Source: a virus. Taken from it: a stretch of 39,738 nucleotides of DNA. Positions 1 to 39,738 of the stretch are shown one piece after another (the first letter of the stretch is position 1; each line of letters opens with the position of its first letter). Made by a program: the position numbers and the translations under genes. The stretch is from positions 1 to 39,738 of IMG/VR virus record IMGVR_UViG_3300008448_000231; one strand, written 5' to 3'. The notes beneath the pieces are model-generated. The model did no database searches and was not told the origin of the DNA. It saw nothing but the letters and a program-made list of their open reading frames with translations.

Positions 1-168
1 ATCACGCTGCGGCTTAAAAGGCTGGACTTGCAAACCCTGCCGGATAACGCCGGGGACGCAAACGAGCCGTATCTAGCCGAGTGTGAGCTGGTCGTTATTG
101 CGCCGACCGGCCTTCGGTCGCGCGTCTGGATGCTTCCGATGATTGTTGAAAAAGGCATTGCCCGATGA
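1..168 (+). CDS. 3' end of small virion-associated protein (allele A, partial)
   Basis: The frame is open from the first base to a TGA at 166-168 and gives the last 55 residues of a protein. It matches the C-terminal part of the complete 126-residue gene at 35753-36133 with only one or so residue changes (YLAE against YMAE). The stop overlaps the tailspike ATG at 165 (ATGA), so the two are probably translationally coupled. The family is not recognised. Its position just before a tailspike suggests a small structural or tail-assembly protein, which is inference from context only. Confidence 0.85.
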   Translation: MTLRLKRLDLQTLPDNAGDANEPYLAECELVVIAPTGLRSRVWMLPMIVEKGIAR

Positions 169-1946
169 GCGTTACTTTCCGCGTTGCGCTGGATGGCCAG
201 ACGGTCCCGCTGCGGTTTCAGACGGTTAGCTTTGCGGGCATCCGCGAACTGGTCGAGGCTGATGTCGCCGCCGATATTAACGCCCGCGCCGCCAAAGCCG
301 CCAACGGCTCCGACTTTGCGACACCCCTTAACGGGTCAAGCGGTTCGTCTCTGGTGGGCTTCCTGCAAGCGGGAACCGGCGCTGTTACGCGGACTGGCCA
401 ATCGAAAATGCGGGACTTTGTGTCGGTCAAGGATTTCGGCGCGGTCGGTGATGGCGTCACGGATGACACGGCGGCGCTGCAAGCCTGCTATACCGCTCAC
501 CCCGGCGCGGTCATCGACCACGAAAACGGCAAAACCTACATCGTGTCGGCCACGCTGAACGTAAGCAGCGGCTCCATACTACAGGGGGCGTCAACGATCA
601 AAGCCAAGAACGCCACGGCTATTGCGGGGGCTGTGCTGCTTGGCTCGGGGGTTTCGGATGTTAAAATCCGCGAACTCAAAATAAACGGCAACGCATCGGG
701 GTCAAATGGGGCGACATTCGGCGTATTCTTTATGTCGGGTTCCCGCAACGTAATTGAAAACGTGCACGTTTTTGACACTCTACAGACCGGCCTAAAACTG
801 GAAAGTGAGAGCGGGTCCAAGATACTGAATAATCAGGTCATCAACTGTGGTCGAGTAGGATTTGCAGAAAACCACGGCATCGAAGTTATCTCGATTACGT
901 CAACGCCGCTCCAAAATATCGTTATTGCTGGCAACACAGTAACGGCTGCTTTTCGCAAGGGGATTACAACTTATTCCACCGGCGTGGGCGTCGTGCGGGA
1001 CGTTGCTATTTACGGCAACACGGTAAATGGGTGCAGCCTTGGCGGCGTTTATATCGGCTCTGATAGCAACACTTATCCGCAAAGCGGCATTTCGGTCACC
1101 GGAAACGTCTGCTTTGACAACTATGTCAACATAACGCTGGCATCTACGACGGGTGGCGTCGTCTCGGGTAACACCTGCCGCGACGACAACGGCGGTGGTG
1201 GAATCGAGGTTATTAAGTCGGACGAATATACCGTGTCTGGCAACCTTGTGTCAGATAGCAGTGTGCATGGCATCCAAGCCAGCAAAGGGACTGCGACTTG
1301 CGCGAACGGCTCAATCACTGGCAACACTGTAACGCGGTCTAACACGTCGTCCTCGGGTTTTGGGTGCGGAATCCTTCTTGAAGGAGCGACCAATACCGTC
1401 GTCGCAGGCAATACCGTAACCGATAGCGCCGCCCGCATGACTTACGGCATTGCAGAAAACGGGACCGCCGATCAGAACGTCATCGGTGCCAACAAGGTTC
1501 TGAACGCGACGGCTGGCAATTATCTGGTCGTAGGAACGTCAACGTCCTCGATCACACAGACGGGCCGGATGACCGGAGTGGGTGTCGCGGTTCCGCTTAA
1601 CACTTTACACGTTGGCGGCGGCATCACTGTCAGCACGCAAAACTGGACGCTGGCCAATACTAACAATAACATGGCGCTGCCGAGCAATCCGGGCGCTTTG
1701 GTGGTGTCTGGACCATCGGCAAACTATACAATTTCGGGCATCGCTGGTGGCCACAACGGGCAATTGCTTACGGTGTTTAATTATACGTCCTACACCATGC
1801 AGCTTTTGAATAACGATGCGGGGTCATCTGTCGGCAACAGGTTTTTGATCGGCGGCGGTTCTAGGACCGTGGCGTCGTTTGGGGCGGTTCAACTTATGTA
1901 TAGTTCTCAGGCAAGCGCATGGACTGTTGTGGGGTCACAGGGATGA
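165..1946 (+). CDS. Tailspike with pectate-lyase-like right-handed beta-helix (allele A)
   Basis: A 593-residue receptor-binding protein. Residues 1-73 form an N-terminal segment almost identical to that of the other tailspike at 36130 and presumably dock it to the virion. At about residues 85-107 is the pectate lyase superfamily signature (VSVKDFGAVGDGVTDDTAAL). The body is rich in N, G, V and T with recurring GNTV and SGN motifs, as expected for stacked beta-helix rungs (about residues 110-470). The C-terminal 100 residues look like a trimerisation or tip domain. By family knowledge such spikes bind and often cleave surface polysaccharide. The catalytic residues cannot be assigned by eye. 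The ATG overlaps the previous stop, and the downstream gene starts inside this stop (ATGA at 1943). Confidence 0.85.
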   Translation: MSVTFRVALDGQTVPLRFQTVSFAGIRELVEADVAADINARAAKAANGSDFATPLNGSSGSSLVGFLQAGTGAVTRTGQSKMRDFVSVKDFGAVGDGVTDDTAALQACYTAHPGAVIDHENGKTYIVSATLNVSSGSILQGASTIKAKNATAIAGAVLLGSGVSDVKIRELKINGNASGSNGATFGVFFMSGSRNVIENVHVFDTLQTGLKLESESGSKILNNQVINCGRVGFAENHGIEVISITSTPLQNIVIAGNTVTAAFRKGITTYSTGVGVVRDVAIYGNTVNGCSLGGVYIGSDSNTYPQSGISVTGNVCFDNYVNITLASTTGGVVSGNTCRDDNGGGGIEVIKSDEYTVSGNLVSDSSVHGIQASKGTATCANGSITGNTVTRSNTSSSGFGCGILLEGATNTVVAGNTVTDSAARMTYGIAENGTADQNVIGANKVLNATAGNYLVVGTSTSSITQTGRMTGVGVAVPLNTLHVGGGITVSTQNWTLANTNNNMALPSNPGALVVSGPSANYTISGIAGGHNGQLLTVFNYTSYTMQLLNNDAGSSVGNRFLIGGGSRTVASFGAVQLMYSSQASAWTVVGSQG

Positions 1947-2236
1947 CCCTCGAACCCGGCCACCTCATTACGCTTGGCCTCGCTGGTGTGGCCGTCATCG
2001 TTTGGCTTGTAAGGCTAGAAGGTCGCGTCAACGGAAAGGCGACGGCAGACCAACTAGGCGCTGTAACATCCCAAATCAGCGCATTAGCTGCGGTGGTCGC
2101 GGCGCTACAGGCCAAAGAAGCCGCGCATGATAATACGCGCGACGAGGTAATCCGCTTGCAAGAGCAGATTAAGCACCTCACGGACTTGATCGAGCGACTA
2201 TTGCCGTTGCCGAACCGCCGAAAGACTACGCCATGA
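1943..2236 (+). CDS. Small membrane/coiled-coil protein of the lysis cassette (allele A)
   Basis: A 97-residue protein. Residues 7-27 are a hydrophobic helix (ITLGLAGVAVIVWLV), followed by a charged coiled-coil stretch with heptad-like leucine and alanine spacing up to a KHLTDLIERLLPLP segment. A longer in-frame start exists upstream at 1919, but the other allele at 38184 starts at the equivalent of 1943, where ATGA overlaps the tailspike stop, so 1943 is preferred. It lies just upstream of the holin-like gene, with which it overlaps (ATGATCG). A membrane-anchored lysis accessory or second holin is possible, but no named family is recognised. Confidence 0.75.
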   Translation: MTLEPGHLITLGLAGVAVIVWLVRLEGRVNGKATADQLGAVTSQISALAAVVAALQAKEAAHDNTRDEVIRLQEQIKHLTDLIERLLPLPNRRKTTP

Positions 2237-2478
2237 TCGACGCGGACAACCCTGCGCCTGAGCCGTCATTTCACTGGCGGCGATGGGTCACGATTGGCTA
2301 TGTCGTCGCGACCACAATCCTGCTGGCCTTGATCGTCTGGAAGCTAACCGAGGGCGGGCCGCTTCGTGACATTGCGCTGGCCCTGATAGGCTCGCAAGCC
2401 TTCTTTGCCCTGATGTATATGGGGGGGGCGTCGGCCTCTGACCTCGCCCGCATCGTCGCAAGCTGGAAAAAGCCATGA
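2233..2478 (+). CDS. Putative holin, two transmembrane segments (allele A)
   Basis: An 81-residue protein with a short polar N-terminus, a first hydrophobic helix at about residues 17-38 (VTIGYVVATTILLALIVW), a polar turn (KLTEGGPLRD) and a second helix at about residues 46-65 (ALALIGSQAFFALMYMGGA), ending in a basic tail. Size, topology and position immediately before an M15 endolysin fit a phage holin that permeabilises the inner membrane to start lysis. There is no specific holin family signature. Both ends overlap neighbouring genes (ATGA type), so expression is coupled. The right-hand allele at 39191 has the same protein body but a different start because of an inserted element. Confidence 0.7.
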   Translation: MIDADNPAPEPSFHWRRWVTIGYVVATTILLALIVWKLTEGGPLRDIALALIGSQAFFALMYMGGASASDLARIVASWKKP

Positions 2479-2858
2479 CTTACGTTCTCGGTTCCCGTTC
2501 CCGCGCTCGGCTCAAGGGCGTTCACCCCGATTTGGTGCGCGTGGTTGAACTGGCCCTAACCTATAGCCCGCACAATTTCACCATCACGGAGGGCCTTCGT
2601 TCGGTTGCTCGCCAGCGTGAACTTAAAGCAGCGGGCGCATCGCAGACGATGAACTCCCGGCACATCACCGGCCACGCGATTGATTTTGCAGTCCTGATAG
2701 GCGGCAAGGTGCGGTGGGATTGGCCTCTTTATGGCCAAGTCGCGGAAGCCTTCAAGCGGGCATCCAAGGAACTAAACGTGCCGATCATCTGGGGCGGTTC
2801 ATGGAAAACGCTTAGGGATGGCCCGCACGTTGAGTTGGACCGGCGGCGCTACCCGTGA
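2475..2858 (+). CDS. Endolysin, M15-family metallopeptidase (allele A)
   Basis: A 127-residue single-domain peptidase of the D-Ala-D-Ala carboxypeptidase / L-alanyl-D-glutamate endopeptidase superfamily (M15, VanY-like). The zinc site is visible: SRHITGHAID with H63 and D70 (pattern HxxGxAxD), and GPHVEL with H118. It should cut the peptide stems of peptidoglycan. No signal peptide or SAR helix is seen, so release probably depends on the preceding holin. ATG overlaps the holin stop and the stop overlaps the Rz start (GTGAGG at 2855). A near-identical truncated copy begins at 39427. Confidence 0.88.
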   Translation: MTYVLGSRSRARLKGVHPDLVRVVELALTYSPHNFTITEGLRSVARQRELKAAGASQTMNSRHITGHAIDFAVLIGGKVRWDWPLYGQVAEAFKRASKELNVPIIWGGSWKTLRDGPHVELDRRRYP

Positions 2859-3295
2859 GGTATCTCCGCATCATCACCCCGACCGGATGGCTTGTCATTG
2901 CAGCGGTTGCGGTGGTGCTGTTCGGTCTCGCCGGTTTAGTCCGCCCTGGCTTCCTCGGCCTCAAGTTTGACCCGTTCGGCATTGACGCACGGAAGATCGA
3001 CCGGCTTGAAGGCCAAGTCTCGGTGTTAGAGCGCGAGGCGGTCGGGCAGGCGGAAATAGCACAAGCGACACAAACATTTCACACGCGGGAGGTTGTTATA
3101 CGCGACCTTGCCCGCCAAGCTGAAACCGAAGCGAGGACGGCACCCGATGCTGAAACGCCCCTTGACCCTGACCGCGTGGCTCGTATTCGGGCTGCTGATG
3201 ACCGGTTGTGCATCGTCGCCCCCGCAATCTGCGCCAGTGCTGACCCTGCCGGAAGCGGCGCGGACGCCGTGCCAGTTGCCGACCCTGCCGGATAG
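2855..3295 (+). CDS. Rz: Rz-like inner-membrane spanin
   Basis: About 146 residues from a GTG start overlapping the endolysin stop. Residues 12-34 form one N-terminal transmembrane helix (GWLVIAAVAVVLFGLAGLV), followed by a predicted periplasmic helical stretch (RLEGQVSVLEREAVGQAEIAQA) and a Pro/Ala-rich tail. This is the arrangement of an i-spanin, which joins an outer-membrane lipoprotein to disrupt the outer membrane at lysis. The assignment rests on topology, position after the endolysin and the nested Rz1 frame at 3147. Sequence family membership cannot be judged by eye. Confidence 0.75.
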   Translation: MRYLRIITPTGWLVIAAVAVVLFGLAGLVRPGFLGLKFDPFGIDARKIDRLEGQVSVLEREAVGQAEIAQATQTFHTREVVIRDLARQAETEARTAPDAETPLDPDRVARIRAADDRLCIVAPAICASADPAGSGADAVPVADPAG

Positions 3296-3455
3296 CCCGA
3301 CCATCGCTGACCTTGAGGTCACGCATGACGCTAGGGGCCTAATGCTGGCCGTGTGCGATGGGCGTAGGGATTTAGCAGTCCAAGCCTTCGACGCTCAATC
3401 TCGCGCCCTGACGCCCCCTTCCCGCCCGTGGTGGCGTCGTCTGGTGGGTGGATAA
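3147..3455 (+). CDS. Rz1: Rz1-like outer-membrane lipoprotein spanin, nested in Rz
   Basis: 102 residues from ATG 3147 (MLKRPLTLTAWLVFGLLMTGCAS). This is a lipoprotein signal peptide with basic residues, a hydrophobic core and the lipobox LMTGC, whose Cys would be lipidated. The mature part is Pro-rich, as in o-spanins. A longer frame upstream (from 3093) would bury the signal peptide, so 3147 is chosen. Half of the gene is embedded out of frame in the Rz gene, the classical Rz/Rz1 arrangement. The stop TAA overlaps the ATG of the next gene (TAATG). Confidence 0.82.
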   Translation: MLKRPLTLTAWLVFGLLMTGCASSPPQSAPVLTLPEAARTPCQLPTLPDSPTIADLEVTHDARGLMLAVCDGRRDLAVQAFDAQSRALTPPSRPWWRRLVGG

Positions 3456-4639
3456 TGGCCCTGTCCTTCATTCCGCCTGAAGACAACGAATATCCCCGAT
3501 GGGTCACCGAGACCCAAATCAAATACATCGAGGCCGTGAAGGAACACGGCAGCCAACGCGCCGCTGCTAGGGCGCTAGGCGTCAGGCCCAACGCGGTCTG
3601 GGAGGCGCTGGACACCTACAAGAAAGCCGCCGCCCGTCGCGGACAAGCGCCCGGCCATTTCAACGACGGCGTGGCCCCCGGCTTCCTGATGGGCAAAGTC
3701 ACCATCCAGCGCGGCCCCGGTGGCGTTGAGCGGGTTTGGGAGCGCCAGTCCCCCGATGCGGAAGCACAAGCCGAACGGCTACAGGCGATCAAGGCCGGGC
3801 TGCTCGATGGCCTTCAGCCTGTCGCGCCCCTCGCCCCTCCCGGATACACCGACGACGATCTGCTGACCGTCTATCCCCAAGGCGACCCCCATGCGGGCCT
3901 CTATGCGTGGAAGGACGAAACCGGGCAGGGCTTCGACCTGGAGGAGTTCGAGCGCACCACGAAGGCCGCGATTGATCGGCTGGTGGCCTCTGCCGCGCCC
4001 TCGACCCATGCGCTTTATATTGACCTCGGGGATAGCCTCCACGCGGATAACAACGCCAGCCGCACCAAGAGCGGGCATCATCTTGACACGCATGGGCGCC
4101 ACGCCGAGGTCGTTCGAGCGGTCATCCGATGCAAGCGCCACCATGTCGCCCGGATGCTCGAAAAGCACCGGCAGATTACTATTCGCATAAATCCCGGCAA
4201 TCACGACGGCATAACCGCCTTGATGCTCGCTGAGATGATGGCAATGATTTACGAGAACGAGCCGCGCGTGACGGTGGCGACAAGCCCTAACCCGTATTGG
4301 TTTCACGGCTTCGGCTCAAACCTGATCGGCACCACGCATGGCGACGGGGCGAAGGGCGCAAACCTTCCCCTCTTGATGGCCGTCGATAGCCCGGCTCTTT
4401 GGCTGGCGTCGGAGCATGGGTCGCGGGTTTGGTTTGTCGGCCACGTTCACCATAAGGACGTAAAAGACTATCCCGGCGTCACGGTGGAATATTGCCGGAC
4501 CCTTGCGGCTCCTGACATCTGGTCCCATGCCTCGGGCTATAGGTCGAAACGGTCAATGGAATGCGTGACCTATCATGTGCGACACGGCGAGATAGAGCGT
4601 CACACTTGCGGCTTCGCGAGGCTTGGCCATGCAGATTGA
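3455..4639 (+). CDS. Metallophosphoesterase with N-terminal HTH-like segment
   Basis: 394 residues from ATG 3455, which overlaps the Rz1 stop. A 9-codon upstream extension is not needed. Residues 16-60 look like a helix-turn-helix (SQRAAARALGVRPNAVWEAL). The calcineurin-like phosphoesterase motifs appear in order: GDPH 143-146, LGD 191-193, PGNHD 247-251, THGD 294-297 and GHVHH 329-333. All two-metal ligands appear present, so activity is plausible. The substrate is unknown. Relatives include DNA nucleases (Mre11/SbcD type) and nucleotide or protein phosphatases, and the HTH points to a DNA substrate (inference). It is the penultimate gene before the terminator that ends the rightward late transcript. 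Confidence 0.85.
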   Translation: MALSFIPPEDNEYPRWVTETQIKYIEAVKEHGSQRAAARALGVRPNAVWEALDTYKKAAARRGQAPGHFNDGVAPGFLMGKVTIQRGPGGVERVWERQSPDAEAQAERLQAIKAGLLDGLQPVAPLAPPGYTDDDLLTVYPQGDPHAGLYAWKDETGQGFDLEEFERTTKAAIDRLVASAAPSTHALYIDLGDSLHADNNASRTKSGHHLDTHGRHAEVVRAVIRCKRHHVARMLEKHRQITIRINPGNHDGITALMLAEMMAMIYENEPRVTVATSPNPYWFHGFGSNLIGTTHGDGAKGANLPLLMAVDSPALWLASEHGSRVWFVGHVHHKDVKDYPGVTVEYCRTLAAPDIWSHASGYRSKRSMECVTYHVRHGEIERHTCGFARLGHAD

Positions 4640-4808
4640 GCCTTTCGCCCGGCTGTTATTTTTGGAAGCCGCCAAGGGCTTGAACCGCAAGGCGTCGGCG
4701 CGGTTCGCCCGATACCAGGCCCGCATTGGTCGCCCGGTTCCGCGTTCATCTACAGACCGAAGGCCAGACCCCGGCACGTTGGATGATGGGGATGCCGAAC
4801 TAGGCTAA
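4629..4808 (+). CDS. Small basic hypothetical protein
   Basis: 59 residues from ATG 4629, overlapping the phosphoesterase stop by 11 bases. A TTG two codons upstream (4623) is an alternative start. The N-terminal half is an Arg/Lys-rich amphipathic helix (FARLLFLEAAKGLNRKASARFARY) and the C-terminus is acidic. No family is recognised. It is the last rightward gene before the terminator at 4837. Overlap and position support a real gene, but it is short and unsupported otherwise. Confidence 0.5.
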   Translation: MQIEPFARLLFLEAAKGLNRKASARFARYQARIGRPVPRSSTDRRPDPGTLDDGDAELG

Positions 4809-4810
4809 CC

Positions 4811-5473
4811 CTACCCCGTTCCCGCTGGGACTTGTGGCCCGTCGTCCCTTAACCGGGCGGCGGGCTTTTTGCGTTTACAGCCCCAACGTTGCCAGTTCAT
4901 CCGCAATGGACGAACGTTCGCCCATCGGTGCGCGATGCCAGTCTGCGGCCTTGAGCGCGGCTTCCCGACGGCATGTATCCCCTCTAGATAGGGATTGCGA
5001 AATGATTCGCGGCGACTACGTTGTGTGCGATGACACTCACAAACGCGATTGCTGGGGCTATTGAGGCCATCATCCGCGATGAGGTCGAGGATGGTGTCGG
5101 CGGTGTATCGGAACCGCGCCTCGTCGTAATGTCCGGCAAAGTCCAGCGCGCGCAGGCGTTCAAGAATGTCGTCCCGCAGTTCTCCGGTATCGGCGGATGT
5201 CTTAATGGGGGCGGGGTCAGCCGATGGCGGGGCTGGGAGGGGCATCCAGTGGGTGACATGGCAAGAGCCGTCCGTTGGATTGCACGGCTTTTCGCCCTTT
5301 GGCACGGTGCGCTCATAGGAGTAGTTATCGCCACCGATCAGCCGCCTGATAGCCACCGGCTCGTCGTTCGTAAGCCGCGCAAGCGGGCGGTAAACTAGCG
5401 CGTCGCTCCCATCCCTCGGAGCGGTCGCAATATCCCGCCAGCCTTGGGCGTCACCGATATGTTCGGCGTTCAT
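4811..5473 (-). CDS. DUF551-like protein, apparently frameshifted near its 3' end
   Basis: The open frame gives 220 residues. The N-terminal half has the DUF551-type pattern: GWRDIATAPRDGSDALVY near residues 11-28 and THWMPLPAPP near residues 74-83. These are short domains common in phage early regions, function unknown. A DPAPIKTSADT linker and a helical segment (DDILERLRALDFAGHYDEA) follow. After about residue 164 the sequence looks unnatural and runs through the terminator. One extra base at the CCCC run 4979-4982 would instead give a natural ending (CRREAALKAADWHRAPMGE to ELATLGL) stopping at 4875. It is the last gene of the leftward early operon, coupled by overlap to the gene at 5470. 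Confidence 0.7.
   Translation of the reverse strand: MNAEHIGDAQGWRDIATAPRDGSDALVYRPLARLTNDEPVAIRRLIGGDNYSYERTVPKGEKPCNPTDGSCHVTHWMPLPAPPSADPAPIKTSADTGELRDDILERLRALDFAGHYDEARFRYTADTILDLIADDGLNSPSNRVCECHRTQRSRRESFRNPYLEGIHAVGKPRSRPQTGIAHRWANVRPLRMNWQRWGCKRKKPAARLRDDGPQVPAGTG
4837..4870 (+). terminator. Rho-independent terminator ending the rightward late transcript
   Basis: Arms 4837-4847 and 4855-4865 (GCCCGTCGTCC and GGGCGGCGGGC) pair over 11 bp with two G-T wobbles. The loop is 7 nt and five T follow (4866-4870). It lies between convergent operons, after the last + gene (ends 4808) and just beyond the position (4875) where the facing minus-strand gene would stop if its apparent frameshift were repaired. 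Confidence 0.85.
5186..5217. repeat. 32-bp perfect direct repeat, copy 1 (copy 2 at 5659-5690)
   Basis: The 32 bases at 5186-5217 recur exactly at 5659-5690, 473 bp away. Both copies encode the same linker peptide PAPIKTSADT in two neighbouring minus-strand genes. A second pair of 26-base near-repeats (24/26 identical) at 5451-5476 and 5837-5862 brackets the same module and contains the start codon of the first gene. Together they mark module duplication or recombination between short accessory genes. Confidence 0.95.
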
Positions 5474-6027
5474 GGCTTCACTCCTTCGGTGACGCGGTAG
5501 GCGATGATGTCGTAGCCGCCTAAGCCGGGTGTTTCCGCTTCCCAGTGGTTCCAGCCCAGACGGTTAGCCGTCCGCGTCTCGGTTTCGCCGTTTCGGTAGC
5601 GAACCTCGACACGCGTCCCCGGCACCGGGTTCGGCCCGCCGTCATGCTTAATCCACTGGGTATCGGCGGATGTCTTAATGGGGGCGGGGTTAGTGTAGAG
5701 GGGAACGAATCCAGTCCATGACCTATGCCCCCAAATGGTGAGAGATTGTCGGGGGTGCCGGGGGTCTTTCAGGTCGGCAAGTTCATCCGGCAGAACCCAA
5801 GCCACAGCCTCCACAGGCGCGACCATGTTGGTGGCCTCACCGATATGATCGGCGCTCATGGCGGGAGAGATTTCCTCTCCTTGGGGAGAAGCTGCGAGCA
5901 TGGCGATGGCTTCGTGGCAGAACATATCCCAGACCGTGCCGCGGTTATCCGCAATCGGCTCTGTCGGGTCGGTGTCACGGCGGAAGGCTTCTAGCCACGC
6001 CCTCGGAACTCTCACTGTATCAGTCAT
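5470..6027 (-). CDS. Modular phage accessory protein
   Basis: 185 residues. The start is set at 6027 (MTDTVRVPRAWLEAF) rather than an upstream ATG at 6111, because it overlaps the preceding short frame (ATGA) and begins with a typical phage N-terminus. Three modules are visible. Residues 1-57 are helical. Next comes a MSADHIGEA module with VEAVAWVLPDELADL and a WTGFVPLYTNPAPI ending, like the small phage domains that end in PLY.P. Residues about 124-185 carry a PVPGTRVEVRYRNGET and YDIIAYRV pattern seen in many phage proteins. Function is unknown. The middle module shares DNA with the next gene downstream (see the 32-bp repeat). Confidence 0.75.
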   Translation of the reverse strand: MTDTVRVPRAWLEAFRRDTDPTEPIADNRGTVWDMFCHEAIAMLAASPQGEEISPAMSADHIGEATNMVAPVEAVAWVLPDELADLKDPRHPRQSLTIWGHRSWTGFVPLYTNPAPIKTSADTQWIKHDGGPNPVPGTRVEVRYRNGETETRTANRLGWNHWEAETPGLGGYDIIAYRVTEGVKP

Positions 6028-6095
6028 GACTTGTCCTTGTGGTTGGCGGGAAGGCCTTGGTCCGCTTCCTCTAGGCGTGTGATGAGGTCGCTCAT
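6024..6095 (-). CDS. Possible 23-residue coupled micro-ORF
   Basis: ATG 6095 overlaps the stop of the upstream gene and its own stop overlaps the ATG of the downstream gene at 6027, ATGA on both sides. The peptide is MSDLITRLEEADQGLPANH and a few more residues. MSDLITRLEEA resembles the start of longer phage proteins, so this may be a remnant kept for translational coupling. Small size makes it uncertain. Confidence 0.4.
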   Translation of the reverse strand: MSDLITRLEEADQGLPANHKDKS

Positions 6096-6442
6096 CCCAT
6101 CTCTCCTGCATTGGGGGTGGTGGCTTCTCCGGTAGTGAGAGCAGCGCGGAGAGCGTCGAGAGCGTCGTCGTGTGTATCCAGACAATTCACCACCTGTTGC
6201 GCGTTCTCGTATTTTGTGCGCCCTCCAATGTGAGCGTCAGCCCATTCCATCGCAGGCAAAACCAGCGCCATTGCCCCCCGCATCCTCTCCACAGCAGCCA
6301 GAAGCTCGGCTCGTTCGGAGAGGATGAGACGGAGGTCGTCTAGGCGCACTATGGAGGTGTAAAACCCCATGCGCGGTTCCATCCGGCCAGGTGCCAAGCT
6401 CAGTCGCTCAACAGCCCGTTCCAGTTCATCCGGTGTGGTCAT
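6092..6442 (-). CDS. Hypothetical early protein, helical
   Basis: 116 residues, mostly alpha-helical by composition, with leucine/alanine-rich amphipathic segments (DLRLILSERAELLAAVERMRG) and a C-terminal TGEATT tail. The N-terminal MTTPDELERAVERL pattern is common among small phage early proteins. No domain is recognised. It overlaps both neighbours by four bases (ATGA), which places it firmly in the leftward operon. Confidence 0.7.
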   Translation of the reverse strand: MTTPDELERAVERLSLAPGRMEPRMGFYTSIVRLDDLRLILSERAELLAAVERMRGAMALVLPAMEWADAHIGGRTKYENAQQVVNCLDTHDDALDALRAALTTGEATTPNAGEMG

Positions 6443-6675
6443 TGGTCTGTCTCCACGGCGTCAAAAACCGTTTGGAGAGTGCCCTTGTCAGAATACTTAA
6501 ACCCGATAGCCGCGCCGTTTATGCGGTTGCCAAGAAGAAATTCTTCCCATGTCAGCACGACAGGTTGGGGGCCGATGTAGATAGCCCGGTTCAAGTTGTA
6601 GCCTTGCGTGGCCGCAAGCCAACAAGCCGTGCGCCAGATCGTGCGGTTCGCCCAGTTTTTAATGCGCGAGAACAT
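6439..6675 (-). CDS. Small hypothetical early protein
   Basis: 78 residues starting at ATG 6675 (MFSRIKNWANRTIWR), chosen because it overlaps the upstream stop (TGATG). A 30-codon upstream extension reads through the neighbouring gene and is unlikely. The protein has a basic N-terminus and a later segment VVLTWEEFLLGNRINGAAIGFKY. No family, signal peptide or clear membrane segment is recognised. Confidence 0.65.
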   Translation of the reverse strand: MFSRIKNWANRTIWRTACWLAATQGYNLNRAIYIGPQPVVLTWEEFLLGNRINGAAIGFKYSDKGTLQTVFDAVETDQ

Positions 6676-6869
6676 CACAGAAACCACAGGCTGATAACGC
6701 CAGCAAGGGCCAGCAGGATGATGATGCTGCGCGGACGCAGCACCTCGGCCACGGCGCGGAGCCACATGGGCGGCTCGTCGGACGGGCGGAAGTCAAACCC
6801 GCGATTGCTCTGGTTGGTGGCCTGAGCCGCTTTCATGCGGTGGCAGACGTGTGTGTGGTGGTCGATCAT
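6675..6869 (-). CDS. Small C-tail-anchored membrane protein
   Basis: 64 residues from ATG 6869 (MIDHHTHVCHRMKAAQ). The N-terminal half is polar and His-rich. Residues about 48-63 form one hydrophobic helix (SIIILLALAGVISLWFL) reaching the very C-terminus, so the protein is probably tail-anchored in the inner membrane. The start overlaps the stop of the gene at 6866. Function is unknown. Confidence 0.65.
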   Translation of the reverse strand: MIDHHTHVCHRMKAAQATNQSNRGFDFRPSDEPPMWLRAVAEVLRPRSIIILLALAGVISLWFL

Positions 6870-7033
6870 TGTTCGTCGTCCTGTTCTGATGCCTTTGCCA
6901 TAATGGCGAATGTCTCGGCCCACGAATGAATAATCTCACCCATTGCCTTGTTGGACCGGCCCTCCGCTTCCCAGACAGCCTCAAGGGCGGTGCCTTGGCG
7001 GGGGCGGATTGCGATGGGGTTTGGTTTTGTCAT
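6866..7033 (-). CDS. Small acidic-tailed hypothetical protein
   Basis: 55 residues from ATG 7033 (MTKPNPIAIRPRQGTALE), ending in an acidic SEQDDEQ tail. The middle (AVWEAEGRSNKAMGEIIHSWAE) is amphipathic helix. It overlaps the next gene by four bases (ATGA at 6866-6869) and follows the HNH gene by 23 bases, matching the operon layout. No family is recognised. Confidence 0.6.
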   Translation of the reverse strand: MTKPNPIAIRPRQGTALEAVWEAEGRSNKAMGEIIHSWAETFAIMAKASEQDDEQ

Positions 7034-7056
7034 GGCGTAAACCTATTCCGGTCGGG

Positions 7057-7434
7057 CTACGATGTAAACCCGTTTCGTGAAGATATTTTCCGCCCCTTCG
7101 GCCATCCGCCCGCGCGTGATGGGATGGGCTTACGCTCGCGCCGGGTGTTGTTCTCTCGGGCTTCGAGCCGCTTGCATTTGGCGATAGCCGACTGGTCGCC
7201 AGACGTTTTCTTTGCGGCGCACGGCTTACGATACAGGGCGCGGTTTGCCAGTTCGTTCGCGTTTTCCCGTATGCCAAGCGGAATGATATGCTCATCAATC
7301 ACGCCCTCGGTCATGGGCTGGAGCTTGACGCCGCATCCGCACCCGCACCGGCCATCCTGGTCGAGCATTAGCTGGATAACCTCGCGGCGGGTTAGCGGTT
7401 TCCGCTTGTCGATTTTGACGGGTTCGCGTTTCAT
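7057..7434 (-). CDS. HNH endonuclease-like protein of the recombination block
   Basis: 125 residues. A Cys cluster (RCGCGCGVKL, about residues 29-38) is followed by IDEHIIPL (about 46-53) with the HNH-type His, then NRALYRKPCAAKKTSGD (about 64-80), which gives the third histidine-like position and a fourth metal Cys. This is the zinc-stabilised beta-beta-alpha nuclease fold. The tail is strongly basic. The start overlaps the NinB stop, so the protein is probably co-expressed with NinB and may act in phage DNA processing or recombination, as in lambda nin-type regions. It is not obviously a homing enzyme. Confidence 0.75.
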   Translation of the reverse strand: MKREPVKIDKRKPLTRREVIQLMLDQDGRCGCGCGVKLQPMTEGVIDEHIIPLGIRENANELANRALYRKPCAAKKTSGDQSAIAKCKRLEARENNTRRERKPIPSRAGGWPKGRKISSRNGFTS

Positions 7435-7841
7435 TCGGCATCCGGCAAGTTGTCGAAATGCTCAATCAACAGCCCCTCGGTCTCGGCCCATGCCAGCATC
7501 AGCGTTATCAGGTCGCCCATTTCCGACACGGTGAGCTTGGATGAGCGGTGGCCGAACGGAAACGCGCCGTTGCCGTCCAGCTTGGGAAGCCAAAGCACCT
7601 CGACCCCGCAAGCTTCCATCATCACGGCTTTCCAGAGGACCGCGCTCATCTTGACGCCGTTGTGGACCGGGCGCTGGCGATTGATCTGGGTCAGAATCGA
7701 CCACATGGCCGCGTTCTGGTCGTTTGACCGGCCTTTCTGTTTGAACTCGACCACGGTCCCGTCTGGGGCGTTCTCAATCCAGCGGACGGCCCGTCCCCGA
7801 TCTTGTCGGGTTCGGAGAATGATGCATGGCTTGTCTGTCAT
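7431..7841 (-). CDS. ninB: NinB-like recombination protein
   Basis: 136 residues matching the NinB (lambda Orf) family pattern: GRSNDQNAAMWSILTQI near residues 37-53, the VLWKAVMMEACGVEV helix, then GHRSSKLTVSEMGDLITLML near residues 97-116. Lambda Orf binds ssDNA and SSB and substitutes for RecFOR functions in phage recombination. Its place between an HNH nuclease and SSB/annealing-protein genes fits this. It overlaps the neighbouring genes at both ends. Confidence 0.85.
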   Translation of the reverse strand: MTDKPCIILRTRQDRGRAVRWIENAPDGTVVEFKQKGRSNDQNAAMWSILTQINRQRPVHNGVKMSAVLWKAVMMEACGVEVLWLPKLDGNGAFPFGHRSSKLTVSEMGDLITLMLAWAETEGLLIEHFDNLPDAE

Positions 7842-8575
7842 AGCACACGATCTTCCGTAATCTCGACACCGGGGATGCCTGACCGCTTGCCAGACCGAAC
7901 GTCATCGTCGGCCAGCTTTTGCAGCAGCACCGCGAAAGCGTCGGGGTTCGTTCGCCAGTAGTGCGCGGCGGCGGCTTGTGCATCGGTCACGGTGGCCTTC
8001 CAGACGCTGCGGAGGCCCATTGCACGGCTTCCGCCGGTCGCGTGTGCCTTGTCCTTCGCGGCGGCTTGTGCGGCTTTCTGAGCGGCTTCCGCGTCGGCTA
8101 CCAGGGCCTCGGCTTGCTCCCTTGCGCCTATGTCACACGCGGCGGCGGCTCGCATAGCTTCGGCGGCATCCCTCGCGGCCTTGTCGGCAATCTCTCGGGC
8201 GACACGTTCGGCCTCGCGCTTCTCCGCGTCCAGCTTGGCGAGATACGGTTGCAGACAGGCTTTCAGCGCGTCGATTGCCTTGAACACCTTGCCCGGAACC
8301 TTGTTAGTCGAGGGCGCTATCCAGACATTGTATCGCGCCTGAACCGCCGCCTTTGCGTCGTCGTGCGGTTTGTTCTCCCGGACCCGTTCGGCGTCGGCAT
8401 CCTTCGCGGCGGTGCGCAGGCTTTCGATAAGCGCCGAAACCGCATCCGCCTGACCCTGGTTCGCCACCGGCTCGCCATCGGCAAAGTTACGGGCCTCCGC
8501 GATAAGGTCTGCGAGGTGGTCCGCTATCAGGTCAAACGGCGTGGCGTTGGGTAAGTGGATGGGTTCGGCGGTCAT
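7838..8575 (-). CDS. Long coiled-coil protein of the recombination block
   Basis: 245 residues, dominated by alanine/charged helices (about 100-190: AEKREAEREVAR-like repeats and an Ala-rich stretch) predicted as a long coiled coil. The C-terminal domain (GLRSVWKATVTDAQAAAAHYW to IPGVEITEDRVL) resembles the end of proteins often adjacent to SSB or annealing proteins in alphaproteobacterial phages. The specific role is unknown. Position between ninB and ssb suggests a recombination or DNA-end accessory factor. It is separated from ssb by two bases. Confidence 0.7.
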   Translation of the reverse strand: MTAEPIHLPNATPFDLIADHLADLIAEARNFADGEPVANQGQADAVSALIESLRTAAKDADAERVRENKPHDDAKAAVQARYNVWIAPSTNKVPGKVFKAIDALKACLQPYLAKLDAEKREAERVAREIADKAARDAAEAMRAAAACDIGAREQAEALVADAEAAQKAAQAAAKDKAHATGGSRAMGLRSVWKATVTDAQAAAAHYWRTNPDAFAVLLQKLADDDVRSGKRSGIPGVEITEDRVL

Positions 8576-8577
8576 GG

Positions 8578-8985
8578 TTATGCCTCGCCGGGCATGGCAA
8601 AGCGCACGAATGGGATGCCGTCGTCCAAGTCGTAGCTATCCCGCAAGCTAGGCTTGTTGGAATAGTCGCTCTCGACCGCGCCGCCGTTTGAAGCGGGCTT
8701 GCCGCCCTGCAACGTCACGTCCCCGACGCGGATAGTCAGATACGTTTTCCCGTTATGCTCTCGGGTGCCGAGGTCGCCCGATACGGTAACGGACGCTCCC
8801 TTGGTGAGATATTGCGCCACCTTCTCGCCCCGGTCGCCCCACCATGAGGCGTCAAAGAACATGGTCCCTTTGGTCTTCCCGTCCCAGTTATCGACGGCCA
8901 CTGAAAAGCCGGTCACACGGCTCCCGCCAGCGTCCCGCGTTTCGGCGTCTTTGGTCAGGCGACCGGCAATCGTGAGGTTTTTCAT
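8578..8985 (-). CDS. ssb: Single-stranded DNA-binding protein
   Basis: 135 residues from ATG 8985. The OB-fold is clear: MKNLTIAGRLTKDAETR, VTGFSVAVDNWDG, FFDASWWGDRGEKVAQYLTKG and ASVTVSGDLGTREHNGKTYL, corresponding to beta strands and the usual KG and VSG landmarks of bacterial SSB. A short disordered linker leads to DDGIPF, the partner-binding tip, but nine more residues (VRFAMPGEA) follow it, which is unusual. An upstream extension to 9117 overlaps the annealing-protein gene and is rejected. It would coat ssDNA during replication and recombination. Confidence 0.92.
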   Translation of the reverse strand: MKNLTIAGRLTKDAETRDAGGSRVTGFSVAVDNWDGKTKGTMFFDASWWGDRGEKVAQYLTKGASVTVSGDLGTREHNGKTYLTIRVGDVTLQGGKPASNGGAVESDYSNKPSLRDSYDLDDGIPFVRFAMPGEA

Positions 8986-8987
8986 AG

Positions 8988-9713
8988 TCAGGCGTCTTTC
9001 GTGAATGGGTTGGCGGTCAGTTCGTCTCGCCGCGTTTCGTAAAGCGCGGTGATGACGGCGAGCTTGTCGGGGTCTTTTAGGTCCAGTTCGGCGCAGAGCT
9101 TCGCGCCTAGCCCCCACGTTTTTTCTAGTGCCGGGCAGTCTTCAGCCGCATTGATGCGGGCGACAAAACCATCCGCCCGATTAGCAAGGGTCGTCACCGC
9201 ATCGGCAGGCGGTGGTGCTGCGGCGGGTTCGCTTTCGTTCTCATCAGGCCCGTGAAGGTCGCCCTTGTGCCAGAGGTCCAGCGCGGCACCGAAGCGCATG
9301 GCGGCATTTCGCAAAGCGTCCCCGATCACTTCCTTCTCTCGCGCACCTGGGTCAACGCCGGGCTTTGCAGCGGCGTGTCCATAGCCCAGACGGGTCACAC
9401 CATCGACGGTGAGCCTAATCCAAAGCCCGCCCGTCGCGTCAAACGCGGGTAAGCCGTCGCGGAATGCTATCGGCTCCCATGACCATTCCGGGTCACAGTC
9501 GAGAAGCCTATCCGTCAAGGCGGCGTGGCCGACATAATCCAGATGCACAACGTCGGGGTGATGCCATGAGCCGCAAAGCTTGCACCGAATGCCCTTTTTG
9601 TAATCGGCCTTAACCGCATCGGTCTGGGCTTTGGTCGGCTTTGGCAGTTTAGAAATATGGTGCGGGGCGAAAGGTTCGCGGAGCCTTTTCAGGGCTGGAC
9701 GTTCTTCTGTCAT
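8988..9713 (-). CDS. Rad52-like single-strand annealing protein (putative)
   Basis: 241 residues from ATG 9713 ([15 protein letters not shown]), which overlaps the pentapeptide gene stop. The N-terminus has a possible zinc hairpin (CKLCGSWHH). The core carries the pattern [43 protein letters not shown] and [22 protein letters not shown], typical of Rad52/22-type phage annealing proteins. These anneal complementary ssDNA with the help of SSB, whose gene follows three bases downstream. A Pro/Ala linker separates a C-terminal helical domain. The family call is by remembered pattern and should be confirmed by profile search. Confidence 0.75.
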
Positions 9714-10288
9714 TGGTAAGCCTCTGCTTCCTCTTTGGTCAGAAAGAAATGAATCCCGTGGGTGCATTCCACGCGCGGGTCAGGGTCGTATTTATCAGGC
9801 CGCACAATCTCGCCAGCGCGGTAAACGACGTTTCGGTCGTGCAGTCCCGCGCCGTTCGTGGGGGCTTCCAGAACCTCGACCCATTCCGCCCGGCACTTGC
9901 GACCGATAGGGGTTGCGGTGCGCTTGGCTTCGGGCGGAACGCGGAGCTTGCAAACGCCGCCAGCAACGGCCTTCCAGACGATTAGTTCGCCTTCCTGCGG
10001 GATTTGGTAAAAAAGATTTTTCACGTTTTCGAGGTTGGCCCCGTAGAGGCTGGCCCTGTTGAGGTTGGCCCCGTTGAGGCTGGCCCCGTTGAGGTTGGCC
10101 CCGTAGAGGTTGGCCCCGTAGAGGTTGGCCCTGTTGAGGTTGGCTCTGTTGAGGTCGGCCCCCGCCGCAACCGCCATAGTTACGGCAGCGGCAATGGTCG
10201 TCGCGCCTTTAGCGGTAAACAGAACCTTGCCGGTCCAGCGGTCTTTGATTTCGATAACCGGCTCGCCCGGCTTTGCCTTGTCGGTCAT
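9710..10288 (-). CDS. Pentapeptide-repeat protein with C-terminal DUF5758-like domain
   Basis: 192 residues. Residues about 43-90 carry ten or so A(D/N/S)L-x-x units ([15 protein letters not shown]), the signature of a quadrilateral beta-helix. The N-terminus ([19 protein letters not shown]) and the C-terminal domain ([25 protein letters not shown], then [11 protein letters not shown] and [16 protein letters not shown]) match a common phage architecture of unknown function. Some pentapeptide proteins mimic DNA and shield gyrase (Qnr), but nothing here demonstrates that role. The repeats are encoded by a 15-bp tandem array. Confidence 0.85.
10031..10165. repeat. Nine tandem 15-bp coding repeats
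   Basis: Units of 15 bases starting at 10031, 10046, 10061, 10076, 10091, 10106, 10121, 10136 and 10151 (plus-strand consensus GAGGTTGGCCCCGTT with T/C and A/T variants). Each encodes one pentapeptide unit of the overlapping minus-strand gene. Near-identity of units suggests recent expansion, and copy number may vary. Confidence 0.95.
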
Positions 10289-10289
10289 T

Positions 10290-10397
10290 CTATCGGCTCC
10301 AGATAATGTTAGCGGCGAAAATCCAAGGAAGCGCAGTCACAAACGCGACCACGATGAAGGTGAGGGCGCGACGTGCCCAGCCGCGAGGGCCGGTCAT
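10290..10397 (-). CDS. 35-residue single-span membrane protein
   Basis: ATG 10397 to TAG 10290-10292. A basic N-terminus ([11 protein letters not shown]) is followed by one hydrophobic helix ([21 protein letters not shown]) and WSR. The start overlaps the stop of the upstream gene by four bases (ATGA) and the next ATG is two bases beyond its stop. The positive-inside N-terminus predicts an inner-membrane protein. Function unknown; the size and overlap pattern make it a credible small gene. Confidence 0.6.
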
Positions 10398-10618
10398 TGC
10401 GTGGCCTGCCGGATAGCAGCGGCCATTTCGTCAGCGAGGTCGGTTTCAGTTTTCGCCAAGGCCAACCGGAGAGCGCGAGTGTGGTCGCATATCTGGCCAA
10501 GCTGATGCGTGGCGTTCATGCGGTGGATGCTCTCGATCACCCGCGCTTTCTGGATGGTGACGGGTTCATGTTCTTTGACGAACACAACGCCACCGGAGGC
10601 GGTATATTGCGGGGTCAT
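10394..10618 (-). CDS. Small hypothetical early protein
   Basis: 74 residues (MTPQYTASGGVVFVKEHEP), with an N-terminal beta-like part and a C-terminal amphipathic helix (RALRLALAKTETDLADEMAAAI). It overlaps its upstream and downstream neighbours by four bases. No domain is recognised. Confidence 0.65.
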   Translation of the reverse strand: MTPQYTASGGVVFVKEHEPVTIQKARVIESIHRMNATHQLGQICDHTRALRLALAKTETDLADEMAAAIRQATQ

Positions 10619-10980
10619 TTCGCCACCTCCGCGCCAGATGCGCGGGCCGCAAGAATGACTGCAAGCTCGTCGCGGGCCTCTTGAGCGTAACCGCGAAACT
10701 TTGCCGCCGTTTCAAGATACCCGCTGTCGGGGTGTTTGGCGGCGTAACCCTCGTTTTTCTCGGCGGCGTTATCCATATCGGAGGCCAGCGAGGCATAGAA
10801 GCTGCCGTCTGCCCTAGCCGCTTTTTCGTATGCAGTTTTCAGTCGGCACACGGTCGGCCAGTGGTCCGGGTCGCGCGGGTCAGGGTTGAGAGACTGATAG
10901 CCAATCCATGCTTCTTGCGCGGCCAGCGTTTCCGGTGAGCGCATCGCCTTGATGCGGGCGTATTCGGTCTCGGTCGTCAT
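10615..10980 (-). CDS. First gene of the leftward early operon, helical hypothetical protein
   Basis: 121 codons from ATG 10980 (MTTETEYARIKAMRSPET), preceded by a GAGGAG Shine-Dalgarno about nine bases upstream on the minus strand, which fixes the start against a longer frame to 11040. The sequence is mainly alpha-helical and charged (AYEKAARADGSFYASLASDMDNAAE). No family is recognised. As the promoter-proximal gene it is expected to be expressed early. Confidence 0.72.
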   Translation of the reverse strand: MTTETEYARIKAMRSPETLAAQEAWIGYQSLNPDPRDPDHWPTVCRLKTAYEKAARADGSFYASLASDMDNAAEKNEGYAAKHPDSGYLETAAKFRGYAQEARDELAVILAARASGAEVAK

Positions 10981-11094
10981 GTGTAGTCTCCTCGTTTGAA
11001 GCCCCACCTTGCGCCCGCGTTTTCGGACTGTCAATCGCAATCCCGCGTTTTTTTAAGATTGCGTTCCGTTTTCCGCCGTGCTTACAATCGCGGC
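10981..11094. promoter_or_regulatory. Divergent early control region with inverted repeat
   Basis: 114 bp between the two divergent early operons. On the plus strand TTGCGT (11059-11064), an 18-base spacer and TACAAT (11083-11088) resemble a sigma70-type promoter, with a predicted start about at the ATG 11095. On the minus strand TTGACA (11034-11029) is a good -35, but no convincing -10 follows. The inverted repeat CGCAATC (11036-11042) / GATTGCG (11057-11063) lies between the two -35 boxes, overlapping the rightward one, and could be an operator. The T-rich stretch 11048-11054 is in the spacer. Confidence 0.5.
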
Positions 11095-11280
11095 ATGGAC
11101 ACTGACCTTCTCAAATACCTCACCGCTTCCGAACGCGAGACGCTGGCCGAAACCGACACGCTTCGGAAAAAAAGCCGGTTAGACGCGCTCTATTACGGCT
11201 CAATCATTCGCCAGCTTTGCGACCGTGCCAGGTCGAGGCGAGCGGCGAAAATCAAAAGGGAGACGCCGAATGGACATTAA
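11095..11280 (+). CDS. First gene of the rightward early operon, small charged protein
   Basis: 61 residues from ATG 11095 (MDTDLLKYLTASERETLAE). No Shine-Dalgarno precedes it and the promoter-like TACAAT ends six bases upstream, so translation may be leaderless. The sequence is helical and charged, ending in a basic RSRRAAKIKRETPNGH tail. An upstream extension to 10996 runs into the promoter region and is rejected. Function unknown; as the leading gene it may be a small regulator. Confidence 0.6.
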   Translation: MDTDLLKYLTASERETLAETDTLRKKSRLDALYYGSIIRQLCDRARSRRAAKIKRETPNGH

Positions 11281-11485
11281 CCCCGTTCTCAAACTGGCCC
11301 CGCAACTAGCGGCGGCGGTCCTGTCGCTTGAGCATCACTTGTCCGAGGGTATGTCCCCGCGCGACATGATGGTCATGAAGCTCCGCAAGCGGGCGAAAAC
11401 GCTCGCCGATGATCTGACCGCCGCTTTGAAGGCCCCGCAATCGTTCCGCCCTTGGACGCCGCATGAACCGCGAGACAGCAAATGA
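11270..11485 (+). CDS. Small helical hypothetical protein
   Basis: 71 residues from ATG 11270 (MDINPVLKLAPQLAAAVLSL), with an AGGGAG ribosome-binding site eight bases upstream. The start overlaps the preceding gene by 11 bases. Two amphipathic helices are separated by GMSPRDMMVMK. The stop overlaps the next ATG. No family is recognised. Confidence 0.65.
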   Translation: MDINPVLKLAPQLAAAVLSLEHHLSEGMSPRDMMVMKLRKRAKTLADDLTAALKAPQSFRPWTPHEPRDSK

Positions 11486-11682
11486 TCGCCCTGTTCCTTC
11501 GCCCCATTCGTCGCCGGAAAGCCCTTGCTGCAATGGACGCATATTTCGCCGCCAAGGACGCGTTCCGCCGGGCTTGCATCCGTAACGACACCCGCAAGAT
11601 GAACGAGACGCGCGTGGTCCTGCAAGATGCCCTCAACGCCAGCCTGAAGGCGGAAGCGTTGCTGCGGAGGGTTGGCGGATGA
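11482..11682 (+). CDS. Small basic hypothetical protein
   Basis: 66 residues from ATG 11482, overlapping both neighbours by four bases. The N-terminus (MIALFLRPIRRRKALAAMD) is basic and partly hydrophobic and the rest is alpha-helical (AYFAAKDAFRRACIRND). No domain is recognised. Coupling to the GcrA-like gene suggests co-expression. Confidence 0.62.
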   Translation: MIALFLRPIRRRKALAAMDAYFAAKDAFRRACIRNDTRKMNETRVVLQDALNASLKAEALLRRVGG

Positions 11683-12176
11683 CCTGGACCCCAGAACAAA
11701 CCGCCTTCGCCATCAAGCATTGGAACCAAGGCAAGAGCGCCGCGATGGTTGCCCAGATTATGAACGAGACATTCGGCACCGAACTAACCCGGAGCGCTAT
11801 CATCGGGCGGGTCGGTCGCCTCGGCCATCAACGCGCGGCCCCGGCTGCATTGCGAAGCTCAACCGTCGTCAAGCTGGCCAAAGCAAAGGCCATTCGTAAG
11901 CACAAGGTTAAGGAGCAATGGACCCCGACCGTTCGCGAGGTCGAAAAGCCCAAGCCTGTCCCGGCTCCGGTTATCGTCGCTGACGTATCGTTCGCCCGGC
12001 CTTGGATGGAGCGTAAGGCTTATGGCGAATGCGCCTTTCCGTTAGGCGAGCGTCATTCGGTCCTGTCCTGCTGCGCCCCGACCGATGAAACCTATTGCAA
12101 GGCGCATCGGGCTATTATGGGCGGCACTCGCAAGCCGTGGTCCCCGAAAGACCATCGCAATGTCGCGAGGGTTTAG
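11679..12176 (+). CDS. GcrA-family cell-cycle regulator homologue
   Basis: 165 residues. Residues 2-50 have the GcrA DNA-binding pattern: WTPEQTAFAIKHWNQGKSAA, an insert, then TRSAIIGRVGRLGH (GcrA: WT.E....L..LW..G.SA..IA..L..VTRNAVIGKVHRLG). A Pro/Lys linker leads to a C-terminal Cys/His cluster (GECAFPLGE, SCCAP, YCKAH), which in GcrA forms the sigma70-interacting part. In Caulobacter GcrA binds RNA polymerase-sigma70 and activates promoters with methylated GANTC sites. A phage copy could redirect host cell-cycle-linked transcription or activate phage promoters (inference). The gene overlaps its upstream neighbour and is followed one base later by the DnaA-like gene. Confidence 0.9.
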   Translation: MTWTPEQTAFAIKHWNQGKSAAMVAQIMNETFGTELTRSAIIGRVGRLGHQRAAPAALRSSTVVKLAKAKAIRKHKVKEQWTPTVREVEKPKPVPAPVIVADVSFARPWMERKAYGECAFPLGERHSVLSCCAPTDETYCKAHRAIMGGTRKPWSPKDHRNVARV

Positions 12177-12177
12177 G

Positions 12178-12543
12178 ATGACACCGAAAAAACGGATTAC
12201 GCTTCGAGAGATTGCGCTTGAGGTCGCCGCGAAACACCGCATTACGCTAGACGATTTGGTCGGCCATGATCGGTCGGTCTGTTTCGTTCACCCGCGACAG
12301 GAGGTCTATTTCCGGGCCTACATCGAATGTCCGCATCTGTCTTATCCCGAGATCGGCAGGCGCATGGGAGGCAGGGACCACTCGACCATCGTTCACGGCG
12401 TCAAAATGCATTGCGCTCGGAACGGGATTGTTTACGCCGACGCTTTAAACCTGAGAAAAGTCGGCCCGTCATTTACCGAAGTCATGGGCGGCTATGCCCA
12501 AGCAATGGAGAAAGCCTATGCGTCACGTTCAGCGAATGTTTAA
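12178..12543 (+). CDS. DnaA domain IV-like DNA-binding protein
   Basis: 121 residues from ATG 12178 (MTPKKRITLREIALEVAAKH). Residues 7-80 match the DnaA C-terminal domain: the helix ITLDDLVG, the PRQEVYFRAYIE segment, LSYPEIGRRM, and the signature GGRDHSTIVHG at residues 64-74, which contacts DnaA boxes in true DnaA. No AAA+ ATPase part is present, so it cannot act as a complete initiator. It may bind DnaA boxes on host or phage DNA, blocking or recruiting the host initiator (inference). It stands between the GcrA-like gene and the replication gene. Confidence 0.88.
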   Translation: MTPKKRITLREIALEVAAKHRITLDDLVGHDRSVCFVHPRQEVYFRAYIECPHLSYPEIGRRMGGRDHSTIVHGVKMHCARNGIVYADALNLRKVGPSFTEVMGGYAQAMEKAYASRSANV

Positions 12544-12721
12544 TGAACCATCCGACCGGATCACCAGCCTAGAACGCGCGGAGGAAGTCTCGCAAAGGCG
12601 GAATGACGCCATGTTCGTCCGGGCGCTTGCCGAGGCGTTCGTTCGTGGCGACCATTTGCCCGCCCAGCCCAAGCGCACCAGGCCCGTCCCGAAGCGTTTT
12701 ACGGAGGCGACCTATGACTAA
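12518..12721 (+). CDS. Small hypothetical protein
   Basis: 67 residues from ATG 12518, which has a GGAG site seven bases upstream. Another ATG at 12536 has no good ribosome-binding site. It overlaps the end of the DnaA-like gene by 26 bases. The sequence (MFNEPSDRITSLERAEEVSQ, then AMFVRALAEAFVRGD) is helical with a basic Pro-rich tail. No family is recognised. Confidence 0.6.
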   Translation: MRHVQRMFNEPSDRITSLERAEEVSQRRNDAMFVRALAEAFVRGDHLPAQPKRTRPVPKRFTEATYD

Positions 12722-12878
12722 ACCGGCTGGCAGATGGACAGACACCGAGGACGGCATTTTGCGCCGGGCCGTCAAAGCCAAGCTAACGCCAGCCGAGGCG
12801 GCTCACGCCCTTGATCGGCTGGAGCGCAGCGTGGTTATCCGGGCGAAGGTTATTGGATGCCCGTTCAAGGGGACGTGA
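12714..12878 (+). CDS. Small SANT/Myb-like HTH protein
   Basis: 54 residues from ATG 12714, overlapping the previous stop. GRWTDTEDGILRRAVKAKLT, then PAEAAHALDRLERSVVIRAK, gives the W...E spacing and three-helix outline of a SANT/Myb-like or GcrA N-terminal-like DNA-binding domain, ending VIGCPFKG. It may be a small transcription factor acting with the GcrA-like protein, from which it could derive. This is a pattern-based guess. Confidence 0.65.
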   Translation: MTKPAGRWTDTEDGILRRAVKAKLTPAEAAHALDRLERSVVIRAKVIGCPFKGT

Positions 12879-12924
12879 CACCCCTCGCCTTGCATTTGCG
12901 CTGACAATGTTGGATAAGGAGGGC

Positions 12925-12957
12925 GGGCGGGAGCGCGGCAAACGCTTCCCGCCCTTT
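12925..12957 (+). terminator. Probable terminator after the regulatory gene cluster
   Basis: Arms 12925-12935 (GGGCGGGAGCG) and 12943-12954 (CGCTTCCCGCCC) pair over 11 bp with one bulged T. The loop is 7 nt and only TTT follows. The short T-run suggests partial termination or attenuation between the regulatory genes and the replication genes. Confidence 0.6.
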
Positions 12958-12963
12958 GCCACC

Positions 12964-12980
12964 GGTTCTTAGGAGGAACC
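12964..12980 (+). promoter_or_regulatory. Hairpin containing a strong Shine-Dalgarno
   Basis: GGTTCTT (12964-12970) can pair with AGGAACC (12974-12980), including one G-T pair, with loop AGG. The AGGAGG Shine-Dalgarno at 12971-12976, eight bases before ATG 12985, lies in the loop and stem. When folded, ribosome access would be reduced, so translation of the next gene may be conditional. This is inference from sequence only. Confidence 0.4.
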
Positions 12981-12984
12981 ACCG

Positions 12985-13300
12985 ATGACGAAAAACATTT
13001 ACTGCTGCTTTCTGACTGGTGCAAGACGGCGAGTATTATCACAACATCGTCGCCACGACGGCCACAAGTAGGGCTGGGAACAAGGCGCGACAGCGATACG
13101 AAGCCGGTCAGGAACGCGCCGTGAAGCATGAGCTTCGTCAGTTCCGATACCTGTTTTTTATGGCCCCACGGTTCGCAAGGAAATGCGTTCTGAAGGCCAA
13201 ACCATTTCCTGCGGCTGGTCCATATGACGCCCCCGAGTCCATCGGGTGTGAGGCAAGTGAGACCCTTGCTGGCCGCTCCAATCTTGTGGGGGTAAAATGA
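12985..13300 (+). pseudogene. Small gene split by a one-base frameshift
   Basis: ATG 12985 follows a strong AGGAGG but its frame ends after 28 codons (13069-13071). From about 13019 the +1 frame stays open to TGA 13298-13300, which overlaps the ATG of the replication gene. Skipping one G of the pair 13018-13019 joins MTKNIYCCFLT to VQDGEYYHNIVATTAT and then SRAGNKARQRYEAGQ, giving a natural-looking protein of about 105 residues. Either an assembly indel, a real mutation or recoding explains this. GTG 13019 as an independent start lacks a good ribosome-binding site. The function of the joined product is not recognised. Confidence 0.5.
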
Positions 13301-14115
13301 GCATTGCCCTGATGACCGCCGTTTGGCGATTGGACATCCAGACGACCGACAAGATGGTCTTGCTGGCGCTTGCTGACGCTGCAAACGACGACGGCGTGAC
13401 CTGGATGGCGGTGCAATCCCGCAACGCGTCAAAACTTGACCTGATGAAAAAGTCCAACCTGTCGCTTAGGGCGGTTCAAGGGGCGATTAAGCGCCTATGC
13501 GCTTTGGGTTATCTGTCGAGGGAAGACCGCACCGGAAAAGGTGTGATTTGGACAGTGACCCCGGAAGCTAACGCACCCCGGCAGGATATGCCCCCGGCAC
13601 CAAATGCCGGACCCCCGGCACCAAATGCCGGGAAACCTTCTTTTAACCGTCAACCATCCTTAGAAGCTAGCGCTTCTAAGGAGTCAGCCAAATCATCCGG
13701 GTTTGATGATTTCTGGAAACTGTATCCTCACAAAAAGGCCAAAGGCGCAGCCCGAAAAGCCTATCTGAAAGCCCGAAAGGCAACCGATCATGGAACGCTT
13801 GTCCGCGCAATCGCTACTCAAGTCGGCTGGGGTGTCTGGGAAAACCCCGAATACAGCCCTCACGCCGCGACATGGCTCAACGGAGAGCGTTGGACTGACG
13901 AGCCAAGAGCAAGCCAAGGCGCGGGCGTGGCTGGGCACACGAAAGCCAGCGGAAACCGATCGGGCGATACGTCATTCGCTGACATCGCGGCTAGGCGTAA
14001 GCGTGAACGTGAATCGGGAATGGCGATACCCGGAGGGCAAGCCGCCCTATCAGGTGACGACCTCGGCTGGGATACAGGCGCAATCGAGGGACAATGTTCG
14101 GGTTGCGATTGGTAA
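13297..14115 (+). CDS. O-like replication initiator with N-terminal winged HTH
   Basis: 272 residues. Residues 1-85 look like a phage replication HTH domain (MTAVWRLDIQTTDKMVLLAL, DAANDDGVTWMAV, NLSLRAVQGAIKRLCALGYL). A Pro/Asn linker about residues 95-125 is encoded by DNA repeats. Residues about 130-200 (FDDFWKLYPHKKAKGAARKAY and PEYSPHAATWLNGERW) are the typical C-terminal domain of phage DnaD/O-like replication proteins. It should bind the phage origin and recruit host helicase. Repeats and a palindrome within the gene parallel lambda O, where the origin is internal. The ATG overlaps the upstream stop. Confidence 0.8.
   Translation: MSIALMTAVWRLDIQTTDKMVLLALADAANDDGVTWMAVQSRNASKLDLMKKSNLSLRAVQGAIKRLCALGYLSREDRTGKGVIWTVTPEANAPRQDMPPAPNAGPPAPNAGKPSFNRQPSLEASASKESAKSSGFDDFWKLYPHKKAKGAARKAYLKARKATDHGTLVRAIATQVGWGVWENPEYSPHAATWLNGERWTDEPRASQGAGVAGHTKASGNRSGDTSFADIAARRKRERESGMAIPGGQAALSGDDLGWDTGAIEGQCSGCDW
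13576..13681. repeat. Iteron-like repeats plus palindrome inside the replication gene (candidate origin)
   Basis: Two tandem 21-bp units at 13591-13611 and 13612-13632 differ only in the last base, and each contains the inverted repeat CCCGGCA ccaaa TGCCGGG or its near equivalent. A degenerate third copy precedes at 13576-13592 (14/17). 25 bp downstream is a perfect palindrome, arms 13658-13667 (CCTTAGAAGC) and 13672-13681 (GCTTCTAAGG) around TAGC, in locally AT-richer DNA. The layout resembles the lambda origin within gene O. Confidence 0.65.
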
Positions 14116-14671
14116 GGTCGAGTTTGCATCCGTCCCGCCAAGCCATGAGGAAGCCGAGCTGATGGTTTCGCAACTGCAACAGGTTCTGGCGCGGAGAGCA
14201 TCCAGCGAAGAGGCGGCAGAGGTCGGGTTTGACGCCTATGTCCACTGCCTTCGCCGTCATCCGCTGGACGTAGCTCAGGCCGCAGTTATGGAACTGGCAA
14301 ACGAGCCTCGTATGGGTAACGCCGCCGCGTGGTTTCCTACCCTGCCGGAACTTGAGGGTGTGTGCCGAAAGCACGGCGGCGACCGGGAGGCTATGTTAGA
14401 GGGCCTTCGTGCTTGGCGTGAGCCTAGCCCCGAGGTGGTCGAGGTTCGCCGGTTAGAGCAAGAATGGAAGGCCCTGCGGCAACAGGCGACCGATCTGAAC
14501 ATGAAGGTCGGACCTGGACCGGCAACCGATACCCGAGCGCGTGGCGAACGATTGGCTGCGGCCCACGATGCCGAACAGAAAGCGATTGCCGCGCGGGAAG
14601 CATACCTAACCGCAGAGAAGTCGCTTGGCGCGTTGAAGGCCGCGCGGGTTGAGCATGGGGTGGGCGCGTGA
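14054..14671 (+). CDS. Hypothetical replication-associated protein (start uncertain)
   Basis: The frame is open from 13790 to 14671 but overlaps the replication gene until 14115. A GTG at 14054 or ATG at 14162 is the likely start, since the region before is clearly coding in the other frame. From 14054 it gives 205 residues. It contains [20 protein letters not shown], a segment [20 protein letters not shown] and a C-terminal coiled coil ([19 protein letters not shown]). Position after an O-like gene matches a lambda P-type helicase-loader slot, but no loader motif (Walker A) is present. Function not recognised. Confidence 0.6.
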
Positions 14672-15351
14672 CGAACCGTCAGGAAATCATCGGTGACTGC
14701 CGCCTGATTTTAGGCGATTGCCGGGACATTCTGCCGACGCTCGGGCCGGTGGATGCGGTTGTGACCGACCCGCCCTATGGCATCGCCTCGACATGGAAGG
14801 GCGGCTTCAGCGGCAAACACGGCTGGGGCAAGGCAAAAGGCGAGGCCGACCTCCGCAACGAATGGGACGACGAGGCCCCGAGCGCCGCCCTGTTCGATCT
14901 GCTGCGCTCCATGAGCCACGAGCAAATCATCTGGGGTGGTAACTACTTCCCGCTGCCGCCTTCGCGCTGCTGGCTAGTGTGGAACAAGCCCGAGCGGAAT
15001 TTCTCGCTTGCAGAGGCAGAGCTTGCATGGACGAACCGCGACAATGTCGTCCGCGTGATCGACAGCCCTCGGTCTGAGCCGGGCCGTTTGCACCCAACGC
15101 AGAAGCCGGTTCCGGTCATGATGTGGTCGGTCGAGAAGACGACGGGAACCGTCCTTGACCCGTTCATGGGTAGCGGAACGACCGGCGTTGCTTGCGTCAA
15201 TCTTGGCCGCGCCTTCATCGGCATAGAGCGCGAGCCTTCGTATTTCGACATCGCCTGCCGCCGTATTGAGGAAGCCTACAAGCAGCCCCGGTTGTTTGCG
15301 GAGCCTGCGCTGAAGGTCGTCCAGCCCTCGTTTCTGGACGATGCCCGATGA
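14668..15351 (+). CDS. Beta-class DNA methyltransferase (probably N6-adenine)
   Basis: 227 residues from GTG 14668, overlapping the previous stop. Motif IV is DPPY at residues 34-37. HPTQKP follows at 142-147 and the AdoMet-binding DPFMGSGTT at 164-172, then [20 protein letters not shown]. Catalytic motif before the AdoMet motif is the beta-class order, the class of CcrM, and DPPY favours N6-adenine. At 227 residues it lacks the C-terminal domain of CcrM. The target sequence cannot be read from the protein. No restriction partner is nearby, so protection or regulatory methylation is likely. Confidence 0.9.
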
Positions 15352-15527
15352 CGAACCAGGAACTAACCGACACCCTCGCCCTAGTGGTGTTTCGTCGCCT
15401 TCCCCGCACGACATCCCGCCAAGCCCAAGACGCACACCGGCTGGCCAAGGAAATCGCAGCGGACATCATTAGCGAGCTTGCCCGGCTAGACCGCACGGCT
15501 CCAGAGACACAGGCACTCGGTAGGTAG
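15348..15527 (+). CDS. Small hypothetical protein downstream of the methyltransferase
   Basis: 59 residues from ATG 15348 overlapping the methyltransferase stop (ATGA). Helical throughout: [19 protein letters not shown], then [20 protein letters not shown]. Ends with TAG at 15525-15527, shortly before a hairpin. No family is recognised. Confidence 0.6.
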
Positions 15528-15536
15528 AGGGACCGA

Positions 15537-15576
15537 GGGGCGGGAACAAACGGCGCTCACCGGCACCGTCCCGCCC
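15537..15576 (+). terminator. Possible hairpin terminator without T-run
   Basis: Arms GGGCGGGA (15538-15545) and TCCCGCCC (15569-15576) pair perfectly, with a 23-base loop that has a small internal CGG/CCG pairing. No T-run follows. The arm sequence matches that of the hairpin at 12925 and is preceded by GACCGAGGGG, as is the terminator at 27327, so a shared transcription-control element is possible. Confidence 0.35.
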
Positions 15577-15685
15577 AGCCTGTAAAATAATCTTGCAAAC
15601 CCTATTGCGTAACATCTGCCCATGTGGGATAACCAGTCATCGGCGCAGGGCAATCAAGCACTAGCCGACGACCTGGGAGGGTCCG

Positions 15686-15877
15686 ATGCAAACTTTCTCC
15701 GCTACCGACTACGCCATCCGCGCAGCAAGCGCTTCCCAGACCCTGCGTCTGGTCGAGCGGCCTTCGCGCTTCGGCGGGGCTTTTGTCGCCATCGAAGACG
15801 GTTTCGGCCTCATTGAAGTGGCTGACGATATGTCGGCGGCTCTGGCTCGTGTCGCACAATGTGCGGAGGCTGCATGA
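15686..15877 (+). CDS. Small hypothetical protein
   Basis: 63 residues from ATG 15686 with GGGAGGG about six bases upstream. The sequence MQTFSATDYAIRAASASQTL, then RLVERPSRFGGAFVAIEDGF, reads as a compact alpha/beta protein. A frame at 15622 on the same strand is the out-of-frame shadow. It begins a run of overlapping small genes after a 158-base gap. Function is unknown. Confidence 0.65.
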   Translation: MQTFSATDYAIRAASASQTLRLVERPSRFGGAFVAIEDGFGLIEVADDMSAALARVAQCAEAA

Positions 15878-16089
15878 TGGCCGACGCAGCTTTCAAAACT
15901 GCACCTTTTGCTGGTTACACCACTGACCAGTTAAGCGAAGCCGCGCACGCTGCAACGCGTAACAATGACACTGCAACAGCCGACAAAATGCGGCAGGAAA
16001 TTTACCGACGCGGGCGTGTCGCATCAGGCGACATGACGGATGCTACGCCTAGCGAACGCCTTAGGATGATACGGGAGTTGAAGGCATGA
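15874..16089 (+). CDS. Small helical hypothetical protein
   Basis: 71 residues from ATG 15874 (overlapping the previous stop as ATGATGG); ATG 15877 is equally possible. FAGYTTDQLSEAAHAATRNN followed by DTATADKMRQEIYRRGRVAS resembles short phage helical-hairpin proteins. The stop overlaps the next ATG. Function unknown. Confidence 0.62.
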   Translation: MMADAAFKTAPFAGYTTDQLSEAAHAATRNNDTATADKMRQEIYRRGRVASGDMTDATPSERLRMIRELKA

Positions 16090-16331
16090 CCGATCTATGG
16101 AGCCCAATGGACACCGCGCCATACGACAAATGGTTTCTCGCGCGTGTGGAACCGGAAAAATCAACGCAAAAGCTATTGAATGCGCTAAATCTTCCGCAAG
16201 AGCGCCCGGGCGTCATCGTGGCTCAAAGGGTGCGCGGGGATAGATCGGGCCAGGTGCGATGTAGCAAGCGTCACGCTCTTTACACAGCATCAGGCTGGAA
16301 CATCCCGCCAGCAATGATGGAAAACACATGA
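16086..16331 (+). CDS. Short DUF551-like protein
   Basis: 81 residues. The start LWSPMDTAPYDKWFLARVE has the W.pM.TAP pattern of DUF551-type phage proteins and the end (ASGWNIPPAMM) gives a final W as in that fold. Both ends overlap neighbours by four bases. Role unknown. A second, longer DUF551-like gene is at 4811-5473. Confidence 0.65.
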   Translation: MTDLWSPMDTAPYDKWFLARVEPEKSTQKLLNALNLPQERPGVIVAQRVRGDRSGQVRCSKRHALYTASGWNIPPAMMENT

Positions 16332-16522
16332 CGCCGGACCAGTATCGAGCCGCCATTGCCTCGCTCGGCCTCTCTCAACAAGCCGCTGGCAGATGGCTAG
16401 GCGTATCCCCCAAGACCGCCCAGAACTATGCCAAGCTAGGCCCTAGCGGTCCTGCTGCTGTAGCTATCCGCATGGCCCTAGAGCATGGCTTGGGCGAACC
16501 GCTGGCAACCAAAGCAAGCTGA
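16328..16522 (+). CDS. Small HTH DNA-binding protein
   Basis: 64 residues. MTPDQYRAAIASLGLSQQAA, then GRWLGVSPKTAQNYAKLGPS, is a helix-turn-helix of the Cro/XRE type: LSQQAAGRWLGVSPKTAQNY aligns with the two HTH helices. It ends VAIRMALEHGL. It could act as a Cro-like repressor or regulator of the early genes. No partner repressor is evident, and the operator is unknown. Confidence 0.72.
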   Translation: MTPDQYRAAIASLGLSQQAAGRWLGVSPKTAQNYAKLGPSGPAAVAIRMALEHGLGEPLATKAS

Positions 16523-16530
16523 GGACGACA
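16501..16530. repeat. 30-bp imperfect direct repeat at gene junctions (second copy 17461-17490)
   Basis: 16501-16530 and 17461-17490 match at 26 of 30 bases. Each copy spans the end of one gene (encoding TKAS or TKAI plus stop) and the GAGGA ribosome-binding site of the next. Shorter matches at other junctions in the interval (AGGCTTAAGCC at 16577 and 16827; GCCATGACGACGAT at 16533 and 16835) suggest cassette exchange. Confidence 0.85.
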
Positions 16531-16534
16531 CGCC

Positions 16535-16609
16535 ATGACGACGATTCGGTCGCAAAGCGACAGAGTGAACAAAGAAAGGCTTAAGCCGTGTTCGACCATG
16601 CAGGAATAA
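16535..16609 (+). CDS. Possible 24-residue micro-ORF
   Basis: ATG 16535 has a GAGGA site nine bases upstream. The peptide is MTTIRSQSDRVNKERLKPCS and four more residues, stopping inside the next gene. The first codons match those of the gene at 16837. It may be the remnant of a gene removed by recombination at the junction repeats. Confidence 0.3.
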   Translation: MTTIRSQSDRVNKERLKPCSTMQE

Positions 16610-16833
16610 CGGCTGCATATAACGCAATGTGTCCGGGTGCCCGCGTCATGCCTCCGATAGACATGGCTCAGGCGGCTGGCGACATTCGGTTTTATGAGCG
16701 GACGGCGCACATTCAGGATTCCAGCCGCCGTTTTAGTGTTGCTTGCAACCTTCGCTACGCCATGCGGGGCGCGTTGGAAAACACGATCATGGGTGGCGAC
16801 GTTTGGTTCAAACCGATTTTGACGGAGGCTTAA
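16588..16833 (+). CDS. Small hypothetical protein (GTG start)
   Basis: 81 residues from GTG 16588, with AAAGG ten bases upstream. MFDHAGITAAYNAMCPGARV, MAQAAGDIRFYERTAHI, and NLRYAMRGALENTIMGGDVW suggest a compact soluble protein. No recognised family. It ends three bases before the next start. Confidence 0.58.
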   Translation: MFDHAGITAAYNAMCPGARVMPPIDMAQAAGDIRFYERTAHIQDSSRRFSVACNLRYAMRGALENTIMGGDVWFKPILTEA

Positions 16834-16836
16834 GCC

Positions 16837-17142
16837 ATGACGACGATGCTGGAGAAGATGGCGAGGGCGCTTGCCATGAGCGACGGCTATTCGGAAAAAG
16901 AGATCAACGCATCGCTAGGCGACCCGCGCCTTGATGTGATGCCGCTATACACCGACCAAGCCCGCGCTGCCCTTCAAGCAATAAGGGAGCCGGACGATAT
17001 AATGGTTGAGGCGGGGCATTACAGTGCAGATTGGACGACGTATCAAGACGCTGGCGAGGCGCGAGAGAGTGCGAAACTGGTTTGGGCCGAGATGATCGAC
17101 TCCATCCTGAACGAGAAGCCCAAGCCGTGCAATGTTAGTTGA
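16837..17142 (+). CDS. Hypothetical early protein
   Basis: 101 residues from ATG 16837. MTTMLEKMARALAMSDGYSE, then DPRLDVMPLYTDQARAALQA, matches a widespread type of phage accessory protein that begins with LEKMARAL and has a Y-x-DQARAAL segment. Function unknown. It overlaps the next gene by 11 bases. Confidence 0.68.
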   Translation: MTTMLEKMARALAMSDGYSEKEINASLGDPRLDVMPLYTDQARAALQAIREPDDIMVEAGHYSADWTTYQDAGEARESAKLVWAEMIDSILNEKPKPCNVS

Positions 17143-17482
17143 TTACCGAAACCCGGAAGCCCCACGCGGAAGCCCGCCTGTAAAGGTCTATGACAATGTG
17201 GGTGCGCTATCCATGACCATTACAGACGAGTTCATTGACGCGCTGGTAGCGTTTCGCCGCAAAGCCGCTGGCGAAGTTGCGTATTGGGTTGCAAACCGTA
17301 GCTTAGGCCGGTTTGCCAAAGACGAACAAAAGCGAGCCACGCGCGAGGAAAAAGCCGCGACTATTTGGCTTAAGCATTTTACAGAGGTCGGCAAAAAGCA
17401 GCCGCTTCGCACGTTCCCGGTTGAGATGAGTGAGGGATTAGACGCGGCATTGCGCGTTGCGCTGCTAACCAAAGCAATTTGA
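17132..17482 (+). CDS. Hypothetical early protein (start uncertain)
   Basis: 116 residues from ATG 17132; a later ATG at 17213 (MTITDEFIDALVAFRRKAAG) would give 89 residues and removes a Pro-rich N-terminus that may not be coding. Neither has a strong ribosome-binding site. The body is helical and basic, with KDEQKRATREEKAATIWLKH. No domain is recognised. Its end lies in the repeat shared with 16501-16530. Confidence 0.58.
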   Translation: MLVDYRNPEAPRGSPPVKVYDNVGALSMTITDEFIDALVAFRRKAAGEVAYWVANRSLGRFAKDEQKRATREEKAATIWLKHFTEVGKKQPLRTFPVEMSEGLDAALRVALLTKAI

Positions 17483-17489
17483 GGACGAC

Positions 17490-18071
17490 ATGGCCCGCCG
17501 AAAGCATAAGCCCACTGACCCGCGAGACATGGCCACGATTGCGGAGAGACGGGCGGAACGGAAACAAAACGCCGAAGAGATAGAGCGCCTGTCCCGTGAG
17601 GACGACATAACCGTCAACGTCGATCAACGGACTGGCCAGATGGTCGGGGCTTGGCGGCGTGATGTTGTCTCCATGATGCGGGACGCGGGCAAGATCACCG
17701 ACGAGGTGGCGGGCTATGTGCGCGGGCTGGAAAGCCTGATAGCGGAGGCCAACGGGCGCTCGGCTTCATGCCTGTCCATTCTCGACCGTGTGTCGGGTGG
17801 CCCAGTCGGAGACCATGCCATCGTGCAGCATATCGAGGCCGCGAAGGCGCTTAACCGGCGCAGCGAGCGAATGGACGCGGCGACCTGGGGCCTGTTGCGG
17901 GAACTGTGTGACGGTAATCTCCTGATAACCCGCTGGCGTGGCGTCGTTCAACGCAGGACCGGCGAGATAGGCGACCGGGCGCAGGGTGCCGCCATCAGGC
18001 AAGCGTTCCGGGCGCTGGCGTCGGTTGAGGAAGCCTTGTTTACTCAACGGGTTGTGTCGAAAGCATCCTGA
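17490..18071 (+). CDS. Helical protein in the late-regulator position
   Basis: 193 residues from ATG 17490, preceded by GAGGA five bases upstream. The N-terminus is very basic (MARRKHKPTDPRDMATIAER) and the C-terminal part has a possible HTH (AATWGLLRELCDGNLLITRW, then RGVVQRRTGEIGDRAQ). A conserved-looking SCLSILDRVSGG segment lies in the middle. It is the last early gene before 290 bases of noncoding DNA and the late operon, the place where lambdoid phages keep their late regulator. This function is inferred from position only. Confidence 0.65.
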   Translation: MARRKHKPTDPRDMATIAERRAERKQNAEEIERLSREDDITVNVDQRTGQMVGAWRRDVVSMMRDAGKITDEVAGYVRGLESLIAEANGRSASCLSILDRVSGGPVGDHAIVQHIEAAKALNRRSERMDAATWGLLRELCDGNLLITRWRGVVQRRTGEIGDRAQGAAIRQAFRALASVEEALFTQRVVSKAS

Positions 18072-18362
18072 CAACGCATTCCCTAGCGTTTGGGGTATTG
18101 ACGCAAGGCGGCTTATCGTGCAACGTGGCCGCAATCAAAGGTGCGTCTAGATGTTTCTGGCGCACGGTTGCTCCTGTTTGTGAGCCTCAAGACCCGCAAG
18201 GGCCACCGCATCGCGGTGCTGATATTCCAATCCGCGCCCAGCCGACACGTTTCCCAAGCCACCGGCATTTAGACAATAGCGGTTGAGGCGCGGACCCTTA
18301 CACGCCAAGCCCCTACGCCCCTAGCTGCGGCGACGGACTGCCGGTCAACACAGGACTGATTA
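18072..18362 (+). promoter_or_regulatory. Noncoding region before the late operon
   Basis: About 290 bases without a convincing gene. TTGACG at 18098-18103 resembles a -35 box but no good -10 is spaced from it. A strong short hairpin, CACCGC (18204-18209) and GCGGTG (18213-18218), has no T-run. No tRNA is seen. The late promoter or a packaging site could be here, though neither is shown by sequence. Confidence 0.35.
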
Positions 18363-20480
18363 ATGTCGCACGCACAATACATGGATGACGACGGAATTAA
18401 CCGGGTCAACGTCACCAAAGCAACACCGCTTCCGGTCGCGACCTCTAACATCACCGGCAAGTTCCGCGTGGCCTTTGAGACGCCGGAGCTTCCCGCGTTT
18501 GATGTGGTCACCGGAGCGGGCGACATTGTGCAGGTGGACGGCAACGCGCAAGCAGCGTCGCATGTCTCGATCTCCAAGTCTCCATGGGATGCGGGGAATG
18601 AAACGAGCCTGACGACGGACGCTACTTTCGGGATGCCGGTCGAGCTTGCGTTCGGGGCGCACCGTTCGCAAGCAACGCTCGGGCAGGAGTTCGCGTTCGA
18701 GCTTGTGGACACCGGGACGCCGCTTCCCGACGTTGCCGACATCGCCATTGCGTCGATCACGCAAACGACCACGACCCTGACGATTGACACGGTGGCCGAT
18801 CATGGACTGGTCCCCGGCAAGTCGATTGGCGTTCGCGGTTGCTCCAACCAACTGGCCAACTACCCCGCACTAGTGGTCGCCTCTATCCCTTCCCCGCGCC
18901 AGATTACTTGCACGGCAGGACCGGGCGGCACCATCCCGTCGCAGACCATCACGAACCCAGCAGGCGCGAAAGGCTTTGTCTATTTCCGCGAGCGTCTGGG
19001 CCGTGCCAACGACGGTATGTCGCAGATTTTCGAGAACGCGAGCGCCACGAACGCCAGCTTTTACATTCGTTCGCGAAGCGGCGACGCGCTGGCATCTGGC
19101 ACTCCTGCGGGTAACCACACCATCGCGGTTGCGACAACTGCATCGGTGCAGGCCGTTACCGCGCCTTATACCTATGCTTTTGTGCCGACCTCGGAATACC
19201 GCCTGAACCTTCAAGCCGACCGCGTTCAAGCGATGGATAGCGGGGTTGACGCCCTGGGGCAAACAACGAGCCGGGTGATGCGGACGCAAGTTTGCCCAGA
19301 CCCGGACTCCACCTACAAGTTCCGCATTCGATCGACAAACAACAAGGCTCTGACGGTTATCAATGCCAAGGTGGTGAGTGTCGTCAAAACCGGCACGACC
19401 ACAGGCACGTTCACGACCGACCGACCGCACGGCCTCGTCACGACCGACCTGATTACTTATTACGGCAACAGCAACACGGGCGCGGCTGCTTTCCCGAACC
19501 TGACGGCGGCAACGGCGGTCACGGTTCTGACCCCGACCACTTTCACAGCGGTGATCGGCACGGCCTCTACCGTAACCGGCTACGGCGGTGTCATCGCTAA
19601 GGTCGAGGGCGGCAACCTTCCGTCTGCGCTCGGCTACAACGCAATTACCGCCATTAACGCGACCCTGACCACGCTGACGGACGGGACGCGGCAACTGGTC
19701 CTGACTGGCTCTGGCACTTGGGCTGGTCTGGTCATTGGTGATTACGTCAACGTCGAGGGCGTCTCCAACGTCACGAACGGCGCTCTCTTGGGCGTGGACG
19801 CGGTTTACAAGGTCGCCAACCTCGCAACCACGGCCCTGACCCTGGTTCCTGTCAACGCCGCAAACGCCGCGCTCCTGCCTGCTGACTTTACCGTCACGAA
19901 CTGCGGCGGCGCGGTTATTCGGCGCACCTGCCTTCGTGTTTCGTTCGTCCGCATCTTCGACTATGAGCGCCAGCGCGTTGAAATGCTGGCCCGCCCGTCT
20001 ACCGATCTGTCGGGCGCGGCTCCGGTCGTCCTTCAAGGCGGCACGACTGCGGTAACGGGGACGCTGACGGCTGTTACGACGGTCACGACTGTTACCGGCG
20101 TCACCACGGCAGGCACTCCCGCTGCCCCGGCCACGCCGCTGATTATCAACTCGGCGGCATCGACCAACGGGCAACTGGTGCTGACCGGCACGTCGGGCCT
20201 GCAAGCCTTGTTTGCCACTAATACGGGCGCGGGTGCGGCTTACGTCAAGCTCTACAACAAGGCTACGGCCCCCACTGTCGGCACGGACGTTCCGGCTATG
20301 ATTATCACGGTCCCGGCTGCTGTTGCTGGCGTCCCTGGCTCGGTGGAAATCACGCCGGGCTTCAACGGCTACCGCTTCGCCCTTGGTCTCGGCCTTGCGA
20401 TTACGGGCGGCGCAGCGGACAGTGATACGACTGCCGTTCTGGCTGGACAGGTCAAGGTCATCTTGTCGAGGACTGCATAA
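18363..20480 (+). CDS. Large Thr/Ala-rich virion fibre or decoration protein
   Basis: 705 residues, low in charge and rich in T, A, V and G, typical of beta-structured virion appendages. Three related beta modules appear, with the pattern HGL..G..I...G.......P..V: about residues 135-190 (VADHGLVPGKSIGVRG), 335-400 (DRPHGLVTTDLITYYG) and 430-500 (WAGLVIGDYVNVEG). The C-terminal part (LIINSAASTNGQLVLTGTSG) resembles other phage structural proteins. The start ATG 18363 has no clear Shine-Dalgarno. It stands first in the late operon, upstream of terminase, with two more small structural-like genes. A head fibre or tail appendage is likely. The exact role is unknown. Confidence 0.72.
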   Translation: MSHAQYMDDDGINRVNVTKATPLPVATSNITGKFRVAFETPELPAFDVVTGAGDIVQVDGNAQAASHVSISKSPWDAGNETSLTTDATFGMPVELAFGAHRSQATLGQEFAFELVDTGTPLPDVADIAIASITQTTTTLTIDTVADHGLVPGKSIGVRGCSNQLANYPALVVASIPSPRQITCTAGPGGTIPSQTITNPAGAKGFVYFRERLGRANDGMSQIFENASATNASFYIRSRSGDALASGTPAGNHTIAVATTASVQAVTAPYTYAFVPTSEYRLNLQADRVQAMDSGVDALGQTTSRVMRTQVCPDPDSTYKFRIRSTNNKALTVINAKVVSVVKTGTTTGTFTTDRPHGLVTTDLITYYGNSNTGAAAFPNLTAATAVTVLTPTTFTAVIGTASTVTGYGGVIAKVEGGNLPSALGYNAITAINATLTTLTDGTRQLVLTGSGTWAGLVIGDYVNVEGVSNVTNGALLGVDAVYKVANLATTALTLVPVNAANAALLPADFTVTNCGGAVIRRTCLRVSFVRIFDYERQRVEMLARPSTDLSGAAPVVLQGGTTAVTGTLTAVTTVTTVTGVTTAGTPAAPATPLIINSAASTNGQLVLTGTSGLQALFATNTGAGAAYVKLYNKATAPTVGTDVPAMIITVPAAVAGVPGSVEITPGFNGYRFALGLGLAITGGAADSDTTAVLAGQVKVILSRTA

Positions 20481-20653
20481 TGGCAACCTATAGCATCGTG
20501 AGCCAAGCGGCCCCCTACACAACCATTCTGGTGGAGTTCGGGGGGCAAGCCTTTCAGCAAACGGTTCTGCTGTCCAAGGCTGCCGATCTCCAAGCCTATG
20601 CGGACGCCTATGAGACTGACTTCGCCGCTCTCGTCCCCGAGGATGAGCAATAA
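20480..20653 (+). CDS. Small hypothetical protein after the fibre gene
   Basis: 57 residues from ATG 20480, overlapping the fibre-gene stop by one base (TAATG). MATYSIVSQAAPYTTILVEF, then GGQAFQQTVLLSKAADLQAY, reads as a small beta protein with an acidic helical end (ADAYETDFAALVPEDEQ), like small virion or assembly proteins found beside fibres. No family is recognised. Confidence 0.62.
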   Translation: MATYSIVSQAAPYTTILVEFGGQAFQQTVLLSKAADLQAYADAYETDFAALVPEDEQ

Positions 20654-20702
20654 CCACTGCTTTGCCCCATTTTGGGAAAATGCCTTACCACAGGAGGCCC
20701 GC

Positions 20703-21098
20703 ATGGCCACAATTCTGCAAAAGATCGAGGCTAACGGCCTTCTCCGTCGCGTTCTTCGCGTTCCCGTTACCGTCGTCAACGGCGCGGCGGCTGGAACCTT
20801 CGTCGTTCCGACTGGCGCTGTCATCCATCATATCAACCGCGATACACCGATCAACATTCCAGGCTCGCCGACGAACTGCAACCTCCGCATCGGTTCCGCC
20901 GCTAATGGCCAGCAATACGTCGCTGACGTTGACGTCAAGGCGCAGGGCTATGCGGCGCTGACCGTTTTGTATGCGGCTCGCAACGTCGCCGAGACTGCCG
21001 ATGCGACATTCCACTTCACCGTTGCGTCGTCTGGTGGCACGGCTGCCGATCAAGACGGCTCGATCATCCTGTATGTGGAATACGCCATCCTTCCCTAA
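20703..21098 (+). CDS. Small beta-sandwich virion protein (putative decoration protein)
   Basis: 131 residues from ATG 20703, with a good GGAGG seven bases upstream. An upstream extension to 20598 is rejected on that ground. The sequence is beta-rich and low in charge (VLRVPVTVVNGAAAGTFVVP, ADVDVKAQGYAALTVLYAAR, DGSIILYVEYAILP), typical of capsid decoration or fibre-tip proteins. An inverted repeat CATTTT/AAAATG at 20668-20682 precedes it. Role inferred from composition and location. Confidence 0.7.
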   Translation: MATILQKIEANGLLRRVLRVPVTVVNGAAAGTFVVPTGAVIHHINRDTPINIPGSPTNCNLRIGSAANGQQYVADVDVKAQGYAALTVLYAARNVAETADATFHFTVASSGGTAADQDGSIILYVEYAILP

Positions 21099-21308
21099 TC
21101 ATCCCGCGCCTTCCTTAGCTGGACCCAACCCGAGCGGGGCAGATACCGTCCGACCTTACAGGCTGAAAAGCCAACCTGCGGCGCGGGCATCCTTCGGGGT
21201 GCGTTCGAGAGCGGGCAAGGCGGAAACGCTCGGACATAACCCAAACAGTCGCCAAGCCCAGAGCAGCGACAACACGGGACGGCTTGATTTTAGAGCCGCG
21301 TTTCAAAA
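21099..21308. other. Noncoding gap before terminase genes
   Basis: 210 bases with no supported gene. A UUCG-type hairpin is visible: GCATCC (21187-21192), loop TTCG, GGGTGC (21197-21202). No T-run follows. Being immediately upstream of the terminase genes, this is a candidate place for a packaging (pac/cos) site, but no defining motif can be seen. Confidence 0.35.
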
Positions 21309-21587
21309 ATGGTCGAGAAGACACACGGTGGCGCTCGTTTAGGCGCCGGAAGAAAGCCCGGCGCTATTCGCAAGGCGACGGCTGCGGCTCAAGCCAAAGC
21401 GGCTGAAACGGGCATACTCCCTTTGGACTTCATGCTTAAACACATGAGGGACGAAGGCGCTCCGATGGCTGAACGATTGGACATGGCGAAGGCTGCGGCC
21501 CCCTATATCCACGCGAAGCTGTCCAGCATCGAGGCCAGCGGTCCTGATGGCGGGGCGCTCCAAATCATTATCAATAAGCCCGCGTGA
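21309..21587 (+). CDS. Terminase small subunit-like protein
   Basis: 92 residues from ATG 21309 (MVEKTHGGARLGAGRKPGAI). The N-terminal basic GGARLGAGRKPG motif and the helical body (FMLKHMRDEGAPMAERLDMA, then KAAAPYIHAKLSS) match the small DNA-binding proteins that precede phage large terminases. It would recognise phage DNA for packaging. It overlaps the large terminase start by four bases (GTGA). No Shine-Dalgarno is obvious. Family call by pattern and position. Confidence 0.78.
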   Translation: MVEKTHGGARLGAGRKPGAIRKATAAAQAKAAETGILPLDFMLKHMRDEGAPMAERLDMAKAAAPYIHAKLSSIEASGPDGGALQIIINKPA

Positions 21588-22903
21588 AGGTTCACCTTCC
21601 GAACAACTGGACGCCGAGGGCATACCAGGAACCGCTCTGGAAGCATATGCACGGCGGCGGCAAGCGAGCGATTGCTATCTGGCCCCGGCGTCACGGCAAA
21701 GACGATCTCGCGCTTCACTTCACCGCGTGTGCCGCTCATGAAAGGGTTGGCGTTTATTGGCATTTGCTTCCGCAGCAGAATCAGGCCCGCAAGGCGATCT
21801 GGGATGCGGTAAACCCGCACACCGGCAGGCGGCGGATTGACGATGCGTTCCCGCAAGCATTGAGAGAGACGACCCGAGAGCAGGATATGCTAATCCGGTT
21901 TAAGACCGGAAGCACATGGCAGGTAATCGGGTCTGACAACTACGACGCTCTCGTGGGGACGCCGCCTATTGGGGTGGTGTTCTCTGAGTGGGCGTTGAGC
22001 AACCCGCAAGCGTGGTCTCTTATCCGCCCCATCCTGCTAGAAAACGGCGGCTGGGCTATTTTCATCACCACGCCGCGCGGACGCAATCACGCGCACCGAA
22101 TGTTCCAGATGGCGGAGCAATCGGAAGACTGGTTTGCGGAGCGATTAACATCGGACAGCACTGGGGTATTTACCCCGGAAGCATTGGCTACCGAGCGGGC
22201 CGAACTGATAGCTGAACGCGGCGACGGCGACGGCGAAGCGATCTTTGAGCAAGAGTATATGACCTCATGGTCAGCGGCTCTGCCGGGGGCCTACTACGCC
22301 AAATTGATCGACAAGGCCGAGACGGACAATCGGATTGGGTTCGTCCCATACAACCCGCAAAAGCAAGTTCATACGGCGTGGGACTTGGGCCGAAACGACG
22401 CGACTGTGATTTGGTTTGTCCAGCGCAACGGCACCGGCTGGGATGTGATTGACTATTACGCCAACACTAGCGTCGGCATCGATCACTACGTCAAGCACGT
22501 TAAGGATAAGGACTATAACTACGGCGAGCATCTTCTTCCGCATGACGCGGAAAACGAGGTTCTGGTCAGCACGACAGGTTCGATCAAAGAGACGGCAGAA
22601 AGTATGGGCCTCAAGGGCGTTCGTGTCGTGCCTCGCACTAAGTCGGTCGCGAACGACATTAACGAGGTTCGCCAGATTCTTCCGATGTGCCGGTTTGACA
22701 AAGATAAGTGCGAAAAGGGTCTCGACGCGCTGCGGTCCTATCGCCGTATCTGGGATGAAAAGCTAAAAGCCTACAGAGACACGCCGTTGCACGACTGGGC
22801 AAGCGACCCGGCTGACGCCTTTAGAACCTTTGCGGTCGGCAAGCCAAAAGACGTTAACGAGCATCCTTCGGCGCTGGTTATACCGAATTACGGAGCGGTG
22901 TGA
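21584..22903 (+). CDS. terL: Terminase large subunit
   Basis: 439 residues from GTG 21584. Walker A variant WPRRHGKDD at residues 33-41, Walker B GVVFSE at 130-135 and the coupling motif TTPRG at 162-166 define the packaging ATPase. The C-terminal nuclease shows AWDLGRNDAT (first Asp), LLPHDAENE and HDWASDPADAFR (last Asp). The RRHGKD Walker A resembles terminases of several podoviruses. It powers DNA into the prohead and cuts it. The stop overlaps a micro-ORF leading to the portal gene. Confidence 0.93.
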   Translation: MKVHLPNNWTPRAYQEPLWKHMHGGGKRAIAIWPRRHGKDDLALHFTACAAHERVGVYWHLLPQQNQARKAIWDAVNPHTGRRRIDDAFPQALRETTREQDMLIRFKTGSTWQVIGSDNYDALVGTPPIGVVFSEWALSNPQAWSLIRPILLENGGWAIFITTPRGRNHAHRMFQMAEQSEDWFAERLTSDSTGVFTPEALATERAELIAERGDGDGEAIFEQEYMTSWSAALPGAYYAKLIDKAETDNRIGFVPYNPQKQVHTAWDLGRNDATVIWFVQRNGTGWDVIDYYANTSVGIDHYVKHVKDKDYNYGEHLLPHDAENEVLVSTTGSIKETAESMGLKGVRVVPRTKSVANDINEVRQILPMCRFDKDKCEKGLDALRSYRRIWDEKLKAYRDTPLHDWASDPADAFRTFAVGKPKDVNEHPSALVIPNYGAV

Positions 22904-22938
22904 TGATTGAGTTCAAAATGACGGTAAGTGTCACCTGA
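22903..22938 (+). CDS. 11-codon coupling micro-ORF between terminase and portal
   Basis: ATG 22903 overlaps the terL stop (TGATG) and the micro-ORF stop overlaps the portal ATG at 22938 (TGATG). The peptide is MIEFKMTVSVT. It could carry ribosomes from terL to portal, or be a fossil of a longer gene. No independent evidence. Confidence 0.35.
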   Translation: MIEFKMTVSVT

Positions 22939-25088
22939 TGAAAACCGACCGTCTCGCATTGGTAGCCGACGAGTTCGCGCGGGCTGTTGGCCGCAGCACG
23001 GACGAGCTTAACGCCCAGCGTGAGAAAGCCCTGCAATATATCAAGGGCGTGATGGATGACGTTCCGTCGCTGCCCGGTCGCTCGTCGGCTTGCTCTACGG
23101 AAGTGTCAGACGCCATTGAGATGGCCCTTCCTGATCTGATTGAGATTTTCACCGGCGAGGACATTGCAACCTTCCGCCCAGTTGGTGAAGAGGATGTCGA
23201 GGCGGCGCAGCAAGAGACGGATTACGTCAAGCACGTCTTTTTCGAGGAAAACCCCGGCTTCCTCAATCTGTATAGCGCGATTAAGGATGCGCTCTCGATC
23301 AAAACCGGCGTGTTCAAGGTCTTTGGCGAGGAATACGAGGAGCCGGAAGAGGAGTTCGAGGGCCAGACCATCGACCAACTGGCATCGGCGGTGCAAAAGC
23401 ACGGCGACCGGGTTGAGCTAAAGTCTGACATTGGGGACATCACCGACCCGAACGCCACTGTCGATTTTTGCATTCGCAAGAAGAAGAAGTGGCGGGCGCG
23501 GGTTATGGCGGTTCCGCCCGAGGATTTCGGCGTATCGAAAGACACGGTTCGGCTGGCGGAAAGCCCGTATTGTTTTCATAAGACCCGGCTTCGCGCTTAT
23601 GAGCTAAAGCGCCGGGGCATTGATGCGGACAAGGTTGATAGCCTTCCCGCCTATGGGGTGATTGACAACCAGGTCAAGCAAGCCCGCGACCGGACGGATG
23701 AAACCGTTGATGATCGGGGCGGGCTAGGCGACCAACGCATTGTCGAAGTGGTCGAGCATTATATCGACGGCGAGGACGGGCGGTATCGGCTGCTGACGGA
23801 CGGTTCGGCCTTGAGCCTGCTGGAAGAGGAAGAGCATCCAGGGATCCCGTTTGCGGCGATTGCGCCTTACATTGTGCCTCATCAGTTCATCGGGGAATCG
23901 GTCGCTGACCGCCTGATTGAGATACAGAAAATCAACACCGTGCTGACGCGGATGACGCTGGATTCGGGCTATTTCGCCCTTAATCAGCGGATGCAGGTCA
24001 ACATGGACATGGCGAACGAGTGGACGATCCCCGATCTGCTGCTGAATGAGCCTAACAGGCCGGTTCGGACGCGCGGGGATGCGGTCAAGCCGTTGACGTC
24101 GGGTGGTCTGTCGTTTGACACGCTGTCGGCTATTGAGCATTTCGCGGTCGCTGGCGAAAAACGGACGGGCATCGTTCGCAACTCGCAAGGGCTGAACCCC
24201 GACACGCTGCACGATACGGCGCGGGGCGCGATGGCGCTGATGTCGGAATCGCAAAAGCGCATTCGCTTGATCGCTTCGATCTTGGCTCATACCGGGATTA
24301 AGGACGTGTTCCTGCTGTTGCATCGTTTGCTTCGCCAGAACGCGACGCAAGCGGAGACGGTGCGGCTTCGCGGCAAGTGGGTGGATGTGGACCCGTCCGC
24401 TTGGGCTAATCGGCAGGACATGACGATTGAAGTCGGTGTCGGGTCGGCTGGCAAAGAGGCCGAGATGGCACGGATGCAAGCGGGCCTTGTGACGATGCAA
24501 GAGATTGTCTCGATGCAAGGCGGCGTGAACGGGCCGTTGGTGAAGATTGAGAACATCTACGCCTATCTCAAGCGGTATTTTGAGAAGGGTCTGGACTTCA
24601 AGTCCGCTGACCCGTTCCTGACTGACCCGGCTGAACAAGAGCAAGAACCGCAAGAGCCGCCCCCGCCTGACCCGGCTGTCATGGAGGCACAAGCCAAGCT
24701 GCAAATGGCGCAACAGGAGGCGCAGGCCAAGCAGGAACTGGCCATGCAGCAAGCTCAAGCCGACGTGCAACTGGCCCAAGCCAAGGCGCAGGCCGAGATT
24801 GAGACTGCCCGGGCTATCGCTCAAGAGAAGTCGGCCCTTGCCCGCGCGGAGGCCGAGGAACGCGCCCTGCTGAAGCGTCAAGAGAACGCGGAGGCCATGC
24901 AAATGAAGCGCGAAATGGCGGCGTTTGAGCTTCAACACAAACGCGACATTGCCGAGGTCGAGCTTCAACAGCGGGCGCGTGAGATTGAGATTGAAGGCCA
25001 GCTTAAGGCGTCGGCTATCTTGATGAACGCGCAAAGCGAAAGCCAAAAGATTTCTAACGGCGTCGAGATTGGCGGGGAGCCGGGATGA
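22938..25088 (+). CDS. Portal protein
   Basis: 716 residues. The N-terminus (DELNAQREKALQYIKGVMDD) and the segment MALPDLIEIFTGEDIATFRP are typical of large podovirus portals. Later landmarks include VPPEDFGVSKDT, IPFAAIAPYIVPHQFIGESV, ADRLIEIQKINTVLTRMTLD and GIVRNSQGLNPDTLHDTARG. Residues about 560-700 form a long Gln/Ala coiled coil (AQAKLQMAQQEAQAKQELAM), probably a barrel-like helical crown. It forms the dodecameric channel for packaging and ejection. Position directly after terminase supports the call. Confidence 0.92.
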   Translation: MKTDRLALVADEFARAVGRSTDELNAQREKALQYIKGVMDDVPSLPGRSSACSTEVSDAIEMALPDLIEIFTGEDIATFRPVGEEDVEAAQQETDYVKHVFFEENPGFLNLYSAIKDALSIKTGVFKVFGEEYEEPEEEFEGQTIDQLASAVQKHGDRVELKSDIGDITDPNATVDFCIRKKKKWRARVMAVPPEDFGVSKDTVRLAESPYCFHKTRLRAYELKRRGIDADKVDSLPAYGVIDNQVKQARDRTDETVDDRGGLGDQRIVEVVEHYIDGEDGRYRLLTDGSALSLLEEEEHPGIPFAAIAPYIVPHQFIGESVADRLIEIQKINTVLTRMTLDSGYFALNQRMQVNMDMANEWTIPDLLLNEPNRPVRTRGDAVKPLTSGGLSFDTLSAIEHFAVAGEKRTGIVRNSQGLNPDTLHDTARGAMALMSESQKRIRLIASILAHTGIKDVFLLLHRLLRQNATQAETVRLRGKWVDVDPSAWANRQDMTIEVGVGSAGKEAEMARMQAGLVTMQEIVSMQGGVNGPLVKIENIYAYLKRYFEKGLDFKSADPFLTDPAEQEQEPQEPPPPDPAVMEAQAKLQMAQQEAQAKQELAMQQAQADVQLAQAKAQAEIETARAIAQEKSALARAEAEERALLKRQENAEAMQMKREMAAFELQHKRDIAEVELQQRAREIEIEGQLKASAILMNAQSESQKISNGVEIGGEPG

Positions 25089-25330
25089 ACGCGGCGGAAA
25101 CCATCGCGCTAGGTGCTGCTGCAAAGCAGGCGCTGGACGTTCTTGACCCCGCGCTGGATGCCGTGAGGGCGGATATTGTGAAGCGGCTGATTGCTACGGC
25201 ACCGGCTGATACGGCGACGATTTTGGGCCTTCACGCCGCAATCCAGGCGACCAACTCAACCCGGCAGATGATCTGCGAGTTTATTGCAAACGGGCAGATT
25301 GCCGAACATCACCTTTCTGCCGGGGAATAA
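25085..25330 (+). CDS. Small hypothetical morphogenesis protein
   Basis: 81 residues, overlapping the portal stop. Helical throughout (MNAAETIALGAAAKQALDVL, then ADTATILGLHAAIQATNSTR). Small genes of this kind often lie between portal and scaffold in podoviruses. Function unknown. Confidence 0.65.
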   Translation: MNAAETIALGAAAKQALDVLDPALDAVRADIVKRLIATAPADTATILGLHAAIQATNSTRQMICEFIANGQIAEHHLSAGE

Positions 25331-25379
25331 CCCGGTCCTAGACGCCAAGCCTTGAGCAGCGTCGCACCCCTGAGAAACT

Positions 25380-26366
25380 ATGTCTGACACGTCCCCAGCG
25401 ACGCGCGAGAGCGTCGTGGCCGAACTTATGGCCGAAGCCATGCCCCCTGCGGTCGAAGAGACTGCACCGCCCCCGGAAGCGCCCGTAGAGGCCGCTGAGA
25501 CAGAACCGGACCCCATTCCAGAAGGTGACCAGCCTTCTGACCTCGAAGCACCGGAAACGGCAAGCGACGAGGCCGAGGAACAACCCGAACCGGAAACCCC
25601 GGCAATCGAGGCCCCTCATTTCTGGTCAGCGGAAGCGAAAGCTCGCTTTGGAGAACTGCCCCCCGATCTTCAACTGGTTGTGTTGGAGAACGAGAAGGCA
25701 GGTTCCCGAGCACTGACGCTGAAGCTCGAAGAGGCCGCTGCTATCCGTAAGGAAGCGACGGCGAAGGCCAAGGAGCTATCATCGCTCAACGCCCGCATTG
25801 CCGAGGCTGCAATAAAAGCAGAACAAGCGATTGTGGACCGATGGGCGGGGATGACGCCGCAAGCCTGGCTGCGGCTCGCGCATGACGACCCGGCTAAATA
25901 CACCAAATACAAGGCCCAGTTCGAAGCCGAACAGACCGTCATCCAGCAAGCGATGCTTGCCAAGGAAGACGCTGAACGGGTCGCGCGTGGCCAATGGCGT
26001 GACGAACAGGTCGAGGCTCTCAAGACCGCCTGTCCCCCGCTTGTTGACCCGGTTGAAGGGACTGCCAACCTCGGCAAGCTCTCTGACTATCTGGTCGCGC
26101 AAGGGGTGGCGGAACAAGACCTCCCGAACGTCGGCGCTCTCGAAATGACCGTGGCGTGGAAGGCCATGCAGTTTGATGAACTGCAAAAGCTCAAGCCCAC
26201 GCTGAAAGCACAGCCGAAGTCGGCCCTGAAACCATCAGCGGCCCCTCCGTCTATTCCCTCCGCACAGCGCGAACTCCAAACCCTCAAGAATCGGTTTGCC
26301 CAGACGGGCAGTCGAGAGGATGCGGTCGCGCTCATGCTCGCTGAAGGGCGAGTGAAAGGTAACTAA
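25380..26366 (+). CDS. Scaffolding protein (putative)
   Basis: 328 residues. The N-terminal 80 residues are acidic and Pro/Glu-rich (EETAPPPEAPVEAAETEPDP). The middle is a long charged helix with coiled-coil features (LEEAAAIRKEATAKAKELSS), then more helices, and the C-terminus is basic (QRELQTLKNRFAQTGSREDA). Such a composition just before the capsid gene, ending one base before its ATG, is typical of phage scaffolding proteins that guide prohead assembly. Confidence 0.85.
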   Translation: MSDTSPATRESVVAELMAEAMPPAVEETAPPPEAPVEAAETEPDPIPEGDQPSDLEAPETASDEAEEQPEPETPAIEAPHFWSAEAKARFGELPPDLQLVVLENEKAGSRALTLKLEEAAAIRKEATAKAKELSSLNARIAEAAIKAEQAIVDRWAGMTPQAWLRLAHDDPAKYTKYKAQFEAEQTVIQQAMLAKEDAERVARGQWRDEQVEALKTACPPLVDPVEGTANLGKLSDYLVAQGVAEQDLPNVGALEMTVAWKAMQFDELQKLKPTLKAQPKSALKPSAAPPSIPSAQRELQTLKNRFAQTGSREDAVALMLAEGRVKGN

Positions 26367-26367
26367 T

Positions 26368-27318
26368 ATGGCCGTTCCGTCGAATACCCAACAAACCTTC
26401 GCCACCGTTGGCAACCGCGAAGACCTCGAAAACAAAATCTACAAAATCGCCGCCAACAAAACCCCGTTCACCTCGAACATCGGCAAAGAGAAGGCGTCGT
26501 CCACCTATCACGAGTGGCAGACGTTCTCGCTCCGCACCCCGGATGCCCAGAACAAGCAAGTTCAAGGCGACACCACCAACGCGACCGCCGCCAAAATCAC
26601 GGCCCGCGTCGGCAACCGCACCCAAATCTTCAAAGAGATGGGGTCGGTTTCCGGCACTCAAGAGGCTATGGACCACGCTGGTGTCGCGTCGGAACTGGCA
26701 TGGCAGAAAGTCCAAAAGGGCGAAGAACTGGCAACGGACATCGAAGCCCGTATGCTTGGCAACTTCGCCTCGGTGACTGGCGATGCCTCGACTGCTGCCG
26801 AATCGGCTGGCGCTCTGGCGTGGCTGTCGTCCAACGTCTCGCGCGGCGCTGGCGGCTCGTCCGGTGGTTTCTCGGGCGGTAACGTGGCTGCTGCCACCAA
26901 CGGCACTCAGCGGGCCTTCACCGAAGCCCTGCTGAAGACCGTGCTGGCATCGGCGTTCAATAACGGTGCGCGTCCCTCGCAAGCCTATATGAGCGCCACT
27001 CAAAAGCAGCAGTTCTCGGCCTTCACCGGCATTGCCGACATTCGTAAGGATGCCGGTAACGGTCAAGCTACCATCGTGGGCGCTGCTGACGTCTATGTCT
27101 CGGATTTCGGCGCTATCTCGACGGTTCCGGTCCAGTATGGCCTGACCCGCGACGTGCTGCTGATTGACCCGGAATATTGGGCGGTCGGCACACTGCGTCC
27201 GATGAAGGATGAGATGCTGGCCAAGGTCGGTGACGCGATGCCGTTCCAAATCATCGCCGAGAAGACCCTGATCTGCCGTAATCAGCGCTCGTCCGCTGTT
27301 ATTGCCGACCTGATCTAA
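26368..27318 (+). CDS. Major capsid protein, SU10/DUF5309 type
   Basis: 316 residues. The start AVPSNTQQTFATVGNREDLE, then NKIYKIAANKTPFTSNIGKE and YHEWQTFSLRTPDAQNKQVQ, matches the DUF5309 / SU10 major capsid family. Later landmarks are RVGNRTQIFKEMGSVSGTQE, LLKTVLASAFNNGARPSQAY and VLLIDPEYWAVGTLRPMKDE. HK97-fold subunits build the icosahedral head. It follows scaffold by one base and ends shortly before a strong terminator, consistent with very high expression. Confidence 0.93.
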   Translation: MAVPSNTQQTFATVGNREDLENKIYKIAANKTPFTSNIGKEKASSTYHEWQTFSLRTPDAQNKQVQGDTTNATAAKITARVGNRTQIFKEMGSVSGTQEAMDHAGVASELAWQKVQKGEELATDIEARMLGNFASVTGDASTAAESAGALAWLSSNVSRGAGGSSGGFSGGNVAAATNGTQRAFTEALLKTVLASAFNNGARPSQAYMSATQKQQFSAFTGIADIRKDAGNGQATIVGAADVYVSDFGAISTVPVQYGLTRDVLLIDPEYWAVGTLRPMKDEMLAKVGDAMPFQIIAEKTLICRNQRSSAVIADLI

Positions 27319-27326
27319 GCGACCGA

Positions 27327-27353
27327 GGGGGCGGGGAAACTCGCCCCCTTTTT
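27327..27353 (+). terminator. Terminator or attenuator after the capsid gene
   Basis: Perfect 7-bp stem GGGGGCG (27327-27333) and CGCCCCC (27342-27348), loop of eight bases, then TTTTT (27349-27353). Late genes continue downstream without a visible promoter, so it probably lets part of the transcription through and lowers expression relative to capsid. Confidence 0.85.
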
Positions 27354-27379
27354 CCTGTCAACAATCGAAAGGGCCTAGC

Positions 27380-27622
27380 ATGGCCAAATCACAAGCCGAG
27401 TTCCGGGGCGCTGACGCTGGGGCCGTTTCTGTCGTAGCCGACCCCATCGTGAACGTCCGTGTCCTCAAGAAGGGCGACGGTAAAGTCAGCACTGGCGCTC
27501 ATACCAACCGGGGCGGTGAAGAGCTTTACGAATACGGCGACCATTTCGAGATTGCCAAATCCATCGCGGACGAACTTGAAGACCGTGGCTATGTCGAGAT
27601 TGTCGAGGCTGCTAAAAAGTGA
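27380..27622 (+). CDS. Small hypothetical head protein
   Basis: 80 residues from ATG 27380, with GAAAGGG seven bases upstream. VADPIVNVRVLKKGDGKVST, then GAHTNRGGEELYEYGDHFEI, resembles short beta-rich proteins located right after major capsid genes in several podoviruses. A role in head completion or decoration is a guess. The stop overlaps the next GTG start. Confidence 0.68.
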   Translation: MAKSQAEFRGADAGAVSVVADPIVNVRVLKKGDGKVSTGAHTNRGGEELYEYGDHFEIAKSIADELEDRGYVEIVEAAKK

Positions 27623-27966
27623 GCGGCTGGCGGTTCGGTCATCAAGATAAAGACGGAATCGTCAAGCATTGGAGGCCCGACGGTTCTGGTGGGGTAGAGG
27701 TTCGCATCTCTCAAGATGTCGCGCCCTTGCTAGACCGCAACCGGGCGATGGCGAACCACAATGACGGATATACCGAAAGCCGGGAGATGCGCCGTGTGGC
27801 GTCGGTTCCGGCTATCGTTCGGCAAAAGTGGTTAATCGAGGAGGGTTGGGATATGATGGACCCGGCCCACGCTGACAAACTGGCCCGCAAGCTCAATGAC
27901 CCAGACTGGTCCTATCTCCGCACGGCTCCGGGCAAGCTGGGTGTTTCTAACGGGGTGATGCGATGA
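27619..27966 (+). CDS. Hypothetical head protein (GTG start)
   Basis: 115 residues from GTG 27619 overlapping the previous stop. SGWRFGHQDKDGIVKHWRPD, RISQDVAPLLDRNRAMANHN, and VPAIVRQKWLIEEGWDMMDP have the pattern of a protein found next to head-tail adaptors in podoviruses (DV.PLLDRN...). Function not established. Confidence 0.7.
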   Translation: MSGWRFGHQDKDGIVKHWRPDGSGGVEVRISQDVAPLLDRNRAMANHNDGYTESREMRRVASVPAIVRQKWLIEEGWDMMDPAHADKLARKLNDPDWSYLRTAPGKLGVSNGVMR

Positions 27967-28547
27967 GCCTCGATACCTATGATGGCTTGAAGGCGGCGAT
28001 TGCCTCAACGCTGAATAAGACCAACCTGACGGCGTATATTCCTGACTTCATCACCTTGGCGGAAGCCGTGATGGGGCGGGAGATTACGGCGATTGGCCAG
28101 GTTGATACCTATGCCGACGTCCAGATAGATGAGGACGGCTGGGTTCTGCCGTGTAGCGCGGACGACTTGCTCTCGGTAACGTATGAGGGCAACCCGCTGA
28201 CCTATCTGTCGCCGGATAGGGTGGGGGAGGTGGTTAGCACCAACCCCGGCTACTATACGATTGACGGGCAGACGTTGCGGGTTGCTCCTACAGGGACGGT
28301 CACGGTTCGTTTGACGAAGGCGTTTTGCCCGCTGTCATCTTCGGTGCCGTATAACTGGCTGCTGCGGTCTCATCCCGACGCCTATCTGTATGGGGCGCTT
28401 ATGCAGGCCGCGCCGTTTTTGCGTGATGATGAGCGCATCCCGGTTTGGGGTCAGTTTTTCTCCAGCGCGATTGACAGCATTAACCAACGCGAGATTAAGC
28501 GCCAGGTTGGCGGGGTATTGCGCGTTCAAGCAGGGCCGACGCCATGA
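27963..28547 (+). CDS. Head-tail adaptor protein (P22 gp4-like slot)
   Basis: 194 residues. LDTYDGLKAAIASTLNKTNL, YIPDFITLAEAVMGREITAI, LPCSADDLLSVTYEGNPLTY, and LLRSHPDAYLYGALMQAAPF form the typical pattern of podoviral adaptors: N-terminal helices, a beta domain, then a helical end. Adaptors bind under the portal and start the short tail. Start overlaps the upstream stop (ATGA). Confidence 0.8.
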   Translation: MSLDTYDGLKAAIASTLNKTNLTAYIPDFITLAEAVMGREITAIGQVDTYADVQIDEDGWVLPCSADDLLSVTYEGNPLTYLSPDRVGEVVSTNPGYYTIDGQTLRVAPTGTVTVRLTKAFCPLSSSVPYNWLLRSHPDAYLYGALMQAAPFLRDDERIPVWGQFFSSAIDSINQREIKRQVGGVLRVQAGPTP

Positions 28548-29158
28548 CCGCTATCACTTACACCGGCGCGACTCCTACGGTTGGCGCTGACGAGGACACA
28601 TGGGGGACGGAACTTAACGTCTCGCTGGGCCAGATTGCCGCTGACCTTTCGATGCTCAACACGATGCCCGCTAACAGCATCATGGGGCGCAATGAGGGAA
28701 CGTCGGGCGAGGCTGAACGGCTTACGGTCACCGAGGCCACGGCGATGCTTAATAACGCCGTGGGCGCTACGCAATCGGTAGCGGGAACGAAAGGCCTTGT
28801 TCCGGCTGCCCCGGCTGGCGACCAACACAAGGTGCTGACCGGCGGCGGGACGTTTCAGGCGGGCTATGGCCGGGCGTTCGGGTGCATCATCAACTCGACA
28901 AGCGTCAACGGCTCTACCCCGACGATTGCGGCGGCTACGAACGTGGCCAGCATCTCCAATGTTACCGAGAACGCTGGCGTCGCCTTCGCTGATCTGACTT
29001 TCACTAACGCATTGCCGTCAACATCCTATGCGGTTCACGTCAGTCGCAAAAATCCGAGCGGAACGACGGAGTCATACGACAACACCGCAACAGGTTCTGT
29101 TCGGATTTACTGGTCCACTCAAAACCCCGCCGTTATCTCGGTTTCCGGTTTCGCCTAA
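28544..29158 (+). CDS. Virion protein with fibre-like N-terminal motif
   Basis: 204 residues. TAITYTGATPTVGADEDTWG, then TELNVSLGQIAADLSMLNTM, is the N-terminal pattern of phage fibre or appendage proteins (..DTWG..LN..L). The C-terminal domain is beta-rich (ATGSVRIYWSTQNPAVISVS). It lies between the adaptor and the stabilisation protein. A tail fibre or receptor-related role is likely but not proven. It overlaps both neighbours. Confidence 0.75.
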   Translation: MTAITYTGATPTVGADEDTWGTELNVSLGQIAADLSMLNTMPANSIMGRNEGTSGEAERLTVTEATAMLNNAVGATQSVAGTKGLVPAAPAGDQHKVLTGGGTFQAGYGRAFGCIINSTSVNGSTPTIAAATNVASISNVTENAGVAFADLTFTNALPSTSYAVHVSRKNPSGTTESYDNTATGSVRIYWSTQNPAVISVSGFA

Positions 29159-30624
29159 TGAGCCTTATCGCGCTGGATATTCCGCCCGGCATCTTCCGCA
29201 ATGGGACGCGGTATCAGGCAACGGGCCGCTATTACGATGCGGACTTGTGGCGGTGGCATGAAGGCACGGCGCGGCCTGTCGGTGGATGGCTTGCGCGTTC
29301 GTCATCGGCCTTGTCGGGGAAGGCCCGTTGCGCGGTTACGTGGGTTAGTAACTCTAATGCGGCATGGACGGGTGTAGGCACTCATTCCAACCTCTACGCC
29401 GTGTCGCGCTCGGGTTCGGTCAATGACATAACCCCGGTCGGTTACGCGGTCGGTCAACCGGATGCGGTGTTCGGCGGTGGGTATGGTGAAGGGCGTTATG
29501 GACGCGGGCTTTACGGAACGCCGCGCCTTGGCTCGACCAACATCATCCCGGCAACGGTCTGGGCGCTTGATACATGGGGCGAGTATCTGGTCGGCACGGC
29601 AGGCTCGACCATTTACGAATGGCAACTGACGACGGGAACGCCTGCTGCGGCCATATCCGGCGCTCCGACTGCTGAAGCGATATTCGTGACCGCTGAACGC
29701 ATCATGGTGGCACTGGGGTCGGATGAAGACCCCCGCGCCGTCGATTGGTGCGATGCGGAGGATAACACCGACTGGACGCCAACCGCGACCAACCTTGCGG
29801 GCGGCAAAAGGCTACAGACGAACGGCTCTCTGCAAAGCGGGCATCGGGTGCGCGGCGGCAATCTGATCTTCACCGACGTTGACGTCTATTTTATGCGCTA
29901 TGAGGGCCTGCCCTTCGTCTATTCGTTCGACCAACTGGCGACCGGATGCGGGGTGATCTCAAAGAACTGCGTCGCTACGGTTGACGATAAAGCCTATTGG
30001 ATGGGAACCAACGGATTCTGGACCTATAACGGCTACGTCGATGACTTGCCGTGCGATGTGGCCGACTATGTGTTTTCGGACATAAACACGGTGCAGGCGT
30101 CCAAAGTGTCGGCTTGGCACAACTCGCTATGGGGCGAGGTCTGGTGGCACTATCCATCGGCTAACAGCACCGAATGCGACCGGTATGTCTTTTATAACTA
30201 CCACGAGAACCACTGGGGCATTGGCCAGATGGCGCGGCTTTGCGGGGTTGACCGTGAGGTGCTGCAATACCCGCAACTGGTCGGGGCTGACGGCTATGTC
30301 TATTCGCACGAAGTCGGTCATGTAAAAGACGGACGCCAGCCGTTCGCCACAAGCGGCCCGGTTGAGCTGGGAACGGGTGATAAGACGATGGAAGTCCATG
30401 CCTACATTCCCGACGAAAACACGCTGGGGAGCATTGCGGCGTCATTCTCGGTGCGGGATTACCCGCTAGATGCGCCGGTCGCGGTTGCGGCTGTCGATGC
30501 GGAAACCAAGACCGATCTGCGCTTTTCGGGGCGCATGGTCTCGGTCACATACACTGGCGATGCGGACGTGGATTTCCGCCTCGGCAGGCCCCGGTTTGAT
30601 GTGAAGACGGGAAGTGGACGATGA
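29158..30624 (+). CDS. Tail/packaged-DNA stabilisation protein (P22 gp10-like)
   Basis: 488 residues. The start LIALDIPPGIFRNGTRYQAT, then GRYYDADLWRWHEGTARPVG, and repeats of W-rich blades (ATVWALDTWGEYLVGTAGST, VDWCDAEDNTDWTPTATNLA, RGGNLIFTDVDVYFMRYEGL) suggest a beta-propeller. This is the pattern of podoviral stabilisation proteins that plug the tail after packaging. Position after the adaptor supports it. The stop overlaps the next ATG. Confidence 0.82.
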   Translation: MSLIALDIPPGIFRNGTRYQATGRYYDADLWRWHEGTARPVGGWLARSSSALSGKARCAVTWVSNSNAAWTGVGTHSNLYAVSRSGSVNDITPVGYAVGQPDAVFGGGYGEGRYGRGLYGTPRLGSTNIIPATVWALDTWGEYLVGTAGSTIYEWQLTTGTPAAAISGAPTAEAIFVTAERIMVALGSDEDPRAVDWCDAEDNTDWTPTATNLAGGKRLQTNGSLQSGHRVRGGNLIFTDVDVYFMRYEGLPFVYSFDQLATGCGVISKNCVATVDDKAYWMGTNGFWTYNGYVDDLPCDVADYVFSDINTVQASKVSAWHNSLWGEVWWHYPSANSTECDRYVFYNYHENHWGIGQMARLCGVDREVLQYPQLVGADGYVYSHEVGHVKDGRQPFATSGPVELGTGDKTMEVHAYIPDENTLGSIAASFSVRDYPLDAPVAVAAVDAETKTDLRFSGRMVSVTYTGDADVDFRLGRPRFDVKTGSGR

Positions 30625-30830
30625 GCCTTGCTCGCGCACCTGAAACCTACTCCAAAGACGACCAGGACCGCTTCCGAAAGGCGCTCGATCAACTCGACGC
30701 GGAGAACCGCAAGAGGCAACAGGATGTTGAGATTGCCGGGTCTGAAAGGCTGATTTTGGCATCGCCGAACGGTTCGCGCTGGTCGGTTCAAGTCAGCAAC
30801 GCGGGCGCATTGTCGGCGGTGGCGCTATGA
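30621..30830 (+). CDS. Small hypothetical virion protein
   Basis: 69 residues (MSLARAPETYSKDDQDRFRK), with an N-terminal coiled-coil helix (ALDQLDAENRKRQQDVEI) and a C-terminal beta-like half. It overlaps its neighbours by four bases on each side. Similar short genes accompany podoviral tail modules. Function unknown. Confidence 0.65.
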   Translation: MSLARAPETYSKDDQDRFRKALDQLDAENRKRQQDVEIAGSERLILASPNGSRWSVQVSNAGALSAVAL

Positions 30831-31021
30831 GGATTGCGTTAGACGCCCTTCCTGACGGCGTAGAGGCGCAAGTCGAGGGTAAGCGGGCCGTTGTCAGCTA
30901 TGGCGACCCTGACGCCCCTACGGTGCTTTCTGTGGCAACGGACGGGGTTGATTTAATCCTGTTCCCCGACCGCTCCTATAAGCAGGAAGATTTGGCGAAG
31001 GCTCTTGGACTTAAAAGTTAG
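30827..31021 (+). CDS. Small hypothetical virion protein
   Basis: 64 residues (MRIALDALPDGVEAQVEGKR), beta-rich with a helical C-terminus (YKQEDLAKALGLKS). It overlaps the next gene by 17 bases if that gene starts at TTG 31005. Function unknown. Confidence 0.62.
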   Translation: MRIALDALPDGVEAQVEGKRAVVSYGDPDAPTVLSVATDGVDLILFPDRSYKQEDLAKALGLKS

Positions 31022-31349
31022 GGACTGGATAGCCTCGGCACTTGATGGCTCGGGCTGGACGCCGGATGAGGTATGGCAAGGCATCCAAGCGGGGGTTTTT
31101 CACCTGTTCATGCACGATGAAGGGTGCATGGTCGGGGAGTTCATCATGTCGCCCCGTCACAAGGCAATGCACATATTCGCGGCGGGCGGGTCACTAAAGG
31201 CGATGTCTGACCTTGGCCCTACGGTCGAGGCGTTCGGGCGGCTTCACAACTGCGATATGACTTGCGCGACGGGCCGTAAGGGCTGGTTGCGATATGCTAG
31301 AAAACACGGATACCAACCGGGCGAGCCGGTCATCTGGAAGGAACTATAA
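31005..31349 (+). CDS. GNAT-like protein of the tail module (TTG start)
   Basis: 114 residues from TTG 31005, with GAAGG upstream. No later ATG keeps the domain intact. GCMVGEFIMSPRHKAMHIFA, AAGGSLKAMSDLGPTVEAFG and WLRYARKHGYQPGEPVIWK resemble the compact GNAT-like acetyltransferase fold found next to podoviral internal-protein genes, with the RKHGY end like a GNAT C-terminus. A substrate is not known. It overlaps the next gene by one base. Confidence 0.65.
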   Translation: MDLKVRDWIASALDGSGWTPDEVWQGIQAGVFHLFMHDEGCMVGEFIMSPRHKAMHIFAAGGSLKAMSDLGPTVEAFGRLHNCDMTCATGRKGWLRYARKHGYQPGEPVIWKEL

Positions 31350-31927
31350 TGGCCATTGGTGGTAGCGGAAACAAAAGCAAAAGCCGCTCGTCGAACACAA
31401 GCAATCAGACCCAGACCAACACGCTTTCTGACCGTGCGGCGGGGATGCTTACTCAGGGCATTGCGGACGCCAGCGGTCGGACTTACCAACGGTTCAACCC
31501 GGCTGACATCGCTCAATATCAATCGCCCTACACGGAATCGGTCATCAATGCGTCGCTGGACCAAGCCGACCGGCGCGATGCCATAGCCCGCAATGAGCAA
31601 AAGGCGCAGTTCGCGGGGGCTGGGGCGTTCGGGGATGATCGTCGGGGCATTTATGAGGCGGAACTGGCGGGCGCTCAGTCGCGCGACCGGGCGAGCATGA
31701 TTGCGGGTTTGAACGATCAAGCATTCGGACAGGCTCGCGGGATTGCTCAGGGTGAAAGCCAAAACGCTAATCAATACGACTTGGCTATTCAGCAGCTATT
31801 GGCGCAGCTTCGTAGTCAGTTTGCGAACGAAGGCACCCAGACCATGCAGGGGTCAAGCCTTACGAAAACGACGGGTTCGGGCTACAGTATGGGCGGTTCG
31901 TGGTCGCCGTCGAAAGGGTTTGGCTAA
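31349..31927 (+). CDS. Internal virion protein (putative ejection protein)
   Basis: 192 residues. The N-terminus is low-complexity (SGNKSKSRSSNTSNQTQTNT) and the middle has the pattern YQSPYTESVINASLDQADRR, then QFAGAGAFGDDRRGIYEAEL, seen in small podoviral virion proteins. The rest is Gln/Ala/Ser-rich helix and a Gly/Ser tail. It likely travels within the capsid and is ejected with DNA. It overlaps the next ATG. Confidence 0.75.
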   Translation: MAIGGSGNKSKSRSSNTSNQTQTNTLSDRAAGMLTQGIADASGRTYQRFNPADIAQYQSPYTESVINASLDQADRRDAIARNEQKAQFAGAGAFGDDRRGIYEAELAGAQSRDRASMIAGLNDQAFGQARGIAQGESQNANQYDLAIQQLLAQLRSQFANEGTQTMQGSSLTKTTGSGYSMGGSWSPSKGFG

Positions 31928-33111
31928 TGCGCCTTCTTGATGCTCCCGGGCAGGCTCCGCGTCCCACTCTTCTCTCGCCGGACGTTATGAGCCTTATTCA
32001 GTCGGGCGGGCCTCGTGTGGCACCGGCACCGGCTGCGCCGAGTGCACCACAACGCGGGCAACCAGGGTTCCTGACGTATTTGCTCGGCGGTAGCGAGGGC
32101 TTGGAAGCCGAACGGGCGCGTCGTCAAGCGGAGGCAGAACGTCCGCAAATGATGGCGCGGCAGGCCCGCCTTCGCCAAGCGGCGGAAGCGATGGGTCCGG
32201 CGGCAATGCTGGCGTTTGACCTGAACCCAGAGAAGTTTGGCGAGAGCCTTTCCGAACAATACGCGCCCCAAGTTATCGGCGCGGGCGGCGTTCAATCCCT
32301 CATCGGAACCGGTGCGAAAGTGTCAGCACCGAGAGATGTTGAGTTCGGGGATAGCCTTGTGAGGCTTGACCCGCTTAACCCGCAACCGCAAACCTTGGCG
32401 ACGCGCGGCGAGACTATTCAAGAGCGCATTGCTCGGCAAACCGCCGAACAACGGGCGCGGGATGATGAAGAGCGCAGGCGTCTAGACCAAGAGCGGCTTT
32501 CACTAGACCGCTCCCGATTTAACAGTGACGAGGAGTTTCGTCAGGCGCAGCTTGATCTTGAGCGACGCAAGCTGGAGGTGGGCCAGAACGCTCCCCTACC
32601 CGGAGATAACGAAGACCGGGCGGCTATTGCGGGGTTTGAGGCGGCTAACGCGCGGTTTGCGGCTCAACTTCGCAACATTGCGGGCGACCCCGAAACGGGT
32701 GCGCGGCCATTGTTTGACTTGTCTCCGGCAAAGGCAGCGATTTACAAGGCGCAACTCGCAACGGGCATTGGGATGACGCCGGAGGCAGCGGCATACGGGG
32801 ACTATGTTTCCGAAATCCGGGCGGCGGTGTCGGATGCGCTGCGACTGAATACCGGGCCACAAACTGATCAGGACGCCATTCGCGAGGCAGAGGCCCTATT
32901 GTCCAATATCGACAATAAGGAATACGTCATGCGCCGCCTGCCTACGGTTATGGCGAACAATGATCGTCTGCGGGCTGGCCGTGAGCAGCTTTTGCGCGCG
33001 CGTCGTCCTAATACGGGGCCTGCACCGGCCCCGGCCCCTTCGCCACAAGTCGCCTATGATGCTCAGGGCCGTCGCTATGTGGTCCGCAACGGTCAATGGG
33101 TTCTGGAATGA
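31927..33111 (+). CDS. Internal virion/ejection protein
   Basis: 394 residues from ATG 31927, which overlaps the previous stop, so a nine-codon upstream extension is dropped. Pro/Ala-rich N-terminus, then long charged helices (about residues 150-220: ERIARQTAEQRARDDEERRR) and a Pro-rich tail with an ending AYDAQGRRYVVRNGQWVLE. The helical, low-complexity character and place between other ejection proteins suggest a DNA-ejection conduit component. No enzymatic motif is seen. Confidence 0.75.
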   Translation: MRLLDAPGQAPRPTLLSPDVMSLIQSGGPRVAPAPAAPSAPQRGQPGFLTYLLGGSEGLEAERARRQAEAERPQMMARQARLRQAAEAMGPAAMLAFDLNPEKFGESLSEQYAPQVIGAGGVQSLIGTGAKVSAPRDVEFGDSLVRLDPLNPQPQTLATRGETIQERIARQTAEQRARDDEERRRLDQERLSLDRSRFNSDEEFRQAQLDLERRKLEVGQNAPLPGDNEDRAAIAGFEAANARFAAQLRNIAGDPETGARPLFDLSPAKAAIYKAQLATGIGMTPEAAAYGDYVSEIRAAVSDALRLNTGPQTDQDAIREAEALLSNIDNKEYVMRRLPTVMANNDRLRAGREQLLRARRPNTGPAPAPAPSPQVAYDAQGRRYVVRNGQWVLE

Positions 33112-35549
33112 TGCAAGAAGCTCCCCCGCTCCCGCCCGGCCTGAGCTTTACGCCACCGCCGCAGCCGGGCAATGCGCCGCCGCTTCCGCCCGGCCTCAGC
33201 GCAGCGCCCCCTACAAGGCCTGCCGCCAATGCGCCGCCCGCGCCCGCGCCAACGCCAGCACCAGCGCCCCGCCCCCTCGGCGACAGCGGCCTTACGCGCG
33301 ACGAAATCTACGCGGCGCAGCGGGCGCAAGGCTTCACAGACGAAGAAATCGCGGCAAATATCGAGCAGATGTTCCCGGAACTGGCACCGGCTCAACCGGC
33401 GCTGGGTGGTGGTGGCGGCGATACGCAGTTCATCACCGTCAATGGGGTGCGAACGCCGATTCTGCGCGTCGCTGCCGACTTCCTCAATTACTCGCCAGAG
33501 GAGCTTGCGGCTGCAGGCTTCCGTCAGGCGGATAATGGTCAGTGGTTCCGGCCTGACAATAGCAATGCCGCTCCCCCGCCTGCCGCTGCCCCCACCGGAC
33601 GTGATTTGGCTTTGCAGCAGGAACGCGAAGAACTAGAGCGCCGCACGAATATGGGTGTGCGTCGTTACGATCAGCCGGGCTTTCTCGACCAACTTACCGC
33701 CCCCATAAACGACGAAATGGCTTGGCTGACCGGTCTAGGTTCTCAAGCGGCAGGCAATCTGACGCGTCGGCTTTTGGGCCTAGATGTTGAGGTATCCGCC
33801 CTCGACCGCGCTCGCGCCATGCGCGACCTTAGCCTTGAGGGTCAACAGCAATACGAGCAAGACAAGCCGCTGCAAGCCTTAGCGGGCGCGGCCCTTGGTG
33901 GGTTTGCTTTTGCCCCGGCGAGCGGTGCTGCGGTTCCCGGCCTTCTTGGCCGATTGGGGCAGGCCGGTGGCGTCAGCGCGGCTTATGGCGCGGCGGCTGG
34001 TGACGGTTATCTCGGGCGTGGTGGTAACGCCCTATTGTCTGGCGGGCTTGGTGTGGCGACTGCTGGCGTTTTGGAAGGCGGCGGCGCTCTTCTTGGCCGC
34101 GCCGTGCGCGGTAACCAACCGCGCGTATCAGCGCCTGATCGCCGCGTAACAGCCGCGCTCGGTCGCGGTCTGCAACGCGATCAAATGACGCCGCAACAGT
34201 ATCTGGACAACCTTACTAACGCGCCAGCCGGTCAACTTCCATTCCAGTCGGGTGGAGAGAACATTCTTGGCCTTGCCGAGACGATGGCAACCGTCCCTGG
34301 TGCTGCACGGCGTGAAATCGTCCGCGCGGTCGGAGAACAGGGCGATGAGGCCAGCAACCGGATTTCTGCCCGACTTGCCGACGCTTTCGGCGCACAAGGC
34401 AACGGCTTCCAGTCGCTTCGCCAGCGGGTCAATGCTCGCACCGAATCCGCCAAGGCGGGAATGGCGGAAATCGAGCGCAACATCGTTTCACTGGACGACG
34501 CGGCGGTTCGCGCCCTTCGCTCGCAACTATCGAGCCGGGCGGTTCGTGACGCGGCGGAAGAGGCTATTGCCGAACTGACGCCAGAGGGTAGCGCAGCGGC
34601 TAACCGTCTTTTTGGAATGGGTGAGCGGCTGGCTGATATGCCCGCTGGGGCGAATATTACCGTGCGCGAGGCGCAAGATATTTCCTATGCGCTTAAGGAA
34701 GCGGCGAGCCGCGCATATCGTGGCGGGTTTAACTCTCGCGGCGAAGCTCTCCAAAACCTTTCAAACGCCATTCGCAACAATGCGCGGACCCCAGAACGCG
34801 GCGGCGTCCAAGCCTATGACGATTGGCTGCGGTCGTTTGGTGATGCGTCTGAGGCGATTGACGGCCAGCGCGTCGGCCTGAATGTCTTTGCCCAAGGCAA
34901 CGAGCAAAACGCAATGTCGGCAAGCGAACTGGCTGACCGTTGGGCAAAATGGCCAGCACAAGCCCGCGAAAACTTCCGGCTTGGCGTTGGCGAGGCCATT
35001 CTGGCAAGGGTTCGCAGCGGCGGCGGCGTGGCGGCTATGCGCCGACTGTTGCGTGATGAGGAAATTGCTGCTCGCGTCCGCGTCGCTTTCGACAACGACG
35101 ACGCCTTCCGCGCATTCATGCAGACGGCTGACGATGAGGTCCGCATGGCTAACACGGCCAGCCAAGCGGTCAGCGGGTCGCCTACGGCTCGGCGCGAAGC
35201 CGGAAAAGCTGATCTCCAAGAACAAGGTATGGGTCTGAACGATGTTATGGATTTTGCCACTGACGTAACAAGCCCGATTGGCCTGGCGCGTCAGTCAGCC
35301 CGCCTTGCCGCTCGAAGCCTGCCAAGGCGGGACCGTTCTATCATTGGCGACGATGCGCTGAACGCCCTAATCGGCTCGGCGCTAACCGACCCGACCGCAA
35401 TGACCCGGTTGCTCAATCTCATGCAGTCGGAGGCGGGCTTGCAACAGCGGGTCGCGGAACAGTCGCGGAGAATGGGGCTTTTGGCAACACCGGGCGCGGT
35501 GGCGGGCGGTCAAGAGCGGGTGCGAGGACTGCTCACAACCACCCCTTAA
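33108..35549 (+). CDS. Large internal virion (DNA ejection) protein
   Basis: 813 residues from ATG 33108 (ATGATG overlapping the previous stop; ATG 33096 and 33111 are alternatives). N-terminal 60 residues are Pro-rich. GLTRDEIYAAQRAQGFTDEE looks like a small binding module. A Gly/Ala hydrophobic stretch at about residues 258-335 (ALAGAALGGFAFAPASGAAV, LLSGGLGVATAGVLEGGGAL) could cross a membrane. The rest is helical (AEIERNIVSLDDAAVRALRS). This composition fits the largest podoviral ejection protein, which helps DNA cross the host envelope. No lysozyme motif is seen. A small antisense gene overlaps its last 17 bases. Confidence 0.78.
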   Translation: MMQEAPPLPPGLSFTPPPQPGNAPPLPPGLSAAPPTRPAANAPPAPAPTPAPAPRPLGDSGLTRDEIYAAQRAQGFTDEEIAANIEQMFPELAPAQPALGGGGGDTQFITVNGVRTPILRVAADFLNYSPEELAAAGFRQADNGQWFRPDNSNAAPPPAAAPTGRDLALQQEREELERRTNMGVRRYDQPGFLDQLTAPINDEMAWLTGLGSQAAGNLTRRLLGLDVEVSALDRARAMRDLSLEGQQQYEQDKPLQALAGAALGGFAFAPASGAAVPGLLGRLGQAGGVSAAYGAAAGDGYLGRGGNALLSGGLGVATAGVLEGGGALLGRAVRGNQPRVSAPDRRVTAALGRGLQRDQMTPQQYLDNLTNAPAGQLPFQSGGENILGLAETMATVPGAARREIVRAVGEQGDEASNRISARLADAFGAQGNGFQSLRQRVNARTESAKAGMAEIERNIVSLDDAAVRALRSQLSSRAVRDAAEEAIAELTPEGSAAANRLFGMGERLADMPAGANITVREAQDISYALKEAASRAYRGGFNSRGEALQNLSNAIRNNARTPERGGVQAYDDWLRSFGDASEAIDGQRVGLNVFAQGNEQNAMSASELADRWAKWPAQARENFRLGVGEAILARVRSGGGVAAMRRLLRDEEIAARVRVAFDNDDAFRAFMQTADDEVRMANTASQAVSGSPTARREAGKADLQEQGMGLNDVMDFATDVTSPIGLARQSARLAARSLPRRDRSIIGDDALNALIGSALTDPTAMTRLLNLMQSEAGLQQRVAEQSRRMGLLATPGAVAGGQERVRGLLTTTP

Positions 35550-35715
35550 TCTGGGCATAGCGAACGGCAATAATGGCGGTTGGCGGTATTACAAACCACC
35601 AAAGCCCAGCCCATGAGTTGATAATCGGCTCTCGCTTATTGGCTTCGCAAACGACGACAAACTCTCCGTCAATAACGAGCGATGATTTCTTTTTCATCCG
35701 ATCACCATACCACAA
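35533..35715 (-). CDS. Antisense small membrane protein within the late region
   Basis: 60 residues from TTG 35715, which has AAAGGAG five bases upstream on the minus strand; ATG 35697 (MKKKSSLVIDGEFVVVCEAN) is an alternative giving 54. Residues near the C-terminus form a hydrophobic helix (LWWFVIPPTAIIAVRYA), so a one-span inner-membrane protein is likely. It is the only minus-strand gene amid the late plus-strand genes and overlaps the end of the ejection-protein gene by 17 bases. Such isolated genes are often morons (superinfection exclusion or host fitness). That is inference. Confidence 0.6.
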   Translation of the reverse strand: MWYGDRMKKKSSLVIDGEFVVVCEANKREPIINSWAGLWWFVIPPTAIIAVRYAQIKGWL

Positions 35716-35752
35716 CGGCGCTCCTTTTGGATTGCCTTTTTCGTGAGGCACT

Positions 35753-36133
35753 ATGACTTGCACAGACCTCGGCCTTTCGGAATACGGCTTGCGCGTGTCC
35801 AAGTCCGCTGATTCCGAAAGCGTCGGCTCGGCCCCGGATGCCGTTAGCTTTACCGGCTACACGGCAGAGTTCGTTGTTAGGGCGACGGAAACCAGTGCGC
35901 CATTGCTGACCGTCAACCTGACGCCAACGGTTAACGGGTCCGTCATCGTGATAGCCAAAAGCCTCATCACGCTGCGGCTCAAAAGGCTGGACCTGCAAAC
36001 CCTGCCGGATAACGCGGGGGATGCGAACGAACCGTATATGGCCGAGTGCGAGCTTGTCGTCATTGCCCCGACCGGCCTTCGCTCGCGCGTATGGATGCTC
36101 CCGATGATTGTTGAAAAAGGCATTGCCCGATGA
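35753..36133 (+). CDS. Small protein preceding the tailspike (allele B)
   Basis: 126 residues from ATG 35753 with GAGG four bases upstream. It starts MTCTDLGLSEYGLRVSKSAD and is beta-rich (YTAEFVVRATETSAPLLTVN, AECELVVIAPTGLRSRVWML). The C-terminal 55 residues match the partial gene at 1-168. The stop overlaps the tailspike start (ATGA). Its fixed pairing with the conserved N-terminus of the tailspike suggests a role in spike attachment or virion assembly. No named family is recognised. Confidence 0.75.
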   Translation: MTCTDLGLSEYGLRVSKSADSESVGSAPDAVSFTGYTAEFVVRATETSAPLLTVNLTPTVNGSVIVIAKSLITLRLKRLDLQTLPDNAGDANEPYMAECELVVIAPTGLRSRVWMLPMIVEKGIAR

Positions 36134-38187
36134 GCGTTACCTTCCGCGTTGCGCTGCAAGGCCAGACGGTCCCGCTGCGGTTTCAAACGGTCAACTTTGC
36201 GGGCATCCGCGAACTGGTCGAGGCCGATGTCGCCGCCGATATTAACGCCCGCGCCGCTAAAGCCGCTAACGGCTCCGACTTTGCGACACCCCTAAACGGG
36301 TCGAGCGGTTCGTCCCTGGTGGGGTTCCTACAAGCGGGAATCGGCGCTGTTATGCGGACGCTGCAAACGTGGCTGCGCGAACGGCCTGTGTCCGTGCTGG
36401 ACTATTACGATGCAGGTGATGGGGCAGACTATGGCCCGGCGTTTGGACGCGCCTTGACGGCCTCACCGCGCGTGTTCTGGCCTGACAATGCCAGCGGCTA
36501 CACTATCTCGTCGGCGGTTTCCCGGACGCTCACGCGGGATGTGATTGTCGATTGGAACGGGCAACAAGTCACGTTCTCCGCAGCGGTAAACCTCAACGGC
36601 GTGACGGTTGCCGACGTCGGCGTGACGCTTGCGGCCAATCCGGCGCGATATGCTACAAGCGTCCAGATCACGGGCGGCGCAAGCGCAAGCGTTCAAGCGG
36701 GCGACATCCTCAACATCCAGTCTTCGGTCCTGCCGTTCTCTGACGCGCCGGACACCAAGCAGGACGCGGTTCGCATCCGCTCGGTTTCAGGTTCCGGTCC
36801 CTACACTCTGACGCTGGACGCGGGGCTGAACTTCCCGTGGTCATCGGCAGAGAGCGGGATTGTCGTGTCGATCTTCCGCCCGGTGAAGGTCACGCATCTG
36901 CGCCCGAACTTCATCATCACGGAAACTGACGGCGCTGGCGTTGCCAAGTATGCTGTCCGTCATACGGGTCTGCGCGACATCACGATTACCTCGCCGGTCA
37001 TCAAGGGAAACCTCCCGTTTACGCGCGGGACAAACATCTATCGGACGGGGTTTCAGCTTTACTATTGCATCGGCTGGACCGTGACGGACGGCGTTTATGA
37101 GGCAATGTCATATCCCATCGGCGTCTATGGCGGAACGCGGAACGGCATGGAGATTAACTCCAAGGCCCGCTATTGCCGTCACAGTCACGCGGACGTTGGT
37201 GGGTTTGCTTCGGATTATCGCCTGGTCGGCTTGAATGATGAGGATAGCTTTGTCGCGCTCTCTACGCATCCGGCGTTCCGCTGCTATGCAGAGGCTTTCG
37301 ATGTCAGCAATAACACCGCGCTGACCGCGTGGCGGTGCATGGGCGGGGGTCTGAAAAACGGGCGCGTTCAAACGACGGACAGCACCTCGGATACGCCGCA
37401 AATTCAAAGCTGGATACCCAACAGCGGGTTTGAATACCTCTATGATGATGCGGATTTTGACATCGACGGGGTGACCTTCGACAACCCGAACCGAACGGAC
37501 CCAGACGTATACGTTCACTACGGGCGGAACGTGCGGGTGGCCAACACCAAGGCGATTGATATTCGCATTGGTTCAACGGTTGACCTGTATATCAATGGCG
37601 AAGGGAACCGGCTGACCGGCTGGAAGGCATCGCCGCAATCGTCGCTCGTTTTGTCGCCTTCGCGTGTTGACGGGGTGGCCATTCTCGACGGCTATCTCTT
37701 GTCGTCAGTCTATCACATTGACCCCTATCGCTCGATTGTCGCTCAATCGAATAAGCGGCTGACTTGCTCTGGCCAAGTGTTCCGCGATGTCGTGCAAGGG
37801 ACATACTCGGTTCGTTTGCACGTCAACGGCATTACGGGCGTCAATCCGGTGTATTTGCAGGGCGACCTGATGCTTACCGGCATCGTCCAGCACGAAAGCG
37901 CGGGGTTTTATTCGGAGATTAAGAACCTCTACACGTTTGGCTTGGCGCTCGGCGGGGGCGGGTTTGTTCGTATGACGACGACGCCCATTCAAGTTATCGG
38001 CCCTGCAACCGGGTCTGGCGGGACGAACATCACGCTTGCAATATCCGGCGTGTCCTACACGGACGCGGGCGCGGGCGGCGACAGCTATATCAGTTTCAGC
38101 GTGGCCATTGACACCGTGGCGGGGGTTACAAATCCCGCGTTTGGCCTTGAGTATGACCTGACCCTTCGGGAGACCTACGCCGCATGA
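36130..38187 (+). CDS. Tailspike with alternative receptor-binding body (allele B)
   Basis: 685 residues. Residues 1-73 are nearly identical to the tailspike at 165 (DGQ/QGQ, VSF/VNF and a few more changes). After about residue 78 there is no visible similarity. Here the body begins RPVSVLDYYDAGDGADYGPA, then ALTASPRVFWPDNASGYTIS, a phage tailspike beta-helix head, and continues beta-rich with repeats of turns. The pectate-lyase FGAVGDG signature of allele A is replaced. It probably recognises a different surface glycan. The C-terminus (SYISFSVAIDTVAGVTNPAF) differs completely as well. The stop overlaps the next ATG exactly as in allele A. Confidence 0.82.
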   Translation: MSVTFRVALQGQTVPLRFQTVNFAGIRELVEADVAADINARAAKAANGSDFATPLNGSSGSSLVGFLQAGIGAVMRTLQTWLRERPVSVLDYYDAGDGADYGPAFGRALTASPRVFWPDNASGYTISSAVSRTLTRDVIVDWNGQQVTFSAAVNLNGVTVADVGVTLAANPARYATSVQITGGASASVQAGDILNIQSSVLPFSDAPDTKQDAVRIRSVSGSGPYTLTLDAGLNFPWSSAESGIVVSIFRPVKVTHLRPNFIITETDGAGVAKYAVRHTGLRDITITSPVIKGNLPFTRGTNIYRTGFQLYYCIGWTVTDGVYEAMSYPIGVYGGTRNGMEINSKARYCRHSHADVGGFASDYRLVGLNDEDSFVALSTHPAFRCYAEAFDVSNNTALTAWRCMGGGLKNGRVQTTDSTSDTPQIQSWIPNSGFEYLYDDADFDIDGVTFDNPNRTDPDVYVHYGRNVRVANTKAIDIRIGSTVDLYINGEGNRLTGWKASPQSSLVLSPSRVDGVAILDGYLLSSVYHIDPYRSIVAQSNKRLTCSGQVFRDVVQGTYSVRLHVNGITGVNPVYLQGDLMLTGIVQHESAGFYSEIKNLYTFGLALGGGGFVRMTTTPIQVIGPATGSGGTNITLAISGVSYTDAGAGGDSYISFSVAIDTVAGVTNPAFGLEYDLTLRETYAA

Positions 38188-38477
38188 CCCTCGAACCTGG
38201 CCCCATCATCACGATTGGTCTAGCGGGTGTCGCGGTCATCGTTTGGCTTGTGCGGCTTGAAGGCCGCGTCAACGGCAAGGCGACGGGCGATCAAGTCGCG
38301 GCTGTGTCTGCCCAGATCGGCGCGGTGGCCGCTATCGTGGCCACGTTGCAAGCCAAGGAGGCCGCGCACGATAACACGCGCGATGAAGTCATCCGGTTGC
38401 AAGAGCAAATTAAGCACCTCACGGACTTGATCGAGCGGCTGCTTCCGTTGCCGAACCGCCGAAAGACTGCCCCATGA
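38184..38477 (+). CDS. Small membrane/coiled-coil protein of the lysis cassette (allele B)
   Basis: 97 residues, same length and topology as the gene at 1943: N-terminal helix (PIITIGLAGVAVIVWLV), then coiled coil ending KHLTDLIERLLPLPNRRKTA. About ten residue differences from allele A, mostly in the middle. The ATG overlaps the tailspike stop. The stop overlaps a relic ATG at 38474, which was the holin start before insertion. Confidence 0.75.
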   Translation: MTLEPGPIITIGLAGVAVIVWLVRLEGRVNGKATGDQVAAVSAQIGAVAAIVATLQAKEAAHDNTRDEVIRLQEQIKHLTDLIERLLPLPNRRKTAP

Positions 38478-38482
38478 TCGAC

Positions 38483-39195
38483 AATATGCCGTTTAGCGCC
38501 CGCGACGGCGACGACCCTCGACATACCGATCAAAGGGGGTTCCGCCCCTGACAACGGCAGAGTGGGCGTTGCGGTAAGGAACGCTCGCTCGCTCGCACGC
38601 CTCCACAAAAAGCATTCTCTGGCCAAAGGCCGTCACGTAAACATTGTTCCGCCTGTTTCGGGCTTGCTGCGAGGCGGAAGACCAACGACAGTTTTCGGGA
38701 CTATATCCTTTGTCGTTGTCGATCCGGTCTATACTCATTCCTTCCGGTGCCTCGCCCATGTCTTCGAGAAATGCGGCGTAGCTGTTCCACCGCTCGCACA
38801 CAGAAATTCCTCGATCCGCATATTCACGATGGTCGGGAGAGCCGGGGCGGCACCTACGGCGCATCGATTTCCATGTGATGTAAGTGCGCGTTCTTTTGCC
38901 CACTCGCGAGTGGCCGTGGCGCTCTGCCGTTTTCATCATCACGCCGCGCGATACTTCGCGGTTGTAGCAGCCACAGCTCGTGGTGTGGCCTGCTCTTAAG
39001 CATTGCCCCATCACCTCCTTTTCGACCCCGCAGGAACAGCGCACCCTCCAAAAGGGCTTGCCCTTTCTATCTTGCGCAGGAGCCAGAACCGAAAGCCGTC
39101 CAAACGTCGTCCCTTCAAGGCGTAGTCGTTGCTTTCCCATGCCACGAGTCTATCATGCTTGACGAACAAAACAATCCCTATGGACATCCTATGTC
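38483..39195. mobile_element. Inserted DNA carrying an antisense HNH endonuclease
   Basis: Compared with 2233-2250 of allele A, homology stops after ATGATCGAC (38474-38482) and resumes at GGACAACCCTGC (39196 onward). 713 bases replace the two bases GC, a net gain of 711 bases. The segment holds one HNH gene on the minus strand and displaces the normal start of the holin-like gene. Neither intron sequence features nor flanking duplications are evident. Confidence 0.8.
38493..39140 (-). CDS. HNH homing endonuclease
   Basis: 215 residues. The N-terminus has a zinc-finger-like segment (TFGRLSVLAPAQDRKGKPFW, then RVRCSCGVEKEV and TTSCGCYNRE). Residues about 80-170 hold the HNH core: TYITWKSMRRRCRPGSPDHR, YADRGISVCERWNSYAAFLE, MSIDRIDNDKGYSPENCRW, and ARNRRNN. 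This combination is common in phage free-standing homing endonucleases. The C-terminal part (FVEACERASVPYRNAHSAVV) resembles a DNA-binding HTH repeat. It would cut HNH-less alleles at or near the insertion site and be copied by repair. Confidence 0.9.
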   Translation of the reverse strand: MGKQRLRLEGTTFGRLSVLAPAQDRKGKPFWRVRCSCGVEKEVMGQCLRAGHTTSCGCYNREVSRGVMMKTAERHGHSRVGKRTRTYITWKSMRRRCRPGSPDHREYADRGISVCERWNSYAAFLEDMGEAPEGMSIDRIDNDKGYSPENCRWSSASQQARNRRNNVYVTAFGQRMLFVEACERASVPYRNAHSAVVRGGTPFDRYVEGRRRRGR

Positions 39196-39430
39196 GGACA
39201 ACCCTGCGCCTGAACCCTCATTTCACTGGCGGCGATGGGTCACGATTGGCTACGTCGTCGCGACCACAATCCTGCTGGCCCTAATCGTCTGGAAGCTAAC
39301 CGAAGGCGGGCCGCTTCGTGACATTGCGCTGGCCCTGATAGGCTCGCAAGCCTTCTTTGCCCTGATGTATATGGGGGGAGCGTCGGCCTCTGACCTCGCC
39401 CGCATTGTCGCTAGCTGGAAAAAGCCATGA
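39191..39430 (+). CDS. Putative holin with altered start (allele B)
   Basis: 79 residues from ATG 39191 (MSDNPAPEPSFHWRRWV); from residue 3 on the protein equals the holin-like protein at 2233. An in-frame ATG at 39155 would add 12 residues (MLDEQNNPYGHP) contributed by the inserted DNA. Neither start has a strong ribosome-binding site. In allele A the start is coupled to the upstream gene by overlap; here the insertion removes that coupling. Two hydrophobic helices are unchanged. Confidence 0.7.
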   Translation: MSDNPAPEPSFHWRRWVTIGYVVATTILLALIVWKLTEGGPLRDIALALIGSQAFFALMYMGGASASDLARIVASWKKP

Positions 39431-39738
39431 CTTACGTTCTCGGTTCCCGTTCCCGCGCTCGGCTCAAGGGCGTTCACCCCGATTTGGTGCGCGTGGTTGA
39501 ACTGGCCCTGACCTATAGCCCGCACGATTTCACCATCACCGAGGGCCTTCGTTCGGTCGCTCGCCAGCGTGAACTGAAAGCGGCGGGCGCATCGCAGACG
39601 ATGAACTCCCGGCACATTACCGGCCACGCGATTGACTTTGCAGTCCTGATAGGCGGCAAGGTGCGGTGGGACTGGCCTCTTTATGGCCAAGTCGCGGAAG
39701 CCTTCAAGCGGGCATCCAAGGAACTAAACGTGCCGATC
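39427..39738 (+). CDS. Endolysin, M15 peptidase (allele B, truncated by window end)
   Basis: The first 104 codons of an endolysin nearly identical to the gene at 2475 (for example HDF in place of HNF). The zinc motif SRHITGHAID is present with H63 and D70; the third ligand H118 lies beyond the window. It overlaps the holin stop by four bases. Confidence 0.88.
   Translation, partial: MTYVLGSRSRARLKGVHPDLVRVVELALTYSPHDFTITEGLRSVARQRELKAAGASQTMNSRHITGHAIDFAVLIGGKVRWDWPLYGQVAEAFKRASKELNVPI

Follow-up and report, generated by a model that had tools for sequence, protein, structure and literature searches.

How did a compact piece of DNA carrying a nuclease gene come to lie inside the start of a phage lysis gene, and what does its presence mean for that gene's expression? 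The question arises near one contig end of the window, by which we mean the whole of one IMG/VR record (39,738 bases, linear class) from a freshwater phage source. Our answer, which we hold with good though not full confidence, is that an HNH gene that most likely encodes a homing endonuclease was copied into codon 7 of a holin-like gene, leaving the lysis gene uncoupled from its upstream neighbor. The type of event is ordinary; the place where it happened is unusually well documented.

The lysis genes at the two ends of the record

The holin-like gene is present in the window twice. At the left end, a copy with no insert (copy A; 2233..2478, + strand) encodes 81 aa beginning MIDADNPAPEPS, and its start codon lies in an ATGA overlap with a 97-aa gene (1943..2236, +). 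It sits directly upstream of, and overlaps, an M15 endolysin gene of 127 aa (2475..2858, +; Peptidase_M15_4, 1.6e-10; phrog_465, 1.7e-58), and a spanin-like gene of 146 aa follows (2855..3295, +; weak phrog_2466 match, 0.004). Hydropathy gives the 81-aa protein one strong membrane segment, and a second, weaker one can be made out by eye. It has no match in PHROGs or NCBIfam, and Pfam returned only an unrelated sub-threshold hit. As no family library recognizes the protein, it is called holin-like only from its size, membrane segments, and synteny, and it is best regarded as a putative holin. A parallel comes from the lysis cassettes of mycobacteriophages, in which an 88-aa protein with two segments has a partner with one (PMC13056207). 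A search of the species genome collection for a host or prophage context found no member of the holin-like family.

The place of the holin-like gene in the contig varies among relatives. Between records its protein is 76-97% identical; the major head protein was undetected in 10 of 12 and 40-42% identical in the remainder. Judged by comparisons of this kind, the lysis gene moves between otherwise unrelated phages.

One region is present at both ends of the record (1-2786 and 35966-39738), in two diverged versions. These share 92% identity at the left and are unrelated in the part that encodes tail proteins; they are 81% identical in DNA across the 97-aa gene (right copy, 38184-38482), and 97% identical across the holin-like gene and endolysin, thus differing by 3-19% where they can be aligned. 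Among the phage records searched, none had a relative of the tail region. The window's two alleles sit at the two ends of the record and probably come from different strains that the assembler joined; on the simplest reading, the assembly followed a circular or permuted map all the way round and passed into a second strain, and the filled allele then belongs to one strain. Alternatively, the end copies may be a true duplication within a single genome. Elsewhere in the window, at 10001-10180, lies an array of a 15-bp repeat of the GAGGTTGGCCCCGTA type, which on the minus strand reads like a pentapeptide-repeat protein (ORF 9710-10288).

The insert, its empty site, and its nuclease gene

At the right end, an intact HNH ORF of 215 aa (38493..39140, minus strand) lies within the 5' end of the holin-like gene and antisense to it, with the body of the gene whole. 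The upstream 97-aa gene (38184..38477, +), which has a membrane segment by hydropathy and a coiled-coil-like tail, still ends in a TGA that forms an ATGA overlap with the old start at 38474. That relic start (38474..38551, +) reads MIDNMPF, whose first codons match two relatives from IMG/VR, L004 and L007, and then insert-derived codons, for 25 codons in all before a TGA at 38549-38551. The body can be read from the first in-frame ATG within the insert (39155..39430, +; 91 aa, MLDEQNNPYGHPMSDNPAPEPS...) or from an ATG at the right junction (39191..39430, +; 79 aa, MSDNPAPEPS...), which is a hybrid: the insert supplies the A and the flank the TG. On the antisense insertion, the relic frame, and both new starts, the sequence-only reading was correct.

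The precise site differs from the one first proposed. That reading had placed the insertion after the third codon and had taken copy A as the exact target. Copy A does lack the insert, but 11 nt of the left flank, AATATGCCGTT, are missing from it as well, and it was therefore ruled out as the empty site; measured against it, 712 bases would stand in place of one G. In L004 and L007, the same flanks run uninterrupted as ATGACCGACAATATGCCGTT(A/G)TCGGACAACC, giving the allele MTDNMPLSDNP. The junction letters are CCCCATGACCGACAATATGCCGTTATCGGACAACCC in L004 and TCATGACCGACAATATGCCGTTGTCGGACAACCC in L007, and in the window they are CCCCATGATCGACAATATGCCGTT, then the insert, then GTCGGACAACCC. Compared with L007, the window carries an exact 699-bp insert inside codon 7 (38494..39192), with zero bases lost or duplicated; one border T is ambiguous, so that 38493-39191 is equivalent. 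The left flank of the site, ATGATCGACAATATGCCGTT (38474..38493, +), is identical in L004 and L007 bar one letter, and the window's flanks match those of L004 at 86% over 310 bp on the left and 97% over 545 bp on the right. Close relatives thus differ by the presence or absence of an insert at one exact site, filled in the window and empty in L004 and L007. The nuclease stop codon, TAA, makes use of the border T, and only about 50 bp of the insert lie outside the nuclease ORF.

Related phages with the same site filled had been suggested as a check, and in IMG/VR the one filled allele known is the window's own. A scan of IMG/VR with the junction pattern returned the two empty alleles and one unrelated chance match; with a shorter pattern, the matches listed were mainly unrelated chance matches. 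The C-terminal part of the nuclease, used as a query, found no close relative in IMG/VR, and a close HNH gene occurs in 0 of 29 related records. Spanning the empty site, L007 has a perfect 7-bp inverted repeat (3980-4010; CCGACAA tatgccg TTGTCGG), which is imperfect in L004; 0.5% of the window's 31-nt stretches have one. It might be the recognition site of a dimeric nuclease or might be chance, and is suggestive only.

By its sequence, the nuclease is an HNH protein of the phrog_374 family, which it matches with an E-value of 1.3e-54 over residues 3-173, spanning the zinc finger and the HNH core; Pfam and NCBIfam gave no match to it. With a known empty allele matched at both junctions and this family match for the ORF, the insert is more than a chance feature. 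An alignment of 33 phrog_374 members has 20 invariant columns, all of them present in the window nuclease: C35, C37, C56, C58, H75, Y107, W118, R139, Y146, N150, C151, N162, and others, taking in the zinc-finger cysteines and N150/N162. The family start, these cysteines, and the core motif are all intact. The nuclease shares domain order, the zinc-finger cysteines (CxC/CGC), and the DRID..YSPENCRW core with the family and is 36-46% identical to the aligned members; it differs in that no member is known at the window's site and that its C-terminal part is without a close relative.

An AlphaFold model of the nuclease has a mean pLDDT of 89. Foldseek with this model gave no significant PDB match. 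A second structural aligner placed PacI first, with a Z of 6.2 over 81 residues, which is under the level that alone would mean kinship. In a profile search, the PacI motif DRSDSFEGYSPQN was aligned with DRIDNDKGYSPEN over 22 residues, at a weak E-value of 0.26, and the two proteins have a common core, DR.D...GYSP.N. PacI is a restriction enzyme whose general base is a tyrosine rather than a histidine (PMC4081073); its overall match to the window nuclease is modest, with no close sequence kinship. The likeness supports a predicted HNH fold of an active type, as distinct from membership with PacI.

A conserved overlap and an exchange seam

In every one of the 46 relatives, the holin-like start shares 4 nt, ATGA or GTGA, with the end of the preceding gene. 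For 44 of these the overlap was listed directly; L029 and L031 were first shown with a small gap, and in L029 an ATGA lies two codons further upstream, in a stretch where L031 is identical. The filled copy alone has no such overlap for its holin-like body, so the broken coupling that the sequence-only reading had described stands out against all of its relatives. A conserved overlap can thus break in nature with the gene body intact. On the other side, the filled copy keeps its 4-nt overlap with the endolysin gene (39427..39738, +; M15 peptidase, truncated by the contig end), which is 97% identical to the copy at 2475.

The next in-frame start in the filled copy lies 677 nt beyond the stop of the upstream gene. 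Published reporter tests show coupling nearly gone at a distance of about 20 nt (PMC10666635). The anti-Shine-Dalgarno duplex energies of the two new starts are -2.5 and -3.0, against a median of -2.5 for random positions and of -4.2 for sampled starts in the window. Given a gap of this length and start signals that are near random, holin-like translation in the filled copy is probably uncoupled and lower or later. The natural start in copy A also has a weak signal (-0.9), so the argument from start signals depends on coupling really being used. A change in lysis timing would be a further consequence of reduced or delayed holin-like protein. A scan for a promoter or terminator of the antisense gene, run for promoters with the sigma-70 consensus, found neither.

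The overlap has been kept while its upstream member changed. Four types of upstream gene occur, none related to another, with 23, 19, 4, and 2 members (both window copies counted). The tree of the holin-like gene requires at least 14 changes of upstream type, where 3 would have been enough; many forks of this tree are weak, and with only the starred branches counted, each of the two large types still needs 4 changes. Taken with the overlap in all relatives, these changes make the start codon a seam at which upstream partners have been exchanged again and again, with an overlap present each time. In L005, L006, L007, and L045, the upstream partner is a 62-aa protein with a coiled coil and a C-terminal membrane segment rather than the 97-aa gene, and it is preceded by a gene for a 161-aa multi-membrane protein.

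Origin of the filled allele and comparison with known systems

The likely course of events is as follows. A compact 699-bp piece with a free-standing HNH gene would have entered codon 7 of a long-leader allele, M(I/T)DNMPLSDNP..., antisense to the lysis operon. The enzyme would have cut the empty allele in a co-infection, and the break would have been repaired from a filled copy. The body of the lysis gene survives with a start that no longer overlaps the upstream stop, and the gene would have to start alone at 39155 or 39191, without a good ribosome-binding site. The insertion site is also the seam of upstream-partner exchange, a kind of place in which phage nuclease genes are known.

The order of the alleles can also be read in reverse: the filled allele would be the older, the HNH gene would have entered a short allele such as copy A, and L004 and L007 would be scars of its near-exact loss. 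Relative to the common leader, the one interrupted in the window has four extra codons. The short form strongly predominates, being found in 44 of the 46 relatives and in copy A, and the long leader occurs in L004 and L007 alone, the two relatives nearest to the filled copy; three alleles by themselves give no order. Against this, loss demands a deletion with exact borders and single-base microhomology, L004 and L007 stand behind different upstream genes, and a single exact insertion into an allele already present is the simpler course. We therefore regard the scar explanation as unlikely and prefer the order short, long-leader, filled, since the insertion is then exact.

A more elaborate version of the insertion would make it a lysis-timing switch that favors the nuclease gene. 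Uncoupling and antisense transcription would reduce the holin-like protein, lysis would come later, mixed infections would last longer, and homing would gain time; the two starts may also give a long and a short form of the protein. We give this proposal only a slight chance of being right.

An assembly artifact, in which the junctions join different molecules near the contig end, is still less credible. The contig ends are indeed diverged copies probably joined from two strains, and this record is the only one of 13 related records searched to have two holin-like copies. Such a chimera would not be expected to have flanks that close exactly, yet both junctions meet the empty allele of other records, including the 11 nt absent from copy A, and the change of strain is accounted for by an assembly that circled a permuted map and does not stem from the insert. 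We give as little weight to the reading of the insert as an intron or domesticated regulatory element, either spliced from RNA or acting to delay lysis: phage ICP1 does splice out HNH-carrying introns (PMC10448857), and 699 is a multiple of three that leaves in-frame starts, but that has a one-in-three chance of occurring, the HNH gene is antisense to its host gene with only those few bases outside the ORF, and the intron itself was rejected on an Rfam search of 38000-39738 on both strands with no match at E up to 5.

Insertion of a homing gene, our preferred explanation, has precedents. Free-standing nuclease genes in or beside important phage genes include T4 Seg/Mob and Aeh1 mobE (PMC2988022). 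These are of other subfamilies, and homing has been demonstrated for them, whereas for the window we infer it. The mobE gene interrupts a ribonucleotide reductase gene, the parts of which remain functional. By comparison, the window insertion cuts off only a leader. Phage nuclease genes near essential genes and at exchange boundaries have been described by Barth et al. (2023) for the T5orf172 and IPA-HNH families, in a paper that mentions lysis once and leaves holins unmentioned (PMC10448857). Both there and in the window, nuclease genes lie at module-swap points, and the window case fits this known pattern of exchange seams.

The short, long-leader, and nuclease-filled alleles form a natural series at one conserved 4-nt overlap. 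The series lets the cost of a selfish nuclease to phage lysis timing be tested, and it bears on whether nuclease genes settle at module-swap seams or create them.

Within phrog_374, a crude survey of 62 non-redundant members counted 30 that run in sense with the surrounding genes and 20 that run antisense to them, and several are tightly packed between genes; the member in Arthrobacter phage Tiff81 is in the sense orientation and overlaps both neighbors, by one and four bases. A lysis gene is also the neighbor of the family member in Pseudomonas phage D3, orf30.5, an HNH gene product 41% identical to the window nuclease. It is antisense to and head-to-head with an endolysin gene, 153 bp from its start, and lies between genes, beside lysogenic conversion genes; unlike in the window, no lysis gene start is split. 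Around the D3 region (NC_002484, 24743-25987), Fyn8, Marin, and others match on both sides, but not in the middle with the HNH and endolysin genes.
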